Of a DNA stretch of 64,000 nucleotides, positions 1 to 64,000 are shown piece after piece. Every line of letters begins with the position of its first letter. The first letter of the stretch is position 1. Source of the DNA: an uncultured Clostridia bacterium (GTDB taxonomy: Bacteria > Bacillota > Clostridia > Christensenellales > Borkfalkiaceae); contig CANRAD010000012.1 of NCBI GenBank assembly GCA_947628505.1, forward strand, positions 1-64,000, written 5' to 3'. A program made the position numbers and the translations under genes. The notes below the pieces were generated by a model. The model was not told the DNA's origin. It made no database searches and saw only the letters and a program-made list of their open reading frames with translations.

Positions 1-75
1 ACAAATGCGTGGCTGGCAGGCCGATTCTCCGGCGCACTTGTGCGCAGCCGGTAATGATTAGGGCTTTGCCCGAAA
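1..75 (+). other. GC-rich structured remnant at window edge, unidentified
   Basis: Much richer in GC than the AT-rich DNA that follows. It holds a stem-loop at 29-51 (GCGCA arms around CTTG, clamped by CCG/CGG) and a short GGGC-TTT-GCCC hairpin at 61-71, ahead of a terminator. One frame reads open from the edge to tandem TAA TGA stops at 52-57, so it could instead be the last 17 codons of a plus-strand gene. I recognise neither a protein family nor an RNA family. It may be the 3' end of a structured RNA cut by the window edge. Confidence 0.3.
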
Positions 76-83
76 ATGAAATA

Positions 84-108
84 CCACCCGCTATGCGGGT
101 GGATTTTT
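84..108 (+). terminator. Rho-independent terminator
   Basis: Perfect 8-bp stem CCACCCGC / GCGGGTGG with a TAT loop, followed by ATTTTT. It would end whatever transcript enters from the left edge. Confidence 0.75.
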
Positions 109-289
109 ATTGGCTACTATGTCAGACATAACATAATGCTTTTTTAATATTTTTCTCAAAATTTGCTCTAATCGTTGTCGATTTAAAAAAACATCTGATT
201 TAAAGCATATTTTTTTAAAACAGCTCTATTTGTTGCCGGAAATGAAATTAAACGTCATTTTATACCTTCATTTGGGTAAAAATAAGGTC

Positions 290-323
290 AACTATTCGTA
301 AAAGCTGTGTTTTACGAATAGTT
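290..323. repeat. 14-bp perfect inverted repeat, candidate Xer site or terminator
   Basis: Arms AACTATTCGTAAAA (290-303) and TTTTACGAATAGTT (310-323) are perfect reverse complements around a 6-nt centre, GCTGTG. Two arms around a 6-nt core is the geometry of Xer recombination sites, and the site lies about 100 bp upstream of a single tyrosine recombinase gene. A pyrimidine-rich tract follows, so a plus-strand terminator is the main alternative. The rest of 110-392 is AT-rich with no gene I can support. Confidence 0.5.
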
Positions 324-392
324 TCTTTCTCTTTTCCACCACTGTCAAAACCGATTTTTGCTTATAAAAACAGCAAAAAATACCTCCCGCAT

Positions 393-421
393 TTGACTAA
401 TAAAATTTTTTGATTTATAAT
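393..421 (+). promoter_or_regulatory. Sigma-A promoter of xer gene
   Basis: TTGACT (393-398), 17-bp spacer, TATAAT (416-421). The -10 box ends 6 nt before the ATG at 428, so the predicted transcription start falls on the start codon (leaderless mRNA). Confidence 0.75.
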
Positions 422-427
422 TTTGAT

Positions 428-1480
428 ATGAGCGCCGATTACTATGTTCAGAGAAACAATAAGAATCTTGAAGTTATCGAAAGGCTTCTTAACGAGAATT
501 TGCCGGTTTTTTGCTATGACTATTTCCTCGCCATCGATAGCCAGACTTCCACTTTGACTCGGTTAAATTATGCTCACGATTTAAAAATATTTTTTTATTT
601 CTTGCAGGAGAAAAAATTCAGAGGCTCCAAAACCGTTAAAGAGATTACCATTGAAGATCTTGAAAGCGTATCGAGCACGGATATCGAATATTTTTTAAGC
701 TACCTCTCCCATTACCGTTACGACAATAAAGAACATTCATGCAATGACAGAGCTAAGGCAAGAAAGCTCTCATCGGTCAGAGCCATGTTCAAATATTTTT
801 TCAATAAAGGCTTTATCAGCGTTGATAACTCGGCAAAAGTTTCTACGCCGAAACTTCATGAAAAACCAATAATCAGGCTTGATTCCAATGAAGTTTACAA
901 TATAATCAACGTTGCCGAAAACGGTTCGGGCCTCTCCTCGCATCAAATGGCCTATCATGAGAAAAATAAGGTGCGCGACAGCGCGATTATAACGTTGTTT
1001 CTCGGTACGGGAATACGTATAAGCGAACTCGTCGGTCTCAATAACGGGGATATAAATTTCAAGGATAATTCTTTCATTGTAACGCGAAAAGGCGGTAACA
1101 AATCAATTTTATATTTTGACGATTATGTTGCCGAAGCTCTTAAAAGGTATATTGATTATAAAGACCAGAGCGGCGAAATAATCAAGGAACCCAACGCCTT
1201 ATTCTTGTCTAATAATAAAAACAGAATAACCGTGCGCGCCGTTGAAAATCTTGTTAAAAAATATGCGAAGATTGTCTCCCCTTTGAAGAAAATTTCACCG
1301 CATAAATTACGTTCCACCTACGGCACGCAGCTTTATCAAGCAACAGGCGATATTTATATCGTTGCCGACGTTTTGGGGCATAAAGACGTAAATACCACCC
1401 GTAAGCACTATGCCGCCATCTCCGACGAAAACAGACGTCGTGTTGTCGGCAAAGTAAAACTCAAACGCGACGATGAATGA
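428..1480 (+). CDS. Tyrosine recombinase, XerS-like
   Basis: Site-specific recombinase of the lambda-integrase/Xer family, probably resolving chromosome dimers. Counting from ATG 428 (350 aa) there is an N-terminal SAM-like core-binding domain (about 20-130), then the catalytic domain with R197 (GTGIRISEL), K221 (RKGG), H292-K-L-R295, H318 (LGHKD) and nucleophile Y328 (RKHY). Length and the stretch between domains resemble the single-recombinase XerS of streptococci (356 aa) more than paired XerC/XerD (about 300 aa). A TTG at 410 lies in frame but upstream of the -10 box, so it is unlikely to be the start. There is no Shine-Dalgarno before the ATG. An inverted repeat lies just upstream and no phage genes are nearby, which favours a housekeeping role over a mobile integrase. 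Confidence 0.85.
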   Translation: MSADYYVQRNNKNLEVIERLLNENLPVFCYDYFLAIDSQTSTLTRLNYAHDLKIFFYFLQEKKFRGSKTVKEITIEDLESVSSTDIEYFLSYLSHYRYDNKEHSCNDRAKARKLSSVRAMFKYFFNKGFISVDNSAKVSTPKLHEKPIIRLDSNEVYNIINVAENGSGLSSHQMAYHEKNKVRDSAIITLFLGTGIRISELVGLNNGDINFKDNSFIVTRKGGNKSILYFDDYVAEALKRYIDYKDQSGEIIKEPNALFLSNNKNRITVRAVENLVKKYAKIVSPLKKISPHKLRSTYGTQLYQATGDIYIVADVLGHKDVNTTRKHYAAISDENRRRVVGKVKLKRDDE

Positions 1481-1481
1481 A

Positions 1482-1517
1482 ATCCGGACTGCTACCTAAA
1501 AACAGTCCGGATTTTTA
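1482..1517. terminator. Bidirectional terminator between convergent genes
   Basis: Ten-bp perfect stem ATCCGGACTG / CAGTCCGGAT with an 11-nt loop and a T-run to the right. It separates the recombinase gene from the convergent Cys-rich gene. Confidence 0.85.
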
Positions 1518-1703
1518 TTATTTGTATTTATCTTCGTCAAAAATTATTCCGTCGATTTTAATTATTGCGTCGTCTTTTATATCGAGGCATTTACCGCAAT
1601 TGTCGCATATCTTATTCGGATCCAGGTCGCAGGTTTCACATTCAAGGCAACCGATACAGTCTCTGTCGTATAAAACGCACTTTTTAATGTCATCGCTCTT
1701 CAT
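1518..1703 (-). CDS. Small cysteine-rich protein, putative metal binding
   Basis: A 61-aa acidic protein of unknown function with eight cysteines, most clustered between residues 9 and 39 (CxxCxxC spacing followed by CDNCGKC). The pattern suggests a zinc or Fe-S binding knuckle, but I do not recognise a named family. ATG 1703 has a good ribosome binding site (GGAGAG, 5 nt upstream). It is divergent from lexA with about 118 bp between start codons, so both could share a control region. The convergent terminator closes its 3' end. Reality as a gene is supported by the RBS and by the position between well-formed signals. Confidence 0.7.
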   Translation of the reverse strand: MKSDDIKKCVLYDRDCIGCLECETCDLDPNKICDNCGKCLDIKDDAIIKIDGIIFDEDKYK

Positions 1704-1764
1704 ATTACTCTCCGATGCGCAATTATTATAGCACCAATGTTTTGCAAAAACAACTATTTTTATA

Positions 1765-1803
1765 AAACATTTGTTTGCTTTTTATATTTTGTTATGTTAT
1801 AAT
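1765..1803 (+). promoter_or_regulatory. lexA promoter with candidate LexA operator
   Basis: TATAAT at 1798-1803 with a weak TTGCTT -35 (1775-1780, 17-bp spacer). The palindrome AAACA-TT-TGTTT (1765-1776) fits the Gram-positive LexA core AAC-N4-GTT and overlaps the -35 box, as expected for autorepression. It differs from the canonical GAAC...GTTC ends. Confidence 0.55.
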
Positions 1804-1821
1804 TTTTGCAGAGGAATATTT

Positions 1822-2409
1822 ATGAGAAAAATTTTCAGAGATGACGATGTCTATGAATTTATTAAAGGCTTTATTTCCGATTACGGGTATGCTCCTACCG
1901 TTCGCGAAATTTGCAAAGGTTGCAATCTGAAATCTACCGCTACCGCTTATCAGATAATGAAAAGATTGGCGGAAAAAGATTTGATTAATAAAACCGACAA
2001 CAGAAACCGCGCCGTTTCCCTGCCTAATCATAGCCCCGCTGTTACCGTTCCGCTTATCGGCAACGTTGCCGCCGGTGAGCCTATTTTTGCCACGGAAAAT
2101 TACGAAGAATTCTTCTCTATACCTGAAAATTTCTTTGGTGGCGAAGATCTTTTTATGCTAAACGTCCACGGCTCTTCGATGATAAAAATAGGTATGCTTG
2201 ACGGCGATAAAATAGTGGTTAAAAAACAAGATACGGCCGATAACGGCGATATCGTTGTCGCTCTGGTAGATGATTCGGCAACGGTTAAACGTTTTTATAA
2301 GCGCAACGGCAAGTTTATTCTCCATCCGGAAAACGACGATATGGCAGATTTTGTCTTCGACGACGTGCGTATCCTCGGCAAAGTTATAGGACTTATGCGC
2401 AATATCTGA
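1822..2409 (+). CDS. lexA: LexA SOS repressor
   Basis: Transcriptional repressor of the SOS regulon, inactivated by RecA-stimulated self-cleavage. It has 195 aa from ATG 1822 (RBS GAGGA); the longer frame from 1771 starts at a TTG upstream of the -10 box and is rejected. Residues 1-65 form the winged HTH (YAPTVREI, then STATAYQIMKRL). The cleavage site is A84-G85 (VAAGEP), with catalytic Ser119 (GSSM) and Lys156 (ATVKRF) in the S24 peptidase domain. It is transcribed alone, flanked by its promoter/operator and a terminator. Confidence 0.96.
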   Translation: MRKIFRDDDVYEFIKGFISDYGYAPTVREICKGCNLKSTATAYQIMKRLAEKDLINKTDNRNRAVSLPNHSPAVTVPLIGNVAAGEPIFATENYEEFFSIPENFFGGEDLFMLNVHGSSMIKIGMLDGDKIVVKKQDTADNGDIVVALVDDSATVKRFYKRNGKFILHPENDDMADFVFDDVRILGKVIGLMRNI

Positions 2410-2413
2410 AATA

Positions 2414-2442
2414 CTCCGCCTATTTACGGGCGGAGCATTTTT
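2414..2442 (+). terminator. lexA terminator
   Basis: Stem CTCCGCC / GGCGGAG around an 8-nt loop, then CATTTTTATT. Confidence 0.85.
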
Positions 2443-2479
2443 ATTGTTGTAAAAAATTCACTCAGCAAGCCCAAATGAA

Positions 2480-2508
2480 TTGACAATACATTCATTTTAA
2501 AATATAAT
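2480..2508 (+). promoter_or_regulatory. Consensus promoter of tRNA-Thr
   Basis: Exact consensus TTGACA (2480-2485), 17 bp, TATAAT (2503-2508). The predicted start is about 2515, 12 nt before the mature tRNA. Confidence 0.9.
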
Positions 2509-2526
2509 AATCGGGTAAGTTAATTG

Positions 2527-2601
<75 letters not shown>

Positions 2602-2606
2602 CTTCT

Positions 2607-2637
2607 ACTCGTTTCAATATCGGAACGAGTAATTTTT
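2607..2637 (+). terminator. tRNA-Thr terminator
   Basis: Stem ACTCGTTTC / GGAACGAGT (one T-G wobble) followed by AATTTTTT. Confidence 0.85.
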
Positions 2638-2654
2638 TAAATTTTACGAAACTG

Positions 2655-2684
2655 AAAGGCGTCGCATTATGCGGCGCCTTTTTA
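2655..2684 (-). terminator. Terminator of the minus-strand Cys protein gene
   Basis: Eleven-bp stem AAAGGCGTCGC / GCGGCGCCTTT with a 5-nt loop; A- and T-runs on both sides allow bidirectional function. Confidence 0.75.
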
Positions 2685-2692
2685 CAAACAAA

Positions 2693-3076
2693 TCAATTAT
2701 TGACTCTTTTTTTTGCGATTGCAATTCTTATGCGTTTTTTAGGTTGAACTTCGACAACTTCTTCCTCGGCGGCCGTTTCGCAACTATCGGCTTCGGGCTG
2801 GACTTCATTTTCGGCATTTTCCGCGGCAATCTCTATGTTCATGCCGTCTATCTGCTTCATTTTAACATAGGCGACGGCGCAAGGATAAGTGATATTTTTA
2901 TCGCAAAACTCGCAGAACGGCGCATATTCTCCGCACAAATCGCGTTGTAATTCGCTACTGCATATATATTTATCCTTATCGATTACGAGTTGAATTTTTT
3001 GAAGATTATCCTTGCTCAGCTGTGCAGGCATTTCCTTTAAAAGTTCCAAAGGTGCATTGCTGTCCCATTTAACCAT
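2693..3076 (-). CDS. Hypothetical protein with conserved-looking Cys cluster
   Basis: A 127-aa protein I do not recognise. The N-terminal 80 residues look folded and carry five cysteines in about 30 residues (CSSELQRDLC, CEFC, then TYPC), compatible with metal binding. The C-terminal 45 residues are acidic, Glu/Ala-rich and end in a basic Lys/Arg tail, probably disordered. ATG 3076 has RBS GGAG and its own promoter just upstream overlaps the end of the kinase gene. It is monocistronic, ending at a strong hairpin opposite the tRNA gene. Confidence 0.7.
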   Translation of the reverse strand: MVKWDSNAPLELLKEMPAQLSKDNLQKIQLVIDKDKYICSSELQRDLCGEYAPFCEFCDKNITYPCAVAYVKMKQIDGMNIEIAAENAENEVQPEADSCETAAEEEVVEVQPKKRIRIAIAKKRVNN

Positions 3077-3105
3077 TTTTATATCTCCGATTTATATTTG
3101 CTAAT

Positions 3106-3134
3106 ATTATATAATAGAATTGCGCTAAATTCAA
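3106..3134 (-). promoter_or_regulatory. Promoter of the Cys protein gene
   Basis: Minus-strand TTGAAT (3129-3134), 17 bp, TATAAT (3106-3111). The -35 box overlaps the stop codon of the upstream kinase gene. Confidence 0.75.
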
Positions 3135-4066
3135 GTGTTTAAACTTATTTCTTCAACAGTAAGTCCGGCAAAAATTTCTTCATATTTTTCCTTTGAAAAT
3201 GAAATGCTGTCAGGCGTGGTAACGGCCGCGGTTCCGGCGGCAACTCCGCGCTTTAAAATCGTATATAGCGGCTCGCCGGCAGTCAAAGAGCATGTTGCCG
3301 CGGCAACCATTCCGTCTCCGGCTCCCAATGTCGAATTCATAGCAACGTTAACGCTCTTGCAATAATAGCCGACTTTTCCATCGGTGATTATCGCGCCGCC
3401 TTTCCCCAAAGAAAGTAAAACCCTTTTGGCTCCCCTACTGATCAATTCCGTGCAGCCTCTAAACATATCTTCTTGTTTTTTAAAACTTCTGCCGAGAGTT
3501 CGTTCGAGTTCGTCGAGATTTGGTTTTATAAGGTCCGGACCGAATCTGAGAGATTGAATTAGCCGTTCGCCTTCCGTGTCAACAACTTTCTTGACATTTT
3601 CGGGTACGGCGTCAAGGATTTTTGCGTAAAATTCGGGCGACATCCCTTTTGCCAAACCGCCGGAAATTACTACCGCTTCGCATGAAGGAGAAATAATAGA
3701 GACAAGTTTTACGAGCTCGTCTTGTTTTTCGGCGCTTACTTCGGGACTTATATCGTTAATTTCAGTCATCATCGAGCGATGATCGATAAATTTATAATTT
3801 TCTCTTACTCTGCCTTTATTCCAGACAAATTTATAAGGCACGCGCTCCCTATGTAATTCCTGTTCGAATTGATTGCCGTTTTCTTCGTACATAAAACCGG
3901 TGGCAAAGGCTTCGCCGCCTATTCTCGATATACCTATCGCAACGTTTATTGCCTTGCCTGTAAAGAAAATGCGCTTACTTATGATTTTGTGCGCCATACC
4001 GACGCTTAAAGAGTCAACTTCGATATTAACGTCGATACACGGACTTGGACAAACGGTTAAAATCAT
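3131..4066 (-). CDS. PfkB-family sugar kinase (1-phosphofructokinase-like)
   Basis: Ribokinase/PfkB-fold kinase of 311 aa, the usual size for 1-phosphofructokinase (FruK) and tagatose-6-phosphate kinase (LacC). The N-terminus (LTVCPSPCIDVNIEV) has the family pattern of NPxID with variation, FTGKAINVAIG matches the substrate-binding GGKG/N region (the first Gly replaced), and NSTLGAGDGMVAA carries the catalytic GAGD. It lies downstream of pfkA, so it likely feeds phosphorylated hexoses to glycolysis, but no PTS gene is nearby and the exact substrate is open. ATG 4066 has RBS AAAGGAATT. A terminator hairpin stands only about 24 nt upstream, leaving no room for a promoter after it. Confidence 0.82.
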   Translation of the reverse strand: MILTVCPSPCIDVNIEVDSLSVGMAHKIISKRIFFTGKAINVAIGISRIGGEAFATGFMYEENGNQFEQELHRERVPYKFVWNKGRVRENYKFIDHRSMMTEINDISPEVSAEKQDELVKLVSIISPSCEAVVISGGLAKGMSPEFYAKILDAVPENVKKVVDTEGERLIQSLRFGPDLIKPNLDELERTLGRSFKKQEDMFRGCTELISRGAKRVLLSLGKGGAIITDGKVGYYCKSVNVAMNSTLGAGDGMVAAATCSLTAGEPLYTILKRGVAAGTAAVTTPDSISFSKEKYEEIFAGLTVEEISLNT

Positions 4067-4090
4067 TTTAATAATTCCTTTAACGTTTAA

Positions 4091-4121
4091 TAAAAAAGCC
4101 GCTTCAATTTTAAGCGGCTTT
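4091..4121 (-). terminator. Terminator or attenuator between pfkA and the PfkB kinase
   Basis: Ten-bp stem AAAGCCGCTT / AAGCGGCTTT, 7-nt loop, T-run on the minus strand. The next same-strand gene starts 25 nt later, so read-through would set its expression. Confidence 0.8.
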
Positions 4122-4127
4122 ATACTG

Positions 4128-5090
4128 TTACATTGAAATCATTTGAAGAGTCTCATAAAGCTCATAGTTGAATTTTTTCTTCATGCTTACGGCTTCAATA
4201 ATATCCATATCTATGATTTCATTTCTATGGATGCCGACAACTCTGTTGCCTATACCGTCGTTCAATAGCCTTACAGCCTTGTTTCCGAATTGTGCGGCAA
4301 GCATTCTGTCCGCCATGGAAGGCGAGCCTCCGCGTTGAATATGTCCGATTGTCGTAGGTCGAACGGAATATGTCGTTACCGACTGCAACTGCTTTGCAAA
4401 CTCTTCGGCCGTGCAAACGCCTTCGGCAACAACAATTATATTCGAGTGCTTTCCGTTTGCTCTCGAACGGTTTATTTTCATAACGATGTCGTCGAGATCG
4501 AACACCACTTCCGGAACGACTATTATTTCAGCGCCGCTTGCAATACCCGCGTACAATGCAATATCTCCGCACCTTCTTCCCATAACTTCAACCACAGAAA
4601 TTCTCTCGTGAGAAGTCATTGTGTCGCGAAGTTTGTTTATAACGTCAATGCAAGTATTTACGGCCGTATCAAAACCGAGAGTATAATCAGTATACTCAAG
4701 GTCGTTGTCTATTGTTCCGGGTATACCTATTGTAGGCACGCCGTACTCTTCGGAGAGACATTTGGCGCCCCTGAACGAGCCGTCGCCTCCGATAACGACA
4801 AGACCTTCGATTCCTCTTGTTTCAAGCGTTTTTACTGCCTTTTTTTGGCCTTCTTTCGTAAGCATTTCAAGACAACGGGCAGTTCTGAGTTTAGTACCGC
4901 CCCTTTGCACGATATCTGAAACCGAACGCATTTCCAAAGGAACCATTTCATCGTCAATAAGCCCTTGATAGCCTCTTTCAATACCGTAAACTTCCATGCC
5001 GAAGTATATTGCGGTACGAACAACAGCTCTTATACATGCATTCATGCCGGGAGCATCACCGCCGCTGGTCAGTAAGCCTATTCTCTTCAT
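4128..5090 (-). CDS. pfkA: ATP-dependent 6-phosphofructokinase
   Basis: Commits fructose-6-phosphate to glycolysis by ATP-dependent phosphorylation to fructose-1,6-bisphosphate in the cytosol. It has 320 aa, standard for the bacterial homotetrameric enzyme. Signatures seen: SGGDAPGMN (ATP loop, residues 9-17), GGDGS, PGTIDND with the catalytic Asp, and GHIQRGGSPSMADR near the C-terminal substrate site. The glycine in GGDGS fits ATP rather than pyrophosphate as donor. RBS GGAGG; a promoter 80 bp upstream gives a leader of about 70 nt with no clear riboswitch. Confidence 0.96.
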   Translation of the reverse strand: MKRIGLLTSGGDAPGMNACIRAVVRTAIYFGMEVYGIERGYQGLIDDEMVPLEMRSVSDIVQRGGTKLRTARCLEMLTKEGQKKAVKTLETRGIEGLVVIGGDGSFRGAKCLSEEYGVPTIGIPGTIDNDLEYTDYTLGFDTAVNTCIDVINKLRDTMTSHERISVVEVMGRRCGDIALYAGIASGAEIIVVPEVVFDLDDIVMKINRSRANGKHSNIIVVAEGVCTAEEFAKQLQSVTTYSVRPTTIGHIQRGGSPSMADRMLAAQFGNKAVRLLNDGIGNRVVGIHRNEIIDMDIIEAVSMKKKFNYELYETLQMISM

Positions 5091-5169
5091 AAAAACCTCC
5101 GGACTTAATAAAACTCAGCTTCAAGTCGCCCCCTAAACGCGTAAAGCCTTTTTCATCATTCCATTTTAT

Positions 5170-5198
5170 ATTATAACAAAATAATTTAAAAAATACAA
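5170..5198 (-). promoter_or_regulatory. pfkA promoter
   Basis: Minus-strand TTGTAT (5193-5198), 17 bp, TATAAT (5170-5175), in the gap after dnaE. Confidence 0.7.
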
Positions 5199-5216
5199 TA
5201 CTTTTTATAAAAATTC

Positions 5217-8200
5217 TTATACTCCGACATATTTTACGTCCCATTGCTCCAAAAACGAGTACAACTCGGCAAGAAGTCCGCGGCAATAGTTTACGCCGTA
5301 AGGCAATTTAAATAATTTATCGCCCCTCTTGATTTTGCATGTGATATTCCCGGGATAATTTGCAATCATCATAACAAGTTCGTCAAAACTTTCGTCGCTT
5401 AGCGAAGTTGTGTTCAACCACAGAACCGAAGGCGTGTCAACGCCCGATTTTTCGCTTTCCTCTTCGTTATTAAGTCTGACTTCGATGACGTCGTCGACGA
5501 TACAGCTTATTCCGCGCTCGTCGTCGATATCGAGTTTTCCGCGAATTTTGATTATTTTATCGTTGGCTATAAGTGCCTTGGCCTTTTCGTAAATTGCCGG
5601 GAAGCATACGCATTCGAGAACTCCGTAAACGTCTTCAAGATTGAAAAATGCCATGAACGCATTCGTGCGCTTGGTTGTAGTTCGTCTGTAAGAACCTATT
5701 ATGCCTGCCATAGTAATATGCATACCGTCGGTAATTTGGTTATAAGTTCGTCTGCCGTCTTCATCTTCCACGTAATCTTCAAGTAGCGAGCAATCAAAAT
5801 TGCAATCGGGGAACGAATGCATATATTTCTCGAACGGATGACCGCTTACGTACACGCCCAATACTTCTTTTTCGCGCGATAATTTTTCGTTTAATTCAAA
5901 TTCGCGAATGTCCGGATATACCACTTCGAGCTTCTCTTCTTCCAGAATGTCTCCGAAAAAACTCATTTGAGCGCTTTCACGCTGTTTGCCTATGATTTTA
6001 GCTCTTGCGCACAGTCCTTCGTATACTTTATCCAATTTTGAGCGCGCAACACCCATTTCGTCGAATGCGCCGGAATAAATGAGGCCTTGCACCAACCTTG
6101 AATTGAGAACCGAAATACAGCGCGAAATAAAATCCGGGAAATCCTTGAAATAACCGTTTTTTGTGCGCTCGTCTATTATCCAATCGATTACGGCTTGACC
6201 TGCGCCTTTAAGAGCGGATAACCCGAATCTCACGCCGTCGTTTTCGACTTTAAAAGCCGAACGGCTTTTATTGATATCCGGCGGAAACACCTTCATTCCT
6301 TTATCTTTCAGATATAGAACGTACTTTGTGATTTCGTCTATTTTATTTAATCTGTTATTCAAAAGCGCGCAGATAAATTCTTTGCAATAATACTTTTTCA
6401 GCCAAGCCGTCTGATAGGCAAGCGTAGCGTATGCGGCAGCATGAGATTTATTGAACGCATATGAAGCAAAACCTTCCATATCGCCGAATATCTTATTTGC
6501 TATATTCGGCGAAATTCCGTTATTGACGCAACCGGTTATATGACTTCCGTTTATATCGCTTACGCCGCCGTTAATGAATTTTTCCTTTTGCGCCATCAGC
6601 GTTTTCTTGTCTTTTTTGCCCATGGCGCGGCGCACGAGATCGGCTTCGCCCAACGAAAAACCGGCAAGGTCCTGGAAAATCTGCATTACCTGTTCCTGGT
6701 ATACGGGAATGCCATATGTAACTTTAAGTATCTTTTCTTCCTGCGGGCAGTCATAAATTATTGTTTCCACGCCGTGTTTGCGCGCGCAAAACGAATCAAT
6801 AAATTTCATCGGACCAGGACGATATAAGGACACGCCCGCTATCAGATCTTCGAGACAGTCCGGTTTAAGCGTTTTCATAAACCTCTTCATTCCGCCCGCT
6901 TCAAGTTGGAACACACCGTCTGTATCGCCTTCGGCGATAAGCGAGTATGCGCCGCTGTCTTCATAACCAATCTTATTGAAATCAACGTCGATACCGGCGT
7001 CTTCCTTTATATAATCCACGCACTTTTTAATATCGGTTAGCGTAACAAGCGCGAGGAAGTCCATTTTAAGCATGCCAAGTGCTTCTATTTCCTTTGCCAC
7101 GAACTGTGTGGTTATATCGTTGCCGTTCCTCGAAAGAGGCACGTTGTCGGCAATTCTCTTTTGGCAAATAACCACGCCGGCGGCATGCATACCGGTTTGC
7201 CTCGGCATGCCTTCGATTTTAAGCGCCATATCGATAACTCTGCGCAAAACGTCGTCGCTTTCATAAATTTCGCAGAATTCTTTGTTTTTAACGCTTTTGA
7301 GTTCGTTGAGCTTTTGTTCCAAATCGGCGATTTTATCCGGTTCCGTTTCTCGGTCGAGTTTTTCTTTTGCTGCGTCTATTCTGCGCCCCAAAAGGTCGCT
7401 TATCGAAGTTTTGCCGTCCATTATTTTAGTCAATCTGTCAGTCTCGGAATACGGAACGCGCATTACACGGCCGACATCTTTAATGGAGTTCTTTGCAGCC
7501 ATCGTGCCGAATGTAACTATTTGACAGACGTTTTCCTTGCCGTATTTATTGCGCACGTAATCAATAGTCTCTTCACGCCTGTCCGTACAGAAATCAATAT
7601 CGAAATCCGGCATAGACACACGGTCCGGATTAAGAAACCTTTCAAAAAGCAAATCGTATTGAAGCGGTTCGACATCTGTAATTCCTATTGAATAGGCCAC
7701 AATGGAACTGACGCCTGAGCCGCGCCCCGGGCCGACGGGTATGCCTTGCTCTTTGGACCAATTGATAAAGTCCCAAACTACCAGATAATAATCGGCGTAT
7801 CCCATTCCGCATATGATATTCAACTCATATTCCGCTCTGTCAAGTTCGCGTTGGGTAAGGTTTTTATAGCGAGCTTTAAGACCTTTATCGGTAAGTTGTC
7901 TGAGATACTCCTCGGAAGTCATTCCGTCCGGAGCGGTATATACCGGGATAAGAGTCTTGTCTTTAATGGGATAACCTTTTTTATCGAGATTGAATGCCGG
8001 TTCATATACTTTGTCGGCAATGACGCGCGTATTTTTGATTGCCTGAGGCAAACCGGGGAAAAGCGCGGCCATTTGGTCGCCCGTCTTGAAATAAAATTCC
8101 TGCGTGGCAAATTTCATTCTTTTGGGATCGTCAAGCTGCTTTTTCATTTGGATGCACATCAGAACGTCCTGCATCTCCGCATCGGCCGCTTCAATGTAAT

Positions 8201-8807
8201 GAACGTCGTTTGTTGCAACAAGCTCAGCTCCTATTTCATTTGCGAGCTTTACCAAAAGAGGCAGAATTCTGTGCTCTTCCTCTATTCCGTGATCCTGAAT
8301 TTCGATATAAAAATCATCTTTGAAAATATCTTTCAGATAAAGCGCAAGTTCTTTTGCACCCTCATAATCAGAGGCAAGCAATCTGCGCGGTATTCCGCCG
8401 GCAAGACAGGCAGAAAGACAGATTATCCCTTCGGAATGTTCTTTTAAAACTTTATAGTCGATTTTGGGTTTATAATAAAACCCGTCAACAAAAGCCATCG
8501 AATCAAGTTGAACGAGATTTTTATAACCTATTTTGTTTTTTGCAAGCAAAATAAGGTGTTCGGCCGTATTCGAACTCTTGTCGTACATATCTGACGTAAT
8601 ATAAAACTCGCAACCGATTATGTATTTCAACCCTGCGATTGAAGCCTTTTCGGCAAGTTGAAGCGTACCGTACATATTGCCGTGGTCGGTTATGCAGACG
8701 GTGTCGATTCCGTTCTTCTTGCAATAATCGATTAAATTATCGATTTTGCATGCGCCGTCAAGCAGCGAGTATTCGGTATGAAGATGTAAATGTACAAAAT
8801 CAGTCAT
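5217..8807 (-). CDS. dnaE: DNA polymerase III alpha subunit DnaE
   Basis: Family C replicative polymerase, 1196 aa. In Firmicutes DnaE works beside PolC, extending RNA primers at the fork. The N-terminal PHP domain is intact (HLHLHTEYS; ITDHG). The polymerase domain has GPGRGSGVSS and the catalytic aspartates in MPDFDIDF. Helix-hairpin-helix and OB-fold regions follow near the C-terminus (HITMAGIIGSYRR...). No error-prone DnaE2 features or linked imuB. ATG 8807 is preferred over an upstream TTG (8825) because a GAGG-type RBS lies between whiA's stop and this ATG. It is downstream of whiA, probably co-transcribed. Confidence 0.95.
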   Translation of the reverse strand: MTDFVHLHLHTEYSLLDGACKIDNLIDYCKKNGIDTVCITDHGNMYGTLQLAEKASIAGLKYIIGCEFYITSDMYDKSSNTAEHLILLAKNKIGYKNLVQLDSMAFVDGFYYKPKIDYKVLKEHSEGIICLSACLAGGIPRRLLASDYEGAKELALYLKDIFKDDFYIEIQDHGIEEEHRILPLLVKLANEIGAELVATNDVHYIEAADAEMQDVLMCIQMKKQLDDPKRMKFATQEFYFKTGDQMAALFPGLPQAIKNTRVIADKVYEPAFNLDKKGYPIKDKTLIPVYTAPDGMTSEEYLRQLTDKGLKARYKNLTQRELDRAEYELNIICGMGYADYYLVVWDFINWSKEQGIPVGPGRGSGVSSIVAYSIGITDVEPLQYDLLFERFLNPDRVSMPDFDIDFCTDRREETIDYVRNKYGKENVCQIVTFGTMAAKNSIKDVGRVMRVPYSETDRLTKIMDGKTSISDLLGRRIDAAKEKLDRETEPDKIADLEQKLNELKSVKNKEFCEIYESDDVLRRVIDMALKIEGMPRQTGMHAAGVVICQKRIADNVPLSRNGNDITTQFVAKEIEALGMLKMDFLALVTLTDIKKCVDYIKEDAGIDVDFNKIGYEDSGAYSLIAEGDTDGVFQLEAGGMKRFMKTLKPDCLEDLIAGVSLYRPGPMKFIDSFCARKHGVETIIYDCPQEEKILKVTYGIPVYQEQVMQIFQDLAGFSLGEADLVRRAMGKKDKKTLMAQKEKFINGGVSDINGSHITGCVNNGISPNIANKIFGDMEGFASYAFNKSHAAAYATLAYQTAWLKKYYCKEFICALLNNRLNKIDEITKYVLYLKDKGMKVFPPDINKSRSAFKVENDGVRFGLSALKGAGQAVIDWIIDERTKNGYFKDFPDFISRCISVLNSRLVQGLIYSGAFDEMGVARSKLDKVYEGLCARAKIIGKQRESAQMSFFGDILEEEKLEVVYPDIREFELNEKLSREKEVLGVYVSGHPFEKYMHSFPDCNFDCSLLEDYVEDEDGRRTYNQITDGMHITMAGIIGSYRRTTTKRTNAFMAFFNLEDVYGVLECVCFPAIYEKAKALIANDKIIKIRGKLDIDDERGISCIVDDVIEVRLNNEEESEKSGVDTPSVLWLNTTSLSDESFDELVMMIANYPGNITCKIKRGDKLFKLPYGVNYCRGLLAELYSFLEQWDVKYVGV

Positions 8808-8821
8808 ATGTGTTTTCCGCC

Positions 8822-9772
8822 TCAATTGAGCGATTGCGCCAATTCGAGAATTTTTCTTATTCTATGATTCAAACAACTCTTTGAGATATTTAACCGTTCG
8901 GCCAACTCCTGCATCGAAGCGCTTTTGTCCGCAAGTCTTGTTACGGCGACGTCGAACAATTGCTTATTAAGACTCTTCAACCCTATCGTTTCCGAAATTA
9001 TTTCAATTGCACGAACCTGATTTACCGATGCTTTCAAAGTCTTGTCAATATTCGAAACCGAGCAGTTGTTTACGCGGTTTTCGTTGTTCTGTCTGTCTTT
9101 GAACTCAACGATTTTATCGAGCTTTTCAAGACACGAAAAACAATCCATATAATTGAGCAGATCCGAAATAACTTCTTTGCTTTTAACATAAACGACGGCG
9201 TTGTCTTTTCGCGCAACAAGTCTTGCTATGATATCGAAATCGGCCAGAATTTCACAAAAATTGCTCGCTGTGGCTTTATTTGCAAAAACAACTTCGAAAT
9301 GATAACCCGTGCGGCTGTAACTTTCTTCATCCGGCAAAGTACAGCATCCCCCGCCGAGGAAGGCCCCTTTAAGGTATGCTTTCATCTTGTCTTCCGTTGA
9401 AATAAGATTTTCATCGATACCGAAAATCATGAATTTACCGTCTTCGTCGGAACCGACCAAACCGAGTTTGATTAATAAATTTTGCGCTTTCTCGTTAACA
9501 CATTCAAAAGCGAGCTTATATCTTCCGCTGAGAATATCCTGTTTGGCCTCCGAAATAACTACGTCAATGCCGAATGAATCTTCCAACATATCGGTAAAAA
9601 ACTCCGCCGTGCGCTCGTTTTCGGTTACTACTTCGAAACCGAAAACACCGCCGCGCGAGATAAAACTGCCGCTTGTCCTGATAAAAGCGGAAAGCATGCT
9701 TAGCTTTTGGTCGACCGACGTAAGCGGCGTTGCGATTATTTCGTTTTTGATTTCCTCAGTGAAATTGAACAT
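8822..9772 (-). CDS. whiA: DNA-binding protein WhiA
   Basis: WhiA-family protein of 316 aa, linked to sporulation control in actinomycetes and to cell division and chromosome biology in Bacillus. The N-terminal part is a degenerate LAGLIDADG homing-endonuclease fold (GAFLGGGCC region near residue 135). NRVNNCSVSNIDKT marks the linker typical of the family, and a C-terminal HTH (MQELAERLNISKSCLNHR) follows. The usual companions rapZ and yvcK are absent; here the neighbours are a PHP phosphoesterase and dnaE. No Shine-Dalgarno is evident; initiation is probably coupled to the stop of the PHP gene 6 nt upstream. Confidence 0.93.
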   Translation of the reverse strand: MFNFTEEIKNEIIATPLTSVDQKLSMLSAFIRTSGSFISRGGVFGFEVVTENERTAEFFTDMLEDSFGIDVVISEAKQDILSGRYKLAFECVNEKAQNLLIKLGLVGSDEDGKFMIFGIDENLISTEDKMKAYLKGAFLGGGCCTLPDEESYSRTGYHFEVVFANKATASNFCEILADFDIIARLVARKDNAVVYVKSKEVISDLLNYMDCFSCLEKLDKIVEFKDRQNNENRVNNCSVSNIDKTLKASVNQVRAIEIISETIGLKSLNKQLFDVAVTRLADKSASMQELAERLNISKSCLNHRIRKILELAQSLN

Positions 9773-9777
9773 AGATA

Positions 9778-10554
9778 TTATAAATTTTTAAGTTTATATT
9801 CGCTGAAACGGAACTTCGGCAATCTTCCGTCGATATTATCGATTTGTTCGAGCGGAACATCCGCGTCTTTTAAAATCTCTTCGGCAATCTTCGTGTCGCC
9901 GACTCTGTCTGCGGAATGAGCGTCCGAATCAATGACAAATCTTACGCCCGTTGAGGCCATAAGATTAAGTTCTTCGGCAGAAATATGCCTCTTTTTTGTG
10001 TTAATTTCGATATAAGTGCCGTAATCCGCGCAACATTTGGCCACCTCTTCCAAATTGCAGTAACATTTGTAATTGATATGCGTAAGAATGTCTATCGGAT
10101 TATTTTTAATGGCGTTGATATATGCTTTTGTAGTGTTTGCGATAACATTATCGGAAGGTTTTTTGCCGAATTTATATGCGGTATAATTTTTTAACATTAT
10201 GTTGAACATGTCCGAAAAGCTCTTATATTTCAAAACCTCGTGAATACCGCAAAGATATATGTCGAAAAATTTCAAATCGTTTTCCGTCATGTCGGTTTGT
10301 CCGCCGAGTGAAATAAGGTTGCTCTCCATGCCCATAAGCACTCTGACGCCGGTGATTTTCTCCGCTTCTATGCACTCCGCTCTCAAATCGGGTAATTTCT
10401 TTCTTTTTAGTCCGAATAATAGATGGTTGAAACCATGGTCGGTTATCGCTATCTGTTTCAGTCTGAGTTTTTTAGCCGCACGAGCGTTTTCGAGAACGGT
10501 ATTTTCACCGTGAGAATAAGGCGTATGAGTATGATAATCAGCTGAAAGAATCAT
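9778..10554 (-). CDS. PHP-domain phosphoesterase (YcdX/HisK-like)
   Basis: A 258-aa single-domain PHP metal-dependent phosphoesterase. Metal ligands appear as DYHTHTPYSHG at residues 5-15, TDHG near 38, H of GIHEVLK, the HINYKC segment, and DSDAH near 210. Related proteins include histidinol phosphatases and YcdX-type phosphatases; substrate cannot be assigned. Good RBS (AGGAG) before ATG 10554, inside the end of murB (17-nt overlap), so the two are translationally linked. Confidence 0.85.
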   Translation of the reverse strand: MILSADYHTHTPYSHGENTVLENARAAKKLRLKQIAITDHGFNHLLFGLKRKKLPDLRAECIEAEKITGVRVLMGMESNLISLGGQTDMTENDLKFFDIYLCGIHEVLKYKSFSDMFNIMLKNYTAYKFGKKPSDNVIANTTKAYINAIKNNPIDILTHINYKCYCNLEEVAKCCADYGTYIEINTKKRHISAEELNLMASTGVRFVIDSDAHSADRVGDTKIAEEILKDADVPLEQIDNIDGRLPKFRFSEYKLKNL

Positions 10555-11434
10555 TAAAATCTCCTATGTAAACGACCTCTTCGCACAAATTTATACCTGT
10601 TTTTGAATAAACGGTTTCTTTGACGAGTTTGATTAAATTATAAACGTCCGACGCTCGGCTGCCCTTATTGATAATGAAATTGGCGTGTTCAGAACTGACA
10701 AAAGCGTCGCCTACGGATTTACCTTTAAGTCCGCAACCATCTATGATTTCACCGGCGCTTCTGCCCTCCGGGTTTTTAAATACGCAACCGCAACTCTTGC
10801 CTTTCGGCTGTCCTGAACGTAATTTTAAAGTCCTTGCAATATTGTCTTTGATATTTTTACCGTCGGCCTTGTTTAAACACAGTTCAACTTTCAAAATTAT
10901 GCAGTTTATGTTACGCATAATACTATGTTTATTGCCAAATTCGCACAAATTTTTAGCAAAATTCTTTAATTTGCCATCAAAAATCGTAACAGAAGCAATA
11001 ATATCGGCAATGCTCGTCCCCATTGCCCCGCCATTCATATATGTAAGGCCGCCTATCGTTGCAGGGATACCTGCAAGAAATTCCGCGCCGGAAAGCGAAT
11101 TGTCTATGCAAAACTTCAACAGCTCGCGAACACTCACTCCGCTTTCCGATATAACTTTGTTGCCGCAAACCGAAATATTTTTGAGATATTTGGTATGAAT
11201 TACGTATCCGTTGAATCCGTCGTCGGAAGCTAAAATATCGGAGCCCGCGCCTAAAACCAAAAATTCTTCGTCGCAGTTTTTCAAATTTTCAAAAATAAGA
11301 GCAGCTTCTTTTATTGACCTTGGATAATAAGCCCCTTTACATTTGCCGCCCAAACCGAAAGTTGTATTATTGCAAAACGTAAAATTTTTGTCGCAGTAAA
11401 TTCCCCGCAATGCAGAATTATCCGATACAGACAA
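10538..11434 (-). CDS. murB: UDP-N-acetylenolpyruvoylglucosamine reductase MurB
   Basis: FAD-dependent enzyme making UDP-N-acetylmuramate for peptidoglycan. FAD-binding motifs are visible: NNTTFGLGGKC, VLGAGSDILASD, and GIPATIGGLTYMNGGAMG; the catalytic region includes SGQPKGKSCGCVFKNP with the serine/cysteine position of type I/II MurB, and a C-terminal Glu in LCEEVVY. I chose TTG 11434 because AGGGG lies 7 nt upstream; an in-frame GTG at 11458 gives 8 more residues without an RBS. Neighbouring genes on both sides are on the same strand. Confidence 0.93.
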   Translation of the reverse strand: MSVSDNSALRGIYCDKNFTFCNNTTFGLGGKCKGAYYPRSIKEAALIFENLKNCDEEFLVLGAGSDILASDDGFNGYVIHTKYLKNISVCGNKVISESGVSVRELLKFCIDNSLSGAEFLAGIPATIGGLTYMNGGAMGTSIADIIASVTIFDGKLKNFAKNLCEFGNKHSIMRNINCIILKVELCLNKADGKNIKDNIARTLKLRSGQPKGKSCGCVFKNPEGRSAGEIIDGCGLKGKSVGDAFVSSEHANFIINKGSRASDVYNLIKLVKETVYSKTGINLCEEVVYIGDFNDSFS

Positions 11435-11477
11435 ATTTCTACCCCTATATAATAACACTTTTATATATTATTTTCAA

Positions 11478-12407
11478 TTATTTAAGTAGGTTTTTCAGTT
11501 TATTTGAGTTATTATTTGCGATTGCCCGTTTTAACTCTTTTTTATAATTTTCGCTAATCGGACATTTTATAGTATATTTAAAATCTATGTTTTCCATTGC
11601 GCTCATCTCGTCGTTATAGATTTTGACGTCGTCGTGCATCAATCCGACCGATTCGAGATTCCCGCTCTTGCCGATAAGGAATTTAATGAAGCGTTCCGAC
11701 ATATCCCTTTTAATATCGTCATTTGTCGTTATTGAGATATCCTGATACAAGTCGTTGAACACGTTTACGGGAAATACTTTAAACGGCGTATTCCTTGTTT
11801 TCAGTCTGAAAATATCTCTCTGTGTTCCGAGCAAATATTTATATTTTTGTCCGATCAACTTTAAATATGCCGACGTCGGATTGTCTTCTTTTGCGCCGTT
11901 CAGACCGCACAGCAACGCAACCGCCCCTGTTAAATTGTCTTTACCCGAATTAATCACAGTATTCAACGGCGAGATATCGGTAAAATCCGCGCTTTCGTCT
12001 ACGGCGAGAATACAGTATCCGCCCCTGCACCACGTTACATAAGGCGCTTCGCCCGACAAATAATTTTCAAGTCCCGTTATTCCCGCTCCGTATGAAATCA
12101 TGTCCGGTATGTTGCCGTTGTTTAAGTTTGTTGCAATTGATTCGGAGCTTACCGAGTTGACTTTGATAAATACGTTGCTGTTTTCGGCTCTGAAATCGTC
12201 GCCGATTCTCTGTAAATATCCTGTACGCGATCCTTGACCGCCTTCGAAATTATCTATTTGCCATATATTTAATACTATGATATTCTTGTCATCGGTGCTC
12301 GCGCCGGCATTGATTTTCGGCAAATACAGCGGTGAAAATATGAGAATTGCCGAAAATAAAACAAAAAATATATATTTTTTGAAAAAATTTAATGTTTTCC
12401 GCAACAT
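11478..12407 (-). CDS. Secreted solute-binding-protein-like protein, orphan
   Basis: A 309-aa exported protein. Residues 1-35 form a signal peptide (KKYIFFVLFSAILIFSPLYL then a polar region NAGAS), without a lipobox cysteine. The mature part reads like the first lobe of a type 1 extracellular sugar-binding protein (IVLNIWQIDNFEGG, YLQRIGDDFRAENSN, IPDMISYGAG). It is shorter than the usual 400+ aa and no ABC permease or ATPase is nearby, so transport is doubtful; it might be a ligand-sensing or regulatory relative. No Shine-Dalgarno precedes ATG 12407; a TAAAAT hexamer ends 6 nt upstream of it, but without a convincing -35. Confidence 0.65.
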   Translation of the reverse strand: MLRKTLNFFKKYIFFVLFSAILIFSPLYLPKINAGASTDDKNIIVLNIWQIDNFEGGQGSRTGYLQRIGDDFRAENSNVFIKVNSVSSESIATNLNNGNIPDMISYGAGITGLENYLSGEAPYVTWCRGGYCILAVDESADFTDISPLNTVINSGKDNLTGAVALLCGLNGAKEDNPTSAYLKLIGQKYKYLLGTQRDIFRLKTRNTPFKVFPVNVFNDLYQDISITTNDDIKRDMSERFIKFLIGKSGNLESVGLMHDDVKIYNDEMSAMENIDFKYTIKCPISENYKKELKRAIANNNSNKLKNLLK

Positions 12408-12763
12408 ATAAATATTTTATTTTTTGCAATCCGTAAAAATACATAGGGAGTACTCAAAAACGAATACCCCCTTCGCTCATTCGTCAAAACGTTCAACGCT
12501 TTAACAAATAAGCATATATATTAAAGCGTTGCCGCTTGTAAAAATATCTTGCGCAACAATTGTGTTTATATGCGCTATTTCTATAATATTTTTGAAGTTC
12601 TTAAAATGTTCCTCCCTTAAAGCCGTTCATTGGATTGGTCAGATAATCCGTTTCCCAAAAATATACATAACCCGATAATCAGCAAAGCAATGCGTACTTC
12701 CGCAAGCAAACGACGATATCAATACGTACTCTAATATAGTTCGGAGTAAATTTTCAATAAAAA
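12408..12763. other. Gene-free AT-rich interval upstream of the SBP-like gene
   Basis: No protein gene I can support. On the minus strand a hairpin with 11-bp arms at 12445-12455 and 12462-12472 (two G-U wobbles in RNA) is followed by a T-rich stretch, and could be an attenuator in the leader of the SBP-like gene. A second inverted repeat, AACGCTTTAA / TTAAAGCGTT, lies at 12495-12504 and 12521-12530. A strong SD-like GGGAGGA at about 12609-12617 (minus) is not followed by a start codon. Confidence 0.4.
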
Positions 12764-12803
12764 TTGCGAAAAACGCGGCGCAACAAACGGTTGCGCCGCG
12801 TTT
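12764..12803 (-). terminator. yebC terminator
   Basis: Fourteen-bp GC-rich stem AAACGCGGCGCAAC / GTTGCGCCGCGTTT with a 5-nt loop, then T-rich sequence on the minus strand. Confidence 0.9.
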
Positions 12804-12819
12804 AAAACAAATTAAAACT

Positions 12820-13557
12820 TTATTCCTCTTCGTCCTCGGGCAAATCGACGTTATGATATACGTCCTGCACGTCGTCAAGTTCGTTAAGTTTATCGAGCAT
12901 TTTTTCGAATTGTTCGAGTTTTTCGCCGTCGAGAGTTATATAGTTTTGCGGAATCATTTTGATTTCGGCTTCGAGGAAAGTTACGCCCTTGCTCTCAAAA
13001 TATTGTCTTGCTGCAGACCAATTTTCGGGAGTTGTATAAACTTCGTAAACATCGTCCTCAACCGTATAATCGTCTGCGCCGGCTTCCAGACAATATTCCA
13101 TCATGGTATCTTCGTCAAGCGCGACGGTTCTCTCGATAACAAATATGCCTTTGTTGTCAAACATATACGAAACGCAACCGCTGTTGCCCATCTGTCCGCC
13201 GCATTTCGACATTGCCGAACGGACATCGCCGGCGGTTCGGTTAACGTTGTCGGAAAGAGTTTTTATGATTACGGCGGCTCCGCCTGCGCCATATCCTTCG
13301 TATGTGAGCTCTTTATAATCTTTACCCGCCAATTCGCCGGCAGCTTTTGCTATGGAACGCTTAATTGTTTCATTCGGCATATTGGCCGCTTTTGCCTTAG
13401 CAATAACGTCCGCAAGTTTGGAGTTTGTATCCGGATTGGGATTATTTTTTGCGGCAACGGCAATCTCTCTTCCCAATTTAGTGAAAACCGCTCCGCGCGC
13501 GGCGTCTGTTTTCCCCTTTTTGGCTTGAATGTTGTGCCACTTGGAATGTCCTGACAT
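12820..13557 (-). CDS. YebC/PmpR-family protein
   Basis: A 245-aa member of the widespread YebC family, with the hallmark N-terminus MSGHSKWHNIQAKKGKTDA and the following GAVFTKLGREI. Members have been described as DNA-binding regulators and, more recently, as ribosome-associated factors that help translate proline-rich motifs; which applies here is unknown. Ends in an acidic tail (PEDEEE). RBS GAGGTGA before ATG 13557. It is the gene after the SpoU methyltransferase (12-nt gap) and ends at a strong terminator. Confidence 0.93.
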   Translation of the reverse strand: MSGHSKWHNIQAKKGKTDAARGAVFTKLGREIAVAAKNNPNPDTNSKLADVIAKAKAANMPNETIKRSIAKAAGELAGKDYKELTYEGYGAGGAAVIIKTLSDNVNRTAGDVRSAMSKCGGQMGNSGCVSYMFDNKGIFVIERTVALDEDTMMEYCLEAGADDYTVEDDVYEVYTTPENWSAARQYFESKGVTFLEAEIKMIPQNYITLDGEKLEQFEKMLDKLNELDDVQDVYHNVDLPEDEEE

Positions 13558-13569
13558 GTTATCTTCACC

Positions 13570-14301
13570 TCATTTTAAATTACGATCTTTTAGTGTATAC
13601 ATTGCAATTCCGGCCGCCACGGCGGCATTAAGGCTCTCGCATGTGTCTGCCATTGGAATACTTATGCTGTATGAGCAATGTTCTTTAATTTCCCGGCTAA
13701 GTCCGGCTCCTTCGTTGCCTATACATAAGCAGAATTTCTCAGGCGGAACAAAATCGAATAAATTTTCGCCTTGCATATCCGCGCAGATAATCGGAATATT
13801 GCCGAGAAGTTTTAATATATCTTCTTTTGCGCCTTGAATAATCTCAACGAAAAAAATACCGCTCATACTTGCGCGCACCGCTTTCGGCGAATACGGATCT
13901 GCGCAATTTATCATATAAATTTGCCTGTATCCGGCGGCATTTGCGGTACGTATAATGGTTCCGATGTTACCGGGATCCTGTAAGCAATCGAGCAGCAAAC
14001 AAGAACCCGATGGCGCTTTAAGTTCATTTTGCGGAATCTTTACCGTAGCAATAACGCCTTGCGGTGTTTTTTCGCTTGAAAAAGCGCCGAAAACCCCATC
14101 ACTGACAACTATCGGATTGTCAAATTTAAGGGCGTATTTCTCCGTGCAAATAATTTTATCAATAACGCAACCCGCAGATATACATTCGCAAACGGGCTTG
14201 ATACCTTCGACGAGATATAAGCCCTTATCCGTTCTGAATTTTTTATCGTTCAGTTTTATCAATTCTTTGATTTGCGGATTACTTCTTGACGTAATTACCA
14301 T
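13570..14301 (-). CDS. TrmH/SpoU-family RNA 2'-O-methyltransferase
   Basis: SPOUT-fold methyltransferase of 243 aa. An N-terminal substrate-binding domain opens with ITSRSNPQIKEL. SpoU motifs: motif 1 LDCLQDPGNIGTIIRTANAAG, motif 2 CIGNEGAGLS, motif 3 ISIPMADTCESLNAAVAAGIAMY (knotted SAM site). Likely modifies 23S rRNA ribose. The ATG abuts the U-tract of the rplT terminator and has no Shine-Dalgarno, so its expression depends on read-through or an unseen promoter. The same gene follows rplT in many Clostridia. Confidence 0.9.
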   Translation of the reverse strand: MVITSRSNPQIKELIKLNDKKFRTDKGLYLVEGIKPVCECISAGCVIDKIICTEKYALKFDNPIVVSDGVFGAFSSEKTPQGVIATVKIPQNELKAPSGSCLLLDCLQDPGNIGTIIRTANAAGYRQIYMINCADPYSPKAVRASMSGIFFVEIIQGAKEDILKLLGNIPIICADMQGENLFDFVPPEKFCLCIGNEGAGLSREIKEHCSYSISIPMADTCESLNAAVAAGIAMYTLKDRNLK

Positions 14302-14303
14302 AT

Positions 14304-14335
14304 AAAAAATTAAGCCTTTTAAACAAAAGGCTTAA
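14304..14335 (-). terminator. rplT terminator abutting trmH start
   Basis: Perfect 11-bp stem TTAAGCCTTTT / AAAAGGCTTAA, 4-nt loop, six minus-strand Ts. The trmH start codon begins within 3 nt of the T-run. Confidence 0.85.
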
Positions 14336-14344
14336 TAAAATTGT

Positions 14345-14695
14345 TTATAATGCCTGCTTAGCTTTCTCGGCAAGAGAAGCAAACGTTTGAGCGTCGTTAA
14401 CGGCTAAATCAGCAAGCACTTTTCTGTTAAGATTGATGCCCGCAGATTTAAGTCCGTGCATAAATTTAGAGTATGATAACCCGTTAACTCTCGCCGCGGC
14501 GTTAATACGCGCAATCCAAAGGCTGCGCATATCGCGCTTTCTGAGTTTTCTTCCTATGAACGCATAATTCAAGGACTTCATTACAGCCTGACGCGCAATT
14601 CTGTAATTCTTGGACTTGTAACCACGATAACCTTTTGCAAGGCGCAATATCTTTCTACGCTTTTTTAAAGCGTTTACGGTTCTTTTAATACGCAT
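14345..14695 (-). CDS. rplT: Ribosomal protein L20
   Basis: Basic 116-aa 50S subunit protein that helps early assembly and, in Firmicutes, represses its own operon through the mRNA leader. N-terminus [25 protein letters not shown] and the later [16 protein letters not shown] are characteristic. Third gene of infC-rpmI-rplT. Confidence 0.98.
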
Positions 14696-14710
14696 ATTCT
14701 CAGACCTCCA

Positions 14711-14911
14711 TTAATCCTTATAAGGAATCATCGCTTTCACGTTAGATTCCGTTGCGCTCGAAACGAGAGTATTTTTACGCAAATTTCTTTTTCTCTTTCT
14801 GTCTTTGGTTTCGGCTTTATGGTTCTTACCGCCGTGAGGTCTTTTAACCTTGCCGGTGCCGGTAAGCCAAAAGCGTTTTTTACTGCCGCTGTGAGATTTC
14901 TGCTTAGGCAT
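14711..14911 (-). CDS. rpmI: Ribosomal protein L35
   Basis: 66-aa basic 50S protein beginning MPKQKSHSGSKKRF. ATG 14911 is preceded by GGAGG; an in-frame ATG five codons earlier is rejected because it would overlap that RBS. Second gene of the infC operon. Confidence 0.97.
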   Translation of the reverse strand: MPKQKSHSGSKKRFWLTGTGKVKRPHGGKNHKAETKDRKRKRNLRKNTLVSSATESNVKAMIPYKD

Positions 14912-14943
14912 ATATTTATCCTCCAAAATGATAATTTACTGTT

Positions 14944-15462
14944 TTATTGTTTTGCGGGCGAAAGCATCATTGTTATGAATCTGCCTTCGGTTACGGGCTT
15001 TTTATCCTGAACCGCTTTTCCTCCGAGTCCATCGAAAAAATCCTGCATAACCTTTACGCCTTGATATGCACGGGCGTTTTCGCGCCCCTTCATTCTTATC
15101 GAGACCTTGACCTTGTTGCCGGCTTCGAGAAATTTAAGGCATTGCTTTGATTTAACGGCAATATCGCCTACGTCTATCGTCATCGAAAGCCTTATTTCTT
15201 TAATCTCGACGATTGTCTGATTTTTACGATTTTCCTTATCGCGTTTGGCCTGCTCGTATTTGAATTTGGAGTAATCCATAATCTTGCATACGGGGGGCAC
15301 GGCGTTCGGTGAAATTTTGACAAGGTCAAGTTCGGCTTCGTCGGCCAACTTCTGCGCCTGTATACTGCTCATAACGCCGATCATCGTGCCGTCGTTTGCA
15401 ATAACTCTGACTTCCTTATCTCTTATTGCTTCGTTCACAGAATATAAGTCTTTGATTGTCAT
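14944..15462 (-). CDS. infC: Translation initiation factor IF-3
   Basis: 172 aa with N-domain (VNEAIRDKEVRVI, IGVMSS), lysine-rich linker and C-domain (EIRLSMTIDVGDIAVK, IRMKGRE). Binds the 30S subunit and discriminates start codons, which is relevant here given the number of leaderless-looking genes. Starts with ATG after AGAGG rather than the rare AUU used in some bacteria, so control is expected through the leader attenuator instead. Confidence 0.97.
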   Translation of the reverse strand: MTIKDLYSVNEAIRDKEVRVIANDGTMIGVMSSIQAQKLADEAELDLVKISPNAVPPVCKIMDYSKFKYEQAKRDKENRKNQTIVEIKEIRLSMTIDVGDIAVKSKQCLKFLEAGNKVKVSIRMKGRENARAYQGVKVMQDFFDGLGGKAVQDKKPVTEGRFITMMLSPAKQ

Positions 15463-15585
15463 ATACCTCTATACAATAAAAATCGGGTTGCAAAAGCAAC
15501 CCGATAAATGTTAGGTATTAAACCTTAATTACATTATCTGCCGAACAAAACATCCGCACGGCGAAAGGGTTAGCCTTTACTTAAC
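15463..15585 (-). promoter_or_regulatory. infC operon leader with attenuator (L20-leader type)
   Basis: The leader of about 120 nt ends in an intrinsic terminator (10-bp perfect stem at 15482-15491 / 15496-15505, AAAA loop, T-run at 15475-15481) placed 12 nt before the infC start. Upstream segments could form alternative pairing. In Bacillus the infC-rpmI-rplT operon is attenuated by L20 binding to such a leader; the same arrangement is inferred here. Confidence 0.75.
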
Positions 15586-15591
15586 GTTAAC

Positions 15592-15620
15592 ATAATACAC
15601 TTGCAATTGTAAATTGTCAA
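15592..15620 (-). promoter_or_regulatory. infC operon promoter
   Basis: Minus-strand TTGACA (15615-15620), 17 bp, TATTAT (15592-15597). Confidence 0.85.
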
Positions 15621-15630
15621 ACAATTTCAA

Positions 15631-17586
15631 TCAGAAAATAACTTTATTTGAATTTTCTTCGACGATTTTATCGGCAAAAACGGCAAAATCAAGCGTTTCT
15701 TTATTCTCTGTTCCGCGTTTATTGACGTTTACCGTGCCTTCTTCGGCTTCTTTATCGCCAACGACGAGAACATAAGGAATTTTTTCCATTTTGGCTTCTC
15801 TGATTTTATATCCGATTTTTTCGTTACGCCTGTCTACTTCGCATCTCAATCCGCGCGCTTGCAATTTCGCCGAAATTTCCTCGGCATAACCGAGCGTTCT
15901 GTCGGTAATGGGAAGAATTTTAACCTGCGTAGGGCACATCCAAAGAGGGAAAGCTCCCCCGTACTTTTCGATAAGAAAGGCAAGAGTTCTTTCATAGCAA
16001 CCTATCGAACTGCGGTGGATAACGTAAGGCGTCTGCTTGCTTCCGTCGGCGTCAACATATTGCATTTCGAAGCTATGGCCTGCGGCAAAGTCGATTTGAA
16101 TTGTTATGAGAGTATCTTCCTTGCCGTATACGTTGCGGATCTGAACATCGAGTTTAGGTCCGTAAAAAGCCGCCTCGTCGTCGGCTTCAACGTAATCGAG
16201 TTTCAAATCGTCGAGGATTTTTTTCATCATAGCTTCGGTATTGATCCACGCTTCGTCGTTATCAATATATTTATCCGATTTCGACGCCCCGCGTTTGGAA
16301 AATCTGAACGTAACGTCGTCGCGCATTCCGAGCGCGTCCAAAAGATAATAGCTCAAATCGAGACACCGTTTGAATTCGTCTTCGACCTGCTCTTTTGTGC
16401 ATATGATATGCCCGTCGGAAAGCGTAAACTGTCTTACTCTTATAAGTCCGTGCATCTCTCCGGAAGCCTCTTTTCTGAACTCAGTCGCCGTTTCTGAATA
16501 TCTGCAAGGAAGGTCCCTGTAACTTTTCAGCCCGTTTTTGAAAATCTGATATTGAAAAGGACAAGTCATAGGACGCAACGCCATTATTTCTTCACCGTTC
16601 ACGCTTGCGCCTTTTTCGTCCACTTCGCCTAAAACAAACATTTTATCGCGGTAATGGTCCCAATGTCCGGAAATTTTATATAAATCGGACTTAGCCATCA
16701 AAGGCGTTTTTGTTATCATAAAACCGCGCTTTTCCTCTTCGTCTTCAACGAAACGCGACAATATCTGAATCATTTTTGCGCCCTTGGGCATAAGAATCGG
16801 CAATCCCTGCCCAATGACGTCGGAAGTCATAAATATGCCGAGATCTCTGCCGAGTTTATTGTGGTCGCGTTTCTTTGCCTCTTCAACCGCAACGAGATAC
16901 TCTTCCATCTGGCTCTTCTTTTCGAACGCGGTGCCGTAAATTCTCGTAAGCATCTTATTTTTTTCGTTGCCGCGCCAATATGCTCCCGTAAGAGAAGTAA
17001 GTTTAAACGCTTTAATCTTTCCCGTATTGGGAAGATGCGGTCCGCGGCAAAGGTCGGTAAACGAACCTTGCTTATAAAAGGAAATAACTGCGTCTTCGGG
17101 AAGATCGTTGATCAGTTCGACTTTGTAAGTTTCGCCGTATTTTTTCATGAGTTTAACTGCGTCTTCGCGCGGCAACTCAAACCTTTCCACAGGAATTTTG
17201 GATTTGATTATTTTATCCATCTCCATTTCAATCTTGGCAAAGTCATCCTGAGTTATGGGCGTATTGAAATCGATATCGTAATAAAATCCGTTTTCGACTA
17301 CGGGGCCTATTGCGAGTTTACATGTGGGATATATATTTTTCAACGCTTGTGCAAGCACATGCGCGCAAGTATGGCGATATACTTCAAGCCCCTCTTTCTC
17401 TTTGAGCGTAACGATTTCAACAACATCTTTTTCTTTAAGTTTGGTTGATAAATCGCATAATTTCCCGTTGATTTTTGCGGCCACGGCGTTTCTTGCGAGC
17501 CCTTCGCTTATTTGAAGCGCAACGGCATTGCAATCGGCGCCTTCGGTTAAATTGATCTTTTCTCCGCTTTTCAATAAAACTTCCAT
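15631..17586 (-). CDS. thrS: Threonine-tRNA ligase
   Basis: Class II aminoacyl-tRNA synthetase of 651 aa: TGS domain (1-60), editing domain with HTCAHVLAQAL (HxxxH zinc/editing motif near 75), catalytic core (MTCPFQYQIF, class II motif 2 FRKEASGEMHGLIRVRQF, motif 3 HRSSIGCYERTLAFLIEKYGG split across the active site) and a C-terminal anticodon-binding domain. RBS GGAGG before ATG 17586. A T-box leader precedes it, so it is induced when tRNA-Thr is uncharged. Confidence 0.98.
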   Translation of the reverse strand: MEVLLKSGEKINLTEGADCNAVALQISEGLARNAVAAKINGKLCDLSTKLKEKDVVEIVTLKEKEGLEVYRHTCAHVLAQALKNIYPTCKLAIGPVVENGFYYDIDFNTPITQDDFAKIEMEMDKIIKSKIPVERFELPREDAVKLMKKYGETYKVELINDLPEDAVISFYKQGSFTDLCRGPHLPNTGKIKAFKLTSLTGAYWRGNEKNKMLTRIYGTAFEKKSQMEEYLVAVEEAKKRDHNKLGRDLGIFMTSDVIGQGLPILMPKGAKMIQILSRFVEDEEEKRGFMITKTPLMAKSDLYKISGHWDHYRDKMFVLGEVDEKGASVNGEEIMALRPMTCPFQYQIFKNGLKSYRDLPCRYSETATEFRKEASGEMHGLIRVRQFTLSDGHIICTKEQVEDEFKRCLDLSYYLLDALGMRDDVTFRFSKRGASKSDKYIDNDEAWINTEAMMKKILDDLKLDYVEADDEAAFYGPKLDVQIRNVYGKEDTLITIQIDFAAGHSFEMQYVDADGSKQTPYVIHRSSIGCYERTLAFLIEKYGGAFPLWMCPTQVKILPITDRTLGYAEEISAKLQARGLRCEVDRRNEKIGYKIREAKMEKIPYVLVVGDKEAEEGTVNVNKRGTENKETLDFAVFADKIVEENSNKVIF

Positions 17587-17801
17587 AAATCCTCCATAAA
17601 AAAAACCTTAAACAATAGAAAGCTATTGTTTAAGGACGCAAACTGATTTGCGCGGTTCCACCTTAATTGCCCTGTAAAGGACCGCTTTTATAAATCTTGA
17701 AACATAAATGAAGCGGTTTCCCTTGATCCTCGAAATTATGCGCTCGCAGCAGCCGCGCACTCTCTGAAAATTTTTCGGAGGTACTTGTCTTCGTTCAAGT
17801 G
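17587..17801 (-). promoter_or_regulatory. T-box leader of thrS (probable ACC specifier)
   Basis: Complete T-box riboswitch. The antiterminator bulge sequence AAGGTGGAACCGCG is at about 17651-17665, and the competing terminator has a 13-bp perfect stem (17606-17618 / 17623-17635, loop AAAG) followed by nine Ts. In Stem I, GACAAGTACCTCC contains ACC (17780-17782), a Thr codon in the expected place after AGT, which would pair with the GGU anticodon of tRNA-Thr. Uncharged tRNA stabilises the antiterminator and allows thrS transcription. Confidence 0.92.
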
Positions 17802-17807
17802 CCTACT

Positions 17808-17836
17808 ATATTAATACAATAATCACGTTTTGTCAA
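17808..17836 (-). promoter_or_regulatory. thrS promoter
   Basis: Minus-strand TTGACA (17831-17836), 17 bp, TAATAT (17808-17813), just upstream of the T-box. Confidence 0.8.
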
Positions 17837-17865
17837 CAATAAAAGAGCTTTCGGGCTCAAAATAT

Positions 17866-17894
17866 TTGCTATTTGAAACAAATAAAGCTATAAT
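17866..17894 (+). promoter_or_regulatory. leuS promoter
   Basis: TTGCTA (17866-17871), 17 bp, TATAAT (17889-17894). Leader of about 26 nt, too short for a T-box. Confidence 0.7.
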
Positions 17895-17926
17895 TTAATC
17901 GTTAAATAAAAATCAAAGGTAATTAT

Positions 17927-20335
17927 ATGGCTTACACGGATTTCAACAAAATAGAAAAAAAATGGATAGAATATTGGGATAAAAACAAAACTTTCCATAC
18001 CGATTTGCATGATTTCTCAAAACCGAAATATTATGTTCTGGATATGTTCCCCTATCCCTCCGGCGCAGGCCTTCATGTAGGTCATCCCGAAGGCTACACC
18101 GCAACCGATATCTTGGCACGAATGAAAAGAATGCAGGGTTATAACGTTCTTCACCCTATAGGTTTCGACAGTTTCGGCCTTCCGGCAGAACAATATGCGA
18201 TTAAAACGGGACACAATCCGGAAGGATTTACACAGGAAAATATAAAGACGTTCACATCCCAACTTAAAATGCTCGGACTTTCTTACGATTGGGATCAGAC
18301 TGTTTCCACATGCGATCCGTCATATTACAAATGGACGCAATGGATATTCAAACAACTCTGCAAAGCCGGTCTTGCCCGATACGTGGAAACGCCGGTGAAT
18401 TGGTGCGAAGAACTCGGAACCGTGCTTGCCAACGACGAGATTATCGACGGGAAAAGCGAACGCGGAGGATATCCTGTTGTTCGCAAAAATATGAAACAAT
18501 GGGTTATCGACATAAATAAATACGCCGAAAGACTTTTGGACGGTCTCAATGATTTGGATTGGTCCGAAGCCTCCAAAGTTGCCCAAAGAAATTGGATAGG
18601 CAAGTCCGAAGGCGCAAATATCGATTTCAAAATAGCAGACTCTGATAAGTCTTTTACCGTCTTTACCACCCGTTGCGACACGCTTTTCGGCGCGACATAT
18701 TGCGTGCTTGCTCCGGAACATAAGCTCGTTGACGAAATTACGTCTCCTCTTCATAAAACCGAAGTGGAAAATTATAAAAAGCTGTGCGCAAGCGAATCGG
18801 AACTCGAACGCACTGAGCTTAATAAGGAAAAAACGGGCGTATTCATCGGCGCATACGCGATAAACCCGGCCACGGATAAGAAAATACCCATATATATCTC
18901 GGACTACGTTCTGACCTCTTACGGCACGGGCGCTATTATGGCAGTGCCCGCTCACGACACTCGCGACTACGAATTTGCCAAAAAATTCAATATTCACATA
19001 ATACAGGTTTTGGAAGGCGGCGATATTTCAAAAGAAGCCTACACCGGCGACGGCCTTCACATAAATTCCGGTTTTTTAAACGGATTGAACAAGCGTCAGG
19101 CTATCGACAAAATGGCCGAATGGCTGGTTGAACATAACTGCGGTAAAAAGACCGTAACTTACAAACTTCGCGAGTGGATATTCGCGCGTCAAAGATATTG
19201 GGGCGAACCTCTTCCGGTAGTTCACCTCGAAGACGGTGAAATCGCTTTACTCGATGACAGTCAACTTCCCCTCGTCCTGCCTCCGATGACTGATTACAAA
19301 GCTCACGATGGCAATGCTCCTCTCGAAAATGCAACAGAATGGGTTAATGTAGTCGTCAACGGCAAAAAAGGAAAGCGCGAAACTACCACTATGCCCGGTT
19401 CCGCCGGTTCGAGCTGGTATTTTATGCGCTATTGCGATCCTCACAACGACAAGGAATTTGCCGATTACGAGCTTTTGAAACATTGGCTTCCCGTTGATTT
19501 CTATCTCGGCGGCAAGGAACATTTGGTAGGCCATCTCCTCTACTCGCGTTTCTGGACCAATTTTTTATACGACAAAGGGCTGTGCCCGTATAAAGAACCA
19601 TTCAAAAAACTGTTTCATCAGGGAATGATTCTGGGTGAGGACGGAAATAAAATGTCAAAGAGCCTCGGCAACGTTATAAATCCCAACGATATTGTGCGCG
19701 ACTACGGCGCCGACGTTATGAGAATGTATGAGATGTTTATGGGCCCGGTCGCCGATACCAAACCATGGAACACTTCGAATATCGAGGGCATCAAGAAATT
19801 CATAGACAGAATTTACCGAATTTATTGCGAAAGCGACGTAATTTCTCCCGCTCCCAATAAAAACCTCGAAAAAATATACAATCAGACCGTAAAAAAAGTC
19901 AGCGAAGATTACGAGGCAATGAAAATCAATACGGCAATTTCGCAGATGATGATTTTCTTCAACGCAGTAGTCAAGGAAATCGCCGACGGAAAAAATCTTC
20001 CTTTGGAATATGCCGAGGGGTTAATCAAGTTGCTTAATCCCGTAATTCCGTTTTTGACTGAGGAAATCTGGAACACGAAGTTAGGTCATAACGGAACCAT
20101 AGCTTATGAAAAATGGCCTGTATACGACGAAAGCAAATGCGGAGAAAACGATTTTGAATATGCCGTTCAGGTAAACAGCAAAATAAAGACTAAAATAACT
20201 GTACCGGCAGACATGTCGGAGAACGAGATAAAAGAAATCGTGCTTTCCGACGAAAATATAAAAGTCTGTCTCGAAGGCAAGGTCGTAAAAAAATTTATTC
20301 TCGTTCCGAAAAGATTAATAAATATAATTGTTTGA
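17927..20335 (+). CDS. leuS: Leucine-tRNA ligase
   Basis: Class I synthetase of 802 aa. HIGH-type motif HVGH at residues 50-53 within [14 protein letters not shown]1 editing domain with the threonine-rich [11 protein letters not shown] and the [13 protein letters not shown] region; KMSKS at roughly 570 ([10 protein letters not shown]); C-terminal anticodon and tail domains. RBS AAAGGT. The only large plus-strand gene in the first 40 kb, divergent from thrS and monocistronic. Unlike thrS, no tRNA-sensing leader is present. Confidence 0.98.
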
Positions 20336-20360
20336 CTTGCACTTATAACTAAAAAAGCTG

Positions 20361-20393
20361 AATTCGGGCTCCCTTGCGAAGCCCGAATTTTTT
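20361..20393 (+). terminator. leuS terminator
   Basis: Ten-bp stem AATTCGGGCT / AGCCCGAATT with T-run. Confidence 0.9.
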
Positions 20394-20462
20394 GCTCCTT
20401 TTTTATAATCAATATCCGCGCAGATATTGATTATTATATCGCTCGGTTTTGCATTAAAACAA

Positions 20463-20494
20463 TAAAAAAACAGGTGGCTCATGACTGAGCCACC
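20463..20494 (-). terminator. acpP terminator
   Basis: Eight-bp stem GGTGGCTC / GAGCCACC followed on the minus strand by TGTTTTTTT. Confidence 0.9.
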
Positions 20495-20509
20495 GCGATT
20501 TTTCGAAAA

Positions 20510-20731
20510 TTACAGCGATTCGAGAAGTTTGACAACGTCGCCCACGGTTTTGAGGTCGGTAACCTTATCCTCCGGAATAGCTTTGCCAGTATTGTCTTCA
20601 AGCGTCATCAAGAGTTCCACTACATCAAGGGAATCGGCGCCGAGATCTTTGACAATTTCGCTATCCTCGGTTATTTTTGACTGCGGTATACCGAGTTGTT
20701 CGGCAAGTATTTTCGCAATTTCTTCAAACAT
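20510..20731 (-). CDS. acpP: Acyl carrier protein
   Basis: 73-aa acidic carrier of fatty-acid synthesis. The phosphopantetheine serine sits in GADSLDVVEL (Ser37 in LGADSLD). RBS GGAGG before ATG 20731. Here it stands alone, outside any fab cluster, with its own promoter and terminator. Confidence 0.97.
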   Translation of the reverse strand: MFEEIAKILAEQLGIPQSKITEDSEIVKDLGADSLDVVELLMTLEDNTGKAIPEDKVTDLKTVGDVVKLLESL

Positions 20732-20760
20732 TTTTATCTCCTCCGAAAATTTACAGTAAA

Positions 20761-20789
20761 AGTTTACAATAAACGGGCGACAATGTCAA
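20761..20789 (-). promoter_or_regulatory. acpP promoter
   Basis: Minus-strand TTGACA (20784-20789), 17 bp, TAAACT (20761-20766), in the gap after tex. Confidence 0.75.
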
Positions 20790-20790
20790 G

Positions 20791-22950
20791 TCAATTGGCC
20801 TGCTTTTTAACTTGCTTTAACGACAGCCCTATTCTGTGCTTCTTTTTGTCGAGGCTAATTATAACGGCTTTTACCTGTTGACCGACTTTTAACACGTCGG
20901 AAGGGTGCCTTATGTATCTGTCGGTTATCTCGGAAATATGTACCAAACCGTCTTCGTGAACGCCTATATCAATAAACGCACCGAAATCGATTACGTTTCT
21001 GACGGTTCCTTCCACTTCCATGCCCACGGCAAGATCGTCTATGCCGAGAATATCTTTTCTCAGTTTCCTTTGAGGCAAACTGTCGCGGATATCTCTTCCC
21101 GGCTTAACCAACTCGGCTATTATATCGTTCATTGTGGCTTTATCGAGTTCGCAGTATTCGGCCGCTTTGATTTCGCCGAACATCTTCACTTTATCCGACA
21201 ATTCGCTCAATTTACTGTTTCTGACGTCGTCGTCGCTGTAACCGAAAAGCGATATGAGTTTTTCGGCTTTTTTATACGATTCGGGATGGACGGCGGTATT
21301 GTCGAGAATATTTTCCGCCCCGGGAATACGCAAAAAGCCGGCGCACTGCTCATACGCTTTTTCACCTAACTTTGAAACTTTTAAAAGCTGCGAACGTGAA
21401 GTGAATTTGCCGTTTTGTTCTCTGAAAGCGACGATATTTTTTGCTATTCCGGAATTAAGTCCCGAAACGTATTTCAAAAGGGAAACGCTTGCCGTATTCA
21501 AGTCTACTCCGACGCTGTTTACGCAGTCCTCCAACACGCCCGCAAGCACAGTATCGAGCCTTTTCGAATTCATATCATGCTGATACTGCCCTACCCCTAT
21601 GGATTTGGGATCGATTTTTATAAGTTCGGCAAGGGGATCCTGCAATCTTCTCGCAATAGAGACGGCGGAGCGTTGAGTTACGTCGAAATCCGGAAATTCT
21701 TCTACGGCAAGTTTGCTCGCGGAATAGACGCTTGCGCCCGCTTCGCTTACGACGGCGTAGCTTATATTCCCGCCTATTTCCTTGATAAGTTCGGCGACAA
21801 AAATTTCCGTTTCTTTGCTCGCGGTTCCGTTCCCGATTGAGATTATATCCACTTTGTGCTTTGATATAAGCTCTTTCATAATCTTTTTCGCGCCCTCGAT
21901 ATCGTTTTTGGGGGGAACGGGATAAATTACGGAAGTTGCGAGCACTTTCCCGGTTTCGTCAACCACCGCCACTTTACAGCCTGTTCTGAAACCCGGATCG
22001 AGCCCCAAAACGACTTTGCCTTTCACCGGAGGTTGCAATAAAAGCGGGCGAAGATTTACTTCGAACATTTTAATTGCCTGTTCTTCGGCTCTTTCGGTAA
22101 GTTTTGCCCGTACTTCACGCTCAACGGAAGGCTCGATTAACCTGTCGTATCCGTCGTCGGCGGCTTCTTCAATCAACGCGGCACATTCGCTCTGTTGCGA
22201 TTTTATGTATTTTGCAGTGCAAACGCGCTTTGCAATATCGGGATTGAAATAAATTTTGGCTTTAAGAAATTCTTCTTTTTCGCCCCTGTTTATCGCAAGT
22301 ATACGGTGGTCTTTGATTTCCGATACGAGTTCGGAATATTCCGAGTACATCGAATAAGTGCCCTTCTCGTCCTCTTTTACGGCTTTGACCTGCATTTCAC
22401 CGTGATTTTCAAACAATCCGCGCAATTTTTTCCTGATTTCCGCATTGTCCGAAATAATTTCCGCTATTATGTCTTTTGCGCCGTTTATTGCGTCTTGCGC
22501 GGTCGCAACGCCCTTTTCGTCGCTGATAAACGACTCGGCATATTCATACGGATTTCCCTCTTGCGCAAGAATAAAATCCGCAAGCGGCTGCAATCCCTTT
22601 TCTATGGCAACGGAAGCTCTTGTTTTCTTCTTCTGCTTGTATGGACGATAAATGTCCTCGACTTCGGTCATAGTCTGCGCGCCGTTTATTGCCGTTTGAA
22701 TATCGTCGGTCATCTTGCCTTGTTCCGTAATCGCAGAGGCAACTTCAACCTTGCGCTTGTTCAGATTTTTCAGATATTCGTATCTGTCGTTGAGCTCACG
22801 CAGAACCTGATCGTCTATTGCGCCCGTCATTTCTTTTCTGTAACGGGCAATAAAAGGAATGGTATTGCCTTCGTCCAGCAATTTTAAAATATTCTCTACA
22901 TGGTCGGGACGGAGTTTGAATTCTTTTGTTAATTGTTGTTTGATTTCCAT
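20791..22950 (-). CDS. tex: Tex-family RNA-binding transcription accessory protein
   Basis: 719-aa Tex/Spt6-core homologue. Order: N-terminal helical region (TIPFIARYRKEMTGA), YqgF-like RNase H fold (VLGLDPGFRTGCKVAVVD near 320), helix-hairpin-helix domain (LNSGIAKNIVAFREQNGKF), and a C-terminal S1 domain (GTVRNVIDFGAFIDIGVHEDGLVH near 645). Implicated in transcription processivity and toxin expression in other bacteria. Weak RBS; 2-nt gap after the alkylation-repair gene suggests one transcription unit with the two DNA-repair genes. Confidence 0.95.
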   Translation of the reverse strand: MEIKQQLTKEFKLRPDHVENILKLLDEGNTIPFIARYRKEMTGAIDDQVLRELNDRYEYLKNLNKRKVEVASAITEQGKMTDDIQTAINGAQTMTEVEDIYRPYKQKKKTRASVAIEKGLQPLADFILAQEGNPYEYAESFISDEKGVATAQDAINGAKDIIAEIISDNAEIRKKLRGLFENHGEMQVKAVKEDEKGTYSMYSEYSELVSEIKDHRILAINRGEKEEFLKAKIYFNPDIAKRVCTAKYIKSQQSECAALIEEAADDGYDRLIEPSVEREVRAKLTERAEEQAIKMFEVNLRPLLLQPPVKGKVVLGLDPGFRTGCKVAVVDETGKVLATSVIYPVPPKNDIEGAKKIMKELISKHKVDIISIGNGTASKETEIFVAELIKEIGGNISYAVVSEAGASVYSASKLAVEEFPDFDVTQRSAVSIARRLQDPLAELIKIDPKSIGVGQYQHDMNSKRLDTVLAGVLEDCVNSVGVDLNTASVSLLKYVSGLNSGIAKNIVAFREQNGKFTSRSQLLKVSKLGEKAYEQCAGFLRIPGAENILDNTAVHPESYKKAEKLISLFGYSDDDVRNSKLSELSDKVKMFGEIKAAEYCELDKATMNDIIAELVKPGRDIRDSLPQRKLRKDILGIDDLAVGMEVEGTVRNVIDFGAFIDIGVHEDGLVHISEITDRYIRHPSDVLKVGQQVKAVIISLDKKKHRIGLSLKQVKKQAN

Positions 22951-22952
22951 AT

Positions 22953-23624
22953 TTATCTTTTAATACCTTTCAGATAATTTTTTTCATCGTCGGAAAGTCT
23001 GAAACTTTCCAACGCCTTTTGTATGGCTTTATTATGCGTTCTCTTATCAAGCGTATTTTCAAGCAAAAAACTTATTCCGCGCGAATAATATTTAACAAGC
23101 GTTTCGGCAATCAGCCAAGCGACCGCCATATGAACATAATACATTGACGTATCGCATCTCTCTGCAAGCGAAAAAATCTCTTCGAGATATCTCTCTTCAA
23201 CATAAAAATGCAATAGGGTTACAAGCGTAAATCTCTGTTCGAATTCACCTTTGCGGCCTATATATTCGCGTATATAAGGTAAAAATTCTTCTTTATGACT
23301 TTCGATGCATTTTGGAATAAAGCAATCGCACGTCGCCCAATTATCGATTAATTTTACGCATCCGTCAAGTTTCGGAAGCAATTCTTCGTATGTAAGCAGA
23401 GAAACGGCCGATAGCTTAATGAACGTAACTTCATAGTATTCGTCCGGAAACGAAAGAAGCAAATTTATTTTTCCGATATACTTTTTTGCGAATTTCCTTA
23501 AAATCGGAACGCGCACGCCGATTACGTTTATTTTATCGTTTTTCAGAAGTTTTTTATGAAATTCCCGATAGTTTTCGTCGGCGTTGGCATTAAGTTCGTT
23601 TAAAAACTCCCGATAGGGCGTCAT
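22953..23624 (-). CDS. DNA alkylation repair protein (AlkD-like)
   Basis: HEAT-like-repeat glycosylase family, 223 aa from ATG 23624 (RBS GGAG, spacing 6), preferred to a TTG 6 codons upstream. VIGVRVPILRKFAKK is the typical AlkD-type N-terminal helix, and DNWATCDCF carries the conserved Asp-Trp-Asp region used for base excision of alkylated DNA. It starts inside the upstream glycosylase gene (35-nt overlap), so translation is probably coupled. Confidence 0.88.
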   Translation of the reverse strand: MTPYREFLNELNANADENYREFHKKLLKNDKINVIGVRVPILRKFAKKYIGKINLLLSFPDEYYEVTFIKLSAVSLLTYEELLPKLDGCVKLIDNWATCDCFIPKCIESHKEEFLPYIREYIGRKGEFEQRFTLVTLLHFYVEERYLEEIFSLAERCDTSMYYVHMAVAWLIAETLVKYYSRGISFLLENTLDKRTHNKAIQKALESFRLSDDEKNYLKGIKR

Positions 23625-24081
23625 ACCATTCTCCGCAATCAAAATAAATATTCCTCATACTCGTTGAAGTAAGTTCCGCTACGGGCACGCCGACATTTTT
23701 ATAATTATCGGCAAAAATTTTGGCCGCCCGTCTCCCGTTTAAAATAATAAGCCTGATATCGGCATTTTCGAGAATTCGGCTTATCGGCGCAACGGTATAA
23801 TCGGATATTGTCTCGTCCTTCGAACATGAAATTCTGCATTTCAGAGTAATATCCCACAGAGCTATGCAATGTTTTGTCAAAAACGCTTTTTTCTCTTCAA
23901 CCGTCTGAGGTTTTTCGTCTCCGAAAAAGTCGCTCAACGTCTTCCAGAATCTGTTGCTCTTATTTCCGTAATAAAATCCCGTTTCGCGGCTCTTGACTGA
24001 AGGAAAACTTCCCAAAATAAGCACTTTGCTCTCAGAATCGAAAAACGGTTCAAAACCGGTTTTTATATCGTCGTTCATCAT
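23590..24081 (-). CDS. DNA-deoxyinosine glycosylase / UDG-superfamily protein
   Basis: 163-aa uracil-DNA-glycosylase-fold protein. VLILGSFPS near residue 21 is the motif-1 loop of the deoxyinosine (hypoxanthine) glycosylase branch, followed by GFYYGNKSNRFWKTL; ELTSTSMRN near 138 is the distal intercalation loop. Predicted to remove deaminated adenine. Downstream of an M16 peptidase gene with no gap and overlapping an AlkD-like gene, forming a two-gene base-excision module. Confidence 0.85.
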   Translation of the reverse strand: MMNDDIKTGFEPFFDSESKVLILGSFPSVKSRETGFYYGNKSNRFWKTLSDFFGDEKPQTVEEKKAFLTKHCIALWDITLKCRISCSKDETISDYTVAPISRILENADIRLIILNGRRAAKIFADNYKNVGVPVAELTSTSMRNIYFDCGEWYDALSGVFKRT

Positions 24082-25320
24082 TTAATTCAAAGGCTTGTCC
24101 ACATTGCCGACAAGCGCGCAAGCCTTACCGTCGTAGTCGAAATTTACGTCGATAGCGTCCAGAACATCATCGAAAGTTACCCCGTTGATTCTATTCACGC
24201 GTTCTTCGAAATTGTATATTTTATCGTTATATAAAAGTTCCTTGCCGAATAAAAGCATTTGAGAGCTCGTGCTTTCCTGCGAGAAAATCGAAGAAGAAAT
24301 AAGTTGTTCTTTACCGCGCGCAAATTCGTCTTCGGATAAATTTTTTCTCCGTATGTCCGCAATACATTCGTTGATTGCGTCGAACGACTGCTTGTACTTT
24401 TCGCAATTTACGCCGGCATAAACGCAAAGCGCGCCTGCCTCCGCGTAGCTTGAAACATAGGAATAAACGGTATAAGCCAGCCCGAGTTTTTCTCTGACGG
24501 TCTGAAACAATCGCGACGACATACTGCCGCCAAGCACGGCGTTGAGAATCTGCGTTGCATCATAAAATTTATCGTTTCTTTTTACCGAAGGAAATGCAAT
24601 GCCGATGTGAACCTGTTCAATCTTTTTCTTTTTAACGAGACTATCGCCTTTAAGCAAAATCTCTACATCCTTATGTCTGTATTCGACGTTTTTCAAATCC
24701 GAGAAATATTTTTCCACAAGTTCTTCCGCAAGTTCGAGCTCGATATTTCCCGCCATTGAAATAACGATGTTCTGCGGCACGTAATGCTCCGACATATAAT
24801 TTTTTATGTCCGCAACGCCGAAATTTTCAACATTTTTACGCGTGCCGAGGATATTTCTTCCGTAACCGGAATTGCCGAAATACGCATTGGCAAGCAAATC
24901 AAGGCATAAGTCGTCCGGAGTATCTTCATTCATATTTATCTCTTCTATGACGACGCCTTTCTCCCTATCCATTTCGTCATCGGGGAATACGCTTTCCAAA
25001 AACAAATCGGCAAGAATTTCGAACGCCTCGGAAGCGTGTCCCGTTGTAGACTTCGCATAATAGCACGTTATATCTTTTGCGGTAAAAGCATTAACCTGCG
25101 CTCCGATTCTGTCCATTTGATCGGAAATTTCATATGCCGAACGGGTTTTTGTTCCTTTGAACATCATATGCTCGATAAAATGCGAAATCCCGTCCTCTTT
25201 GTCGCTCTCTTGCGACGCTCCCGTATGAACGATTATTCCCATCGTTACCGACATGAGCGAAGACATTTTGTTTACTATAAGTCTTAAACCGTTGTTGAAT
25301 TTTTTATAATGTATCATCAT
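24082..25320 (-). CDS. M16-family zinc peptidase (YmxG/MlpA-like)
   Basis: 412-aa pitrilysin/processing-peptidase homologue. The inverted zinc motif is H47-F-I-E50-H51 (SHFIEHMMFKGT) with the distal glutamate in the following EKGVVIEEI region. The C-terminal half is the second, inactive M16 domain (YSYVSSYAEAGALCVYAG). Start overlaps the deacetylase stop (ATGA); the second ATG at 25317 has better spacing from AGGTG. The deacetylase-M16 pair reproduces the ylxY-mlpA order of Bacillus, without the preceding rpsO-pnp. Confidence 0.92.
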   Translation of the reverse strand: MMIHYKKFNNGLRLIVNKMSSLMSVTMGIIVHTGASQESDKEDGISHFIEHMMFKGTKTRSAYEISDQMDRIGAQVNAFTAKDITCYYAKSTTGHASEAFEILADLFLESVFPDDEMDREKGVVIEEINMNEDTPDDLCLDLLANAYFGNSGYGRNILGTRKNVENFGVADIKNYMSEHYVPQNIVISMAGNIELELAEELVEKYFSDLKNVEYRHKDVEILLKGDSLVKKKKIEQVHIGIAFPSVKRNDKFYDATQILNAVLGGSMSSRLFQTVREKLGLAYTVYSYVSSYAEAGALCVYAGVNCEKYKQSFDAINECIADIRRKNLSEDEFARGKEQLISSSIFSQESTSSQMLLFGKELLYNDKIYNFEERVNRINGVTFDDVLDAIDVNFDYDGKACALVGNVDKPLN

Positions 25321-26024
25321 TCACCTAAATTTTGCGAGACTGTAACGGCGCTTAAACCGTTATCTCTTATGTAAGTTAATATTTCCGACAAAGCTGTAAC
25401 AGTGTGCGATTTCGGATGCATAAGCACAATATCGCCGCCTTTGAGTTCTTTTGTTGCCCTTTTCACGATTGTGCCGACGTCGCTGTCCCGCCAATCGATT
25501 GTATCGCGGCTCCACATAATAACTTTAAGTCCAAGTTCGCGGCAAGCCGCCAGAGTTTCATTCGAAAAAGCTCCCGAAGGGGGCGCAAAAAGACCGACTT
25601 TGTTGCCGCAGATCATTTCAATGAGCTTTACGCTGGGACGTATCTCCTCGATATTTTCATTATAACCGAGCTTCGAATGATCTTTATGAAAATATCCGTG
25701 GCTGCCCAATTCATGGCCTCGATTATAAATTTCTCTCACGCAATCGACATTGTCGTCAGCCCACGAGCCACCTATAAAAAACGTCGCTTTTACGTTGAAT
25801 TCATCCAATATATCGAGAATTTCATATACGTTTGAAGTCCCCTCGTAGACATTGAAAGTAAGGCTCACCTCACTGCTTTCGGCATTGCCGCCGTAGAACA
25901 GATTTTCGTCTTCGTATGTCGCAACGGCCGTGCTTCCGCCCCAGAAACCTACCAAACTGACCGCAAGAACTATTACGGCAAGCAACGAATTTGTAACTAC
26001 CGTAGTAATTATTTTATTTTTCAA
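25317..26024 (-). CDS. YlxY-like polysaccharide deacetylase, degenerate active site
   Basis: 235-aa NodB-homology protein with an N-terminal membrane anchor/signal (residues 8-30). The usual TFDDGP motif is replaced by SLTFNVYEG, so the catalytic aspartate pair is missing; the metal-binding HGYFH (GSHGYFHKDH), an altered RPPYG motif (APPSGAFS) and the C-terminal HPK are present. It may be inactive or act with different chemistry. Start is TTG 26024 with AGGGG 8 nt upstream; that RBS lies in a predicted hairpin. Paired with the M16 gene as in Bacillus ylxY-mlpA. Confidence 0.85.
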   Translation of the reverse strand: MKNKIITTVVTNSLLAVIVLAVSLVGFWGGSTAVATYEDENLFYGGNAESSEVSLTFNVYEGTSNVYEILDILDEFNVKATFFIGGSWADDNVDCVREIYNRGHELGSHGYFHKDHSKLGYNENIEEIRPSVKLIEMICGNKVGLFAPPSGAFSNETLAACRELGLKVIMWSRDTIDWRDSDVGTIVKRATKELKGGDIVLMHPKSHTVTALSEILTYIRDNGLSAVTVSQNLGE

Positions 26025-26027
26025 TAG

Positions 26028-26070
26028 TTTACCCCTAATTTGTTTTATATATTTATTGTATTAGGGTAAA
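26028..26070 (-). promoter_or_regulatory. Hairpin covering the deacetylase ribosome binding site
   Basis: TTTACCCCTAAT (26028-26039) can pair with ATTAGGGTAAA (26060-26070) apart from one bulged base. In the minus-strand transcript the 3' arm is the AGGGG ribosome binding site of the deacetylase gene. Confidence 0.45.
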
Positions 26071-26082
26071 AACTATTTATTG

Positions 26083-28449
26083 CTATCTGAGTTTTACAAA
26101 AGTTACGCCCGTTTCGCCTTCGCCGTATTTGCCCAATCGGAAACTCTCGACGTTTTTATGTTTTTTCAAATGTTCCGCAATTGCGCTTTTAAGTTTTCCC
26201 GTACCTACTCCGTGTATAACTTTTATCTCTTCGAGGTTATCGGTTACGGCCTTATCGATAAAGTTGTCAAGCTCGTACAACGCTTCCTGAACTGTGAGCC
26301 CGAGCAAATTGATTTCGAGAAGCGGACGTGAAGCCGGAATATTCTTTATAAGTTTGACCTTTGTTTTTTCCTGCTTGACTTCCTTAGCTCCCGTTAAAAA
26401 CAAATCTTTGATTTTAACATGCGCTTTCATGCTTCCGCACGCAACTTCGGCTTCGCCCTTGGCGGCGGAAAAATTCACAACCCTGCCTCTGCAATCCATG
26501 GGCTTTATATATACTTCCGAACCGATAGAAAGATTGTTTTTGGTAGCCTGCTCGTAACTATTCTCTTTGCCGCCTTGGTTTTCTTCCTGATATGCGATAT
26601 CCGAAAGTTTATTTTTGAGAGTGCGCGCCTTTACGATATCGCTTTCGCTTATCTCCTCTTTATGAAATATTTCCTCGATTTCGGAGAGTATTTGCTTGGC
26701 TCTCAACGTGCGGTCGGCAATTATTCTTCTGCTCTCGCTTCTGGCGGAACGCGCTATTTTTTCTCTCTCTTTATTCAGTTCCTCGATTTCGGAATCGACC
26801 GATTTGAGCTTTTCATAATATTCCCTTTCGAGATTTTTTGCAGAAGCCAATTTTTTTTCGGCTTCTATGCGGCTTTCCTCCGCCTGTCTTAAAATATTTT
26901 CAAAGCTCCTTGCTCCGTCCGAAAGAAAATTTACTGCGTCGTCTAAAATTATTTCGTTCATGCCGAGTCTTTTGGCTATTGCAAAAGCGTTACTCGCACC
27001 CGGAATGCCGATTTTCATGCGATAGAGCGGCTTTAACGTATCGGAATCGAACTCCATATTTGCATTTTCAATCCCCGAAACAGAATATGCAAACTCTTTC
27101 AAAGGCGTAAAATGCGTAGTAATTATACCGCGACAACCTTTATTCAGCAAATATTTTACGACAGCTTTCGCCAAGGCTTGTCCCTCGTCCGGGTTGGTTC
27201 CGCCGCCCAACTCGTCAATAAGCACAAGGCTGTCTTTATCGGCTTTATCGCATATTTTAACAATGTTTTCCATATGCGAAGAAAACGTGGAAAGTTCCTC
27301 TTCTATGCTCTGACTGTCGCCGATATCGGAATAAACGCCTTTGAAAATGCACACCGAACTGCCGGAAGCGGCCGGGATATAAAGTCCGCACGCCGCCATC
27401 AGACAAAACAGTCCGGTCATTTTCATCGTTACGGTCTTACCGCCCGTATTGGCTCCGCTAAGCAATAAAATATTGTATTTATCGCCTATTTCAAGCGAGA
27501 CGGGAACAACTTTACTTTGATCAATCAGAGGGTGTCTGCCCTTTATTATATTAATGTATCCCCTATCGTTGACTTTGGGTAAAACGCCCTTGATATTATA
27601 ACCGTACTCCGCAAATGCGAAATATGAATCAATCTCTGCAAGAATTTCAATACAGCTTATGAGGTTTTCGGAAAGTTTGCCTACCCTTTCGGAAAGTTCC
27701 TTTAAAATATTTTCTATTTCCTCGCGTTCGTCAATCGTCAAGTCTATAAGTTCGTTATTGAGTTCAAGCACATATTCCGGTTCAATAAAAAACGTCGCGC
27801 CCGTTTTGGACTTGTCATGCACAAAGCCCTTTACCTTATTTTTATATTCGGCTTTTACGGGGATGACAAATCTGTCGTTTCTGATTGTAACTATCGAATC
27901 CTGCAAAAAATCCGAATTTTTTCCCGACACATATTCGGACAATTTCCCGCGTATTTTCTCATTTAGACTTTTAATTTTATGTCTGATTGAATATAATTTT
28001 TCGCTTGCGGTATCGCTAACCGCTTCTTCGGATATTATTTTACTTTGAATATCGTCCTCGAGGGTTTTGTCAAAATAAAGATTATCCGCCAAAGTTTTGA
28101 TGGTATGAATCTCGGGATCGGCGATTTTCGCAATGCTTTCATAACAGTTTCTCGCCGACCTCAGAAGAACAGCCGCCGATAAAAGTTCAGAGAGCGAAAG
28201 CACTGCTCCTTTGCCCGATTTTACGAGAAAATCTTCAACTGCGCCGAAGTATTCGATTTTGGAAACGCCGTAATTATAGAGAAGTTTATCACTTTCGAAC
28301 GTATATTCGAGGCGTTTGCGCACTTCGCCGATATCGGATGACGGGCGACAAGAAAGAACGCGCGTTTTGCCTTTATCCAAAACGGCATATTCGGAAACCG
28401 CCGAAAGAATTTTATTCAGTTCGAGTTTATCGATTTGCAAATCTTTCAT
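26083..28449 (-). CDS. mutS2: MutS2 protein
   Basis: 788-aa MutS2: ATPase core with Walker A GANTGGKTVTMKMTG near residue 340 and DELGGGTNPDEG (Walker B), a long coiled coil (about 520-620) and a C-terminal Smr nuclease domain (LLGLTVQEALYELDNFI; HGVGTGKLKSAI). MutS2 suppresses homologous recombination and rescues collided ribosomes in Bacillus. No MutS1-type mismatch-binding N-domain. Follows the U32 gene with no gap and no evident RBS. Confidence 0.96.
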   Translation of the reverse strand: MKDLQIDKLELNKILSAVSEYAVLDKGKTRVLSCRPSSDIGEVRKRLEYTFESDKLLYNYGVSKIEYFGAVEDFLVKSGKGAVLSLSELLSAAVLLRSARNCYESIAKIADPEIHTIKTLADNLYFDKTLEDDIQSKIISEEAVSDTASEKLYSIRHKIKSLNEKIRGKLSEYVSGKNSDFLQDSIVTIRNDRFVIPVKAEYKNKVKGFVHDKSKTGATFFIEPEYVLELNNELIDLTIDEREEIENILKELSERVGKLSENLISCIEILAEIDSYFAFAEYGYNIKGVLPKVNDRGYINIIKGRHPLIDQSKVVPVSLEIGDKYNILLLSGANTGGKTVTMKMTGLFCLMAACGLYIPAASGSSVCIFKGVYSDIGDSQSIEEELSTFSSHMENIVKICDKADKDSLVLIDELGGGTNPDEGQALAKAVVKYLLNKGCRGIITTHFTPLKEFAYSVSGIENANMEFDSDTLKPLYRMKIGIPGASNAFAIAKRLGMNEIILDDAVNFLSDGARSFENILRQAEESRIEAEKKLASAKNLEREYYEKLKSVDSEIEELNKEREKIARSARSESRRIIADRTLRAKQILSEIEEIFHKEEISESDIVKARTLKNKLSDIAYQEENQGGKENSYEQATKNNLSIGSEVYIKPMDCRGRVVNFSAAKGEAEVACGSMKAHVKIKDLFLTGAKEVKQEKTKVKLIKNIPASRPLLEINLLGLTVQEALYELDNFIDKAVTDNLEEIKVIHGVGTGKLKSAIAEHLKKHKNVESFRLGKYGEGETGVTFVKLR

Positions 28450-28450
28450 A

Positions 28451-30613
28451 TCATAAAATCGGCGAAAACGAGTGCCCGCGCGTATAATTTTTAAAATAAT
28501 CCGCGGTTTTTTCCTCGTTTGAATGAATTTTTACGAGTAATTCGGGATTTTTTTCCAAAGTGCAGTCCAATAACGAACCTGTGGGCGAGACGCTGAGCAG
28601 ATGAACGCAATTGTATACTTCGAATCTGCAAGAAGAAGTTTTATATCTCTTCACGGGAAATTTCCGCCCGGCCTCATCAGTCAAAGTATAGATTGACTGC
28701 CTGTCGCACGATTTGCAGTTCTTGCCGAAAGGGCAGTAAATCAAATCCATAACTTTGACGGCTCCCGACGAAAGCGCAAAGGTTTTCACCGTTGCAATCT
28801 CCTTTTGTTCCTTATCGGTGAGCTCTTTGGAAAGCGCAACGTATTTTGCGGGGCACAGCGATATATCTATCGCGTTCGATATGTTTAGCCCCGTGCCTGC
28901 AAAACACGGTATGCCGAGCTCTTCGGCAAGTTCGATTCCCCAACTTCCGTCGCAGTAAATTCCGCAAAAACGCCCTAACTGCGTCTTTATTTTTTCGATT
29001 TCGTCTCCCGTCATAAACGGCGGCAAAAACAAAAAACAGTTTTCCTCCGCCCGCTCGTCGATTTTTGTAAAGTCGTCGGGTTTATATATTACGATATCCG
29101 CGCCGTCCAAATCGGGTTTTCCGCAAATTACGGCAACTTTATCACATACAGAGTTATCGGTTGTGGGAACGACGCAATTGAATTTATATTGAGTATTGTT
29201 ATTCTCGGAAATTAATTCGAAATAACGAGCATAGGCCGTGCGTCTTAAATCGTTGAGTTCGGCGGAAGTCAGAAAACTTTCAAAGGTTTCAATCTTTCCG
29301 AATGATACTTCGAAAGGATATTTATCCGTCTTTTTGAAACATTCTTCGATTTTAGCTTGCGATAAAGGCAAAGTTTTTGCCTTTGATACGGCCGTTTTGC
29401 CACAGTACTTATAACCGCTTATATCCACTTCCGGCAGTTTGCCGGCAATCAATTTTACCGAAACGTTGACATTGATTTTTTTAACCGTCGAAAGTAATTT
29501 TTCATTCAGGCGTTTATCTGTTGTTATGAAAAGTTTGTCGCCGTTTTTTAATTTACACGCCGAATTGACATAAAATCCTTTAAAGGAATCCGAAGCAAAA
29601 TCCGCGCCGCCTATTTCCCGCCCTTCTCTCAAAACTTTAAACGAGTCGCCGGTTACGAAGTCTCCGTTGCTTTCGCAAAAATATTTGCCGTTTACTACTT
29701 TGACAGTCCCGACAAATTCGCCTATATGTCCCTGAACCGCAGAAGATATAAAACTTTTATCTTGTCCGAAAGTCAAACCGTGAGTATAATTTCCGCGATT
29801 ATACGTGCGCTTTAAATCACTGAAAATTTTATCCGAATATTTGTCGTCGAGTATTGATTTATAATAATTTACCGCGGCGGCGACATATTCCGGGCGCCTC
29901 ATCCTTCCCTCGATTTTAAATGAGCAAACGCCGGCTTCCATAAGGCTGAAAATATATTTGCCTACCGACAAATCGGAAAGCGACAATCTGTATTCCGGAG
30001 TTTCATAGCCGACGCGGTCATAGGAATATTTTTTTCTGCAAGGCTGTTTGCATCTGCCCCTGTTCCCGCTGTTGCCACCGGCAAACGACGACATATAACA
30101 CTGACCTGAAAAACATGTGCATAGCGCGCCTTGAACAAAAACTTCGGTTTCAATTATCTGCGCTATTGCCTTTATATCCTCCAAAGAGGTTTCTCTCGAT
30201 AGAATAACCCGAGAAAAACCGTATTTTTTTGCGAGTTTCGCGCCATATAAGTTACATATCCCCGCTTGCGTCGATAAATGAAGAACTATTTCGGGATAAT
30301 TTTGATGCACAAATTTGCCGATAAAAATGTCGGAGAGAATTATTGCGTCCGCTCCCGTATTCCAAACCGAAACCAAAGTTTCGAGGAACTCGCTCAATTC
30401 TCGGTTTTTAACAAGCGTATTCATTGCGACATAAACTCTGACGTTTAAGGCATGCGCACAAGTCAGTAGTTCGCCGAGAGAACTGATATCGAAATTTTCT
30501 GCGGAACTCCTTGCGGAAAACTGAGATAGCCCCAAATAAATCGCGTCCGCGCCGCTGTTTATAGCCGCCATTGCGCTGTCCAAGCCGCCGGCAGGCGCTA
30601 ATATCTCTGTCAT
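28451..30613 (-). CDS. U32-family peptidase (RlhA-like, DUF3656-containing)
   Basis: 720-aa protein. The N-terminal U32 barrel (ILAPAGGLDSAMAAINSGADAIYLG) is followed by the Cys cluster CTCFSGQCYMSS...GRCKQPCRKKY that binds iron-sulfur in relatives, and CSFKIEGRMRRPEYVA. The C-terminal half resembles the DUF3656 extension and ends with another Cys group (CPFGKNCKSCDR). Homologues (RlhA/YdcP, TrhP) hydroxylate 23S rRNA or tRNA rather than cleave protein, so an RNA-hydroxylation role is more likely than proteolysis. Confidence 0.88.
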   Translation of the reverse strand: MTEILAPAGGLDSAMAAINSGADAIYLGLSQFSARSSAENFDISSLGELLTCAHALNVRVYVAMNTLVKNRELSEFLETLVSVWNTGADAIILSDIFIGKFVHQNYPEIVLHLSTQAGICNLYGAKLAKKYGFSRVILSRETSLEDIKAIAQIIETEVFVQGALCTCFSGQCYMSSFAGGNSGNRGRCKQPCRKKYSYDRVGYETPEYRLSLSDLSVGKYIFSLMEAGVCSFKIEGRMRRPEYVAAAVNYYKSILDDKYSDKIFSDLKRTYNRGNYTHGLTFGQDKSFISSAVQGHIGEFVGTVKVVNGKYFCESNGDFVTGDSFKVLREGREIGGADFASDSFKGFYVNSACKLKNGDKLFITTDKRLNEKLLSTVKKINVNVSVKLIAGKLPEVDISGYKYCGKTAVSKAKTLPLSQAKIEECFKKTDKYPFEVSFGKIETFESFLTSAELNDLRRTAYARYFELISENNNTQYKFNCVVPTTDNSVCDKVAVICGKPDLDGADIVIYKPDDFTKIDERAEENCFLFLPPFMTGDEIEKIKTQLGRFCGIYCDGSWGIELAEELGIPCFAGTGLNISNAIDISLCPAKYVALSKELTDKEQKEIATVKTFALSSGAVKVMDLIYCPFGKNCKSCDRQSIYTLTDEAGRKFPVKRYKTSSCRFEVYNCVHLLSVSPTGSLLDCTLEKNPELLVKIHSNEEKTADYFKNYTRGHSFSPIL

Positions 30614-30617
30614 AGTA

Positions 30618-31442
30618 CTATGCTAATCCGAATTTTTTGATAATTTGTGCCACAGCGCCGTCGTTGTTTGTTGCCGAAATATAGTCAGCAACTTCTTTAA
30701 CCGTACTCGGGGCGTTACCGACGGCACACCCTAACCCTGCGGCTTTAATCATAGGTATATCGTTGAGGTTGTCGCCGATAGCCACGGTTTTCGAATACGG
30801 TACCGAATAATAATCGGCCAAAAATTTAAGAGCCTCTCCCTTGTTGTCATTCAAAGGCGATATTTCAACCAACACGCTTGCGCTGCATGTTACGTCAAAT
30901 TTGCCGTCAAGTCTGCTTTTTAAATCTGAATACAGCTTTTCTCTGTTCTCCGGACTGACAAGACAAGCGACTTTTTCGCAAAATAATTTATTTTTCTTGA
31001 CAAAATCCGAAATTTTGCCCTCGACGGAAGTTGCCGATACTCCCGTTATCTTTTCGTATTTTATAAGATATTGATTGTCGGAAGGCAAATCGGTATATAA
31101 ATTATTTCCGCTGTAAACGTTGATATTGTTGTCCAATTCCTCAATAACGCGGCATATGCCGTAAACGTCGTCGCAATTCATTCCGCTGTTTTTTAGAATT
31201 TTGCCGCTTTCGATTTCGGCAATCACCGTTCCTTGATATGCGACGACTATTCCTTTAAGACCGAGCGAGCGCACCCGAGGTAAAATCGATTTCAACATTC
31301 TTCCCGTGCATACGGCAAATATTCCGCCGCGCGAAATGTATTCGTCGATTGCCTCTTTAACTTCCGGCAATATTTTTTGCTCATCGGTTATGAGCGTGCC
31401 GTCAAAATCAGAAATTATAAGTTCGTAATTTATCTTTTTCAT
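30618..31442 (-). CDS. HAD-superfamily Cof-type phosphatase
   Basis: 274 aa, Cof/YkrA class of sugar-phosphatases. Motif I SDFDGTLITDE (nucleophile Asp, residues 11-21), motif II VCTGR, motif III lysine near 200, motif IV AIGDNLNDIPMI. Start overlaps the uvrC stop (ATGA), 4 nt. Substrate not predictable. Confidence 0.88.
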   Translation of the reverse strand: MKKINYELIISDFDGTLITDEQKILPEVKEAIDEYISRGGIFAVCTGRMLKSILPRVRSLGLKGIVVAYQGTVIAEIESGKILKNSGMNCDDVYGICRVIEELDNNINVYSGNNLYTDLPSDNQYLIKYEKITGVSATSVEGKISDFVKKNKLFCEKVACLVSPENREKLYSDLKSRLDGKFDVTCSASVLVEISPLNDNKGEALKFLADYYSVPYSKTVAIGDNLNDIPMIKAAGLGCAVGNAPSTVKEVADYISATNNDGAVAQIIKKFGLA

Positions 31443-33250
31443 AAGTTGTCATTAAGGTAATCTTTGATTTTTCGAGCCAATGTTTCACTGACGCCGCTGC
31501 ACTGCATGAGCTCGCTCTCGTCGGCCGCCATAATTTTATCGAGCGTGCCGAACTTTTCAAGCAGCGCCATTCTTTTAACCTTGCCCACGCCGGGAATTTC
31601 ATTTAAAACCGAACTCAAATTACGTTTGGAATGTATATTTCTGAAATAAGTTATCGCAAAGCGATGCGCTTCGTCTCTTATTCTCTGCAACATTTTCAAT
31701 GCGTAATCTCGATGGGAAATTTTGACGCTCTCGTCCGAGTTGAGCGTAAATACTTCTTCCTCTCTTTTCGCAAGAGACACAAGTTCAATTCCGTCAATTC
31801 GTTTTTCGCGAAATATTTCGTTAACCGCCGACAACTGACCTTTACCGCCGTCGATTATTATCAAATCCGGTTTCGGAAAACGCTCTTCTTCGTCGGTGCC
31901 GAGTTTATTCAACCTCCTCAAAAGCACTTCCTGCAATGAAGCAAAGTCGTTTGCGCCTTCCACCGTTTTAATTTTAAACCGCCTGTAACTTGACCTGTCC
32001 GCGTCTCCGTCGACAAAAACGACCATCGAACCTACTTTATCTACGCCGCTTATGTTTGAAATATCATAACATTCCATTCGACGGGGATAGCGCTTCAACC
32101 CAAGCAATTCCTGCAATCTCTTGCAAGCATTTACGGTCATATCGTCTTTATGTTTTATTTTGTCGACGGATTTTTCAAGATATTCGCCGGCGTTCTGCTC
32201 GGCCATCTGCAATAATCTGAATTTATCGCCTTGCTTGGCCACCGTGATTTCGACATTTTTGTCGAAAATCTTTTTAAAGTAGCTTTGCAATAATTCTTTT
32301 TCGCAAAATTCTTCGACTACGATTTCAGACGGAATTTCATGATTCTGATAATACTGAACGATAAACGCCGTAAGTGCCTCGCTGTCGCTTATGTGCGCCT
32401 CGTCCAAGGCGAAACTGCTTCCGCCTTGCATTATGCCTTTTCGCGTTACGAGAACGCTGGCCGCGGAATACAACTTATTTGTCGCATAAGCAATGACGTC
32501 GACATCTATAAATTTATTCAACGAAGTTATGCGCTTGCCTTCAAGTTTGGCTATCATGCCGAGTTTGTTTTTATAATCGAGGGCAAGTTCAAAATTTTCA
32601 TTGTCGGCGGCCGCAAGCATTTTGTTTTTAAGAACGCTCTGTGCTTCCGCAAGATTTCCGTCCAAAAAATCAACAGCTTTTTTTACGCGCACGGCATAAT
32701 CCTCTTCGCTGATTTTAAAAGCGCAGGGTGCCGTGCATCTTCCGATATGATAATTAAGGCACTCTCTGTGCGGCGCAGACGTTATTTTGGTATGACAAAG
32801 TCTGACTGCGAATGTCAGTTGAAGAGTTTCGAGAATATCTTTACAACTGATGCCCCCCATATATGGACCGAAATACTTACAGCCGTCTTTTTTTATCTTG
32901 CGCGTTATATAAAAATTGGGGAATTTTTCCCGTAAATCGACTTTGATATAGGGATAAGTTTTATCGTCCTTTAAAAGGATATTGTATTTGGGCTTATATT
33001 TTTTTATGAGGTTATTTTCAAGCGCCAGAGCGTCGATTTCCGAAGAAGTTATTATATAGTTGAAATCACTTATGTTTTCAACCATTTTGGTAACTTTTTC
33101 CGGTTTGGGCGAATTATGGAAATATTGTCTGACGCGATTTTTGAGTATGCGGGCCTTGCCCACATATATTACGTTCCCGTAACAATCGAGCATAATGTAA
33201 ACGCCCGGATTATCGGGAAGCAGTTTCAGTTTTTCTTTTATAACATCCAT
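31439..33250 (-). CDS. uvrC: Excinuclease ABC subunit C
   Basis: Nucleotide-excision-repair nuclease, 603 aa: GIY-YIG domain at the N-terminus (NPGVYIM...VIYVGKA), central UvrB-binding UVR segment, RNase-H-like C-terminal nuclease (CYDISNISG; DLIIIDGGKGQL) and tandem HhH. I chose ATG 33250: the in-frame ATG at 33265 overlaps the -10 box and the TTG at 33292 lies within the promoter. The leader would then be only about 7 nt, with no SD. Starts a uvrC-HAD-U32-mutS2 string; uvrA/uvrB are not nearby. Confidence 0.95.
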   Translation of the reverse strand: MDVIKEKLKLLPDNPGVYIMLDCYGNVIYVGKARILKNRVRQYFHNSPKPEKVTKMVENISDFNYIITSSEIDALALENNLIKKYKPKYNILLKDDKTYPYIKVDLREKFPNFYITRKIKKDGCKYFGPYMGGISCKDILETLQLTFAVRLCHTKITSAPHRECLNYHIGRCTAPCAFKISEEDYAVRVKKAVDFLDGNLAEAQSVLKNKMLAAADNENFELALDYKNKLGMIAKLEGKRITSLNKFIDVDVIAYATNKLYSAASVLVTRKGIMQGGSSFALDEAHISDSEALTAFIVQYYQNHEIPSEIVVEEFCEKELLQSYFKKIFDKNVEITVAKQGDKFRLLQMAEQNAGEYLEKSVDKIKHKDDMTVNACKRLQELLGLKRYPRRMECYDISNISGVDKVGSMVVFVDGDADRSSYRRFKIKTVEGANDFASLQEVLLRRLNKLGTDEEERFPKPDLIIIDGGKGQLSAVNEIFREKRIDGIELVSLAKREEEVFTLNSDESVKISHRDYALKMLQRIRDEAHRFAITYFRNIHSKRNLSSVLNEIPGVGKVKRMALLEKFGTLDKIMAADESELMQCSGVSETLARKIKDYLNDNL

Positions 33251-33263
33251 AACGCTTAAATTC

Positions 33264-33292
33264 ATTATATCACGCCAAATTATGTTTGGCAA
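33264..33292 (-). promoter_or_regulatory. uvrC promoter with inverted repeat in the spacer
   Basis: Minus-strand TTGCCA (33287-33292), 17 bp, TATAAT (33264-33269). GCCAAA and TTTGGC form a 6-5-6 inverted repeat overlapping the -35 box, a possible operator. It does not match the AAC-N4-GTT LexA core. Confidence 0.75.
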
Positions 33293-33302
33293 TTTATTTA
33301 AT

Positions 33303-33330
33303 CAAAAAGGAGCCCCGTGAAAGGCTCCTT
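33303..33330 (-). terminator. arsR terminator
   Basis: Eight-bp stem AAGGAGCC / GGCTCCTT with minus-strand T-run. Confidence 0.8.
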
Positions 33331-33366
33331 CCTCATATTTGCGCATAAGCGCGGTAAATCAAATAC

Positions 33367-33705
33367 TCAGCACCCGAGAAACTCAACGCCTTTAAGCATC
33401 ACGTCGTTCACGGTATCGTTAACCAACGAATAAAATATTACTTTCCCGTGCCTTTCGCATTTGACTATTCCGAGATTTTTCAGCAATCTCAATTGATGCG
33501 AAACCGTTGTTTGATTAATATCCAAAACACGGGAAATATCGGTTACGCACATCTCGGATATGGCAAGCGCGGACAACATTCTGACGCGCGTAGGATCGGC
33601 AAAAATAGAGAAAAAGCAGACAATGCTGTCAAGAACATCGCCTTCGGGGACATACTCTCTTACTAAATCGCGCGTTCGCCTGTCCAAAAGCATTGTATCA
33701 ACCAT
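33367..33705 (-). CDS. ArsR/SmtB-family metal-responsive repressor
   Basis: 112-aa winged-helix regulator. The DNA-recognition region is VTDISRVLDINQTTVSHQLRLLKNLG (helices alpha-3/alpha-R) and the wing is KCERHGKVIFYSL. Cys in EMCVTDIS lies at the alpha-3N position used by CadC/ArsR-type metal sensors. It is just downstream of the copper ATPase gene but has its own TTGACA promoter and RBS (GGAGGTGG). Likely controls the copper gene and possibly itself; the metal is inferred from context, as clostridial copper operons more often use CsoR or CopY. Confidence 0.85.
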   Translation of the reverse strand: MVDTMLLDRRTRDLVREYVPEGDVLDSIVCFFSIFADPTRVRMLSALAISEMCVTDISRVLDINQTTVSHQLRLLKNLGIVKCERHGKVIFYSLVNDTVNDVMLKGVEFLGC

Positions 33706-33724
33706 ATTTCCACCTCCGACTATA

Positions 33725-33754
33725 ATTATACCGCCCCGTATGATTATATGTCAA
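33725..33754 (-). promoter_or_regulatory. arsR promoter
   Basis: Minus-strand TTGACA (33749-33754), 18 bp, TATAAT (33725-33730). Confidence 0.7.
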
Positions 33755-33802
33755 AGCGTTGGAAAGTCTTATATTGTCATAAAATGCTTTTGATTGTCGG
33801 TT

Positions 33803-34018
33803 TTATTTCTCTTCTATCGAAACGACTTTATATCCCGCGTCGGTAATAAGCGCCGTTATTTCGTCGTTGGAGACTTCTTCTCTGCTGCGTATCACCGCGT
33901 TATTCTTTTTGAGATTTACGTCTACCGAAATAACGTTTTTCGCCGTCGACAGCTTATCTTCGACGCGTTTGGCGCAATGTTTGCAACACATACCTTCGAT
34001 TGAAACGATTTTTTTCAT
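33803..34018 (-). CDS. Possible internally initiated CopZ-like chaperone
   Basis: Nested in frame in the copA gene. ATG 34018 is preceded by AAGGAAG at about 9-nt spacing, a better ribosome binding site than most in the window, and begins a 71-residue HMA domain (MKKIVSIEGMCCKHC...) matching the length and start of stand-alone CopZ. Translation from this ATG would give a free copper chaperone from the ATPase mRNA, analogous in outcome to the frameshift-derived CopA(Z) of E. coli. It may equally be the relic of a fused downstream copZ gene. Confidence 0.45.
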   Translation of the reverse strand: MKKIVSIEGMCCKHCAKRVEDKLSTAKNVISVDVNLKKNNAVIRSREEVSNDEITALITDAGYKVVSIEEK

Positions 34019-36268
34019 AAAATTATCTTCCTTAATATAATTTTTATTTTTATATAAGAGCAAACGCAACGCGTTGCCGACAACAAACAACGAACTTAAA
34101 CTCATGCACAGCGCCGCTATCATCGGATTGAAAGTGAAATTCAAAACCGAAAACGCGCCGGCCGCCACCGGAATCATTATTATGTTGTAAAAGAATGCCC
34201 AGAACAGATTTTCTTTGATATTTCCGACGGTTTTTCTGCTCAGGTCAAACACCGTATCCAGAACACGCAAGTCTTCGCTTATTAATACAACTCCCGCAGA
34301 ATCTATCGCGACATCGGTACCGCTGCCCATTGCAATCCCAACGTCGGCCTGTTTTAACGCCGGAGAATCGTTAATTCCGTCGCCGACCATTGCCACGCAG
34401 CCGCCGGCGCTCTGTACATTCCTTACGGCGTTTAATTTATCTTCGGGCATAACTTCCGAAATGAAGTCGTCGATTTTTATTTTTGCCGCCACTGCCCTTG
34501 CGGTTTTCTCGGCGTCTCCCGTCAACATGGCAAGACGCATATTTCTTGCTTTCAAAAGCTCTATGGCCTCAATACTTCCTTCTTTTATCGCGTCGGATAT
34601 CGAAAAAAGCGCCAAAACTTTCTTTTGTGAAGCAAAATAAATGACGGTATTGCCCTCTGCGGCAAGACTTTCGGCTTTTTGAGATACTTTACCGTCAATT
34701 TTCAATCCGCGGAGAAGTTTGAGATTACCGAGCAAATATTTAACTCCGTTATAATATGCGGTAGCTCCGCAACCTATTTCATATTTATAATCTTCGACGT
34801 CGACGCCGTCGCCCGCAAATTCCATAACGCATTTAGCAAGCGGGTGATTTGAATTTTTCTCGATTCCGCACGCGATTTTAAGGATTTCATCCCTGTCCCC
34901 GTCGAAAATCACCATGTCGTTTACCCGAGGTTTGCCCTCGGTAATCGTTGCCGTTTTGTCGAGTAGTACCGCGTTTACCGAGCATAACTTTTGTAAATTC
35001 TCCGCGTCTTTATACAATATACCGAGCGAAGCGCCCTTGCCCGTCGCCGTCATAATCGCAACCGGCGTTGCCAACCCCAATGCGCAAGGGCATGACACTA
35101 CAAGAACGCTTATCGCGTAAGTTATGCAATGTTCGGCAACGAATTTACCGTCCACGAGCAGCCAGACCAAAAAAGTAACCAATGCGATAAGCGTAACAAG
35201 CGGAACAAATACGCCAGCAACTTTATCTGCGAATTTTTGAATAGGCGCTTTGCTCGCTCCGGCTTCGCGAACCATGGAAATTATCTTCGAAAGCGTGGTT
35301 TCTTCGCCGATTTTTTCGGCTCTGACCTTAATTAACCCGCTTTTTACGAGCGCGGCGGATGTAACAACATCGCCTTCGGCAACTTCGACGGGCAGACTCT
35401 CTCCCGTTATCGCGCATTTATCGATAAATGAATTGCCCTCTACTATTTTACCGTCTATCGGTATATACTCACCTTGTTTTACTACAACAATGTCGTTCTT
35501 CTTTATTTCTTTGACCGAAATAATGCGTTGTTCGCCGTTTATTTCGACGGTTACGGTATCAGGCGCGAGCTTCAATAACTTTTCGATTTCGCCTCCGGTG
35601 CGTTTTTTGGATTTTTCTTCCAACCATTTCCCTACGGTAACAAGCGTGAGAATAGTCGCCGCCGATTCGTAATAAAGTTGCATGTGATTAGCTACAAGCG
35701 CATTATCCCCGTTTGCTTTTCCGATAAAAATCATTACCGTCAGCACAAAAGAATAGATAAACGAAACGCCGGCGCCGAGAGCGACAAGCGTATCCATATT
35801 AGGCACTTTTTTGAATATCGCCGCTACGCCTTTCGTAAAAAATTTATAGTTTACACCGATAACGACGGCAGTCAATATACACTGATAAAACGCAAACCAT
35901 TGCTCATATCCCATATGAGGATCCAAAAAGAACGGCAAAGGCAATTTTATCATATGCCCCATCGATACATATAAAAGCGGAATGAGTACGCAAACAGAGA
36001 TAATCAACCTGATTAAAAGTTGCCTATCCTGAGGTTTTTCTTTTTCCGCAGATTTCTCCCCTTCATTGAAAATTCCGTACCCGAGAGATTTAACCGTTGA
36101 AAATATTGCGGTTTCCGTTAAAACCGTTTCGTCAAATTCTACTTTCATGCTTTTGCCCATCAGACTGACTTCGCAAGAAAGTATTCCGTCAAGTTTCGAA
36201 ACCGCTTTTTCAATGCCGAGCGAGCACGCCGAGCACGTCATTCCGGTAATATCGTATCGCTTAATCAA
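33803..36268 (-). CDS. copA: Copper-exporting P1B ATPase CopA fused to a CopZ-like domain
   Basis: 821-aa heavy-metal ATPase. Order: N-terminal HMA domain (GMTCSACS, residues 9-16); transmembrane helices; TGES actuator motif; CPC metal site in VVSCPCALGLATP; phosphorylation motif reads DKTAT, not the near-invariant DKTGT; NSNHPLA (HP motif); GDGINDSPAL; and a final helix MSLSS typical of Cu(I) transporters. Residues 751-821 form a second HMA domain (GMCCKHC) the size of free CopZ. Start is TTG 36268 with AGGAG 6 nt upstream. Exports Cu(I) across the membrane at the cost of ATP. Confidence 0.93.
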   Translation of the reverse strand: MIKRYDITGMTCSACSLGIEKAVSKLDGILSCEVSLMGKSMKVEFDETVLTETAIFSTVKSLGYGIFNEGEKSAEKEKPQDRQLLIRLIISVCVLIPLLYVSMGHMIKLPLPFFLDPHMGYEQWFAFYQCILTAVVIGVNYKFFTKGVAAIFKKVPNMDTLVALGAGVSFIYSFVLTVMIFIGKANGDNALVANHMQLYYESAATILTLVTVGKWLEEKSKKRTGGEIEKLLKLAPDTVTVEINGEQRIISVKEIKKNDIVVVKQGEYIPIDGKIVEGNSFIDKCAITGESLPVEVAEGDVVTSAALVKSGLIKVRAEKIGEETTLSKIISMVREAGASKAPIQKFADKVAGVFVPLVTLIALVTFLVWLLVDGKFVAEHCITYAISVLVVSCPCALGLATPVAIMTATGKGASLGILYKDAENLQKLCSVNAVLLDKTATITEGKPRVNDMVIFDGDRDEILKIACGIEKNSNHPLAKCVMEFAGDGVDVEDYKYEIGCGATAYYNGVKYLLGNLKLLRGLKIDGKVSQKAESLAAEGNTVIYFASQKKVLALFSISDAIKEGSIEAIELLKARNMRLAMLTGDAEKTARAVAAKIKIDDFISEVMPEDKLNAVRNVQSAGGCVAMVGDGINDSPALKQADVGIAMGSGTDVAIDSAGVVLISEDLRVLDTVFDLSRKTVGNIKENLFWAFFYNIIMIPVAAGAFSVLNFTFNPMIAALCMSLSSLFVVGNALRLLLYKNKNYIKEDNFMKKIVSIEGMCCKHCAKRVEDKLSTAKNVISVDVNLKKNNAVIRSREEVSNDEITALITDAGYKVVSIEEK

Positions 36269-36295
36269 ACCAAACTCCTAATCAATTACGATAAA

Positions 36296-36337
36296 ATTAT
36301 AAGCCCTAATTCCTACTTTGTCAATAGGAATTAGGGC
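36296..36337 (-). promoter_or_regulatory. copA promoter embedded in a 13-bp inverted repeat
   Basis: Minus-strand TTGACA (36319-36324), 17 bp, TATAAT (36296-36301). GCCCTAATTCCTA (36303-36315) and TAGGAATTAGGGC (36325-36337) are perfect reverse complements 9 nt apart, framing the -35 box. It can act as an operator or as the terminator of the upstream asparaginase gene. Confidence 0.7.
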
Positions 36338-36359
36338 GTCAAATTTAAAAATTATTCTG

Positions 36360-37376
36360 TCAATGAAACTTTTCGAAAAAATGGTCGCTTATCAGTTCCT
36401 GTTCGATTGGTTTGTTTTCGCCCAACGCAAGCATGATTTTTACGATTGCCATTTCGAAACTGATATCATAAGCAAGCAAACATTTATCTTTCAATTCATA
36501 AGCGCTCGAATAGATTCTCGCCTCGCTGTCAACCGGGGCAAGCACAACCTGAACACCCAATTGTCGGCAATAATCCATAAATTTTAAAACGTTCGTCTCC
36601 TCGCCTTCCGTGCAAATCGTACCGCTGTGATAAAGCTCGATGACGACCGCCTTAGGTTTCTTTTCACCGAACCTGTAATAACTGAAATCAAGAAACGAGC
36701 GAGCTCTTATCGCAACAATATCCTTGCACAGCCCGTACTTGCCGTAGGGTTGCCGATCCGCGAAAAATTCGTCTTTCGAAGGCATCGACTTGCTTTCGGA
36801 ATACTTAAAAGCGCCCTCGCTCCACTCGCATAAAGGCACGTCGAGCACACTTTCGCATTTACCGGTAATCTGGTCGGCGAAAATAACCCTGCTTGCAAGG
36901 TGGATTTTGAGATTTTCACCGTCGTTTTTGAACGAAACGAATACTCCCGGCAGTCCTTCACGCATAATAAAATCAACTGCGCCGGCGAAGTTTTCCACGC
37001 CGTAACTGCGCGCGTCGTTCAAAGGAAATAGCGCCGAAACAAATACAATGGGAAGTTTTATATCGCAAAAAATCTGACTGAACAGATTTGCGGTGAAACA
37101 CAGAGTATCCGTTCCATGCGTTATAATGATTCCGTCGTACTTTGTTTTGTTGACCGCTTTGAGGCATGCGACCATTGCGTCCAAGTCGGTAAATTGAACG
37201 TTTTCGCTCAGAATATCAAGCGGACGAAGCTCGTCGAAGCTGACGTCTCCGCCATAAGCGCGTTTGTATAATTCAATTAAAATGCTTTTATTATCGGCGC
37301 TGAGCGAAACGGTATTGCCGTCGGCGTATGAACCTATGGTTCCGCCGGTAAAAATAACGCAAATTCTGTTTTTCAT
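36360..37376 (-). CDS. L-asparaginase, type I-like
   Basis: 338-aa amidohydrolase converting asparagine to aspartate and ammonia. Both nucleophile regions are present: FTGGTIGSYAD (first Thr, residue 12 region) and THGTDTLCF (second Thr-Asp pair near 86). No signal peptide, so cytoplasmic. It lies 6 nt after asnS on the same strand, pairing a consumer of free Asn with the enzyme that loads Asn onto tRNA. Confidence 0.9.
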   Translation of the reverse strand: MKNRICVIFTGGTIGSYADGNTVSLSADNKSILIELYKRAYGGDVSFDELRPLDILSENVQFTDLDAMVACLKAVNKTKYDGIIITHGTDTLCFTANLFSQIFCDIKLPIVFVSALFPLNDARSYGVENFAGAVDFIMREGLPGVFVSFKNDGENLKIHLASRVIFADQITGKCESVLDVPLCEWSEGAFKYSESKSMPSKDEFFADRQPYGKYGLCKDIVAIRARSFLDFSYYRFGEKKPKAVVIELYHSGTICTEGEETNVLKFMDYCRQLGVQVVLAPVDSEARIYSSAYELKDKCLLAYDISFEMAIVKIMLALGENKPIEQELISDHFFEKFH

Positions 37377-37382
37377 AAGTGC

Positions 37383-38759
37383 TCAAAGACTTCCGACCGT
37401 TCTCGGAAACAGAAGCGTGTCCCTTATATTCTGCACGCCCGTAATATACATTAAAATACGTTCCAATCCCAAACCGAAACCGCTGTGCGGCACCGTTCCG
37501 TATTTTCTCAGATCGAGATACTCGGTATAGGCCTCCAAAGGCATATTCCGCTTTTCCATAGCGGCTTTCAGTTTTTCGATATCTGCCTCGCGTTCACTGC
37601 AACCGATTATTTCGCCGATACCCGGAACCAAAAGATCAGTTGCCGCAACCGTACTCCCGTCGGCGTTTTGTTTCATATAAAATGCTTTTATGTCGGCGGG
37701 ATAATCGACTACAAATACGGGCTTTTTATAATATTCTTCGGTGAGATATCTTTCGTGCTCTGTTTGAAGGTCGCAACCCCACTCAACGGGGAATTTAAAT
37801 TCTTTGCCGGATTTTTTAAGAACTTCTACGGCTTCGGTATACGTAATTTTCGCAAAATCGCTTGAAATAACGTTTGCCAGTTTCTCCGAAAGTCCTTTCT
37901 CCGCGCGCTCGTTGAAATATTCAATTTCCGAGGGGCAATTTTCAACTACGTCTTTTATGATATATTTAATGAAGTCTTCGGCAATCTCGATTATATCGTG
38001 AATGTCAGCAAAACAAACCTCGGGCTCAATCTGCCAAAATTCTGCGGCATGCCTTGTGGTATTGCTGTGTTCGGCACGGAAAGTAGGTCCGAAAGTATAG
38101 ATTTTACCCAATCCCATAGCCGCCATTTCGCCTTCGAGTTGGCCTGATACGGTAAGATTGGCGCGTCTGCCGAAGAAATCACGAGAAAAATACTCTTCTT
38201 CCGTTTTGCAATCGTTTTTCCACGGCATGGTAGTTACTCTGAACATTTCGCCAGCGCCCTCGCAATCGCTTCCGGTTATCAAAGGCGTGTGCACATATTT
38301 ATAACCATGCTCCTGGAAGTATTTATGAATGGCATATGAAAGTCTGGAACGAACCGCAAAAACAGCTTCGAAGTATTTTGTCCGAGGTCTTAAATGGGGA
38401 ATCGTACGCAGAAATTCAAGTGTGTGGTGTTTTTTTTGCAGAGGATAATCCTGCGGACACGAGCCGAGCACTTCGACGTTTTTAACGACCAATTCGTAAC
38501 CGTTTCTTTCCGAGGCGATAAATTCTCCCTCTGCTTTAAGCGCAGAGCCGACTACAAGCGCTTCCTTGTAGCTTTCTTCAGAAATTTTTTCCTTGTCAAA
38601 CACGAGTTGAAGATTTTTAAGACACGTGCCGTCGTTTAATTCGATAAACGAAATGCTTTTGGAATCTCGCCACGTTCTTACCCAACCGCACACTATAACG
38701 CTTCCGCCTACATATTTTTCGCCGTCGTAAAACAGCTCTTTAATATCCGTATGTTTCAT
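37383..38759 (-). CDS. asnS: Asparagine-tRNA ligase
   Basis: 458-aa class IIb synthetase. N-terminal OB-fold anticodon domain (VCGWVRTWRDSKSISFIELNDG), motif 2 FRAEHSNTTRHAAEFWQIEPE (the RHxxEF form of AsnRS), motif 3 GFGLGLERILMYITG. The presence of AsnRS implies direct tRNA-Asn charging. RBS AAGGAAAG. A terminator-type hairpin precedes the gene by about 25 nt, so it depends on read-through from rpmF or on an unseen promoter. Confidence 0.97.
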   Translation of the reverse strand: MKHTDIKELFYDGEKYVGGSVIVCGWVRTWRDSKSISFIELNDGTCLKNLQLVFDKEKISEESYKEALVVGSALKAEGEFIASERNGYELVVKNVEVLGSCPQDYPLQKKHHTLEFLRTIPHLRPRTKYFEAVFAVRSRLSYAIHKYFQEHGYKYVHTPLITGSDCEGAGEMFRVTTMPWKNDCKTEEEYFSRDFFGRRANLTVSGQLEGEMAAMGLGKIYTFGPTFRAEHSNTTRHAAEFWQIEPEVCFADIHDIIEIAEDFIKYIIKDVVENCPSEIEYFNERAEKGLSEKLANVISSDFAKITYTEAVEVLKKSGKEFKFPVEWGCDLQTEHERYLTEEYYKKPVFVVDYPADIKAFYMKQNADGSTVAATDLLVPGIGEIIGCSEREADIEKLKAAMEKRNMPLEAYTEYLDLRKYGTVPHSGFGLGLERILMYITGVQNIRDTLLFPRTVGSL

Positions 38760-38784
38760 ATATGCGCTTTCCTTAATTATTTAC

Positions 38785-38816
38785 GAAAATACGGACCGTC
38801 TATTCAGACAGTCCGT
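38785..38816 (-). terminator. rpmF terminator/attenuator
   Basis: Imperfect 11-bp stem ACGGACCGTCT / AGACAGTCCGT, followed by ATTTTC on the minus strand; asnS starts 26 nt downstream. Confidence 0.7.
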
Positions 38817-38823
38817 AAAAATT

Positions 38824-39012
38824 TTAGTCTTTCTTTGCGTCCTTGGAGACCACTTCGACTTTGTCGTAGTAACCACAGTTGCCGCAAACTCTGTGAGCTT
38901 GCATCATAGAATGACAATGAGGGCATTCTACAAGCGTTGAAGCCGTAGCCTTATAATTTGCAAATCTCTTGTTCGTTCTGCTCTTTGACTGTTTTCCCTT
39001 GGGTACTGCCAT
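38824..39012 (-). CDS. rpmF: Ribosomal protein L32 (zinc-ribbon form)
   Basis: 62 aa: MAVPKGKQSKSRTNKR, then CPHC and CGNC knuckles, the zinc-binding (C+) paralogue type. RBS AGAGGTG. Follows yceD with a 2-nt gap, the classical yceD-rpmF pair. Confidence 0.97.
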   Translation of the reverse strand: MAVPKGKQSKSRTNKRFANYKATASTLVECPHCHSMMQAHRVCGNCGYYDKVEVVSKDAKKD

Positions 39013-39014
39013 AT

Positions 39015-39434
39015 TTACACCTCTTTTTTATTGTTGGCAACGTCAACACCCTCGCAACCGTCTTTGCAAAGCAAAACATTCGGCTGGCTAATCAGTATTG
39101 CGTCGTCTACGGCGGTCTTTAAATCTATTTTTATACCGTCGTAATAATAATCGTCCTCATTCTCATTGCGTACAAAAATCAAATCCGAAGTATAAACTAT
39201 TTGTTTTTCAGCGTTTTTAAGACAATACGAACACTGACCTTCGAGTTTGTATGCGACCGTCAGGATTACTCCTACGCTATCGTCGTCATAAATCTCATAA
39301 CTGCCGGAAACACTGACGTTGCCCGCAATCTTGCAAAGCGGAATCAGACAAGCGTCTTCGGAAGGCTCATATTCGAAATTGAAATCCCCTGAATAACGTT
39401 TTAAAGCGTTGAGCTTTTTTACTTCAATTTCCAT
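39015..39434 (-). CDS. YceD/DUF177 family protein
   Basis: 139-aa YceD-like protein with GQCSYCLKN and a C-terminal LCKDGC, the four-cysteine pattern common in Firmicute members. In bacteria and plastids the family is tied to 23S rRNA processing and sits in front of rpmF. Own consensus promoter with a leader of roughly 12 nt; weak RBS (CAGGT). Confidence 0.9.
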   Translation of the reverse strand: MEIEVKKLNALKRYSGDFNFEYEPSEDACLIPLCKIAGNVSVSGSYEIYDDDSVGVILTVAYKLEGQCSYCLKNAEKQIVYTSDLIFVRNENEDDYYYDGIKIDLKTAVDDAILISQPNVLLCKDGCEGVDVANNKKEV

Positions 39435-39452
39435 ACCTGAGTTGACTACAAA

Positions 39453-39481
39453 ATTATATTATACGGTATTTACTTTGTCAA
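39453..39481 (-). promoter_or_regulatory. yceD-rpmF promoter
   Basis: Exact consensus on the minus strand: TTGACA (39476-39481), 17 bp, TATAAT (39453-39458). Confidence 0.85.
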
Positions 39482-39508
39482 CTTGTTTTGCCGCATTATT
39501 GCATTTTT

Positions 39509-40705
39509 TTATAAAAGTTCGGCAGTCTCCCTTGCGATAACCAACTCTTCGTTTGTGGGTATGATAAGCACTTTGACTTTGGAACGTTTTGACGAAATCT
39601 CCCTGATAGAACCGTCGTTGGGAGCATTATTCGCCTTCTCGTCAAGTTCCACGCCAAGGAACTGCAAGCCGTCGCAAACGCCCGCGCGAACCGTAGGAGT
39701 ATTTTCTCCGATGCCGGCAGTAAATACTATGCAATCGAGTCCGCCCATAGCGGCCGCATAGGAGCCGACGTATTTCTTAGTCTGATATGCAAACATATCG
39801 AGGGCAAGCGCACAGCGTTCATTACCTTTTTCGGCGCCGGCAATCAAGTCTCTGAAATCGCTCGAAACTCCCGAAATACCCGCAACTCCGCATTTTTTAT
39901 TGAGATAGGTAACGACTTCCGAATGGCTCATTCCCTTTTTCCTTGCAAGGAATTCAACGGCCGAAGCGTCTATATCACCCGAGCGGGTTCCCATGAGTAT
40001 TCCCGCAAGCGGAGTAAATCCCATAGAGGTATCAACGCATTTCCCGCCGTCAACAGCCGTAATGGAAGAACCGTTGCCGAGGTGGCATGTTACGATTTTA
40101 AGTTCTTCGGGCTTTTTGCCGAGATACTTGGCGGCTTCGGAAGATACAAATTTATGACTTGTTCCGTGGAAGCCGTATTTTCTTACTCCGTATTTCTTGT
40201 AATCGTCGTAATCTATGCCGTACAGATACGCTTTTTCGGGCATAGTTGCATGGAACGAAGTATCAAAAACAAGCGCCATAGGCGTTTTGGGCATAACCTC
40301 CATGCAAGCGCGCAATCCCGTTGCGGCCGCCGGATTATGCAAAGGCGCAAGTTCGAACGTCTTTTCTTCAAGCGTTTTGAGGACTTCCGGAGTTACAAGC
40401 GTCGTCTTTTTGAAGTATTCGCCGCTTGCAACGACGCGGTGTCCGACCGCGCCTATCTCATCCATAGATTTTATAACGCCGATTTCCTTATCGAGCAATG
40501 CGGCGAGAACAAGTTCGATTGCAACTTTATGATCGGGCATGTCCTGATTATATATCTTTTCGCCGCCGTTGCCCTTTGCTTTAAGGAGCGAACCGGGTAT
40601 GCCTATTCTTTCGCAACCACCTTTCGCGAGCACCTTTTCGGTTTCCATGTCGATGAGCTGGTATTTAAGTGAAGAACTGCCTGCATTTACTACCAATATT
40701 TTCAT
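39509..40705 (-). CDS. ackA: Acetate kinase
   Basis: 398-aa ASKHA-fold kinase interconverting acetyl phosphate + ADP and acetate + ATP. NAGSSSLKYQL at the N-terminus, FDTSFHATMP, the phosphate-binding HLGNGSSITAV and GTRSGDIDASAVE, and FTAGIGEN are all present. RBS AGGGG. Directly follows pta, giving the Pta-AckA route for substrate-level ATP synthesis, so acetate is an expected fermentation end product. Confidence 0.98.
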   Translation of the reverse strand: MKILVVNAGSSSLKYQLIDMETEKVLAKGGCERIGIPGSLLKAKGNGGEKIYNQDMPDHKVAIELVLAALLDKEIGVIKSMDEIGAVGHRVVASGEYFKKTTLVTPEVLKTLEEKTFELAPLHNPAAATGLRACMEVMPKTPMALVFDTSFHATMPEKAYLYGIDYDDYKKYGVRKYGFHGTSHKFVSSEAAKYLGKKPEELKIVTCHLGNGSSITAVDGGKCVDTSMGFTPLAGILMGTRSGDIDASAVEFLARKKGMSHSEVVTYLNKKCGVAGISGVSSDFRDLIAGAEKGNERCALALDMFAYQTKKYVGSYAAAMGGLDCIVFTAGIGENTPTVRAGVCDGLQFLGVELDEKANNAPNDGSIREISSKRSKVKVLIIPTNEELVIARETAELL

Positions 40706-40723
40706 TATCTTTTCCCCTGTTAA

Positions 40724-41728
40724 TTATTCTGCCTGTAAAGCCGTAACCGCAACCGTGGCTACGATGTCTTCCACATTGCAACCTCTCGAAAGATCGTTCA
40801 AAGGCTTTGCAAAGCCCTGACATACCGGACCTATCGCCATATAGTTGCCGAATCTCTGCGCTATTTTATAACCGATATTGCCGGCGTTGATATTGGGGAA
40901 CACAAATACGTTGGCATGTCCCGCAACTTTCGAACCGGGAGCTTTAAGCTGTCCGACTTCGGGAGCAACGGCCGCGTCGAATTGAAATTCGCCGTCAAGC
41001 GCAAGCTCGGGAGCGGCCGCTTTTGCCAACTCTGTAGCCTGCTGTACTTTCGGAACGGTCTGATAGAATTTATCGTCGTTGCCCGAACCTTTTGTCGAAA
41101 ACGAGAGCATAGCCACTCTCGGCTCAATGCCCGCAATATCCTTCGCCGTCTTGGCGGAAGTTATGGCTATATCGGCAAGTTGTTCGGCCGTGGGTTCGAT
41201 ATTTATTGCGCAATCCGCGAATACGGCCACGCCGTCGGGATTGTAGGGATTACTTTTATCGGGAGCTATCATTATAAAGCAACTTGACACCGTTTTAATT
41301 CCGGGCGCCGTCTTTACGACCTGCAAGCCGGGACGCAACGTATTGGCGGTAGAATGACAAGCTCCGGAAACATAGCCGTCAACGTCGCCGGCTTTAAGCA
41401 TAAGCGCGCCGAACATCGTTCTGTCCTTCGCCTGTTCTTTGGCCTGCTCCTCCGTCATTCCCTTTGCCTTTCTTGCTTCGTATAAAATCGACGCATACTT
41501 TTCCGTCTTTTCCGATGTAAGCGGATCGATAAGCGTTATACCGGTAAGATCTACGTCGGGAGCAACCTTTTTGCATTCCGCTTCATTGCCGATAAGCACT
41601 ATTTTCGCTATACCCTCTTTCGCAATCTTCGCCGCCGCTTCAACGACGCGCTTATCTTCGCCTTCGCAAAGAACGATCGTTTTCTTTTTCGCCGCCGCTT
41701 TTGCCTTGATTTCATCAAGTAATGACAT
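40724..41728 (-). CDS. pta: Phosphate acetyltransferase
   Basis: 334-aa single-domain Pta converting acetyl-CoA and phosphate to acetyl phosphate. Characteristic segments include VLCEGEDKRVVEAA, DGYVSGACHSTANTLRPGLQ and AMLSFSTKGSG, with the conserved catalytic region near EFQFDAAVAPEV. No N-terminal DRTGG regulatory domain, as usual in Firmicutes. First gene of pta-ackA; RBS AAGGAG. Confidence 0.97.
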   Translation of the reverse strand: MSLLDEIKAKAAAKKKTIVLCEGEDKRVVEAAAKIAKEGIAKIVLIGNEAECKKVAPDVDLTGITLIDPLTSEKTEKYASILYEARKAKGMTEEQAKEQAKDRTMFGALMLKAGDVDGYVSGACHSTANTLRPGLQVVKTAPGIKTVSSCFIMIAPDKSNPYNPDGVAVFADCAINIEPTAEQLADIAITSAKTAKDIAGIEPRVAMLSFSTKGSGNDDKFYQTVPKVQQATELAKAAAPELALDGEFQFDAAVAPEVGQLKAPGSKVAGHANVFVFPNINAGNIGYKIAQRFGNYMAIGPVCQGFAKPLNDLSRGCNVEDIVATVAVTALQAE

Positions 41729-41805
41729 ATCTATTCTCCTTAAAATACTTTATTTTTCCGACAAAAACATATATAATGGTTTTAGCCGAACTCCTAACAA
41801 ACTAT

Positions 41806-41834
41806 ATTATATAACAGTTTTTGCGGATTGTAAA
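41806..41834 (-). promoter_or_regulatory. pta-ackA promoter
   Basis: Minus-strand TTTACA (41829-41834), 17 bp, TATAAT (41806-41811). On the plus strand a TATAAT at 41772-41777 may serve tmcAL. Confidence 0.75.
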
Positions 41835-41842
41835 GTTTTAAA

Positions 41843-43006
41843 ATGAAAATTTGTGCAATAATTTGTGAATTCAATCCATTTCATAACGGCCATAAATATC
41901 TCATAGAGCGAGCGCGGGAAATTTCCGGATGCGATTATGTTTTATGTCTTATGAGCGGCTGTTTTACGCAACGCGGAGATATATGCGTTCTCGACAAATC
42001 CAAAAGAGCCGCCCATGCAATTTTGTGCGGCGCGGATATCGTGTTGGAATTGCCCGTATCGTTTGCGGTTGCGCCGGCGGAGATATTTGCGAAAGGCGCA
42101 GTAAAAATTCTGTCGGCAATTCCCGACATAGACTGTCTGGCGTTCGGCTGCGAAAACGAAGACGCCGATTTTATCGGAACGGCGAAACTTTTGGTTAAGG
42201 AGAACCGCAAATTCAAAGATGTTTTCAGGCAAAACATCGAAAACGGAGAAAGTTATATAAAAAGTTATTCCGCGGCTTTCGAAGCATGCAACGGGCAAAG
42301 CGGGCTTCTTTCCTCTCCGAACAACATTTTAGGCGTTGAATACGCGAAAGCCGTCATCGGAACAGACCGAAACATCAAATTATTGCCGATAAAGAGAATC
42401 GGCGGCGGTTACTCAGAAAGCTCGCTTCACGGTGAATTTTCTTCGGCAAAATCCATAAGGGAAAATATATGCGATCCGCATGTTGAACAATCGATTCCCG
42501 CTTGCGTTTTCAAAGATTTAAAAGATATTTCTGCGCAAATCGGTCTTTTTAAAGAGTATTTACGTTTTGCGCTCGCCACATCGGACGGCTCAATTTTAAA
42601 ACGCATATACGGCTGCAACGAAGGGCTGGAATACTCTCTTTTAAAAAATTCCCATATGAAATACGACGATATAATCGAGGCCGTCAGCGGCAAGCGATAT
42701 ACGCGCTCCAGAATCAAGAGAATTTTGCTTGCAAATATGCTCAAACTTTATAAAGACAACGCCGAAACTTATCTTTCCGCCGAAAAGTTGTACCTTAAAC
42801 CGCTTGCCTTGAAAGACGAGCCGAAAGACGCCTTGCTTTCCGCTATGTCAAAATCCGCATCGCCGCTTATTTTGAAAGTAAAGCAAACAAGCGCGTTGAG
42901 CGGCGCGGCAGAAAAATGTTTTAAATCCGATTATTTGGCAAGCGACGTTTATAATTTAATCTTCGACAGACCGAAAATTGAGTTTGATTATCCTATATTT
43001 ATTTAA
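41843..43006 (+). CDS. tmcAL: tRNA(Met) cytidine acetate ligase TmcAL (YlbM)
   Basis: 387-aa nucleotidyltransferase-fold enzyme that uses acetate and ATP to make N4-acetylcytidine at C34 of elongator tRNA-Met in Firmicutes. ICEFNPFHNGHKYLI is the HxGH-type signature; GCFTQRGD, SPNNILGVEY and the KRIGGGYSES region are family hallmarks. No clear Shine-Dalgarno. Divergent from pta-ackA, the source of its acetate, a neighbourhood repeated in many Firmicutes with ackA-yceD-rpmF. Confidence 0.93.
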   Translation: MKICAIICEFNPFHNGHKYLIERAREISGCDYVLCLMSGCFTQRGDICVLDKSKRAAHAILCGADIVLELPVSFAVAPAEIFAKGAVKILSAIPDIDCLAFGCENEDADFIGTAKLLVKENRKFKDVFRQNIENGESYIKSYSAAFEACNGQSGLLSSPNNILGVEYAKAVIGTDRNIKLLPIKRIGGGYSESSLHGEFSSAKSIRENICDPHVEQSIPACVFKDLKDISAQIGLFKEYLRFALATSDGSILKRIYGCNEGLEYSLLKNSHMKYDDIIEAVSGKRYTRSRIKRILLANMLKLYKDNAETYLSAEKLYLKPLALKDEPKDALLSAMSKSASPLILKVKQTSALSGAAEKCFKSDYLASDVYNLIFDRPKIEFDYPIFI

Positions 43007-43047
43007 TTTCCATACAATTATTTTATAACAATCCAAACAAAAATTAA

Positions 43048-43077
43048 GAGCGACGCAACATTTTGCGCCGCCCTTTT
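43048..43077. terminator. Bidirectional terminator tmcAL / rluB
   Basis: Imperfect stem GCGACGCAA / TTGCGCCGC with TTTTT on the plus strand and A/T-rich sequence on the other side. Confidence 0.8.
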
Positions 43078-43097
43078 TAATATTCAAATACACAACC

Positions 43098-43796
43098 TCA
43101 TAATGATTTGAGATAAAGAACCTCTTCCTTTGTCAATTTGCGGTAAGCGCCTCTGTCAAGCCCGCGCAAAGTCAGCTCTCCGATTTTTATGCGTTTAAGC
43201 AATTCAACTTCTTTGCCTATTGCCGCAAACATTTTTCTTATCTCTCTGTTTTTGCCCTCGGTAACGGTTATATGCACCTTTGTATAATTCTTATTGGTTT
43301 CAACGATATTGGCTTTGCATTTTTTTGTAACGTAGCCGTCGACTTCGATGCCGCTTCTTATCGGATTTAAATCCGATTCCTTCAACGTTCCTTCAACTTT
43401 TACAAGATAAGTTTTGGGAATTTCATTGGACGGATGCATAAGTTTTTGCGCAAGCTCGCCGTCGGTAGTGAGAATCAACAGCCCTTCGCTGTCATAATCG
43501 AGTCTGCCGACGGGATAGATTCTTCCTACGCCGGACGGCATCAAATCCAAAACGGTTTTGCGGCCTTTATCGTCGGAAACCGAACAAATGTAGCCTTTGG
43601 GCTTATTCAATATAAAGTATTCGTTTTGCTTTAAAGAAACGATTTTCCCATCAACGGCAATTTCGGCGCCGTCGGCAACTTCGGCGCCGAGTTTTGCGAC
43701 TTTTCCGTTGACCGTTACTTTGCCCTCTTCTATAAGCAAATCCGAAGCGCGCCTCGATGCTACGCCGGAAGAGGCAAGATATTTATTCAATCTCAT
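43098..43796 (-). CDS. rluB: Pseudouridine synthase RluB family
   Basis: 232-aa RsuA/RluB-type enzyme: S4 domain (MRLNKYLASSGVASRRASDLLI), catalytic Asp in PVGRLDYDSEGLL, and GKNREIRKMF. Predicted to isomerise uridine in helix 89-93 of 23S rRNA. Last gene of the scpAB-ytfJ-dac string, as in other Clostridia. No good RBS; a TTGATT-17-TAATAT sequence overlaps the end of the preceding gene. Confidence 0.94.
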   Translation of the reverse strand: MRLNKYLASSGVASRRASDLLIEEGKVTVNGKVAKLGAEVADGAEIAVDGKIVSLKQNEYFILNKPKGYICSVSDDKGRKTVLDLMPSGVGRIYPVGRLDYDSEGLLILTTDGELAQKLMHPSNEIPKTYLVKVEGTLKESDLNPIRSGIEVDGYVTKKCKANIVETNKNYTKVHITVTEGKNREIRKMFAAIGKEVELLKRIKIGELTLRGLDRGAYRKLTKEEVLYLKSL

Positions 43797-43829
43797 AATA
43801 AATAACCGAAAATAAAATTTATTTTTCAG

Positions 43830-44834
43830 TTATATATTATATAATTTTTCAACCAAAATCAAGTTATTACCGCTATAAATTTCAAGTTCGGCGTCATAAT
43901 CGCCGTCAAACCTTTTTTCGTCAGATAGTATGTTCTTTACTTTATAAAACAACTTTTCGGCCTTATTTGCCACAAAATTTATCCTTTCTTGTGTTTTATA
44001 TAGTACTTTATCTGACATAATAAACGTTTCGGGATTGATTTCTATAAGCGCATAATTGTTAAAACAATAATCGAGAATATTTTCGCTGCGCTCATACATA
44101 TCCGGACAATTCAAGACTACGGAAACGACTTGCATGCCGTTCCTCTCCGCCGACGACACCAAACATCTTCCGGCTTTAACCGTATATCCGGTCTTTACTC
44201 CGTTTGCCCCCTCGTAATTAAAGAGCATTTTATTTTTATTTGTGTAATTTCTGTATTTGCCGCTATAACTTTTTGAAGACACGATTTCTTTGAAAAATTC
44301 ATTCGACATCGCATATCTTGCTATATTGCACAAATCTCTTGCGGTAGTGTAATGTTCTTTATCTGGCAAGCCGCTCGGATTTTTGAAATTCGTGCTCAAT
44401 GCGCCTATTTCACGCGCTTTATCGTTCATTTTGCCGACAAAATCGTCAACGGTTCCGCTGTGATAGATGGCCAGAGCCGTTGCGCTGTCATTACCGGAGC
44501 GCATCATTAATCCGTACAGCAGATCTCTTATGTCGATTTTTTCGTCTTTTTTCAGATAAATGCTCGATCCTTCCACTCCGACGGCTTCGTCCGGAACGGT
44601 TATTATATCGTCAGGATTGCAATCTTCTATAATAATTATTGCGGTCATTATTTTTGTCGTGCTCGCCATGGGAAGTTTCGAATCGGCATTCGATTCTTCA
44701 AGCACTTTTCCCGTTGTCTGCTCCATTGCAATTTCCGCCGACGCGCTTGCGCTTGCAAAAACGTGATTTCCTGACAACATAATTCCTAATGCCGATGAGG
44801 CACATAAGCAAAAAAGTAAGCATTTTTTAAGCAT
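43830..44834 (-). CDS. D-alanyl-D-alanine carboxypeptidase (S11 family)
   Basis: 334-aa penicillin-binding protein with signal peptide (1-28). Catalytic S58-T-T-K61 (MASTTKI), SGN triad in MMRSGNDSA, and KTG in GVKTGYT. Trims pentapeptide stems of peptidoglycan; in sporulating Clostridia the copy beside ytfJ resembles DacB/DacF of cortex modification. Start overlaps the ytfJ stop. Second S11 enzyme in the window. Confidence 0.93.
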   Translation of the reverse strand: MLKKCLLFCLCASSALGIMLSGNHVFASASASAEIAMEQTTGKVLEESNADSKLPMASTTKIMTAIIIIEDCNPDDIITVPDEAVGVEGSSIYLKKDEKIDIRDLLYGLMMRSGNDSATALAIYHSGTVDDFVGKMNDKAREIGALSTNFKNPSGLPDKEHYTTARDLCNIARYAMSNEFFKEIVSSKSYSGKYRNYTNKNKMLFNYEGANGVKTGYTVKAGRCLVSSAERNGMQVVSVVLNCPDMYERSENILDYCFNNYALIEINPETFIMSDKVLYKTQERINFVANKAEKLFYKVKNILSDEKRFDGDYDAELEIYSGNNLILVEKLYNI

Positions 44835-45201
44835 TATCGGATATTTTTTTAACTAATTCGCCTGTTTTCTCTACAAGCGTATCAATAGCTCCTTCTTCCA
44901 TTTTCAATAATCTGCAACCGTTGCCGTCATCCACGAGAAAGCCTTGCGGTTTAACGGTAACCACGCTTCCGTTGCCGCCCGCAAGTTTAAATCCGTCAGA
45001 CTCTTTATATGTCTTGACATCGCCGTACTCTCCGCCGCCGCTCAAATTAACTATGGTTACCGAAGATACCGGAATGACTTGCGCGCCGCTGACGGTGATA
45101 ATCGACTTCCCGACCACGGTGTTTGCGTCGGCGACTTTTTCTATGGAAATTTGCGGCGTTTCAAAATCATTTTGTTTTTTGTTTTTGTTTTTTATGTTCA
45201 T
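44827..45201 (-). CDS. ytfJ: Sporulation protein YtfJ / GerW
   Basis: 124-aa GerW-family spore protein: GKSIITVSGAQVIPVSSVTIVNLSGGGEYG and the GGNGSVVTVKPQGFLV segment are characteristic. In Bacillus it is made in the forespore and needed for normal L-alanine germination. Strong RBS (GGAGAAG). Begins inside the upstream membrane-protein gene (35-nt overlap). Confidence 0.93.
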   Translation of the reverse strand: MNIKNKNKKQNDFETPQISIEKVADANTVVGKSIITVSGAQVIPVSSVTIVNLSGGGEYGDVKTYKESDGFKLAGGNGSVVTVKPQGFLVDDGNGCRLLKMEEGAIDTLVEKTGELVKKISDNA

Positions 45202-45712
45202 TTATCTTCTCCAAAATAATTATTAAAAATATTTTGCATACCACAATCAAATTTACAATCGTAACGATTTTCGCATAATATCTTACGCAACCGTGCTCTT
45301 CGTTCAAAATCGAATAATTTCTGAGTTTGGTATAATTTCCGCCGACGCTCATAATCTTATAAACCGCGTCGGAAAAAGCGTTCTGAATTAGCATTGCATA
45401 TATATTAGCTTCGTTTTTTGCGCCGTAATCGCCCAATTGCACGATTTTGAAAATGTATATTGAATTATAAATTTTAAATATGCTTTTTTTTAATTGCCTG
45501 TAATCGATTTGTTTGTTTTTACCGTTAATTTGCATTTCGTTCGGCTTGTTTTTTACCGTGTTGGCATTGAAAAAATTAATCAAACGATACGCGCCGATAT
45601 TGTAACTTGCGTACTTTTCTTCGGTATTGATATATAAATAGTTATAAAGATGAACGGGAAAAATCGTTATCGAAAATCCAACGGCCGCCAAGATAACCAA
45701 CGTCTCATTCAT
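45167..45712 (-). CDS. Membrane protein at the DUF2953 position
   Basis: 181-aa protein with an N-terminal transmembrane segment (residues 3-25), a polar middle, and a second hydrophobic segment near residues 148-168 followed by a Lys/Gln-rich tail. In Clostridia a DUF2953 protein usually lies between scpB and ytfJ; the position and KNEANIYAMLIQNAFSDAVYKI resemble that family, but the match is weak. Leaderless-type promoter (GATAAT ending 6 nt before the ATG) and no SD. Overlaps ytfJ by 35 nt. Confidence 0.65.
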   Translation of the reverse strand: MNETLVILAAVGFSITIFPVHLYNYLYINTEEKYASYNIGAYRLINFFNANTVKNKPNEMQINGKNKQIDYRQLKKSIFKIYNSIYIFKIVQLGDYGAKNEANIYAMLIQNAFSDAVYKIMSVGGNYTKLRNYSILNEEHGCVRYYAKIVTIVNLIVVCKIFLIIILEKINEHKKQKQKTK

Positions 45713-45718
45713 ACAATT

Positions 45719-45748
45719 ATTATCTGTAACGCAATATTAATTATGCAA
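45719..45748 (-). promoter_or_regulatory. Promoter abutting the DUF2953-position gene
   Basis: Minus-strand TTGCAT (45743-45748), 18 bp, GATAAT (45719-45724), 6 nt from the ATG. Confidence 0.5.
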
Positions 45749-45760
45749 AAGCCAAAAACA

Positions 45761-45791
45761 AAAAAACGGCGCATAAAGCGCCGTTTTTTAT
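45761..45791. terminator. scpB terminator
   Basis: Eight-bp stem AACGGCGC / GCGCCGTT with a 5-nt loop and A/T-runs on both sides; ends the scpA-scpB unit. Confidence 0.85.
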
Positions 45792-45798
45792 ATGAAAT

Positions 45799-46512
45799 TC
45801 AATCAATCTTTATTATTTCATCGCTCTCGTCGATAAAATCCGGAAGCTCATAGCCGTCTTCTGTGGATTTGGTTTCGGCGGTTTTTCGTTCTTCGCCTTT
45901 GTTCTGAATTCCCTCGGCATCTTCGACATACTCGTCTTTCTTATAAAGATAATTCGCGTCATCCTCCTCGGACAACAATGCCTGATTGTTTAACTCAGCA
46001 ATTTGAGCCATCAACTCGTCGTAATCCGGCAATTCGGCTATGGAATTCAATTTAAAACGCTTCAAAAAATTATCGGTAGTTTCATACATAATCGGCTTGC
46101 CGACAACGTCCTTTCTGCCGCATGGAGCAATCATATCAAGTTCCAATAACGTATGTATGGCATAATCGCAACTGACCTGCCTTATCTCTTCAAGTTCGGG
46201 CTTTGTTACGGGTTGCTTATAAGCAATAAGCGCGGCACATTCGAGAATGGTTTTGGTGAATTCCTTTTCTTTAATCGGAATAAGCACTTCGGATATGTTC
46301 TGTTTATATTTCGGATTGGAAGCAAACTGCAATTTACCGTTAAAGGTCAAAAGCTGAATACCGCTTTCCTCTCCGTATTTGTCTTTAAGTTCGCTTATAG
46401 CCGCATTCACGTCTTTCAATGTGCAATTCATCTTCTCGACGATATATTTTACGGGCACAGCTTCCCCCGAAGCGAATACTATTGCCTCAATTATATTCAT
46501 CAAATTGTTCAT
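45799..46512 (-). CDS. scpB: Segregation and condensation protein B
   Basis: 237-aa ScpB with two winged helices (IIEAIVFASGEAV; LEEIRQVSCDYAIHTLLELDMIAPCG, the family motif PxxEIRG varied) and an acidic C-terminal tail of about 60 residues. Partner of ScpA and Smc in chromosome condensation. RBS AAGGAAG; overlaps scpA by 26 nt. Confidence 0.95.
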   Translation of the reverse strand: MNNLMNIIEAIVFASGEAVPVKYIVEKMNCTLKDVNAAISELKDKYGEESGIQLLTFNGKLQFASNPKYKQNISEVLIPIKEKEFTKTILECAALIAYKQPVTKPELEEIRQVSCDYAIHTLLELDMIAPCGRKDVVGKPIMYETTDNFLKRFKLNSIAELPDYDELMAQIAELNNQALLSEEDDANYLYKKDEYVEDAEGIQNKGEERKTAETKSTEDGYELPDFIDESDEIIKID

Positions 46513-47299
46513 CAGAAACTTCCTTTAAATCCCACTCGGGATTGAGTTTAATATTGATTTTTCCGAAATTATCGACTTGTTCAACCATAATAAATTGGTG
46601 TTTTAGCATCTCCAAAAGCGCTTGAAACGTTGTAATAACTTCGCTTTTCGAATATGTTGAAAATAAGTTTTCAAACTCTATTTCGTTATTTTGAATAAGT
46701 TTTTCCCTTATAAAATTAACCTTTTGTTCTACGGTATAAGTATCTTTGGGAATTTCCTTAAACGACTCTTTTTCTCTCTGCAAACTCTCCCGTTTAAGCA
46801 TCATTGCGGCAAACGCTTTCAATAACCCGTCAACGGTAAAATCCTTATAAACTACGCGAACCGTATTCAACGATTGATCCGCTTCTTTAAATACATAACC
46901 GATTGTTTCGAGATCTTTGAGCTTAGGCGTTTCTCCCTTTATAAGCTCGTATTCCCTCTGTTTAAGCTGTTCGATAAGCTCTCTCTGTTCCTCATCCGCA
47001 TTGTCGCCGTTATCGACGTTCTCCTCGATGGCCGGAACCAGGCTCTTGGATTTGATATATATAATTTGAGCGGCCAAAGCAAGATATTCGCTCTCTTTAT
47101 CCACATCTCGTCTCGGCTGAGTTTTCATGTACTCTATATAATCGAGAAACTGTTCCGTAACTTTGGAAACAAAAACATCCTCAATCTTTATTTGCGCAAT
47201 ATTTATCAAATGCAACAAAAGATCGAGCGGCCCCTCAAAGTCATCAAGAACGGTATTATAATCGACTATCGATTCAAAATTATCGTAATTTTTATCCAT
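46487..47299 (-). CDS. scpA: Segregation and condensation protein A
   Basis: 270-aa kleisin: N-terminal Smc-binding region DFEGPLDLLLHLINIAQIKIEDV, central acidic stretch, C-terminal winged helix (VITTFQALLEMLKHQFI). Downstream of a site-2 protease gene (4-nt gap) and overlapping scpB. Confidence 0.96.
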   Translation of the reverse strand: MDKNYDNFESIVDYNTVLDDFEGPLDLLLHLINIAQIKIEDVFVSKVTEQFLDYIEYMKTQPRRDVDKESEYLALAAQIIYIKSKSLVPAIEENVDNGDNADEEQRELIEQLKQREYELIKGETPKLKDLETIGYVFKEADQSLNTVRVVYKDFTVDGLLKAFAAMMLKRESLQREKESFKEIPKDTYTVEQKVNFIREKLIQNNEIEFENLFSTYSKSEVITTFQALLEMLKHQFIMVEQVDNFGKINIKLNPEWDLKEVSDEQFDEYN

Positions 47300-47303
47300 A
47301 TGC

Positions 47304-48053
47304 TCAGAAAATGTAATATAAATTAAGCCATACTTCGGGTTTAATAATCAAATTCCAAAGCGCTCGCATCGGATATCCCACTATTTCAACTGCAAAATAT
47401 TGCAAATAGCCGAGAATATCAAAGTAATCGGCATACCACAGATTGGTATGTTCCGAAATTACAGTGCAAAGAAAACTTTCCAACACGAGAATTATCAGAA
47501 TATAATATCCGTAATTCCTGAGAAACCGCCTCACGGGATTTACCTGTCTCGTCAAAGATTCCACAACTCTGAATCCGTCAAGCGGGAAAAGCGGCAGCAA
47601 ATTGAAAAATGCAATGCAAAGCCCGTAAGCGTAAACATAGAAAAACGTTCTGTACGATATTTCGACAAGCGCGCCTACAAAAGCATGTTGCAGAAAATAA
47701 CTGTGGTTTGCATAATACGCATAATTCAATATGCACAGATAAATCGGATAGGCAAAAAAGGCAAAAATGAGATTTACGGTAACTCCCGCGATTGCCGTAA
47801 AAAACATACCGCTCCTGTATCGTCTGAAATTAGCGGGATTTACGGGCACGGGTTTTGCCCAACCGAATCCGGCAAAAACGCATAAGATAAAGCCGAAAGG
47901 ATCGATATGCTTTATCGGATTTAACGTAAGCCTGCCATTCATCCTTGCCGTAGCGTCTCCGCACTTATCGGCGACATAGGCATGAGCAAATTCATGCGGC
48001 ACAAATATTAATATAACCGCTATAAGCGACGCAACAATGTCAACGATGTTCAT
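47304..48053 (-). CDS. Site-2-type membrane metalloprotease (M50)
   Basis: 249-aa polytopic protein. Zinc motif HEFAH (residues 20-24) in the first helix, and the distal metal ligand in FNLLPLFPLDG. Five to six hydrophobic segments. Such small M50 proteins occur next to scpA in many Clostridia; substrate unknown. Not SpoIVFB-like in context. Starts at ATGA overlap with lysA. Confidence 0.9.
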   Translation of the reverse strand: MNIVDIVASLIAVILIFVPHEFAHAYVADKCGDATARMNGRLTLNPIKHIDPFGFILCVFAGFGWAKPVPVNPANFRRYRSGMFFTAIAGVTVNLIFAFFAYPIYLCILNYAYYANHSYFLQHAFVGALVEISYRTFFYVYAYGLCIAFFNLLPLFPLDGFRVVESLTRQVNPVRRFLRNYGYYILIILVLESFLCTVISEHTNLWYADYFDILGYLQYFAVEIVGYPMRALWNLIIKPEVWLNLYYIF

Positions 48054-49375
48054 TTAAGTCTGTCCGGAACCACGTCATTTCTCACAAGATCCTCGTATGT
48101 CTGCGGCTTGACTATGTAATCCGCGGCCCCTTTATAAACGAGCACTGCCGCCGGCACGAAATTTCTGTTATAGTTGCTGGCCATTGAATAATTATATGCG
48201 CCGGTCGTTAACACGGCAAGAATATCTCCCGTTTTTGCGACCGGAAGAGGCACGTTTACCGCAATAAGATCTCCGCTTTCACAGCATTTACCGGCAATGG
48301 ATACTTGTTCAGTACACAATTCCGTCGCTCTGTTCGCCAATAGAACCGAGTATTTCGATTGATACAACGCATATCTCGGATTATCAAACATACCGCCGTC
48401 TATCGACACATATTTCCTGACGCCGGGTATTTCCTTGATTGCACCTACCGTGTAAAGCGTTACGCCGGCTTCTGCGACAATCGAACGTCCCGGCTCTATT
48501 AAAAGATACGGCTCGCTTATCCCAATTTCGGCAGATTTTTTCTTTATCGTATCTATAACGGCTTTCAGATATTCCGCATAATCGGAAAGTTGCAGTTTCG
48601 GATCCTCGTCGGTATACCAAACTCCGAAACCGCCGCCCATATTTATCGTATCTGCGGTGAAACCGATTGAATTCTTTATATCCCCGACGAAATTCATCAT
48701 TTTTTCGGCGGCAAGAACGAAAGACTGCTTTTCGAATATTTGCGAGCCGATATGACAGTGATATCCGCGTAATCTGAGATGACTTTTCGACAACACGTAA
48801 GCGGTTATGTCTTTTGCCGCGCCGTCCGAAACCGAAAATCCGAATTTACTGTCGGTACGCGCCGTCTGGATAAATTCATGCGTATGCGCTACCACGCCGG
48901 GATTTATTCTTATGAGCACGTTCTGAGTTATGCCGCGGTCGGCGGCAAGTTCGTCTATAACATCGGCTTCGCCGTAAGAATCAACTACTATGGTGCCGAT
49001 TTTATGGTTTACGGCATATATCAACTCGCTCAAAAGTTTGTTGTTGCCGTGCATATAAACTTTCTGCGCCGGGAAACCTGCTTCCATTGCGGTATAAAAT
49101 TCGCCGCCGGACACGACGTCGACTCCAAGCCCTTCGGAATCTGCGATTTTATACATTGCTTTGCACGAAAAAGCTTTTGACGCATACAATACAAGTCCGT
49201 TGCCGCCGTATTCTTTTAAAATGGTTTTTTTATAGACGCGCATCATATTTCTTATGTGCTCTTCGTCAAACACATAAAGCGGAGTTCCGTACTTCTCCGC
49301 AAGTGAGACGGCGTCCGCTCCGCCTATCTCGAGATGCCCTTTATCATTTATTTTAAGAGTGCTGCGCTTATTCAT
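48050..49375 (-). CDS. lysA: Diaminopimelate decarboxylase
   Basis: 441-aa fold type III PLP enzyme, last step of lysine synthesis. PLP lysine in LYASKAFSCKAM (residue ~66), HCHIGSQ, NMGGGFGVWYT, and CESGDL at the dimer active site (ccESGD). First gene of a lysA-M50-scpAB string with its own promoter; the leader (about 25 nt) is too short for a lysine riboswitch. Confidence 0.97.
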   Translation of the reverse strand: MNKRSTLKINDKGHLEIGGADAVSLAEKYGTPLYVFDEEHIRNMMRVYKKTILKEYGGNGLVLYASKAFSCKAMYKIADSEGLGVDVVSGGEFYTAMEAGFPAQKVYMHGNNKLLSELIYAVNHKIGTIVVDSYGEADVIDELAADRGITQNVLIRINPGVVAHTHEFIQTARTDSKFGFSVSDGAAKDITAYVLSKSHLRLRGYHCHIGSQIFEKQSFVLAAEKMMNFVGDIKNSIGFTADTINMGGGFGVWYTDEDPKLQLSDYAEYLKAVIDTIKKKSAEIGISEPYLLIEPGRSIVAEAGVTLYTVGAIKEIPGVRKYVSIDGGMFDNPRYALYQSKYSVLLANRATELCTEQVSIAGKCCESGDLIAVNVPLPVAKTGDILAVLTTGAYNYSMASNYNRNFVPAAVLVYKGAADYIVKPQTYEDLVRNDVVPDRLK

Positions 49376-49409
49376 AGAATTTTCGACTCTCCAAACTTTC
49401 GTTTATGAT

Positions 49410-49438
49410 ATTTTAACAAAATATGGCATAATAGTCAA
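49410..49438 (-). promoter_or_regulatory. lysA promoter
   Basis: Minus-strand TTGACT (49433-49438), 17 bp, TAAAAT (49410-49415); GGAGAG RBS follows. Confidence 0.75.
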
Positions 49439-49470
49439 ATGAATAATGACGGTATATAATCAAAAACACA

Positions 49471-49498
49471 AAATAAAGCGCACGAGCAAATCGTGCGC
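49471..49498 (-). terminator. dacF terminator
   Basis: Eight-bp stem GCGCACGA / TCGTGCGC, then TTTATTTTG on the minus strand. Confidence 0.85.
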
Positions 49499-49528
49499 CT
49501 CAAGATATTGTTATACGTTTTTGCTATA

Positions 49529-50698
49529 TTAAATTGCCCATTGAGAAGCGTTATATTTGAAATAATCGGCAAATCCCGCTTTGTCTACGGACTCCGCCGC
49601 AACGACTTCAACTTCATCGGCAAGCACCCCGTTTTTATATACTTCTATTTTCCCCACGATGTCGTCGCGCGCAATCGGCGCTTTAACTTTAAAATCGGTA
49701 ACTTTGTAAGTTATTTCGGGCGAGCTGTCATTTGCGGAAAAAATATATGAATTTCTTTCCGGGCGCACTTCATAATCCTGTTTTTTGCCGCCAACCACGC
49801 AGAATTTGTCGTTTAACGTAATGTCTTTGTCGAGTATTATTTTATTCTTATAATTGGCAAACCCGTAATCGAACATATTTACGGTCGACTTGAATCTGTC
49901 GTCGCTTGAAGAGGCGCCGAGAACCACCGAAACAAGTCTTAAATTATTTTTCTTGGCCGTTGCGGCAAGGCAAAAGCCAGCTTCGTTCGTAAATCCCGTC
50001 TTGCCGCCGTCGCAAACCGGATATTTCTTAACCAATTTATTCGTGTTTGTCATGCTGGTTGTTCTGTTGTCCGGATGGACGAAATCTTCAAGCCATATTT
50101 TGCTGTATTTGAAATAATCTTCGTTTTTTATCAGATTGGCAAACATTGCCGCAACGTCTTTTGCACATGAATACTGCGTTTCTTTAGGTAGTCCCGTGCA
50201 ATTAGAAAACAATGTATCGGAGCAGCCCAACTCTTCCGCCTTTTTGTTCATTAAACTCACAAATTGCTCTTCGCTGCCGGCAATCGTTTCTGACATTGCG
50301 ACGCAGCTGTCGTTTGCCGACGCAACCACTATACTTTTGATAAGCTGGTCGACGGAATACTCGCAACCGCTTTCCAAAAACACCTGCGAGCCTCCCATTC
50401 CCGCCGCCCTGTCGCTTACGACTACTATATCGTCCAAGGCAATATCGCCCTTTGATAATGCGTCAAAGCAAAGAGTTAAAGTCATGACTTTGCATACGCT
50501 TGCAATCGGCATACGCGCGGTCTCGTTTTCTTTATAGATGCATTCGCCCGAAACACTGTCCATAAGATACGCGGATTTGCAACCCTTTGTCAACGCGGGC
50601 GGTTCGTTTTTAATTTCGGAATCGACGGTAAATCCTGAAAACGGCACAACCGCCGCAAGAATACAAGACGAAATCAATAATCCCAATAACTTTTTCAT
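49529..50698 (-). CDS. D-alanyl-D-alanine carboxypeptidase (DacF/PBP5 type)
   Basis: 389-aa S11 peptidase: signal peptide (1-24), catalytic S67-V-C-K70, SAN triad (VASANDSCV), KTG (GGKTGFTNEAG), and the C-terminal PBP5_C beta domain. Position downstream of spoIVB and the SpoIIM-like gene suggests the sporulation DacF. No SD; TATACT ends 6 nt before the ATG, so the mRNA looks leaderless. Confidence 0.93.
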   Translation of the reverse strand: MKKLLGLLISSCILAAVVPFSGFTVDSEIKNEPPALTKGCKSAYLMDSVSGECIYKENETARMPIASVCKVMTLTLCFDALSKGDIALDDIVVVSDRAAGMGGSQVFLESGCEYSVDQLIKSIVVASANDSCVAMSETIAGSEEQFVSLMNKKAEELGCSDTLFSNCTGLPKETQYSCAKDVAAMFANLIKNEDYFKYSKIWLEDFVHPDNRTTSMTNTNKLVKKYPVCDGGKTGFTNEAGFCLAATAKKNNLRLVSVVLGASSSDDRFKSTVNMFDYGFANYKNKIILDKDITLNDKFCVVGGKKQDYEVRPERNSYIFSANDSSPEITYKVTDFKVKAPIARDDIVGKIEVYKNGVLADEVEVVAAESVDKAGFADYFKYNASQWAI

Positions 50699-50704
50699 GC
50701 AAAT

Positions 50705-50734
50705 AGTATACGGAATTAAAGTTTATTTATACAA
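50705..50734 (-). promoter_or_regulatory. dacF promoter (leaderless type)
   Basis: Minus-strand TTGTAT (50729-50734), 18 bp, TATACT (50705-50710), then 6 nt and ATG 50698. Overlaps the end of the upstream gene. Confidence 0.55.
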
Positions 50735-51269
50735 TTGAAATCAGCACTCTGAATACCACGTTAATGAGCAAAGCATATAAAATCAAATCGATAACCGAAA
50801 TTATTACGGGCAAGATAAAGATATATTTTCTATTGATTTTCTTGCAACATTCACCCAAAACGAAACATAACCCTATCGAAACAAGCGAAGCCGGAAGGAA
50901 TACGAAAAGCGTTACGATAATCCCGCCGAAAGCGCTTGCGCTCACTAAAATCACAGTATATACGCCGAAAAACAGTCCTCTTAAAAATACAAATACAAGA
51001 GTTACATATTTGAATTTCGTAAAAACGCAAATAAAGAGAAAGATGTAAAGATAAATGAGGTCGGTCAGAAGATGACCGATTAGAAGCGTTGTGTTTTTAA
51101 AATTAAATACGTTAAAAACATAATCAAACGCCAAATTTCTGAAATAAATGTTCGTTGTAACGGGTTTGTATAGTACTATGCCACATATAATCGAGCAAAT
51201 AAGCGTTATTAAAAATGCAAAAAAATATTTTTTATCGCATTTCAGGCTTTCAAAATTCAAATTCCTCAT
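50727..51269 (-). CDS. SpoIIM-like sporulation membrane protein
   Basis: About 180-aa protein with five hydrophobic segments. The block FVFLRGLFFGVYTVILV...FGGIIVTLFVFLPASLV lines up by eye with the conserved region of SpoIIM (G-x3-G, G-x-I, then LPxxL), part of the DMP peptidoglycan-hydrolase complex driving engulfment. Identity is low, so this is a suggestion supported by location next to spoIVB and dacF. ATG 51269 (an upstream TTG is at 51275) lies inside a 14-bp inverted repeat. Confidence 0.55.
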   Translation of the reverse strand: MRNLNFESLKCDKKYFFAFLITLICSIICGIVLYKPVTTNIYFRNLAFDYVFNVFNFKNTTLLIGHLLTDLIYLYIFLFICVFTKFKYVTLVFVFLRGLFFGVYTVILVSASAFGGIIVTLFVFLPASLVSIGLCFVLGECCKKINRKYIFILPVIISVIDLILYALLINVVFRVLISIV

Positions 51270-51290
51270 ATACAATTATATGAGGAATTT
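51259..51290 (-). repeat. 14-bp inverted repeat between spoIVB and the SpoIIM-like gene
   Basis: AAATTCCTCATATA (51259-51272) and TATATGAGGAATTT (51277-51290) are perfect reverse complements with a CAAT loop. In the transcript it buries the start codon of the downstream gene; the T-run is too weak for a strong terminator. Confidence 0.7.
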
Positions 51291-51294
51291 ACTC

Positions 51295-52311
51295 TTAATA
51301 TGAACCGAGCATTTTATCTATTCCTATTCCGTAACCCCTTGACGGATCGTTAACAAAAACATGAGTTACGGCACCAATCAGCTTTCCGTTTTGAACTATT
51401 GGACTCCCGCTCATTCCCTGAACAATTCCGCCTGTTTTTTCCAACAATCTTTCGTCGTCGATTTTAATTACGAAATTTCTGTTTTCTTTGTTGTCTTTAT
51501 CTATTTTAACTATGGATATTTTATACTTGTCCGTTTCCTTACCCATAATAGTGGTATAAATATAAGCCGATCCCATTTTGGTTTCCGACAGCGGCGCCTT
51601 TTTCACTCTGATAAAGTCCGAATAATCAAAATTTTCCGATAAATTGCCGAATACGCCGCAAGAGCAATTGAGTTTTGCGCTTCCGATGACGACGCCGCTT
51701 TCGAACGCCCCTCTCAGTTCTCCGGGCACGCCCCGCATGCCTTTTTTAACATCATAAATTACGCTGCCAACCAACGTTCCGCCGTTTATTTCAATTAAGC
51801 TGTTCTGCGCGTCGGTAACGGGATGCCCCAGCGAAGCAAATTTTTTGTGTTGTCCGTCAATATAAGTAACCGTTCCGATGCCGTTGATACTGTCTTTTAC
51901 AAGAACCCCGAGTTTTTTATCGCCGGAACCTATTTCTTTTGCCGGATCAACGTTTATGTCAATGGCTTCTCCGCCTCTTTTTAAAGTTATGACGTATTTC
52001 CGATATTCTCTCGAAACGATTTTGTTTATGTCGGCTGTCTCGTTAACCTCTTCCCCGTTGATTTTGTCTATTATGTCTCCGGCTCTGATTCCGGCTTCCC
52101 TCGCCGGCGAGCGCACACCGTCGTCGGTTACGACGTCGCATATTCCTATTACTTCTACATTTGTCGTATTCAAAACAAACCCCGCCGGAAATCCTCCGAG
52201 ATACAGATAATCCTCATCTGCGGAGGCAAATATCGGCGAAAAAGAATAAACGCAGGCAACTATTGCTAAAATCAAGGCAAAATATTTTAAAACTTTCTTG
52301 CAGTAAGACAT
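51295..52311 (-). CDS. spoIVB: SpoIVB peptidase
   Basis: S55 serine peptidase that signals from forespore to mother cell to activate pro-sigma-K processing. 338 aa from ATG 52311: membrane anchor (8-30), PDZ domain (SPAREAGIRAGDIIDKING near 70-130), peptidase domain with His in SLGHPVTD and Ser in GIVQGMSGSP. The usual next gene, spo0A, is absent; a SpoIIM-like gene and dacF follow. No SD; a -10-like CACAAT ends 6 nt before the ATG. Confidence 0.93.
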   Translation of the reverse strand: MSYCKKVLKYFALILAIVACVYSFSPIFASADEDYLYLGGFPAGFVLNTTNVEVIGICDVVTDDGVRSPAREAGIRAGDIIDKINGEEVNETADINKIVSREYRKYVITLKRGGEAIDINVDPAKEIGSGDKKLGVLVKDSINGIGTVTYIDGQHKKFASLGHPVTDAQNSLIEINGGTLVGSVIYDVKKGMRGVPGELRGAFESGVVIGSAKLNCSCGVFGNLSENFDYSDFIRVKKAPLSETKMGSAYIYTTIMGKETDKYKISIVKIDKDNKENRNFVIKIDDERLLEKTGGIVQGMSGSPIVQNGKLIGAVTHVFVNDPSRGYGIGIDKMLGSY

Positions 52312-52317
52312 AACAAT

Positions 52318-52347
52318 ATTGTGCGCAAGAACTTTCGGATTATACAA
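52318..52347 (-). promoter_or_regulatory. Candidate spoIVB promoter (leaderless type)
   Basis: Minus-strand TTGTAT (52342-52347), 18 bp, CACAAT (52318-52323), 6 nt, ATG. Same -35, spacing and offset as dacF, but a weak -10. A sporulation sigma promoter cannot be excluded. Confidence 0.35.
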
Positions 52348-52370
52348 AAAAGGCGGCTCTTCGCCGCCTT
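52346..52370 (-). terminator. recN terminator
   Basis: Eight-bp stem AAGGCGGC / GCCGCCTT, 5-nt loop, six minus-strand Ts. Confidence 0.85.
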
Positions 52371-52375
52371 GTTAA

Positions 52376-54055
52376 TTAATTTTCGAATTGTTTAATCAGC
52401 TCGATTGCATGTTCTCTGGCCGCCGCAGATGTTACGTTGCCCGTCAGCCTCATTATTTCCCCGATCTTTTCGTCTCGGTTGAGCTTTTTTATATTAGTCA
52501 ACGTCTTGTCGTTTTGAACGGTTTTATATATAAGGAATTGCGCATTGCTTGCCGCACAAACCTGAGGAAGATGCGATACGGCGATAATCTGAGTGTTTTC
52601 GGCTATCTTTTTAAATTTATCCGCAACCGATTTTGCGGTAAATCCGCTTATTCCCGCGTCGATTTCATCGAAAATATATGTAGAAATGCCGTTTACGGTT
52701 TTTATTTGCGTTTTAATGGCAAGCATCACGCGGCTCATTTCACCGCCGCTTATAACCTTGTTTAACGGTTTCAGCGGCTCGCCCCTATTAGCCGAAAACA
52801 TAAACGCTACTTTATCGGAACCGTCGGGCGACTGCAAATTTGCGCTTTCATAGTCGTATCTGACAAACTTTGCTTCGAATTGAGCGTCTTTGATATTTAG
52901 AGTTTTAAGCTCATCGGCTACTTTTTTGCAAAATGCGTCCGCGCTCTTTTTTCTTATTGCGGTCATTTTAAGGCAAAGCGAATAGATTTTTTCGTTACAC
53001 TCTTTGATTGCCTTATTATATTTTTCCAACGCCTCGGCGCCGTTTATCAACAGGTCATATTCGCTTTTAGCCGCGGCAAGGAAATCCAATACGCTTTTTT
53101 CATCGCCGCCGTACTTGCGCATAATGCTTTTAATCAAAGTCAAACGCTCGTCCGTTTTTTGAGCTTCGCGCTCGTCAAAGGTCAAATCTTCCGCCAAATC
53201 GCGTATTGTTTCGGAAATATCCGAAACTTCGGTTCCGAGTTCTTCGAGCCTCGATGTTATTTCGTTGTATTTTTCGCTCAATGCGGAAATACCTTTAACG
53301 CAATGCAAGGCAGTCGAAACGCTGTCTCCTGCGTCCTCGTCGTCGCTCAACGCCGAATATGCGGCGTTCAAAGCGGCGTATATTTTTTCGGTATTGACAA
53401 TAATAATTTGCTTTTCTTTTAACTTTTCAAATTCGCCCGGCTGTATTTCCGCACTCTCGATTTCATTTATTTGATAATCGAGAAGATCAATCTTTCTTTC
53501 CCTTTCAGCACTGTCGCCGCCCAATTCCGAAATTTTCTGATTATAGCCGCGCTTTTCGGCAAGCAATTCAGACAACTCGACTTTTAGACTTCCGAGTGCG
53601 CCGCCGCAAATACCGTCAATTACTTTCAATTGATTTTCTTCGCTCAATAAAAAGAAATGTTCGCTCTGTCCGTGTACGTCGACAAGGTGTTGAGTAACTT
53701 GCTTTAACATTGCAGACGTAACAGAATTGCCGTTTATTTTTATTGAACTTTTACCGTCAATGGAAAATTTTCTGGTAATAATTATCTCGCCTTCGCTTTC
53801 TATATCCATTTCGGCGAGTTTGGCAAGCGCTTCGCTCTCTGCGGAGACGGAAAATTCTGCCCGCACGACAGCTTCCTGCTCGCCGTATCTTATCATGGTT
53901 TTGTCGGCTTTACTGCCAAGCACAAAATTAATCGAATCCAAAATGACCGATTTGCCTGAGCCCGTCTCGCCGGACAAAACGTTGAAACCTTCGTCGAAAA
54001 ATATATCCGCTTCGGATATGAGGGCGATATTTTTAATATACAGCCTTGATAACAT
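52376..54055 (-). CDS. recN: DNA repair protein RecN
   Basis: 559-aa SMC-like ATPase for double-strand break repair. Walker A GETGSGKSVILDSI near residue 30, central coiled coil, signature LKPLNKVISGGEMSRVMLAIK and Walker B STYIFDEIDAGIS. One nt after argR, the conserved argR-recN pair. Confidence 0.97.
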   Translation of the reverse strand: MLSRLYIKNIALISEADIFFDEGFNVLSGETGSGKSVILDSINFVLGSKADKTMIRYGEQEAVVRAEFSVSAESEALAKLAEMDIESEGEIIITRKFSIDGKSSIKINGNSVTSAMLKQVTQHLVDVHGQSEHFFLLSEENQLKVIDGICGGALGSLKVELSELLAEKRGYNQKISELGGDSAERERKIDLLDYQINEIESAEIQPGEFEKLKEKQIIIVNTEKIYAALNAAYSALSDDEDAGDSVSTALHCVKGISALSEKYNEITSRLEELGTEVSDISETIRDLAEDLTFDEREAQKTDERLTLIKSIMRKYGGDEKSVLDFLAAAKSEYDLLINGAEALEKYNKAIKECNEKIYSLCLKMTAIRKKSADAFCKKVADELKTLNIKDAQFEAKFVRYDYESANLQSPDGSDKVAFMFSANRGEPLKPLNKVISGGEMSRVMLAIKTQIKTVNGISTYIFDEIDAGISGFTAKSVADKFKKIAENTQIIAVSHLPQVCAASNAQFLIYKTVQNDKTLTNIKKLNRDEKIGEIMRLTGNVTSAAAREHAIELIKQFEN

Positions 54056-54508
54056 TTAGCCTAAGTACTCTTTTAAAAGATCTACAACTTTTGGAGTATG
54101 CTCGTTACTGTCGACAACTATAAGCAACGTATCGTCTCCGGCCACGCTGCCTATTATTTCGTTTATCTGCAACGAATCCACAAAAACGCCGACAGTCGAA
54201 CCGTTGCCGCGCATAGTTTTCACCAATATAAGGTTATTCGCGGAATTTATTGTCAAAACACAACCTTTGAAGAGATTAGTCATTCTGTCGGTAACGCTGT
54301 CAACGTAAGTATCGAGGCTGGCATACTTATATTTTTTCTGAGTTCCCGCAACTTTATAGAGTTTCAAATCTTTGACGTCGCGCGAAATGGTCGCCTGAGT
54401 TACGTTGAAATTAACTTTGTTAAGTTCTTCGCAAAGTTCTTCCTGCGTATCGATTTCCTTACTTGCAATAATTTCCAAAATTTTCTGTTGTCTTAAAGTT
54501 CTTTGCAT
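54056..54508 (-). CDS. argR: Arginine repressor ArgR
   Basis: 150-aa arginine-dependent regulator: N-terminal winged helix (NKVNFNVTQATISRDVKDLKLYKV) and C-terminal oligomerisation/arginine-binding domain (GSVAGDDTLLIV). Abuts nadK and recN. Confidence 0.97.
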   Translation of the reverse strand: MQRTLRQQKILEIIASKEIDTQEELCEELNKVNFNVTQATISRDVKDLKLYKVAGTQKKYKYASLDTYVDSVTDRMTNLFKGCVLTINSANNLILVKTMRGNGSTVGVFVDSLQINEIIGSVAGDDTLLIVVDSNEHTPKVVDLLKEYLG

Positions 54509-55321
54509 TTATTTACTCCAAATATTAAGCTTTATCAGTAGCTTATTAAAAAAATTTTTATTTTCGGCAGTTATAAATTCAACCTGCTTTACAGCTTTTG
54601 TAACGGTTACTGTTTCCCCCGCCTCAATGGTTCCTTCGACTCTTCCGTCAACGGCAACCACGAGAGGCGCAGACGCGTCCTTGGGCGAAACGGTCAACTT
54701 CGAGCCGTCGCTGTAAACAACGGGGCGCGAATGTAAGGAATGTGCGCAAATCGGCGTAAGGATAAAAGCGTTCAGTTCCGGTGCGAGAATCGAACCTCCG
54801 GCGGCAAGCGAATATGCCGTTGAACCTGTGGGCGTCGATATTATAATCCCGTCCGAGGAAAAATTATCGACCGTTGTGCCGTCTATTTCAGCATGCAAGT
54901 TAACGGTATTCGAAAAATTGTTGCCGACCGTACTGCGTTGCAAAACGAGATCGTTGAGTGCATAAAATTTTTTGTCGCCCAATGCGATTTCAAGCATACT
55001 GCGCTTCTGCACTTTGTAATCGCCGCGGCAAACCAAATCTATTGCGTCATCGAGCTTTTCAGGTTCAAATTCCGCAAGAAATCCCATATGCCCGTAATTT
55101 ATGCCGATGATTTTAACTCCGCGTTTCGCACACTCCGACGCAACGAGCAAAATCGTGCCGTCGCCGCCGAGAACAAACAAAACATCAAGGCCGTCGAGGT
55201 CGTCGAAACAATCGACTGTTTTACATTCATAACCTTTAATTTTGAAAACTCTTTCGAGTTTATCAACGTAAACGCGATTGTCGGCTATGTAATTCTTATT
55301 AAAATACACCCCTATCTTCAT
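54509..55321 (-). CDS. nadK: NAD kinase
   Basis: 270-aa enzyme phosphorylating NAD to NADP. FVLGGDGTILLVASE (GGDG motif near 57), GINYGHMGFLAEF and SPTGSTAYSLAAGG (substrate-binding) are present. Own promoter with TATAAT ending 8 nt before the ATG and no clear SD. Between tlyA and argR as in other Clostridia. Confidence 0.96.
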   Translation of the reverse strand: MKIGVYFNKNYIADNRVYVDKLERVFKIKGYECKTVDCFDDLDGLDVLFVLGGDGTILLVASECAKRGVKIIGINYGHMGFLAEFEPEKLDDAIDLVCRGDYKVQKRSMLEIALGDKKFYALNDLVLQRSTVGNNFSNTVNLHAEIDGTTVDNFSSDGIIISTPTGSTAYSLAAGGSILAPELNAFILTPICAHSLHSRPVVYSDGSKLTVSPKDASAPLVVAVDGRVEGTIEAGETVTVTKAVKQVEFITAENKNFFNKLLIKLNIWSK

Positions 55322-55329
55322 ACCAACTT

Positions 55330-55358
55330 ATTATAATACTAAATATACAAATATGCAA
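55330..55358 (-). promoter_or_regulatory. nadK-argR-recN promoter
   Basis: Minus-strand TTGCAT (55353-55358), 17 bp, TATAAT (55330-55335). Predicted start is only 1-2 nt before the nadK ATG. Confidence 0.7.
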
Positions 55359-55360
55359 AC

Positions 55361-55390
55361 AAAAAAGCCTGCAAATTTATAATTTTACAG
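55361..55390 (-). terminator. tlyA terminator overlapping its 3' end
   Basis: AT-rich imperfect stem-loop (55369-55390) containing the tlyA stop, followed by GGCTTTTTT on the minus strand. Confidence 0.6.
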
Positions 55391-56132
55391 ACTTTATCAT
55401 TTTTTCATTAATTTCCGCCGCGCCGCCCTTCTTTAAAAGGACCAAATATTCTTTGTTCTTACCCTTAACTATCGGCGCATTCGTAAGTTTTAGCGGTGCA
55501 AGCCCGCAACCCCGCGCATAATCGCATATTTTTATTATCGCGCTTTTATGTTGCTGTGCTCCACTCACAATACCGCCCTTGCCGACATGTCTGTCGTCGC
55601 ACTCAAATTGCGGTTTGATAAGGGCTATGCAGTATCCTCCGTCTTTCAGCACTTCGGCAACATTGGAAAGAATGTATGTAAGCGATATAAAACTTACGTC
55701 TATCACCACACCGTCCGGCTGTTCGCCGAATATATCGGAAGTGAGTTCTCTTGCGTTAAAATTATCGATTACTTTTATTTTTTCGCCTATAAGGCTTTTA
55801 TCCAACTGACTCTCGCCGACGTCTATGCAGTATACCTTTTTTGCTCCGTTTTGCAGAAGGCAATCCGTAAAACCTCCGGTACTCGCCCCGATATCGGCAA
55901 ATATCATATTTTTAACGCTGAACTTGAAATCTTTTAAAGCCTTGGACAATTTATATCCGCCGAGCGAGACATAACTTTCTTCGGGCTTTAAAAAATCCAG
56001 GCTGTCGCTCTCTTTAATCTCATAAGAAACGTCAACTTTTTTCCCGTTGACGAGCACAAGTCCGTCTTTCACAGCTCTCGCCGCTTTCGTCCGTGAGCCG
56101 AATTTTTCGGTTAAAAATTTATCTATTCTCAT
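55377..56132 (-). CDS. tlyA: TlyA-family rRNA 2'-O-methyltransferase
   Basis: 251 aa: S4 RNA-binding domain (MRIDKFLTEKFGSRTKAARAVKDG) and FtsJ-type Rossmann methyltransferase (MIFADIGASTGGFTDCLLQNGA; DVSFISLTYIL; LIKPQFE). Homologues modify 16S/23S rRNA; originally called haemolysin. Overlaps dxs by 14 nt. Confidence 0.94.
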   Translation of the reverse strand: MRIDKFLTEKFGSRTKAARAVKDGLVLVNGKKVDVSYEIKESDSLDFLKPEESYVSLGGYKLSKALKDFKFSVKNMIFADIGASTGGFTDCLLQNGAKKVYCIDVGESQLDKSLIGEKIKVIDNFNARELTSDIFGEQPDGVVIDVSFISLTYILSNVAEVLKDGGYCIALIKPQFECDDRHVGKGGIVSGAQQHKSAIIKICDYARGCGLAPLKLTNAPIVKGKNKEYLVLLKKGGAAEINEKMIKSVKL

Positions 56133-57861
56133 TTTCGATTATAAAATCGGAGATTGCCTTAGCGCTTACGCCTTGCTCCGAGGCAAGCACGGAGGGATTG
56201 CCCTGCGAAATAAAACCATCTTTATATGCAAAATTCTTTACTTTCGTATCGGAATTGCAAAAATACGTATCTATTATCGAACCGAAACCTCCGGCGAGCA
56301 CGTTGTCCTCAACCGTAATTATAGTTTTGCCTGAAAAACTTCCGAGCATCTCGTTATCGAGAGGTTTTATAAAACGCGCGTTTACGACTTCCACGCCTAT
56401 TCCCTGCCCCGAAAGGTTTTCGACAGCCTCAAAAGAATATGACAGCGCATTCTCGCCGCATGCAAGAATGACATATTTACTGTCGTCCGAGGATATGAGT
56501 TTTTCCCATTTTCCGAACCCGAACTCGGCGGCGGATCTGAAAATTCTGCGGCCGTCTCTCGGGTATCTTATCGCCAAAGGCGCGTTGTAGTCTACGCTGA
56601 ATTCAAGCATTTTCTCAAATTCTTTGACATCTTTCGGCACTGCAATCGTAAGATTGGGCACAAGTCCCAAAAACGAAAGGTCGAATACTCCCTGATGAGT
56701 TTCGCCGTCGGAACCGGATATCCCGGCTCTGTCTATGCATAGCGTTACGGGTAAATTCTGACTGCATATATCAATAATTATTTCATCGAACGAACGCTGT
56801 AAAAATGTTGAATATACGGCATAATACGGCTTCATACCTTCGGTAGCCATGGCCGAACACAGGATTGTTGCGTGTTCTTCGCAAATCCCGACGTCAATGG
56901 AACGTTCGGGATATTTTTCAAAGAACTCCGAAAGTCCGAGACTCGAAGTCATTGCCGCGGTTACCGCCGTTATCCTTTTATCCGTTGCGGCGAGGCGAGT
57001 CAGAGTGTTTCCGAGCACCGAGGAATATTCGGTATAAATCCTATCCGTCTGCGCAATCGAAATACCGTGAGTAGCTTCGGGATGTTCTTCGCAAAAAGCG
57101 TAACCCTTCCCCTTCTTCGTTGCCACGTGCAAAATCACGGATTCATACCCGAGCCGGTTTTTTATTTCGGTAAGTTTGGCAATCATCTGTTCCAGATCAT
57201 TGCCGTCATAAACGCCGTCGTACTTGAATCCGAATCTTTCGAAAATTTTCGCATGCCTGTCTTTTTTCTCTTGTTGCTGAGCATTTTCGCTAAGTATTTC
57301 GAGATATTCGTGCATGCTTCCGACAGTCGGGGAAATAGACATACCGTTGTCGTTGAGTATAACGAGAATATGCGTATTCAGAAGTTTAAGGCTGTTAAAC
57401 GCTTCGTAGACAAGACCGTTGTTGAAAGAGCCGTCGCCGATAACGGCGATTACGTTGAATTTCTCTCCCTTGATATCGCGCGCTTTGGCAATCCCGAGCG
57501 CCGCAGAAACAGATGTGCCCGCATGCCCTGTATTATAACAGTCGTAATCGCTTTCGCTCCTTTTGGGGAAACCCGATATGCCGTTCTTTTGACGCAATCC
57601 GTCGAAATCTTTATATCTTCCGCTCAAAAGTTTATGAGTATAGCACTGATGGCCCACGTCGAAAATTATCTTGTCTTCGGGGAAATCAAATACGTAGTGA
57701 AGCGCAACCGTGAGTTCAACCATGCCGAGATTGGACGACAAATGTCCCCCGTTTTTCAAAACGGTTTTGGTGATTTTTTCTCTCGCTTCCTCCGAAAGAG
57801 CCAAAAGCTCTTTCAACGTCATACTTTTAAGTTGCGCACCGGTAATATTTTCAAGCATCAC
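56119..57861 (-). CDS. dxs: 1-deoxy-D-xylulose-5-phosphate synthase
   Basis: 580-aa thiamine-diphosphate enzyme, first step of the MEP isoprenoid pathway. HLSSNLGMVELTVALHYVF, TPP motif GDGSFNNGLVYEA, EEHATILCSAMATEG and DRAGISGSDGETHQG are present. Shorter than the usual 620-640 aa, mainly in loops. Starts at an ATGA overlap with the four-TM protein gene, downstream of the OLE-type RNA. Confidence 0.97.
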   Translation of the reverse strand: MMLENITGAQLKSMTLKELLALSEEAREKITKTVLKNGGHLSSNLGMVELTVALHYVFDFPEDKIIFDVGHQCYTHKLLSGRYKDFDGLRQKNGISGFPKRSESDYDCYNTGHAGTSVSAALGIAKARDIKGEKFNVIAVIGDGSFNNGLVYEAFNSLKLLNTHILVILNDNGMSISPTVGSMHEYLEILSENAQQQEKKDRHAKIFERFGFKYDGVYDGNDLEQMIAKLTEIKNRLGYESVILHVATKKGKGYAFCEEHPEATHGISIAQTDRIYTEYSSVLGNTLTRLAATDKRITAVTAAMTSSLGLSEFFEKYPERSIDVGICEEHATILCSAMATEGMKPYYAVYSTFLQRSFDEIIIDICSQNLPVTLCIDRAGISGSDGETHQGVFDLSFLGLVPNLTIAVPKDVKEFEKMLEFSVDYNAPLAIRYPRDGRRIFRSAAEFGFGKWEKLISSDDSKYVILACGENALSYSFEAVENLSGQGIGVEVVNARFIKPLDNEMLGSFSGKTIITVEDNVLAGGFGSIIDTYFCNSDTKVKNFAYKDGFISQGNPSVLASEQGVSAKAISDFIIENENR

Positions 57862-58490
57862 TTCTCCCTTTTGAAGAAGGTAGTAAATCTGGCAAAGCCG
57901 AAAACTATCTGCTTATTGAATTTGATTGCAAAATGTTTGAATATAGCTTTACCTCCGACTGTAAGCGCGCCTATTATCGCGCTTATCAATATGGAGGCGA
58001 TCAGTTCGCCGACTCTTCCGCCCATTGCAACGTGAACGACAAGCGCAGTGCCAGCGGCGCCGCTGACGATACCGCAGATATCGCCTATTACATCGGCGAA
58101 AATACTTCCCAATCTGCTGGCATTGCGACAAAAAGTAACAGCTCTCTTCGCTCCTTTGATTTTGTTCGAAGCCATGGCGTGAAAACATTCCGGCTTACAA
58201 GAGATAATAGCGTTTGCCAAGACGTCGCAACTGATATTCAAAATCAACAGGACAAGTAAAACCATAACGCAAACAGCCGCCGGACTGTCCTTTATCGATA
58301 CTTCGGTTAAAAAACTGAATAAAACTGTCAACGCAAACGAAACGGCTAAAACAATCAATCCCCATGCAAGCCATTCGGGAAAACGTTTTTTCTTTGCCTT
58401 TTGTTTTTTGTTGACTTTTTTGTTTTTGGAAGGACTGTCATCATGCGCAGACGCGCCGTCTTCCTCGCTTAGATTTTCTATATTTTCCAT
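57858..58490 (-). CDS. oapA: Four-TM membrane protein, OapA-like (OLE-associated)
   Basis: 210-aa protein: acidic then very Lys-rich N-terminus (residues 1-37), then four predicted transmembrane segments (about 40-60, 70-97, 132-160, 163-190) and a basic tail. Intramembrane aspartates appear in TM2 (ISCDVLAN) and TM3 (FADVIGDICG). Topology, size and position immediately after the large RNA and before dxs match OapA, the membrane protein that binds OLE RNA in Halalkalibacterium halodurans. I infer identity mainly from synteny. ATG 58490 has a weak RBS (CGGAA). Confidence 0.75.
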   Translation of the reverse strand: MENIENLSEEDGASAHDDSPSKNKKVNKKQKAKKKRFPEWLAWGLIVLAVSFALTVLFSFLTEVSIKDSPAAVCVMVLLVLLILNISCDVLANAIISCKPECFHAMASNKIKGAKRAVTFCRNASRLGSIFADVIGDICGIVSGAAGTALVVHVAMGGRVGELIASILISAIIGALTVGGKAIFKHFAIKFNKQIVFGFARFTTFFKREK

Positions 58491-58501
58491 AATTCCGATT
58501 A

Positions 58502-58528
58502 AAAATAATACGCACAAACAGTGTGCGT
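58502..58528 (-). terminator. Terminator hairpin between OLE-type RNA and oapA
   Basis: Seven-bp stem ACGCACA / TGTGCGT with a 5-nt loop, then ATTATTTTT on the minus strand. oapA starts 12 nt beyond it, so its mRNA needs read-through or processing. Confidence 0.75.
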
Positions 58529-58537
58529 AAAGAAAAT

Positions 58538-59094
58538 GATATAGTGGTTTATATTAAATAAACTTTGCGGCTTAGGTTCGGTAGGATTTCCCTCGAAGCT
58601 CACTTCCCGTCGCCGTAGAAGCAGTTTCCTTTTCAGAGCCAGAACGCGTTTCCGCATAACCGAATCGCCACTTAGTCCACACCGTAATCTCTAATATAAA
58701 ATCAGTCTAGAAGCTTTCCTTGACAATTTCCAATGAGCTTATCCTCTTTTGCAAAATCAATTTCAAATAGCAATAGACTTGCGTCGTCTGGCCAAACGAA
58801 GCCGTCGTGTTCTATTATCCGCTGTTTTCACTCAAGGCAGGCTACTCTGTACCAAGCTTTCGCCTGATAGCAGGTTTATACCGGCAAAAGTAAGATTTAC
58901 CGGCCTCCACGGCGAATGGGGTTGGCTGCGGTATGCCGTTACCTAGCTCCCATACGCCTTTACTCCCAGCATTCACCCACTTTTGGCAAAGCAAGCAAAC
59001 ACCAGAAACTTCATCGATATGCCCTTTAACGGTATTTTACCCCCGTCTTCGTATCAATGGAAATTGACTAGAATACTGCACCACTATATCAATT
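58538..59094 (-). ncRNA. ole: OLE RNA (Ornate, Large, Extremophilic RNA)
   Basis: About 557 nt of non-coding, relatively GC-rich sequence. GATATAGTGGT at 58538-58548 pairs perfectly with ACCACTATATC at 59080-59090, closing the molecule. Internal helices include 58911-58918 with 58970-58977, 58931-58935 with 58951-58955, and 58881-58888 with 58896-58903 (the last with one wobble in RNA). A consensus promoter lies just upstream and a terminator hairpin just downstream. OLE RNA is about 600 nt and lies in Firmicute ispA-OLE-oapA-dxs gene sets, exactly the arrangement here. In Halalkalibacterium it forms a membrane ribonucleoprotein with OapA linked to cold, alcohol and Mg2+ responses. RNase P, tmRNA, SRP and 6S landmarks are absent. 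Confidence 0.88.
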
Positions 59095-59100
59095 TAATTT

Positions 59101-59129
59101 ATTATAACACAATTTGACGTTTTAGTCAA
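59101..59129 (-). promoter_or_regulatory. OLE RNA promoter
   Basis: Minus-strand TTGACT (59124-59129), 17 bp, TATAAT (59101-59106). The predicted start, about 59094, is 4 nt before the terminal helix. Confidence 0.85.
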
Positions 59130-59135
59130 TAGATT

Positions 59136-60020
59136 TTAACTTTTTCTGGATCTGACGCTCAAAACCAATTGTTTGAGAAATTCCGAATCGCCGTTTACCG
59201 CTTCGAGAATTTTAACGCAGTCGTCCGCCAAAACATCAGCCCTGATTTTGCTTCCGTCAAGTCCGTACAGAGAAACGGCTGTGAATTTCCCCTCTTTTTT
59301 GTCTTTGCCGACGCTCTTGCCCAACTCGGAAAACTCGCCTTCGATATCGAGAATATCGTCTGTTATCTGGAAAAGATACCCGAGTTTTTCACCGAAAAGT
59401 ACGAGTTCCGGAAAATATTTGTCTCCGGAAATTATCGCGGGAACAGCTACGGAAGCCATCAGCATTTTGCCGGTTTTGTTTTTGTAAATGAAATCAAGAA
59501 CTTCCTCGTCGGAATCAACGTCGTTCTCGTGCAAAAGGTCTGCGGACTGCCCGGCAATCATTCCGTGCACGCCGGCACATTCCGCTATATACCGAGACGC
59601 GCTTATATACTCCTCACCCTTTCCGCACTCGGACAAAAGCAACGAAAACGCCGTATTCAAAAGCCCGTCGCCGGCAAGAACGGCGTTACCAACGCCGAAA
59701 ACCTTATGATTTGAGGGCTTGCCGCGTCTAAAATCGTCGTTGTCCATTTCCGGAAGATCGTCGTGGATGAGCGAATATGTGTGAACAAGTTCGACGGCGA
59801 GTGCAAAAGGCTTGACTTTTTCGATTTCCACGCGCAAAAGCTCGGCAACGGCAAACATGAGAACCGGACGTATTCTTTTACCTCCGATTTTTAAGCTGTA
59901 TGTAAGGCTTTCACGAAGTATATCGGGTTTACAGTCCAATCCATCGCAAAATTTTAAAAGATAGTCGTTGAACTCTTTAAGATATCCGTCGTATTTTTCC
60001 TTGTAATTTTCCACTGTCAT
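59136..60020 (-). CDS. ispA: Polyprenyl (farnesyl/geranyl) diphosphate synthase
   Basis: 294-aa trans-prenyltransferase: first Asp-rich motif IHDDLPEMDNDDFRRGKPSNH, second FQITDDILD, and GGKRIRPVL. Small residues before the first motif fit a short-chain (C15) product. Overlaps folD by 4 nt. The usual xseA-xseB genes between folD and ispA are absent. OLE-type RNA follows. Confidence 0.95.
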   Translation of the reverse strand: MTVENYKEKYDGYLKEFNDYLLKFCDGLDCKPDILRESLTYSLKIGGKRIRPVLMFAVAELLRVEIEKVKPFALAVELVHTYSLIHDDLPEMDNDDFRRGKPSNHKVFGVGNAVLAGDGLLNTAFSLLLSECGKGEEYISASRYIAECAGVHGMIAGQSADLLHENDVDSDEEVLDFIYKNKTGKMLMASVAVPAIISGDKYFPELVLFGEKLGYLFQITDDILDIEGEFSELGKSVGKDKKEGKFTAVSLYGLDGSKIRADVLADDCVKILEAVNGDSEFLKQLVLSVRSRKS

Positions 60021-60865
60021 CCTCTCTTGACCGCGGCTTTATAAGTATTGCACATCAACATCGTTATCGTCATAGGTCCGACTCCGCCGGGAACGGGCGT
60101 AATATAAGAGCACTTGTCTTTTACGTTTTCGAAATCGACGTCCCCGCACAGCTTGCCGTCCGCGTCTCTGCTTGTGCCCACGTCCACTACTACCGCGCCC
60201 TTTTTAACCATGTCGGCGGTTATAAACTTAGCTTTACCTATAGCGGCCACAAGAATATCCGCTTTTAAACATTCGCTCTTCAAATCGGCGGTTTTACTAT
60301 GACAAATCGTAACGGTCGCGTCGGCGTTTAACAGCAATAACGCCATAGGTTTGCCCACAATATTGGATCTGCCGACAACGACGGCTTTCTTTCCTTTTAT
60401 ATCTATGCCGTAGCGCCCGAGCATTTCCATTATTCCGTTGGGAGTGCATGCAACCAAACAATCCTTTTTAAGGCAAAGGTTACCTATATTTTCGCCGATG
60501 AACCCGTCAACGTCCTTTTCGGTGGGTATAAGCGCAAGCACTTTTTCGCTGTCAATGTGGTCGGGGAGCGGCAATTGAACGAGAATACCGTCTATTTTGC
60601 CGTCGTCGGCAAGGCTGCGAACGACTTCTTCAAGTTCGTTTTGACCGACTTCGCGGGGAAGATAAAATGCGTAAGACTTTATTCCCACTTCTTCGCACGC
60701 TTTGATTTTATTTCGGACATACACCTGTGAAGCGGGATCGTCGCCCACCAACACAACCGCAAGCCCTATCTCGCGATTATGTTCTTGCTTAAACGTCGAA
60801 ATATTGCATTTTAATTCGCTTCTGATTTCCGACGCAATTTTTCTTCCGTCAATCAAAGTATACAT
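60017..60865 (-). CDS. folD: Bifunctional methylene-THF dehydrogenase/cyclohydrolase
   Basis: 282-aa FolD: VYVRNKIKACEEVGI with the catalytic Lys, DGILVQLPLPDHID, VVGRSNIVGKPMALLLL (dinucleotide site) and YITPVPGGVGPMTI. Supplies one-carbon units. Between nusB and ispA. Confidence 0.97.
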   Translation of the reverse strand: MYTLIDGRKIASEIRSELKCNISTFKQEHNREIGLAVVLVGDDPASQVYVRNKIKACEEVGIKSYAFYLPREVGQNELEEVVRSLADDGKIDGILVQLPLPDHIDSEKVLALIPTEKDVDGFIGENIGNLCLKKDCLVACTPNGIMEMLGRYGIDIKGKKAVVVGRSNIVGKPMALLLLNADATVTICHSKTADLKSECLKADILVAAIGKAKFITADMVKKGAVVVDVGTSRDADGKLCGDVDFENVKDKCSYITPVPGGVGPMTITMLMCNTYKAAVKRG

Positions 60866-60873
60866 AATAAACC

Positions 60874-61266
60874 CTATTTCCTTATTATCTCAGAAAGTAT
60901 TCCGCTGATAAACGAAGCGCTTCTCGTTGTGGAATATTTTGACGCAATATTGGCAGCTTCATTGGCGGAAACGGATGCCGGGATATCGTCCATATACAAA
61001 ATTTCCGCCAGCGCGACAAGCAAAATGCTTTTATCCGCGGGGAAAAGCCTCGATTCGGGGAAATTGGCCGAATACTTATCAATCAGTTGCTTAAATTCGT
61101 CTTCTTTTTCGGAAATTATTTCAAGAACTCTATCGGCGTATTTTATGTCGTCGTCGTTCAATTTCTCGATTTTATAGAGCGAAATTTTAAGCGAGTTGTC
61201 TATTTCACCCGTAAAGCGCGATGCGAAAACCGTTTTGAAAACCGCTTCTCTTGCCAATGCTCTCAT
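60874..61266 (-). CDS. nusB: Transcription antitermination factor NusB
   Basis: 130-aa all-helical NusB with ARE(A)VFKTVFA at the N-terminus and the ILLVALAEILY...SVSANEAANIASKYS C-terminal block. Needed for rRNA antitermination. Follows asp23 across a 13-bp hairpin. Confidence 0.93.
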   Translation of the reverse strand: MRALAREAVFKTVFASRFTGEIDNSLKISLYKIEKLNDDDIKYADRVLEIISEKEDEFKQLIDKYSANFPESRLFPADKSILLVALAEILYMDDIPASVSANEAANIASKYSTTRSASFISGILSEIIRK

Positions 61267-61288
61267 AATACCTTACCAATCAATACGC

Positions 61289-61319
61289 AAATATTCCCTT
61301 TGAAACAAAGGGAATATTT
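61289..61319 (-). terminator. Perfect hairpin between asp23 and nusB
   Basis: Thirteen-bp stem AAATATTCCCTTT / AAAGGGAATATTT, 5-nt loop. Minus-strand T-run is weak, so it may be a partial terminator or mRNA-stability element. Confidence 0.6.
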
Positions 61320-61327
61320 TCAGTAAT

Positions 61328-61663
61328 TTATAATGCAGAATTTTCAGGGAAATTTACATCCTGAATATGAACGTCGACTTTTGCCACTTTATACTTTGTC
61401 ATCGACTCAACGTTATGTTTTATCGACTGCTGAATTTTGAAAGCAAGCGACGATACGTTAGCGGTGCTGTCGACTTTTACGCTTATATCCGCAATTATCC
61501 CTTGCTTATCGAAATTGAGTTTCACGCCTTTGTTTTTATTGTTCAAAAGCGAAACGCCTTCGACCTCGCCGATTGCCAAAGCAACTATGCCGCTCACGAT
61601 TCCGGGATTATACGTTATCTTACCCTTTTGCGTAGACGTAGGATCATGTCTGATATGTGCCAT
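61328..61663 (-). CDS. Asp23/Gls24-family envelope stress protein
   Basis: 111-aa member (IVSGIVALAIGEVEGVSLL; ADISVKVDSTANVSSLAFKIQQSIKHNVESMT). This is the YqhY position of Bacillus, next to nusB; YqhY is connected with acetyl-CoA carboxylase, whose accBC genes are not here. Strong RBS (AAGGAG) and own promoter. Confidence 0.93.
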   Translation of the reverse strand: MAHIRHDPTSTQKGKITYNPGIVSGIVALAIGEVEGVSLLNNKNKGVKLNFDKQGIIADISVKVDSTANVSSLAFKIQQSIKHNVESMTKYKVAKVDVHIQDVNFPENSAL

Positions 61664-61683
61664 ACATTAAACTCCTTTAAAAT

Positions 61684-61712
61684 AGTATAACACAATATTT
61701 ACAAATTTGCAA
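61684..61712 (-). promoter_or_regulatory. asp23-nusB-folD-ispA promoter
   Basis: Minus-strand TTGCAA (61707-61712), 17 bp, TATACT (61684-61689). Separates vegetative genes from the sporulation operon upstream. Confidence 0.7.
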
Positions 61713-61723
61713 CTACAATAATA

Positions 61724-62212
61724 TCAGACTTGCGCGTTTATCGGCATAATTATTACTTTTCCGGGTTCCGCGCCCACTTCACTTTTGAGCATCGTCCAGA
61801 TTGACAGCGCCGTATTATAGTTGAGCTCGTCGGAATTTATGAATACATTGACGCTGTCGGTGTCCATGCCGAGTACAACTACGGCATCGGAAAAGCCCTT
61901 TGCCTTTATCATGGTTTCCAATTCAAGTTCTTTTTCCATCATCTCGACTATTTTGAGCTTCATGGCAACTATTTCATTATATTTTTCGCTGCCCTTCTCA
62001 TAGAGGTCAAGCATTTCGTTAAGTTCCATTATTTCCTGATTTCTCGTTACTTGTCTGTCGGCGCGAAACGAAGAAAAATAATTTGCCGTAGGCACAACCG
62101 TAGTATCGCCGGAAGCTGTTATATTATTGGCAAGCAAAACGTTCAGTACGGCTGTAAGCGCAAGTAAAAATACAAGTGATGACATGATTATTATCTTTTT
62201 TCTTTTTGACAT
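61724..62212 (-). CDS. spoIIIAH: Stage III sporulation protein AH
   Basis: 162 aa: one N-terminal TM (8-30), then a helical linker and a ring-building (YscJ/FliF-like) domain (MIKAKGFSDAVVVLGMDTDSVNVFIN). Mother-cell partner of SpoIIQ in the feeding-tube complex. RBS AAGGAG. Last gene of the spoIIIA operon. Confidence 0.93.
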   Translation of the reverse strand: MSKRKKIIIMSSLVFLLALTAVLNVLLANNITASGDTTVVPTANYFSSFRADRQVTRNQEIMELNEMLDLYEKGSEKYNEIVAMKLKIVEMMEKELELETMIKAKGFSDAVVVLGMDTDSVNVFINSDELNYNTALSIWTMLKSEVGAEPGKVIIMPINAQV

Positions 62213-62222
62213 AAATTTCTCC

Positions 62223-62579
62223 TTAATTCATTGAATAAATTGCTATTATATTTTTATCTATATCGAGCGCCGTGGATACCGCGTTCAATATATTATTTCT
62301 CGTCATAATACTGTTTGCGCCTTCACAAACAATTATTACTCCGGTTATTTTGTCATTTCTTTCGTTTATCATAACGTCCACATCGCCGACGCCTTCTATG
62401 TTTTTCAATATAGCCGTCAACTTCGCTTCGGTTGCCGATTTTTCCTGAGTATAGGTTGCCGCGACAGGTTTTTCGGAATTTTTATTTATAAAGTACAGCG
62501 CGAAAATCAAAACTACAATCAGAACAACCGTAATGATTATTTTTTTGTTGTCTTTCACGTATTTAAGTATCCGCTGCAT
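62223..62579 (-). CDS. spoIIIAG: Stage III sporulation protein AG
   Basis: 118 aa, short for the family (about 200): one TM (13-31) and a ring-building domain (LKNIEGVGDVDVMINERND). Overlaps spoIIIAF by 17 nt. Confidence 0.88.
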   Translation of the reverse strand: MQRILKYVKDNKKIIITVVLIVVLIFALYFINKNSEKPVAATYTQEKSATEAKLTAILKNIEGVGDVDVMINERNDKITGVIIVCEGANSIMTRNNILNAVSTALDIDKNIIAIYSMN

Positions 62580-63000
62580 ATACTGATATATTTATATAAC
62601 CGGCCTTCTCCAAATATTCATAAATATCGTTTGCGTAATTTATGTTTTTTTGTTGCAAACATACCGTTACGCCGTTAACCTTGAATTTTCCGTTTTCGTA
62701 TTCAATCTCCACGGCGCTTTCGGCAGTTATGCCGAACTTCTCAAAGATTAAGTCGTTCAACGCAACGCTCTGTTGTTCGGAATATTTCTCGCATACGTAT
62801 TCATAGTCGAAAAAATCATTCTGCAAAGTATCAGAAGACGATATTTTAAAAACGCCGATTATCGGTTGAATAAGTACGAAAATACATATCATTCTCATGA
62901 CGAAAATAATAGTCTTATTCAGTTTGCCCTCGGGAACAAGCAGCGAAACTATCACCGAAACGAATATTACGCCTACCGCGCTTAAAAGATAACCTGTCAT
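62563..63000 (-). CDS. spoIIIAF: Stage III sporulation protein AF
   Basis: 145 aa: two N-terminal TM helices (3-22 and 30-50), then a small soluble ring-building-type domain. Stop and start positions adjoin spoIIIAE and spoIIIAG in the conserved order. Confidence 0.88.
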   Translation of the reverse strand: MTGYLLSAVGVIFVSVIVSLLVPEGKLNKTIIFVMRMICIFVLIQPIIGVFKISSSDTLQNDFFDYEYVCEKYSEQQSVALNDLIFEKFGITAESAVEIEYENGKFKVNGVTVCLQQKNINYANDIYEYLEKAGYINISVYAADT

Positions 63001-64000
63001 TCAGATAAAGCTGTTGGCCGAGTTTATTACCAACATAATTACCAATGCGTACATAAAGGCAACCGTCAACAGCCCGGCGACAAAATACTGTATGTCCTTG
63101 GATAAGTCAGACAACATTCCGTATAGAGAATTCTCGCCGACGGGCTGAATAACCGCTCCCACTATTTTCAGAATAAACGAAAACGACAGCAACAAAATTA
63201 CCGGCGAAATTATTTCGCTTAAAAGAAGGACTATTCCGCACAGCCCCACCGAGCTTTTAATCAATAATCCGGCCGAAGCAAGCATATCGAATCCGCTGGA
63301 TAAAAAGTTCCCGACGAGCGGCACCGAATTGCCGATTACGTACTTTGTCGTCTTGAAAATTATCCCGTCGAACAAAGAGCCTGCGGAACTCTGAGCGATT
63401 ATAAAAACGCTGAAAACCGTTACCGTTATTCCGATAACCCATTTCATTATGCTCTTTATCAAAGCCGAAACGCCCGAAAACGACATTTGCGGGTTCAATC
63501 TCGAAATAAAATTTAGGACGACAACGGTAACGGTGGCCGGAAACACGAAATTGCTCACTATTTCCACCGCTCCGCCGGATAAAAATATCGCCGACGGCTG
63601 ATATATTGCGGCAGTGCCTGTTCCGCCCGTCAAAACGGTAAGCGTTGCCAGAATAGGCGTAATTATCTCGATTTGTCGTTTTATTGAATTTATCGAAGCC
63701 GTGCAGTCCGAAATAATGCCTACGAGCATCGACGCCAAAATGAGAATAATAAGCGAGAAACACGCAAGATGGATTATTTTCGAAGTTGACTTTCCCAAAA
63801 TGCTCCCTTCCGCCACGCTTACTACCGCGCATAAAAGCGAAATCGCGGCAACCGTAGAGAACGCCGGAAGAAGAGAAATTACGTTCTTAAAAAGTATATT
63901 GAAAATTTCATTCAGATAGCTTCCGTATTCCGTTCCGAGATTGCCGTTTACGAGATACGCAACTATTTCTTTCGCCGTACTGCCGAATCCGAAAAGAAAA
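63001..64000 (-). CDS. spoIIIAE: Stage III sporulation protein AE (5' end beyond window)
   Basis: Open to the window edge; about 332 of roughly 400 codons are visible, including VVAYL-like N-terminal residues (AKEIVAYLVNGNLG) and multiple TM helices (SSGFDMLASAGLLIKSS; LLLSEIISPVILLLSFSFILK). Polytopic mother-cell membrane component of the SpoIIIA channel. An in-frame GTG at 63816 is internal, not the start. Confidence 0.9.
   Translation of the reverse strand, partial: FLFGFGSTAKEIVAYLVNGNLGTEYGSYLNEIFNILFKNVISLLPAFSTVAAISLLCAVVSVAEGSILGKSTSKIIHLACFSLIILILASMLVGIISDCTASINSIKRQIEIITPILATLTVLTGGTGTAAIYQPSAIFLSGGAVEIVSNFVFPATVTVVVLNFISRLNPQMSFSGVSALIKSIMKWVIGITVTVFSVFIIAQSSAGSLFDGIIFKTTKYVIGNSVPLVGNFLSSGFDMLASAGLLIKSSVGLCGIVLLLSEIISPVILLLSFSFILKIVGAVIQPVGENSLYGMLSDLSKDIQYFVAGLLTVAFMYALVIMLVINSANSFI

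Follow-up and report, generated by a model that had tools for sequence, protein, structure and literature searches.

An OLE RNA and its partner gene oapA between ispA and dxs of an uncultured clostridium, and the joint loss of both in related species

Among structured bacterial RNAs that have no known biochemical task, OLE RNAs are some of the largest and most elaborate. For H. halodurans, according to the parts of the papers available to us, an own promoter of ole has already been stated (PMC9723947), so that such a promoter is not new for an OLE. The gene cluster is transcribed there as one polycistronic RNA with OLE processed at its 3' end (PMC12265935, PMC11332333), and the exchange C85A in the RNA abolishes OapC binding (PMC9723947). 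Fernando and Breaker described in 2024 (PMC11332333, likewise available in part) a variant 1 of OLE (TANB77) with short P7, P8 and P9. In this variant the OapB site at the end of P13 is often missing, and OapB and OapC are largely absent. The idea that OLE replaces, for OapA, the role of CBS and HlyC/CorC domains has also been published, as far as the available text goes (PMC11332333, PMC12265935).

The window analysed here comprises 64 kb of contig C12 from a 1.71-Mb genome (40 contigs, 98.7% complete) of an uncultured clostridium. Animal guts are the source of this organism's closest named relatives. A sequence-only reading had placed in it an OLE-type RNA with its own promoter next to an OapA-like membrane protein. 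The RNA is a real OLE, ordinary in kind and correctly recognised by that reading. What is new are its surroundings, namely the joint losses of ole and oapA and the orphan oapA genes, the RNA itself being of a known kind.

The OLE RNA and its locus

A search with Rfam covariance models yielded, at positions 58528–59100 (minus strand), a significant match to the full OLE model (positions 1–616 of 616) with a score of 399.1 bits (gathering cut-off 50 bits) and an E-value of 8.9e-114. It is one of two Rfam matches in the 64-kb window, the other being a tRNA, and the single OLE match in the genome. We regard membership in the OLE family as practically certain. For the coordinates of all features see Table 1.

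Table 1. Features of the ispA–OLE–oapA–dxs locus (window positions)
Feature	Position	Strand	Remarks
ispA (polyprenyl synthetase), upstream neighbour	59136..60020	-	PF00348, E 3.1e-55
Putative sigma-70-type promoter for OLE, TTGACT-17-TATAAT	59101..59129	-	11 of 12 matches; -10 box preceded by TG
OLE RNA, full length	58528..59100	-	Rfam RF01071; expected transcript about 550–590 nt
Helix P1, 5' strand, 11 bp	59080..59090	-	Covariation in 40 OLE sequences
OapC k-turn, 5' strand	59009..59017	-	Rfam / H. halodurans positions 84–92; intact here (k-turn: PMC9723947, available in part)
OapC k-turn, 3' strand	58957..58962	-	Positions 140–145
P7 hairpin, shortened	58881..58903	-	P7 region 28 nt; genus 17–31 nt
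P13 hairpin, GCGA loop	58602..58622	-	OapB-bound region in H. halodurans (PMC9723947, PMC12054373, available in part)
Helix P1, 3' strand	58538..58548	-	Pairs with 59090–59080
Intrinsic-terminator-like hairpin with T-rich tail, between OLE and oapA	58501..58529	-	11 of 14 genus loci
oapA, 210 aa	57858..58490	-	Four predicted membrane helices; FADVIGDICG motif
dxs, downstream neighbour	56119..57858	-	PF13292, E 3.1e-89

The order ispA, OLE, oapA, dxs, with all members on the minus strand, agrees with what had been read from the sequence. On this strand the wider order is spoIIIAE, AF, (AG), AH, asp23, nusB, folD, ispA, OLE, oapA, dxs, tlyA ... recN, spoIVB, where spoIIIAG, nusB, folD and recN were named from sequence and order without a family hit. 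A 182-aa frame with hydrophobic stretches lies between spoIVB and the D-Ala-D-Ala carboxypeptidase gene (50727–51275, minus strand); it has no Pfam match at E 0.001.

The stretch had been called GC-rich, which does not hold, the GC content of OLE being 43.6% versus 42.4% for the window. The helix proposed to join its ends is present with 11 perfect pairs and corresponds to P1 of OLE. P1 is unpaired in the Rfam consensus, and covariation is therefore a separate test of this helix. In a set of 40 OLE sequences, changes on both sides were found in 9 of the 11 pairs, and 86% of the cells pair. For P3.1 such changes occur in 7 of 8 pairs, while P2 and P3 are invariant in the set and thus uninformative on covariation. 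Taken together, P1, P2, P3 and P3.1, to which the counting was confined (no inner helices), pair in 89% of the cells versus 28–47% with slid partners. The RNA also folds better than 100 out of 100 shuffles (z = -3.3).

The proposed promoter is found directly upstream of the RNA, and the OLE 5' end would lie just after the -10 box, as predicted from position only. A general scan gave 6 promoter-like sites in 1.9 kb versus 3.0 in shuffles. A promoter-like pair at a similar distance upstream of the OLE 5' core (at least 9 of 12 matches, ending 8–24 nt upstream of the OLE anchor) was observed in 54 of 71 OLE loci; 100 mononucleotide shuffles resulted in a mean of 7.1 and a maximum of 13 loci. These 71 usable loci out of 110 contain 65 distinct upstream sequences. 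The other 39 were dropped for want of an anchor, of sufficient upstream sequence or of OLE.

The terminator-like hairpin at the 3' end is present as well, with a stem of 8 pairs (58529–58509) and a T-rich tail reaching to 58501. A general terminator scan of the locus showed no excess (2 sites versus 2.8 in shuffles). The pattern ACGCAC..GTGCGT has a single occurrence in the 64 kb, and none of 100 shuffles contains it. Directly after P1, a perfect hairpin with a following run of T's recurs in 11 of 14 genus loci, with the stem kept and the loops changing. Among 12 near loci from named records, which are partly repeats of the same species, 10 have it (21 distinct downstream sequences among the 26 loci of both sets). 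The 16 loci from the rest of the order all lack it, and of 39 loci at greater distance 8 have it; the expectation from shuffles is 0.04–0.10 loci per set. Judged by this sequence comparison the terminator-like hairpin is a feature of the genus, and we found no earlier description of it in those parts of the OLE literature that were available.

The RNA could instead be a processed piece of the ispA–dxs operon mRNA, with promoter and hairpin being chance matches. The polycistronic transcription and 3' processing in H. halodurans (PMC12265935, PMC11332333, in their available parts) would agree with this, as would the counts of the general promoter scan. The recurrence of the promoter-like pair in 54 of 71 loci with mostly distinct upstream sequences and the conserved stem with changing loops in the genus argue against it, however, and we consider a processed piece improbable. 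The same two observations strengthen the earlier suggestion of a discrete OLE transcript, which we hold to be very likely; our confidence is equally high for OLE membership and a discrete transcript taken jointly.

Type of the RNA and its protein partners

Position 141 of the k-turn is A in the window RNA, as in all 14 genus rows. In the OLE of G002 (L029, positions 84–86) C85 is changed, and the next k-turn base is absent by alignment.

The P7 region comprises 17–31 nt in all 14 genus rows versus 36–68 nt in 24 of 26 rows from outside the genus; the remaining two are L127 (28 nt) and L117, whose length was mismeasured by the search pattern. The P8 region with 25 nt in the genus is at the low end of the others (25–37 nt), and the P9 region of the window OLE has an ordinary length of 88 nt, measured with a pattern that misread several non-window rows. 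The P13 loop CGGCGACG/CGGTGACG is retained in 14 of 14 genus rows.

OapB is encoded in the genome by a 109-aa frame flanked by infA and by map, the latter named by eye, with an E-value of 1.5e-6 to 7k9b. The Pfam KOW profile misses this protein. Its one match in the genome shares a contig with infA at a distance of about 7 kb, away from the place of OapB, and is presumably ribosomal protein L24. A reading of OapB as absent was abandoned because the map–infA locus yielded it. No L7Ae-family k-turn protein, the family of OapC, was found in this genome and 22 other genus genomes (0 of 23, from a genus set of 37). Such a protein was found in 10 of 11 OLE-bearing relatives tested from the order, with a profile that cannot separate OapC from its paralogue. 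The suggestion to look for both partner genes thus led to OapB and left OapC without a match.

These results bear on the question whether the window copy belongs to the published variant 1. The short P7 and the lack of an OapC match are in line with such an assignment. The lengths of P8 and P9 are ordinary, however, the P13 loop with the OapB site is kept throughout the genus rows and OapB is encoded, so that this assignment is largely refuted and unlikely to be correct. As far as the available text of PMC11332333 defines them, the window OLE is neither variant 1 nor variant 2.

The protein downstream of OLE is identified as OapA by its place, its four predicted membrane helices (residues 39–66, 71–97, 124–155 and 160–190) and the DxxxDxxG motif in the form FADVIGDICG, which bears out the earlier description of an OapA-like four-helix neighbour. 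The closest OapA sequences in named records are uncultured Clostridia proteins; among the nearest genus-named ones are those of an uncultured Christensenella sp. (75% identity, depositor's label) and of Candidatus Coproplasma avistercoris (52%). A family scan of OapA gave no match to CBS or HlyC/CorC domains, and the architecture of MpfA (CNNM, CBS and HlyC/CorC) is thus not found in it.

Joint loss of ole and oapA, and oapA without OLE

OLE was found in 20 of 37 genus genomes by genome search, and G015 raises the number to 21, with 16 genomes lacking it. The OLE of G015 is a contig-end fragment (177 bits) that was missed by the search, i.e. a false negative. Partial hits in G009, G011, G016, G021, G022 and G033 were rejected as shortened RNAs, since the contigs end inside OLE, as they do in G015 and G054. 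The absence of OLE from a draft genome therefore needs a check of the gene order, and OLE may be under-counted in metagenome-assembled genomes. Contigs ending inside OLE were seen at L034–L040 and L052, and also at L085, L093 and L098.

In 11 of the 16 OLE-less genomes ispA and dxs adjoin on one contig (L165–L175), and both ole and oapA are missing from the otherwise kept gene order. No OLE trace at E ≤ 1 and no oapA was found between the two genes. The other five genomes (G003, G005, G010, G023, G035) were left out, having either no dxs orthologue or a diverged one without ispA upstream. The OapA profile detected no oapA elsewhere in the 11 species apart from three weak hits at other places (G001, G007 and G031, E 1e-4 to 1e-3). 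Those of G001 and G031 were rejected as oapA, as they fall within MpfA-type frames. The flanks contain asp23 and tlyA in all 11 loci and spoIIIAH in 10; the stretch fetched for the eleventh gave no spoIIIAH match. A link between loss of OLE and loss of sporulation genes found no support, as spoIIIAH lies near the locus in 10 of the 11 species. In a tree inferred from Dxs, IspA and FolD, from which G038 and G051 are missing for too little data, ten of the 11 species form one well-supported clade with G025 apart, and one or two joint losses are therefore indicated.

The losses in sister species raise the question whether the window copy is itself a decaying relic heading for the same fate, and the short P7 and the missing OapC match would be consistent with decay. 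This is very improbable, however: the RNA retains 200 of the 214 positions that show conservation outside the genus, its helices covary in the 40-sequence set, the oapA frame is intact and promoter and hairpin are present.

A full-length MpfA-type frame (CNNM, at least 420 aa, E below 1e-30, frames running from stop to stop) was observed in 9 of the 11 OLE-less genus species versus 0 of the 21 OLE-bearing members, six of which carry a CNNM frame of 335–388 aa. Domain scans showed no CorC_HlyC in four short CNNM proteins (G000, G008, G017, G019) and CorC_HlyC in five long ones (G001, G018, G026, G041, G043); the first MpfA-type copy of G001 was left out of the scan, and proteins beyond these nine were classed by length. 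Fisher's test of OLE against MpfA-type frames in the genus gives 2e-6 for species that are not independent, and independent tree pairs (starred branches) give 3 pairs, which is not significant. Outside the genus, MpfA-type frames occur in 6 of 6 OLE-less genomes (including the two orphans described below) versus 3 of 17 OLE-bearing genomes; a fourth of the latter, G055, has a piece of such a frame at a contig end. A strict mutual exclusion was discarded because of the non-significant tree pairs and of exceptions in both directions. The pattern is in line with the anticorrelation reported by Fernando and Breaker (available part of PMC11332333) and is not an independent proof of it. The only other CNNM frame of the present genome (L183 437–1513, plus strand, 359 aa) contains CNNM and CBS without CorC_HlyC, and three OLE-bearing relatives that were scanned have the same short form.

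In two genomes from two other families of the order (G043 and G041), ispA, oapA and dxs follow each other without OLE. These orphan oapA frames (L053 1924–2577, minus strand; L054 2636–3241, plus strand) came from an OapA profile search of 23 OLE-less genomes. They lie on contigs of 164 kb (G043) and 253 kb (G041), at 91 nt (G043) and 33 nt (G041) from ispA. No OLE was found in the 5-kb loci at E ≤ 1, nor in the whole genomes by the type of search that had missed one contig-end fragment. Both genomes carry MpfA-type frames, and neither has an L7Ae-family match. Our literature search gave no published report of oapA without OLE, and these loci bear on a published remark that OLE and OapA 'might never appear independently'. 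An oapA of an uncultured Bacilli (L112) has no OLE within 3 kb; it was not counted as an orphan because the search was limited to that distance, and it has an intact belt motif (see below) and another gene neighbourhood. At L088, L099 and L114 there is hardly any sequence upstream of oapA before the contig end.

We compared the orphans with 110 OLE-side rows, among them L112 and three contig-end loci, at those 26 OapA columns whose conservation in these rows reaches 85% or more. Six of 118 loci had been dropped for lack of a single frame containing the motif; with the orphans there are 112 rows, 106 of them distinct. Both orphans differ at F103, M106 and G113, and that of G041 also at K110 (window numbering); each differs at 2 of the 22 other conserved columns. 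The excess corresponds to Fisher p-values of 0.014 and 0.001, the four columns having been picked after seeing the data. Among the 110 OLE-side rows all four letters are kept in 83, one is changed in 24, two in 3 (L006, L009, L011) and three in none. In the model these residues are located in and between short helices (101–108 and 114–122). CNNM proteins have a cytoplasmic belt at that region. The invariance of DxxxDxxG proves nothing because the rows were selected by it, while D89, G144, T177, K181 and K185 are invariant, unforced by the selection and kept in both orphans.

From this comparison we infer that the belt motif would be the dock for the OLE RNA. The pair might then be breakable from one side: after clean loss of the RNA, OapA would persist in genomes with MpfA, its belt motif decayed and its membrane core kept, as a transporter able to act alone. 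We put this forward tentatively, at somewhat below even probability. The belt changes may instead reflect drift of two divergent proteins (n = 2). The orphans also name residues to mutate.

Proposed mode of action and comparison with known systems

By analogy with H. halodurans and with cryo-EM structures of other OLE RNAs we propose the following scheme for this locus, seen as an OLE gene and its partner oapA within the ispA–dxs operon of an uncultured small-genome clostridium. OLE would be a discrete transcript, about 550–590 nt long, and would dimerise via contacts of P4, P5.1/P6.1 and P9. An OapA dimer would hold the RNA at the membrane, and OapB would bind at P13. OLE might serve the CNNM-like part of OapA as the CBS and HlyC/CorC domains serve MpfA, with a tuning of divalent-metal handling and of stress tolerance as the outcome. 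For a role in metal handling, which is argued by analogy, we see the chances as evenly balanced. If the scheme holds, the ribonucleoprotein of this genus works without OapC. Both the complementary occurrence of MpfA and the OapA loci that stand alone are in keeping with the idea of OLE as a putative regulatory domain.

The window adds one more member to the OLE family, perhaps already among the 2,822 hits that a 2024 count gave for Bacillota (PMC11332333, available in part). The neighbouring species add testable material and are of moderate to high interest. The genus is a natural experiment, with near relatives that have or lack ole and oapA in an unchanged gene order. MpfA-type frames are seen where OLE has been lost, the ribonucleoprotein gene set includes OapB with no OapC found, and relatives that lost OLE in different ways may ease tests of its function.

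In its conserved core and its whole secondary structure the window OLE agrees with the H. halodurans type; also in common are oapA as the next gene downstream, isoprenoid-gene neighbours, a putative own promoter and an OapB gene. It differs in its length (573 nt versus 616 model positions), the shortened P7, A at k-turn position 141, the genus-specific terminator-like hairpin before oapA and the lack of an OapC-family match in the genome. Compared with the CNNM-CBS-HlyC/CorC metal transporters MpfA, CorB and CorC, residues 69–206 of OapA may resemble the CNNM membrane domain, whereas OapA has an extra N-terminal helix; the presence of OLE and of MpfA-type frames is largely complementary in the order. 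With variant 1 of Fernando and Breaker (TANB77; PMC11332333, as far as available) the locus has in common the short P7, no OapC found and, as its host, an uncultured gut-type bacterium with a small genome. It differs from variant 1 in that P8, P9 and the P13 loop are unreduced and OapB is present.
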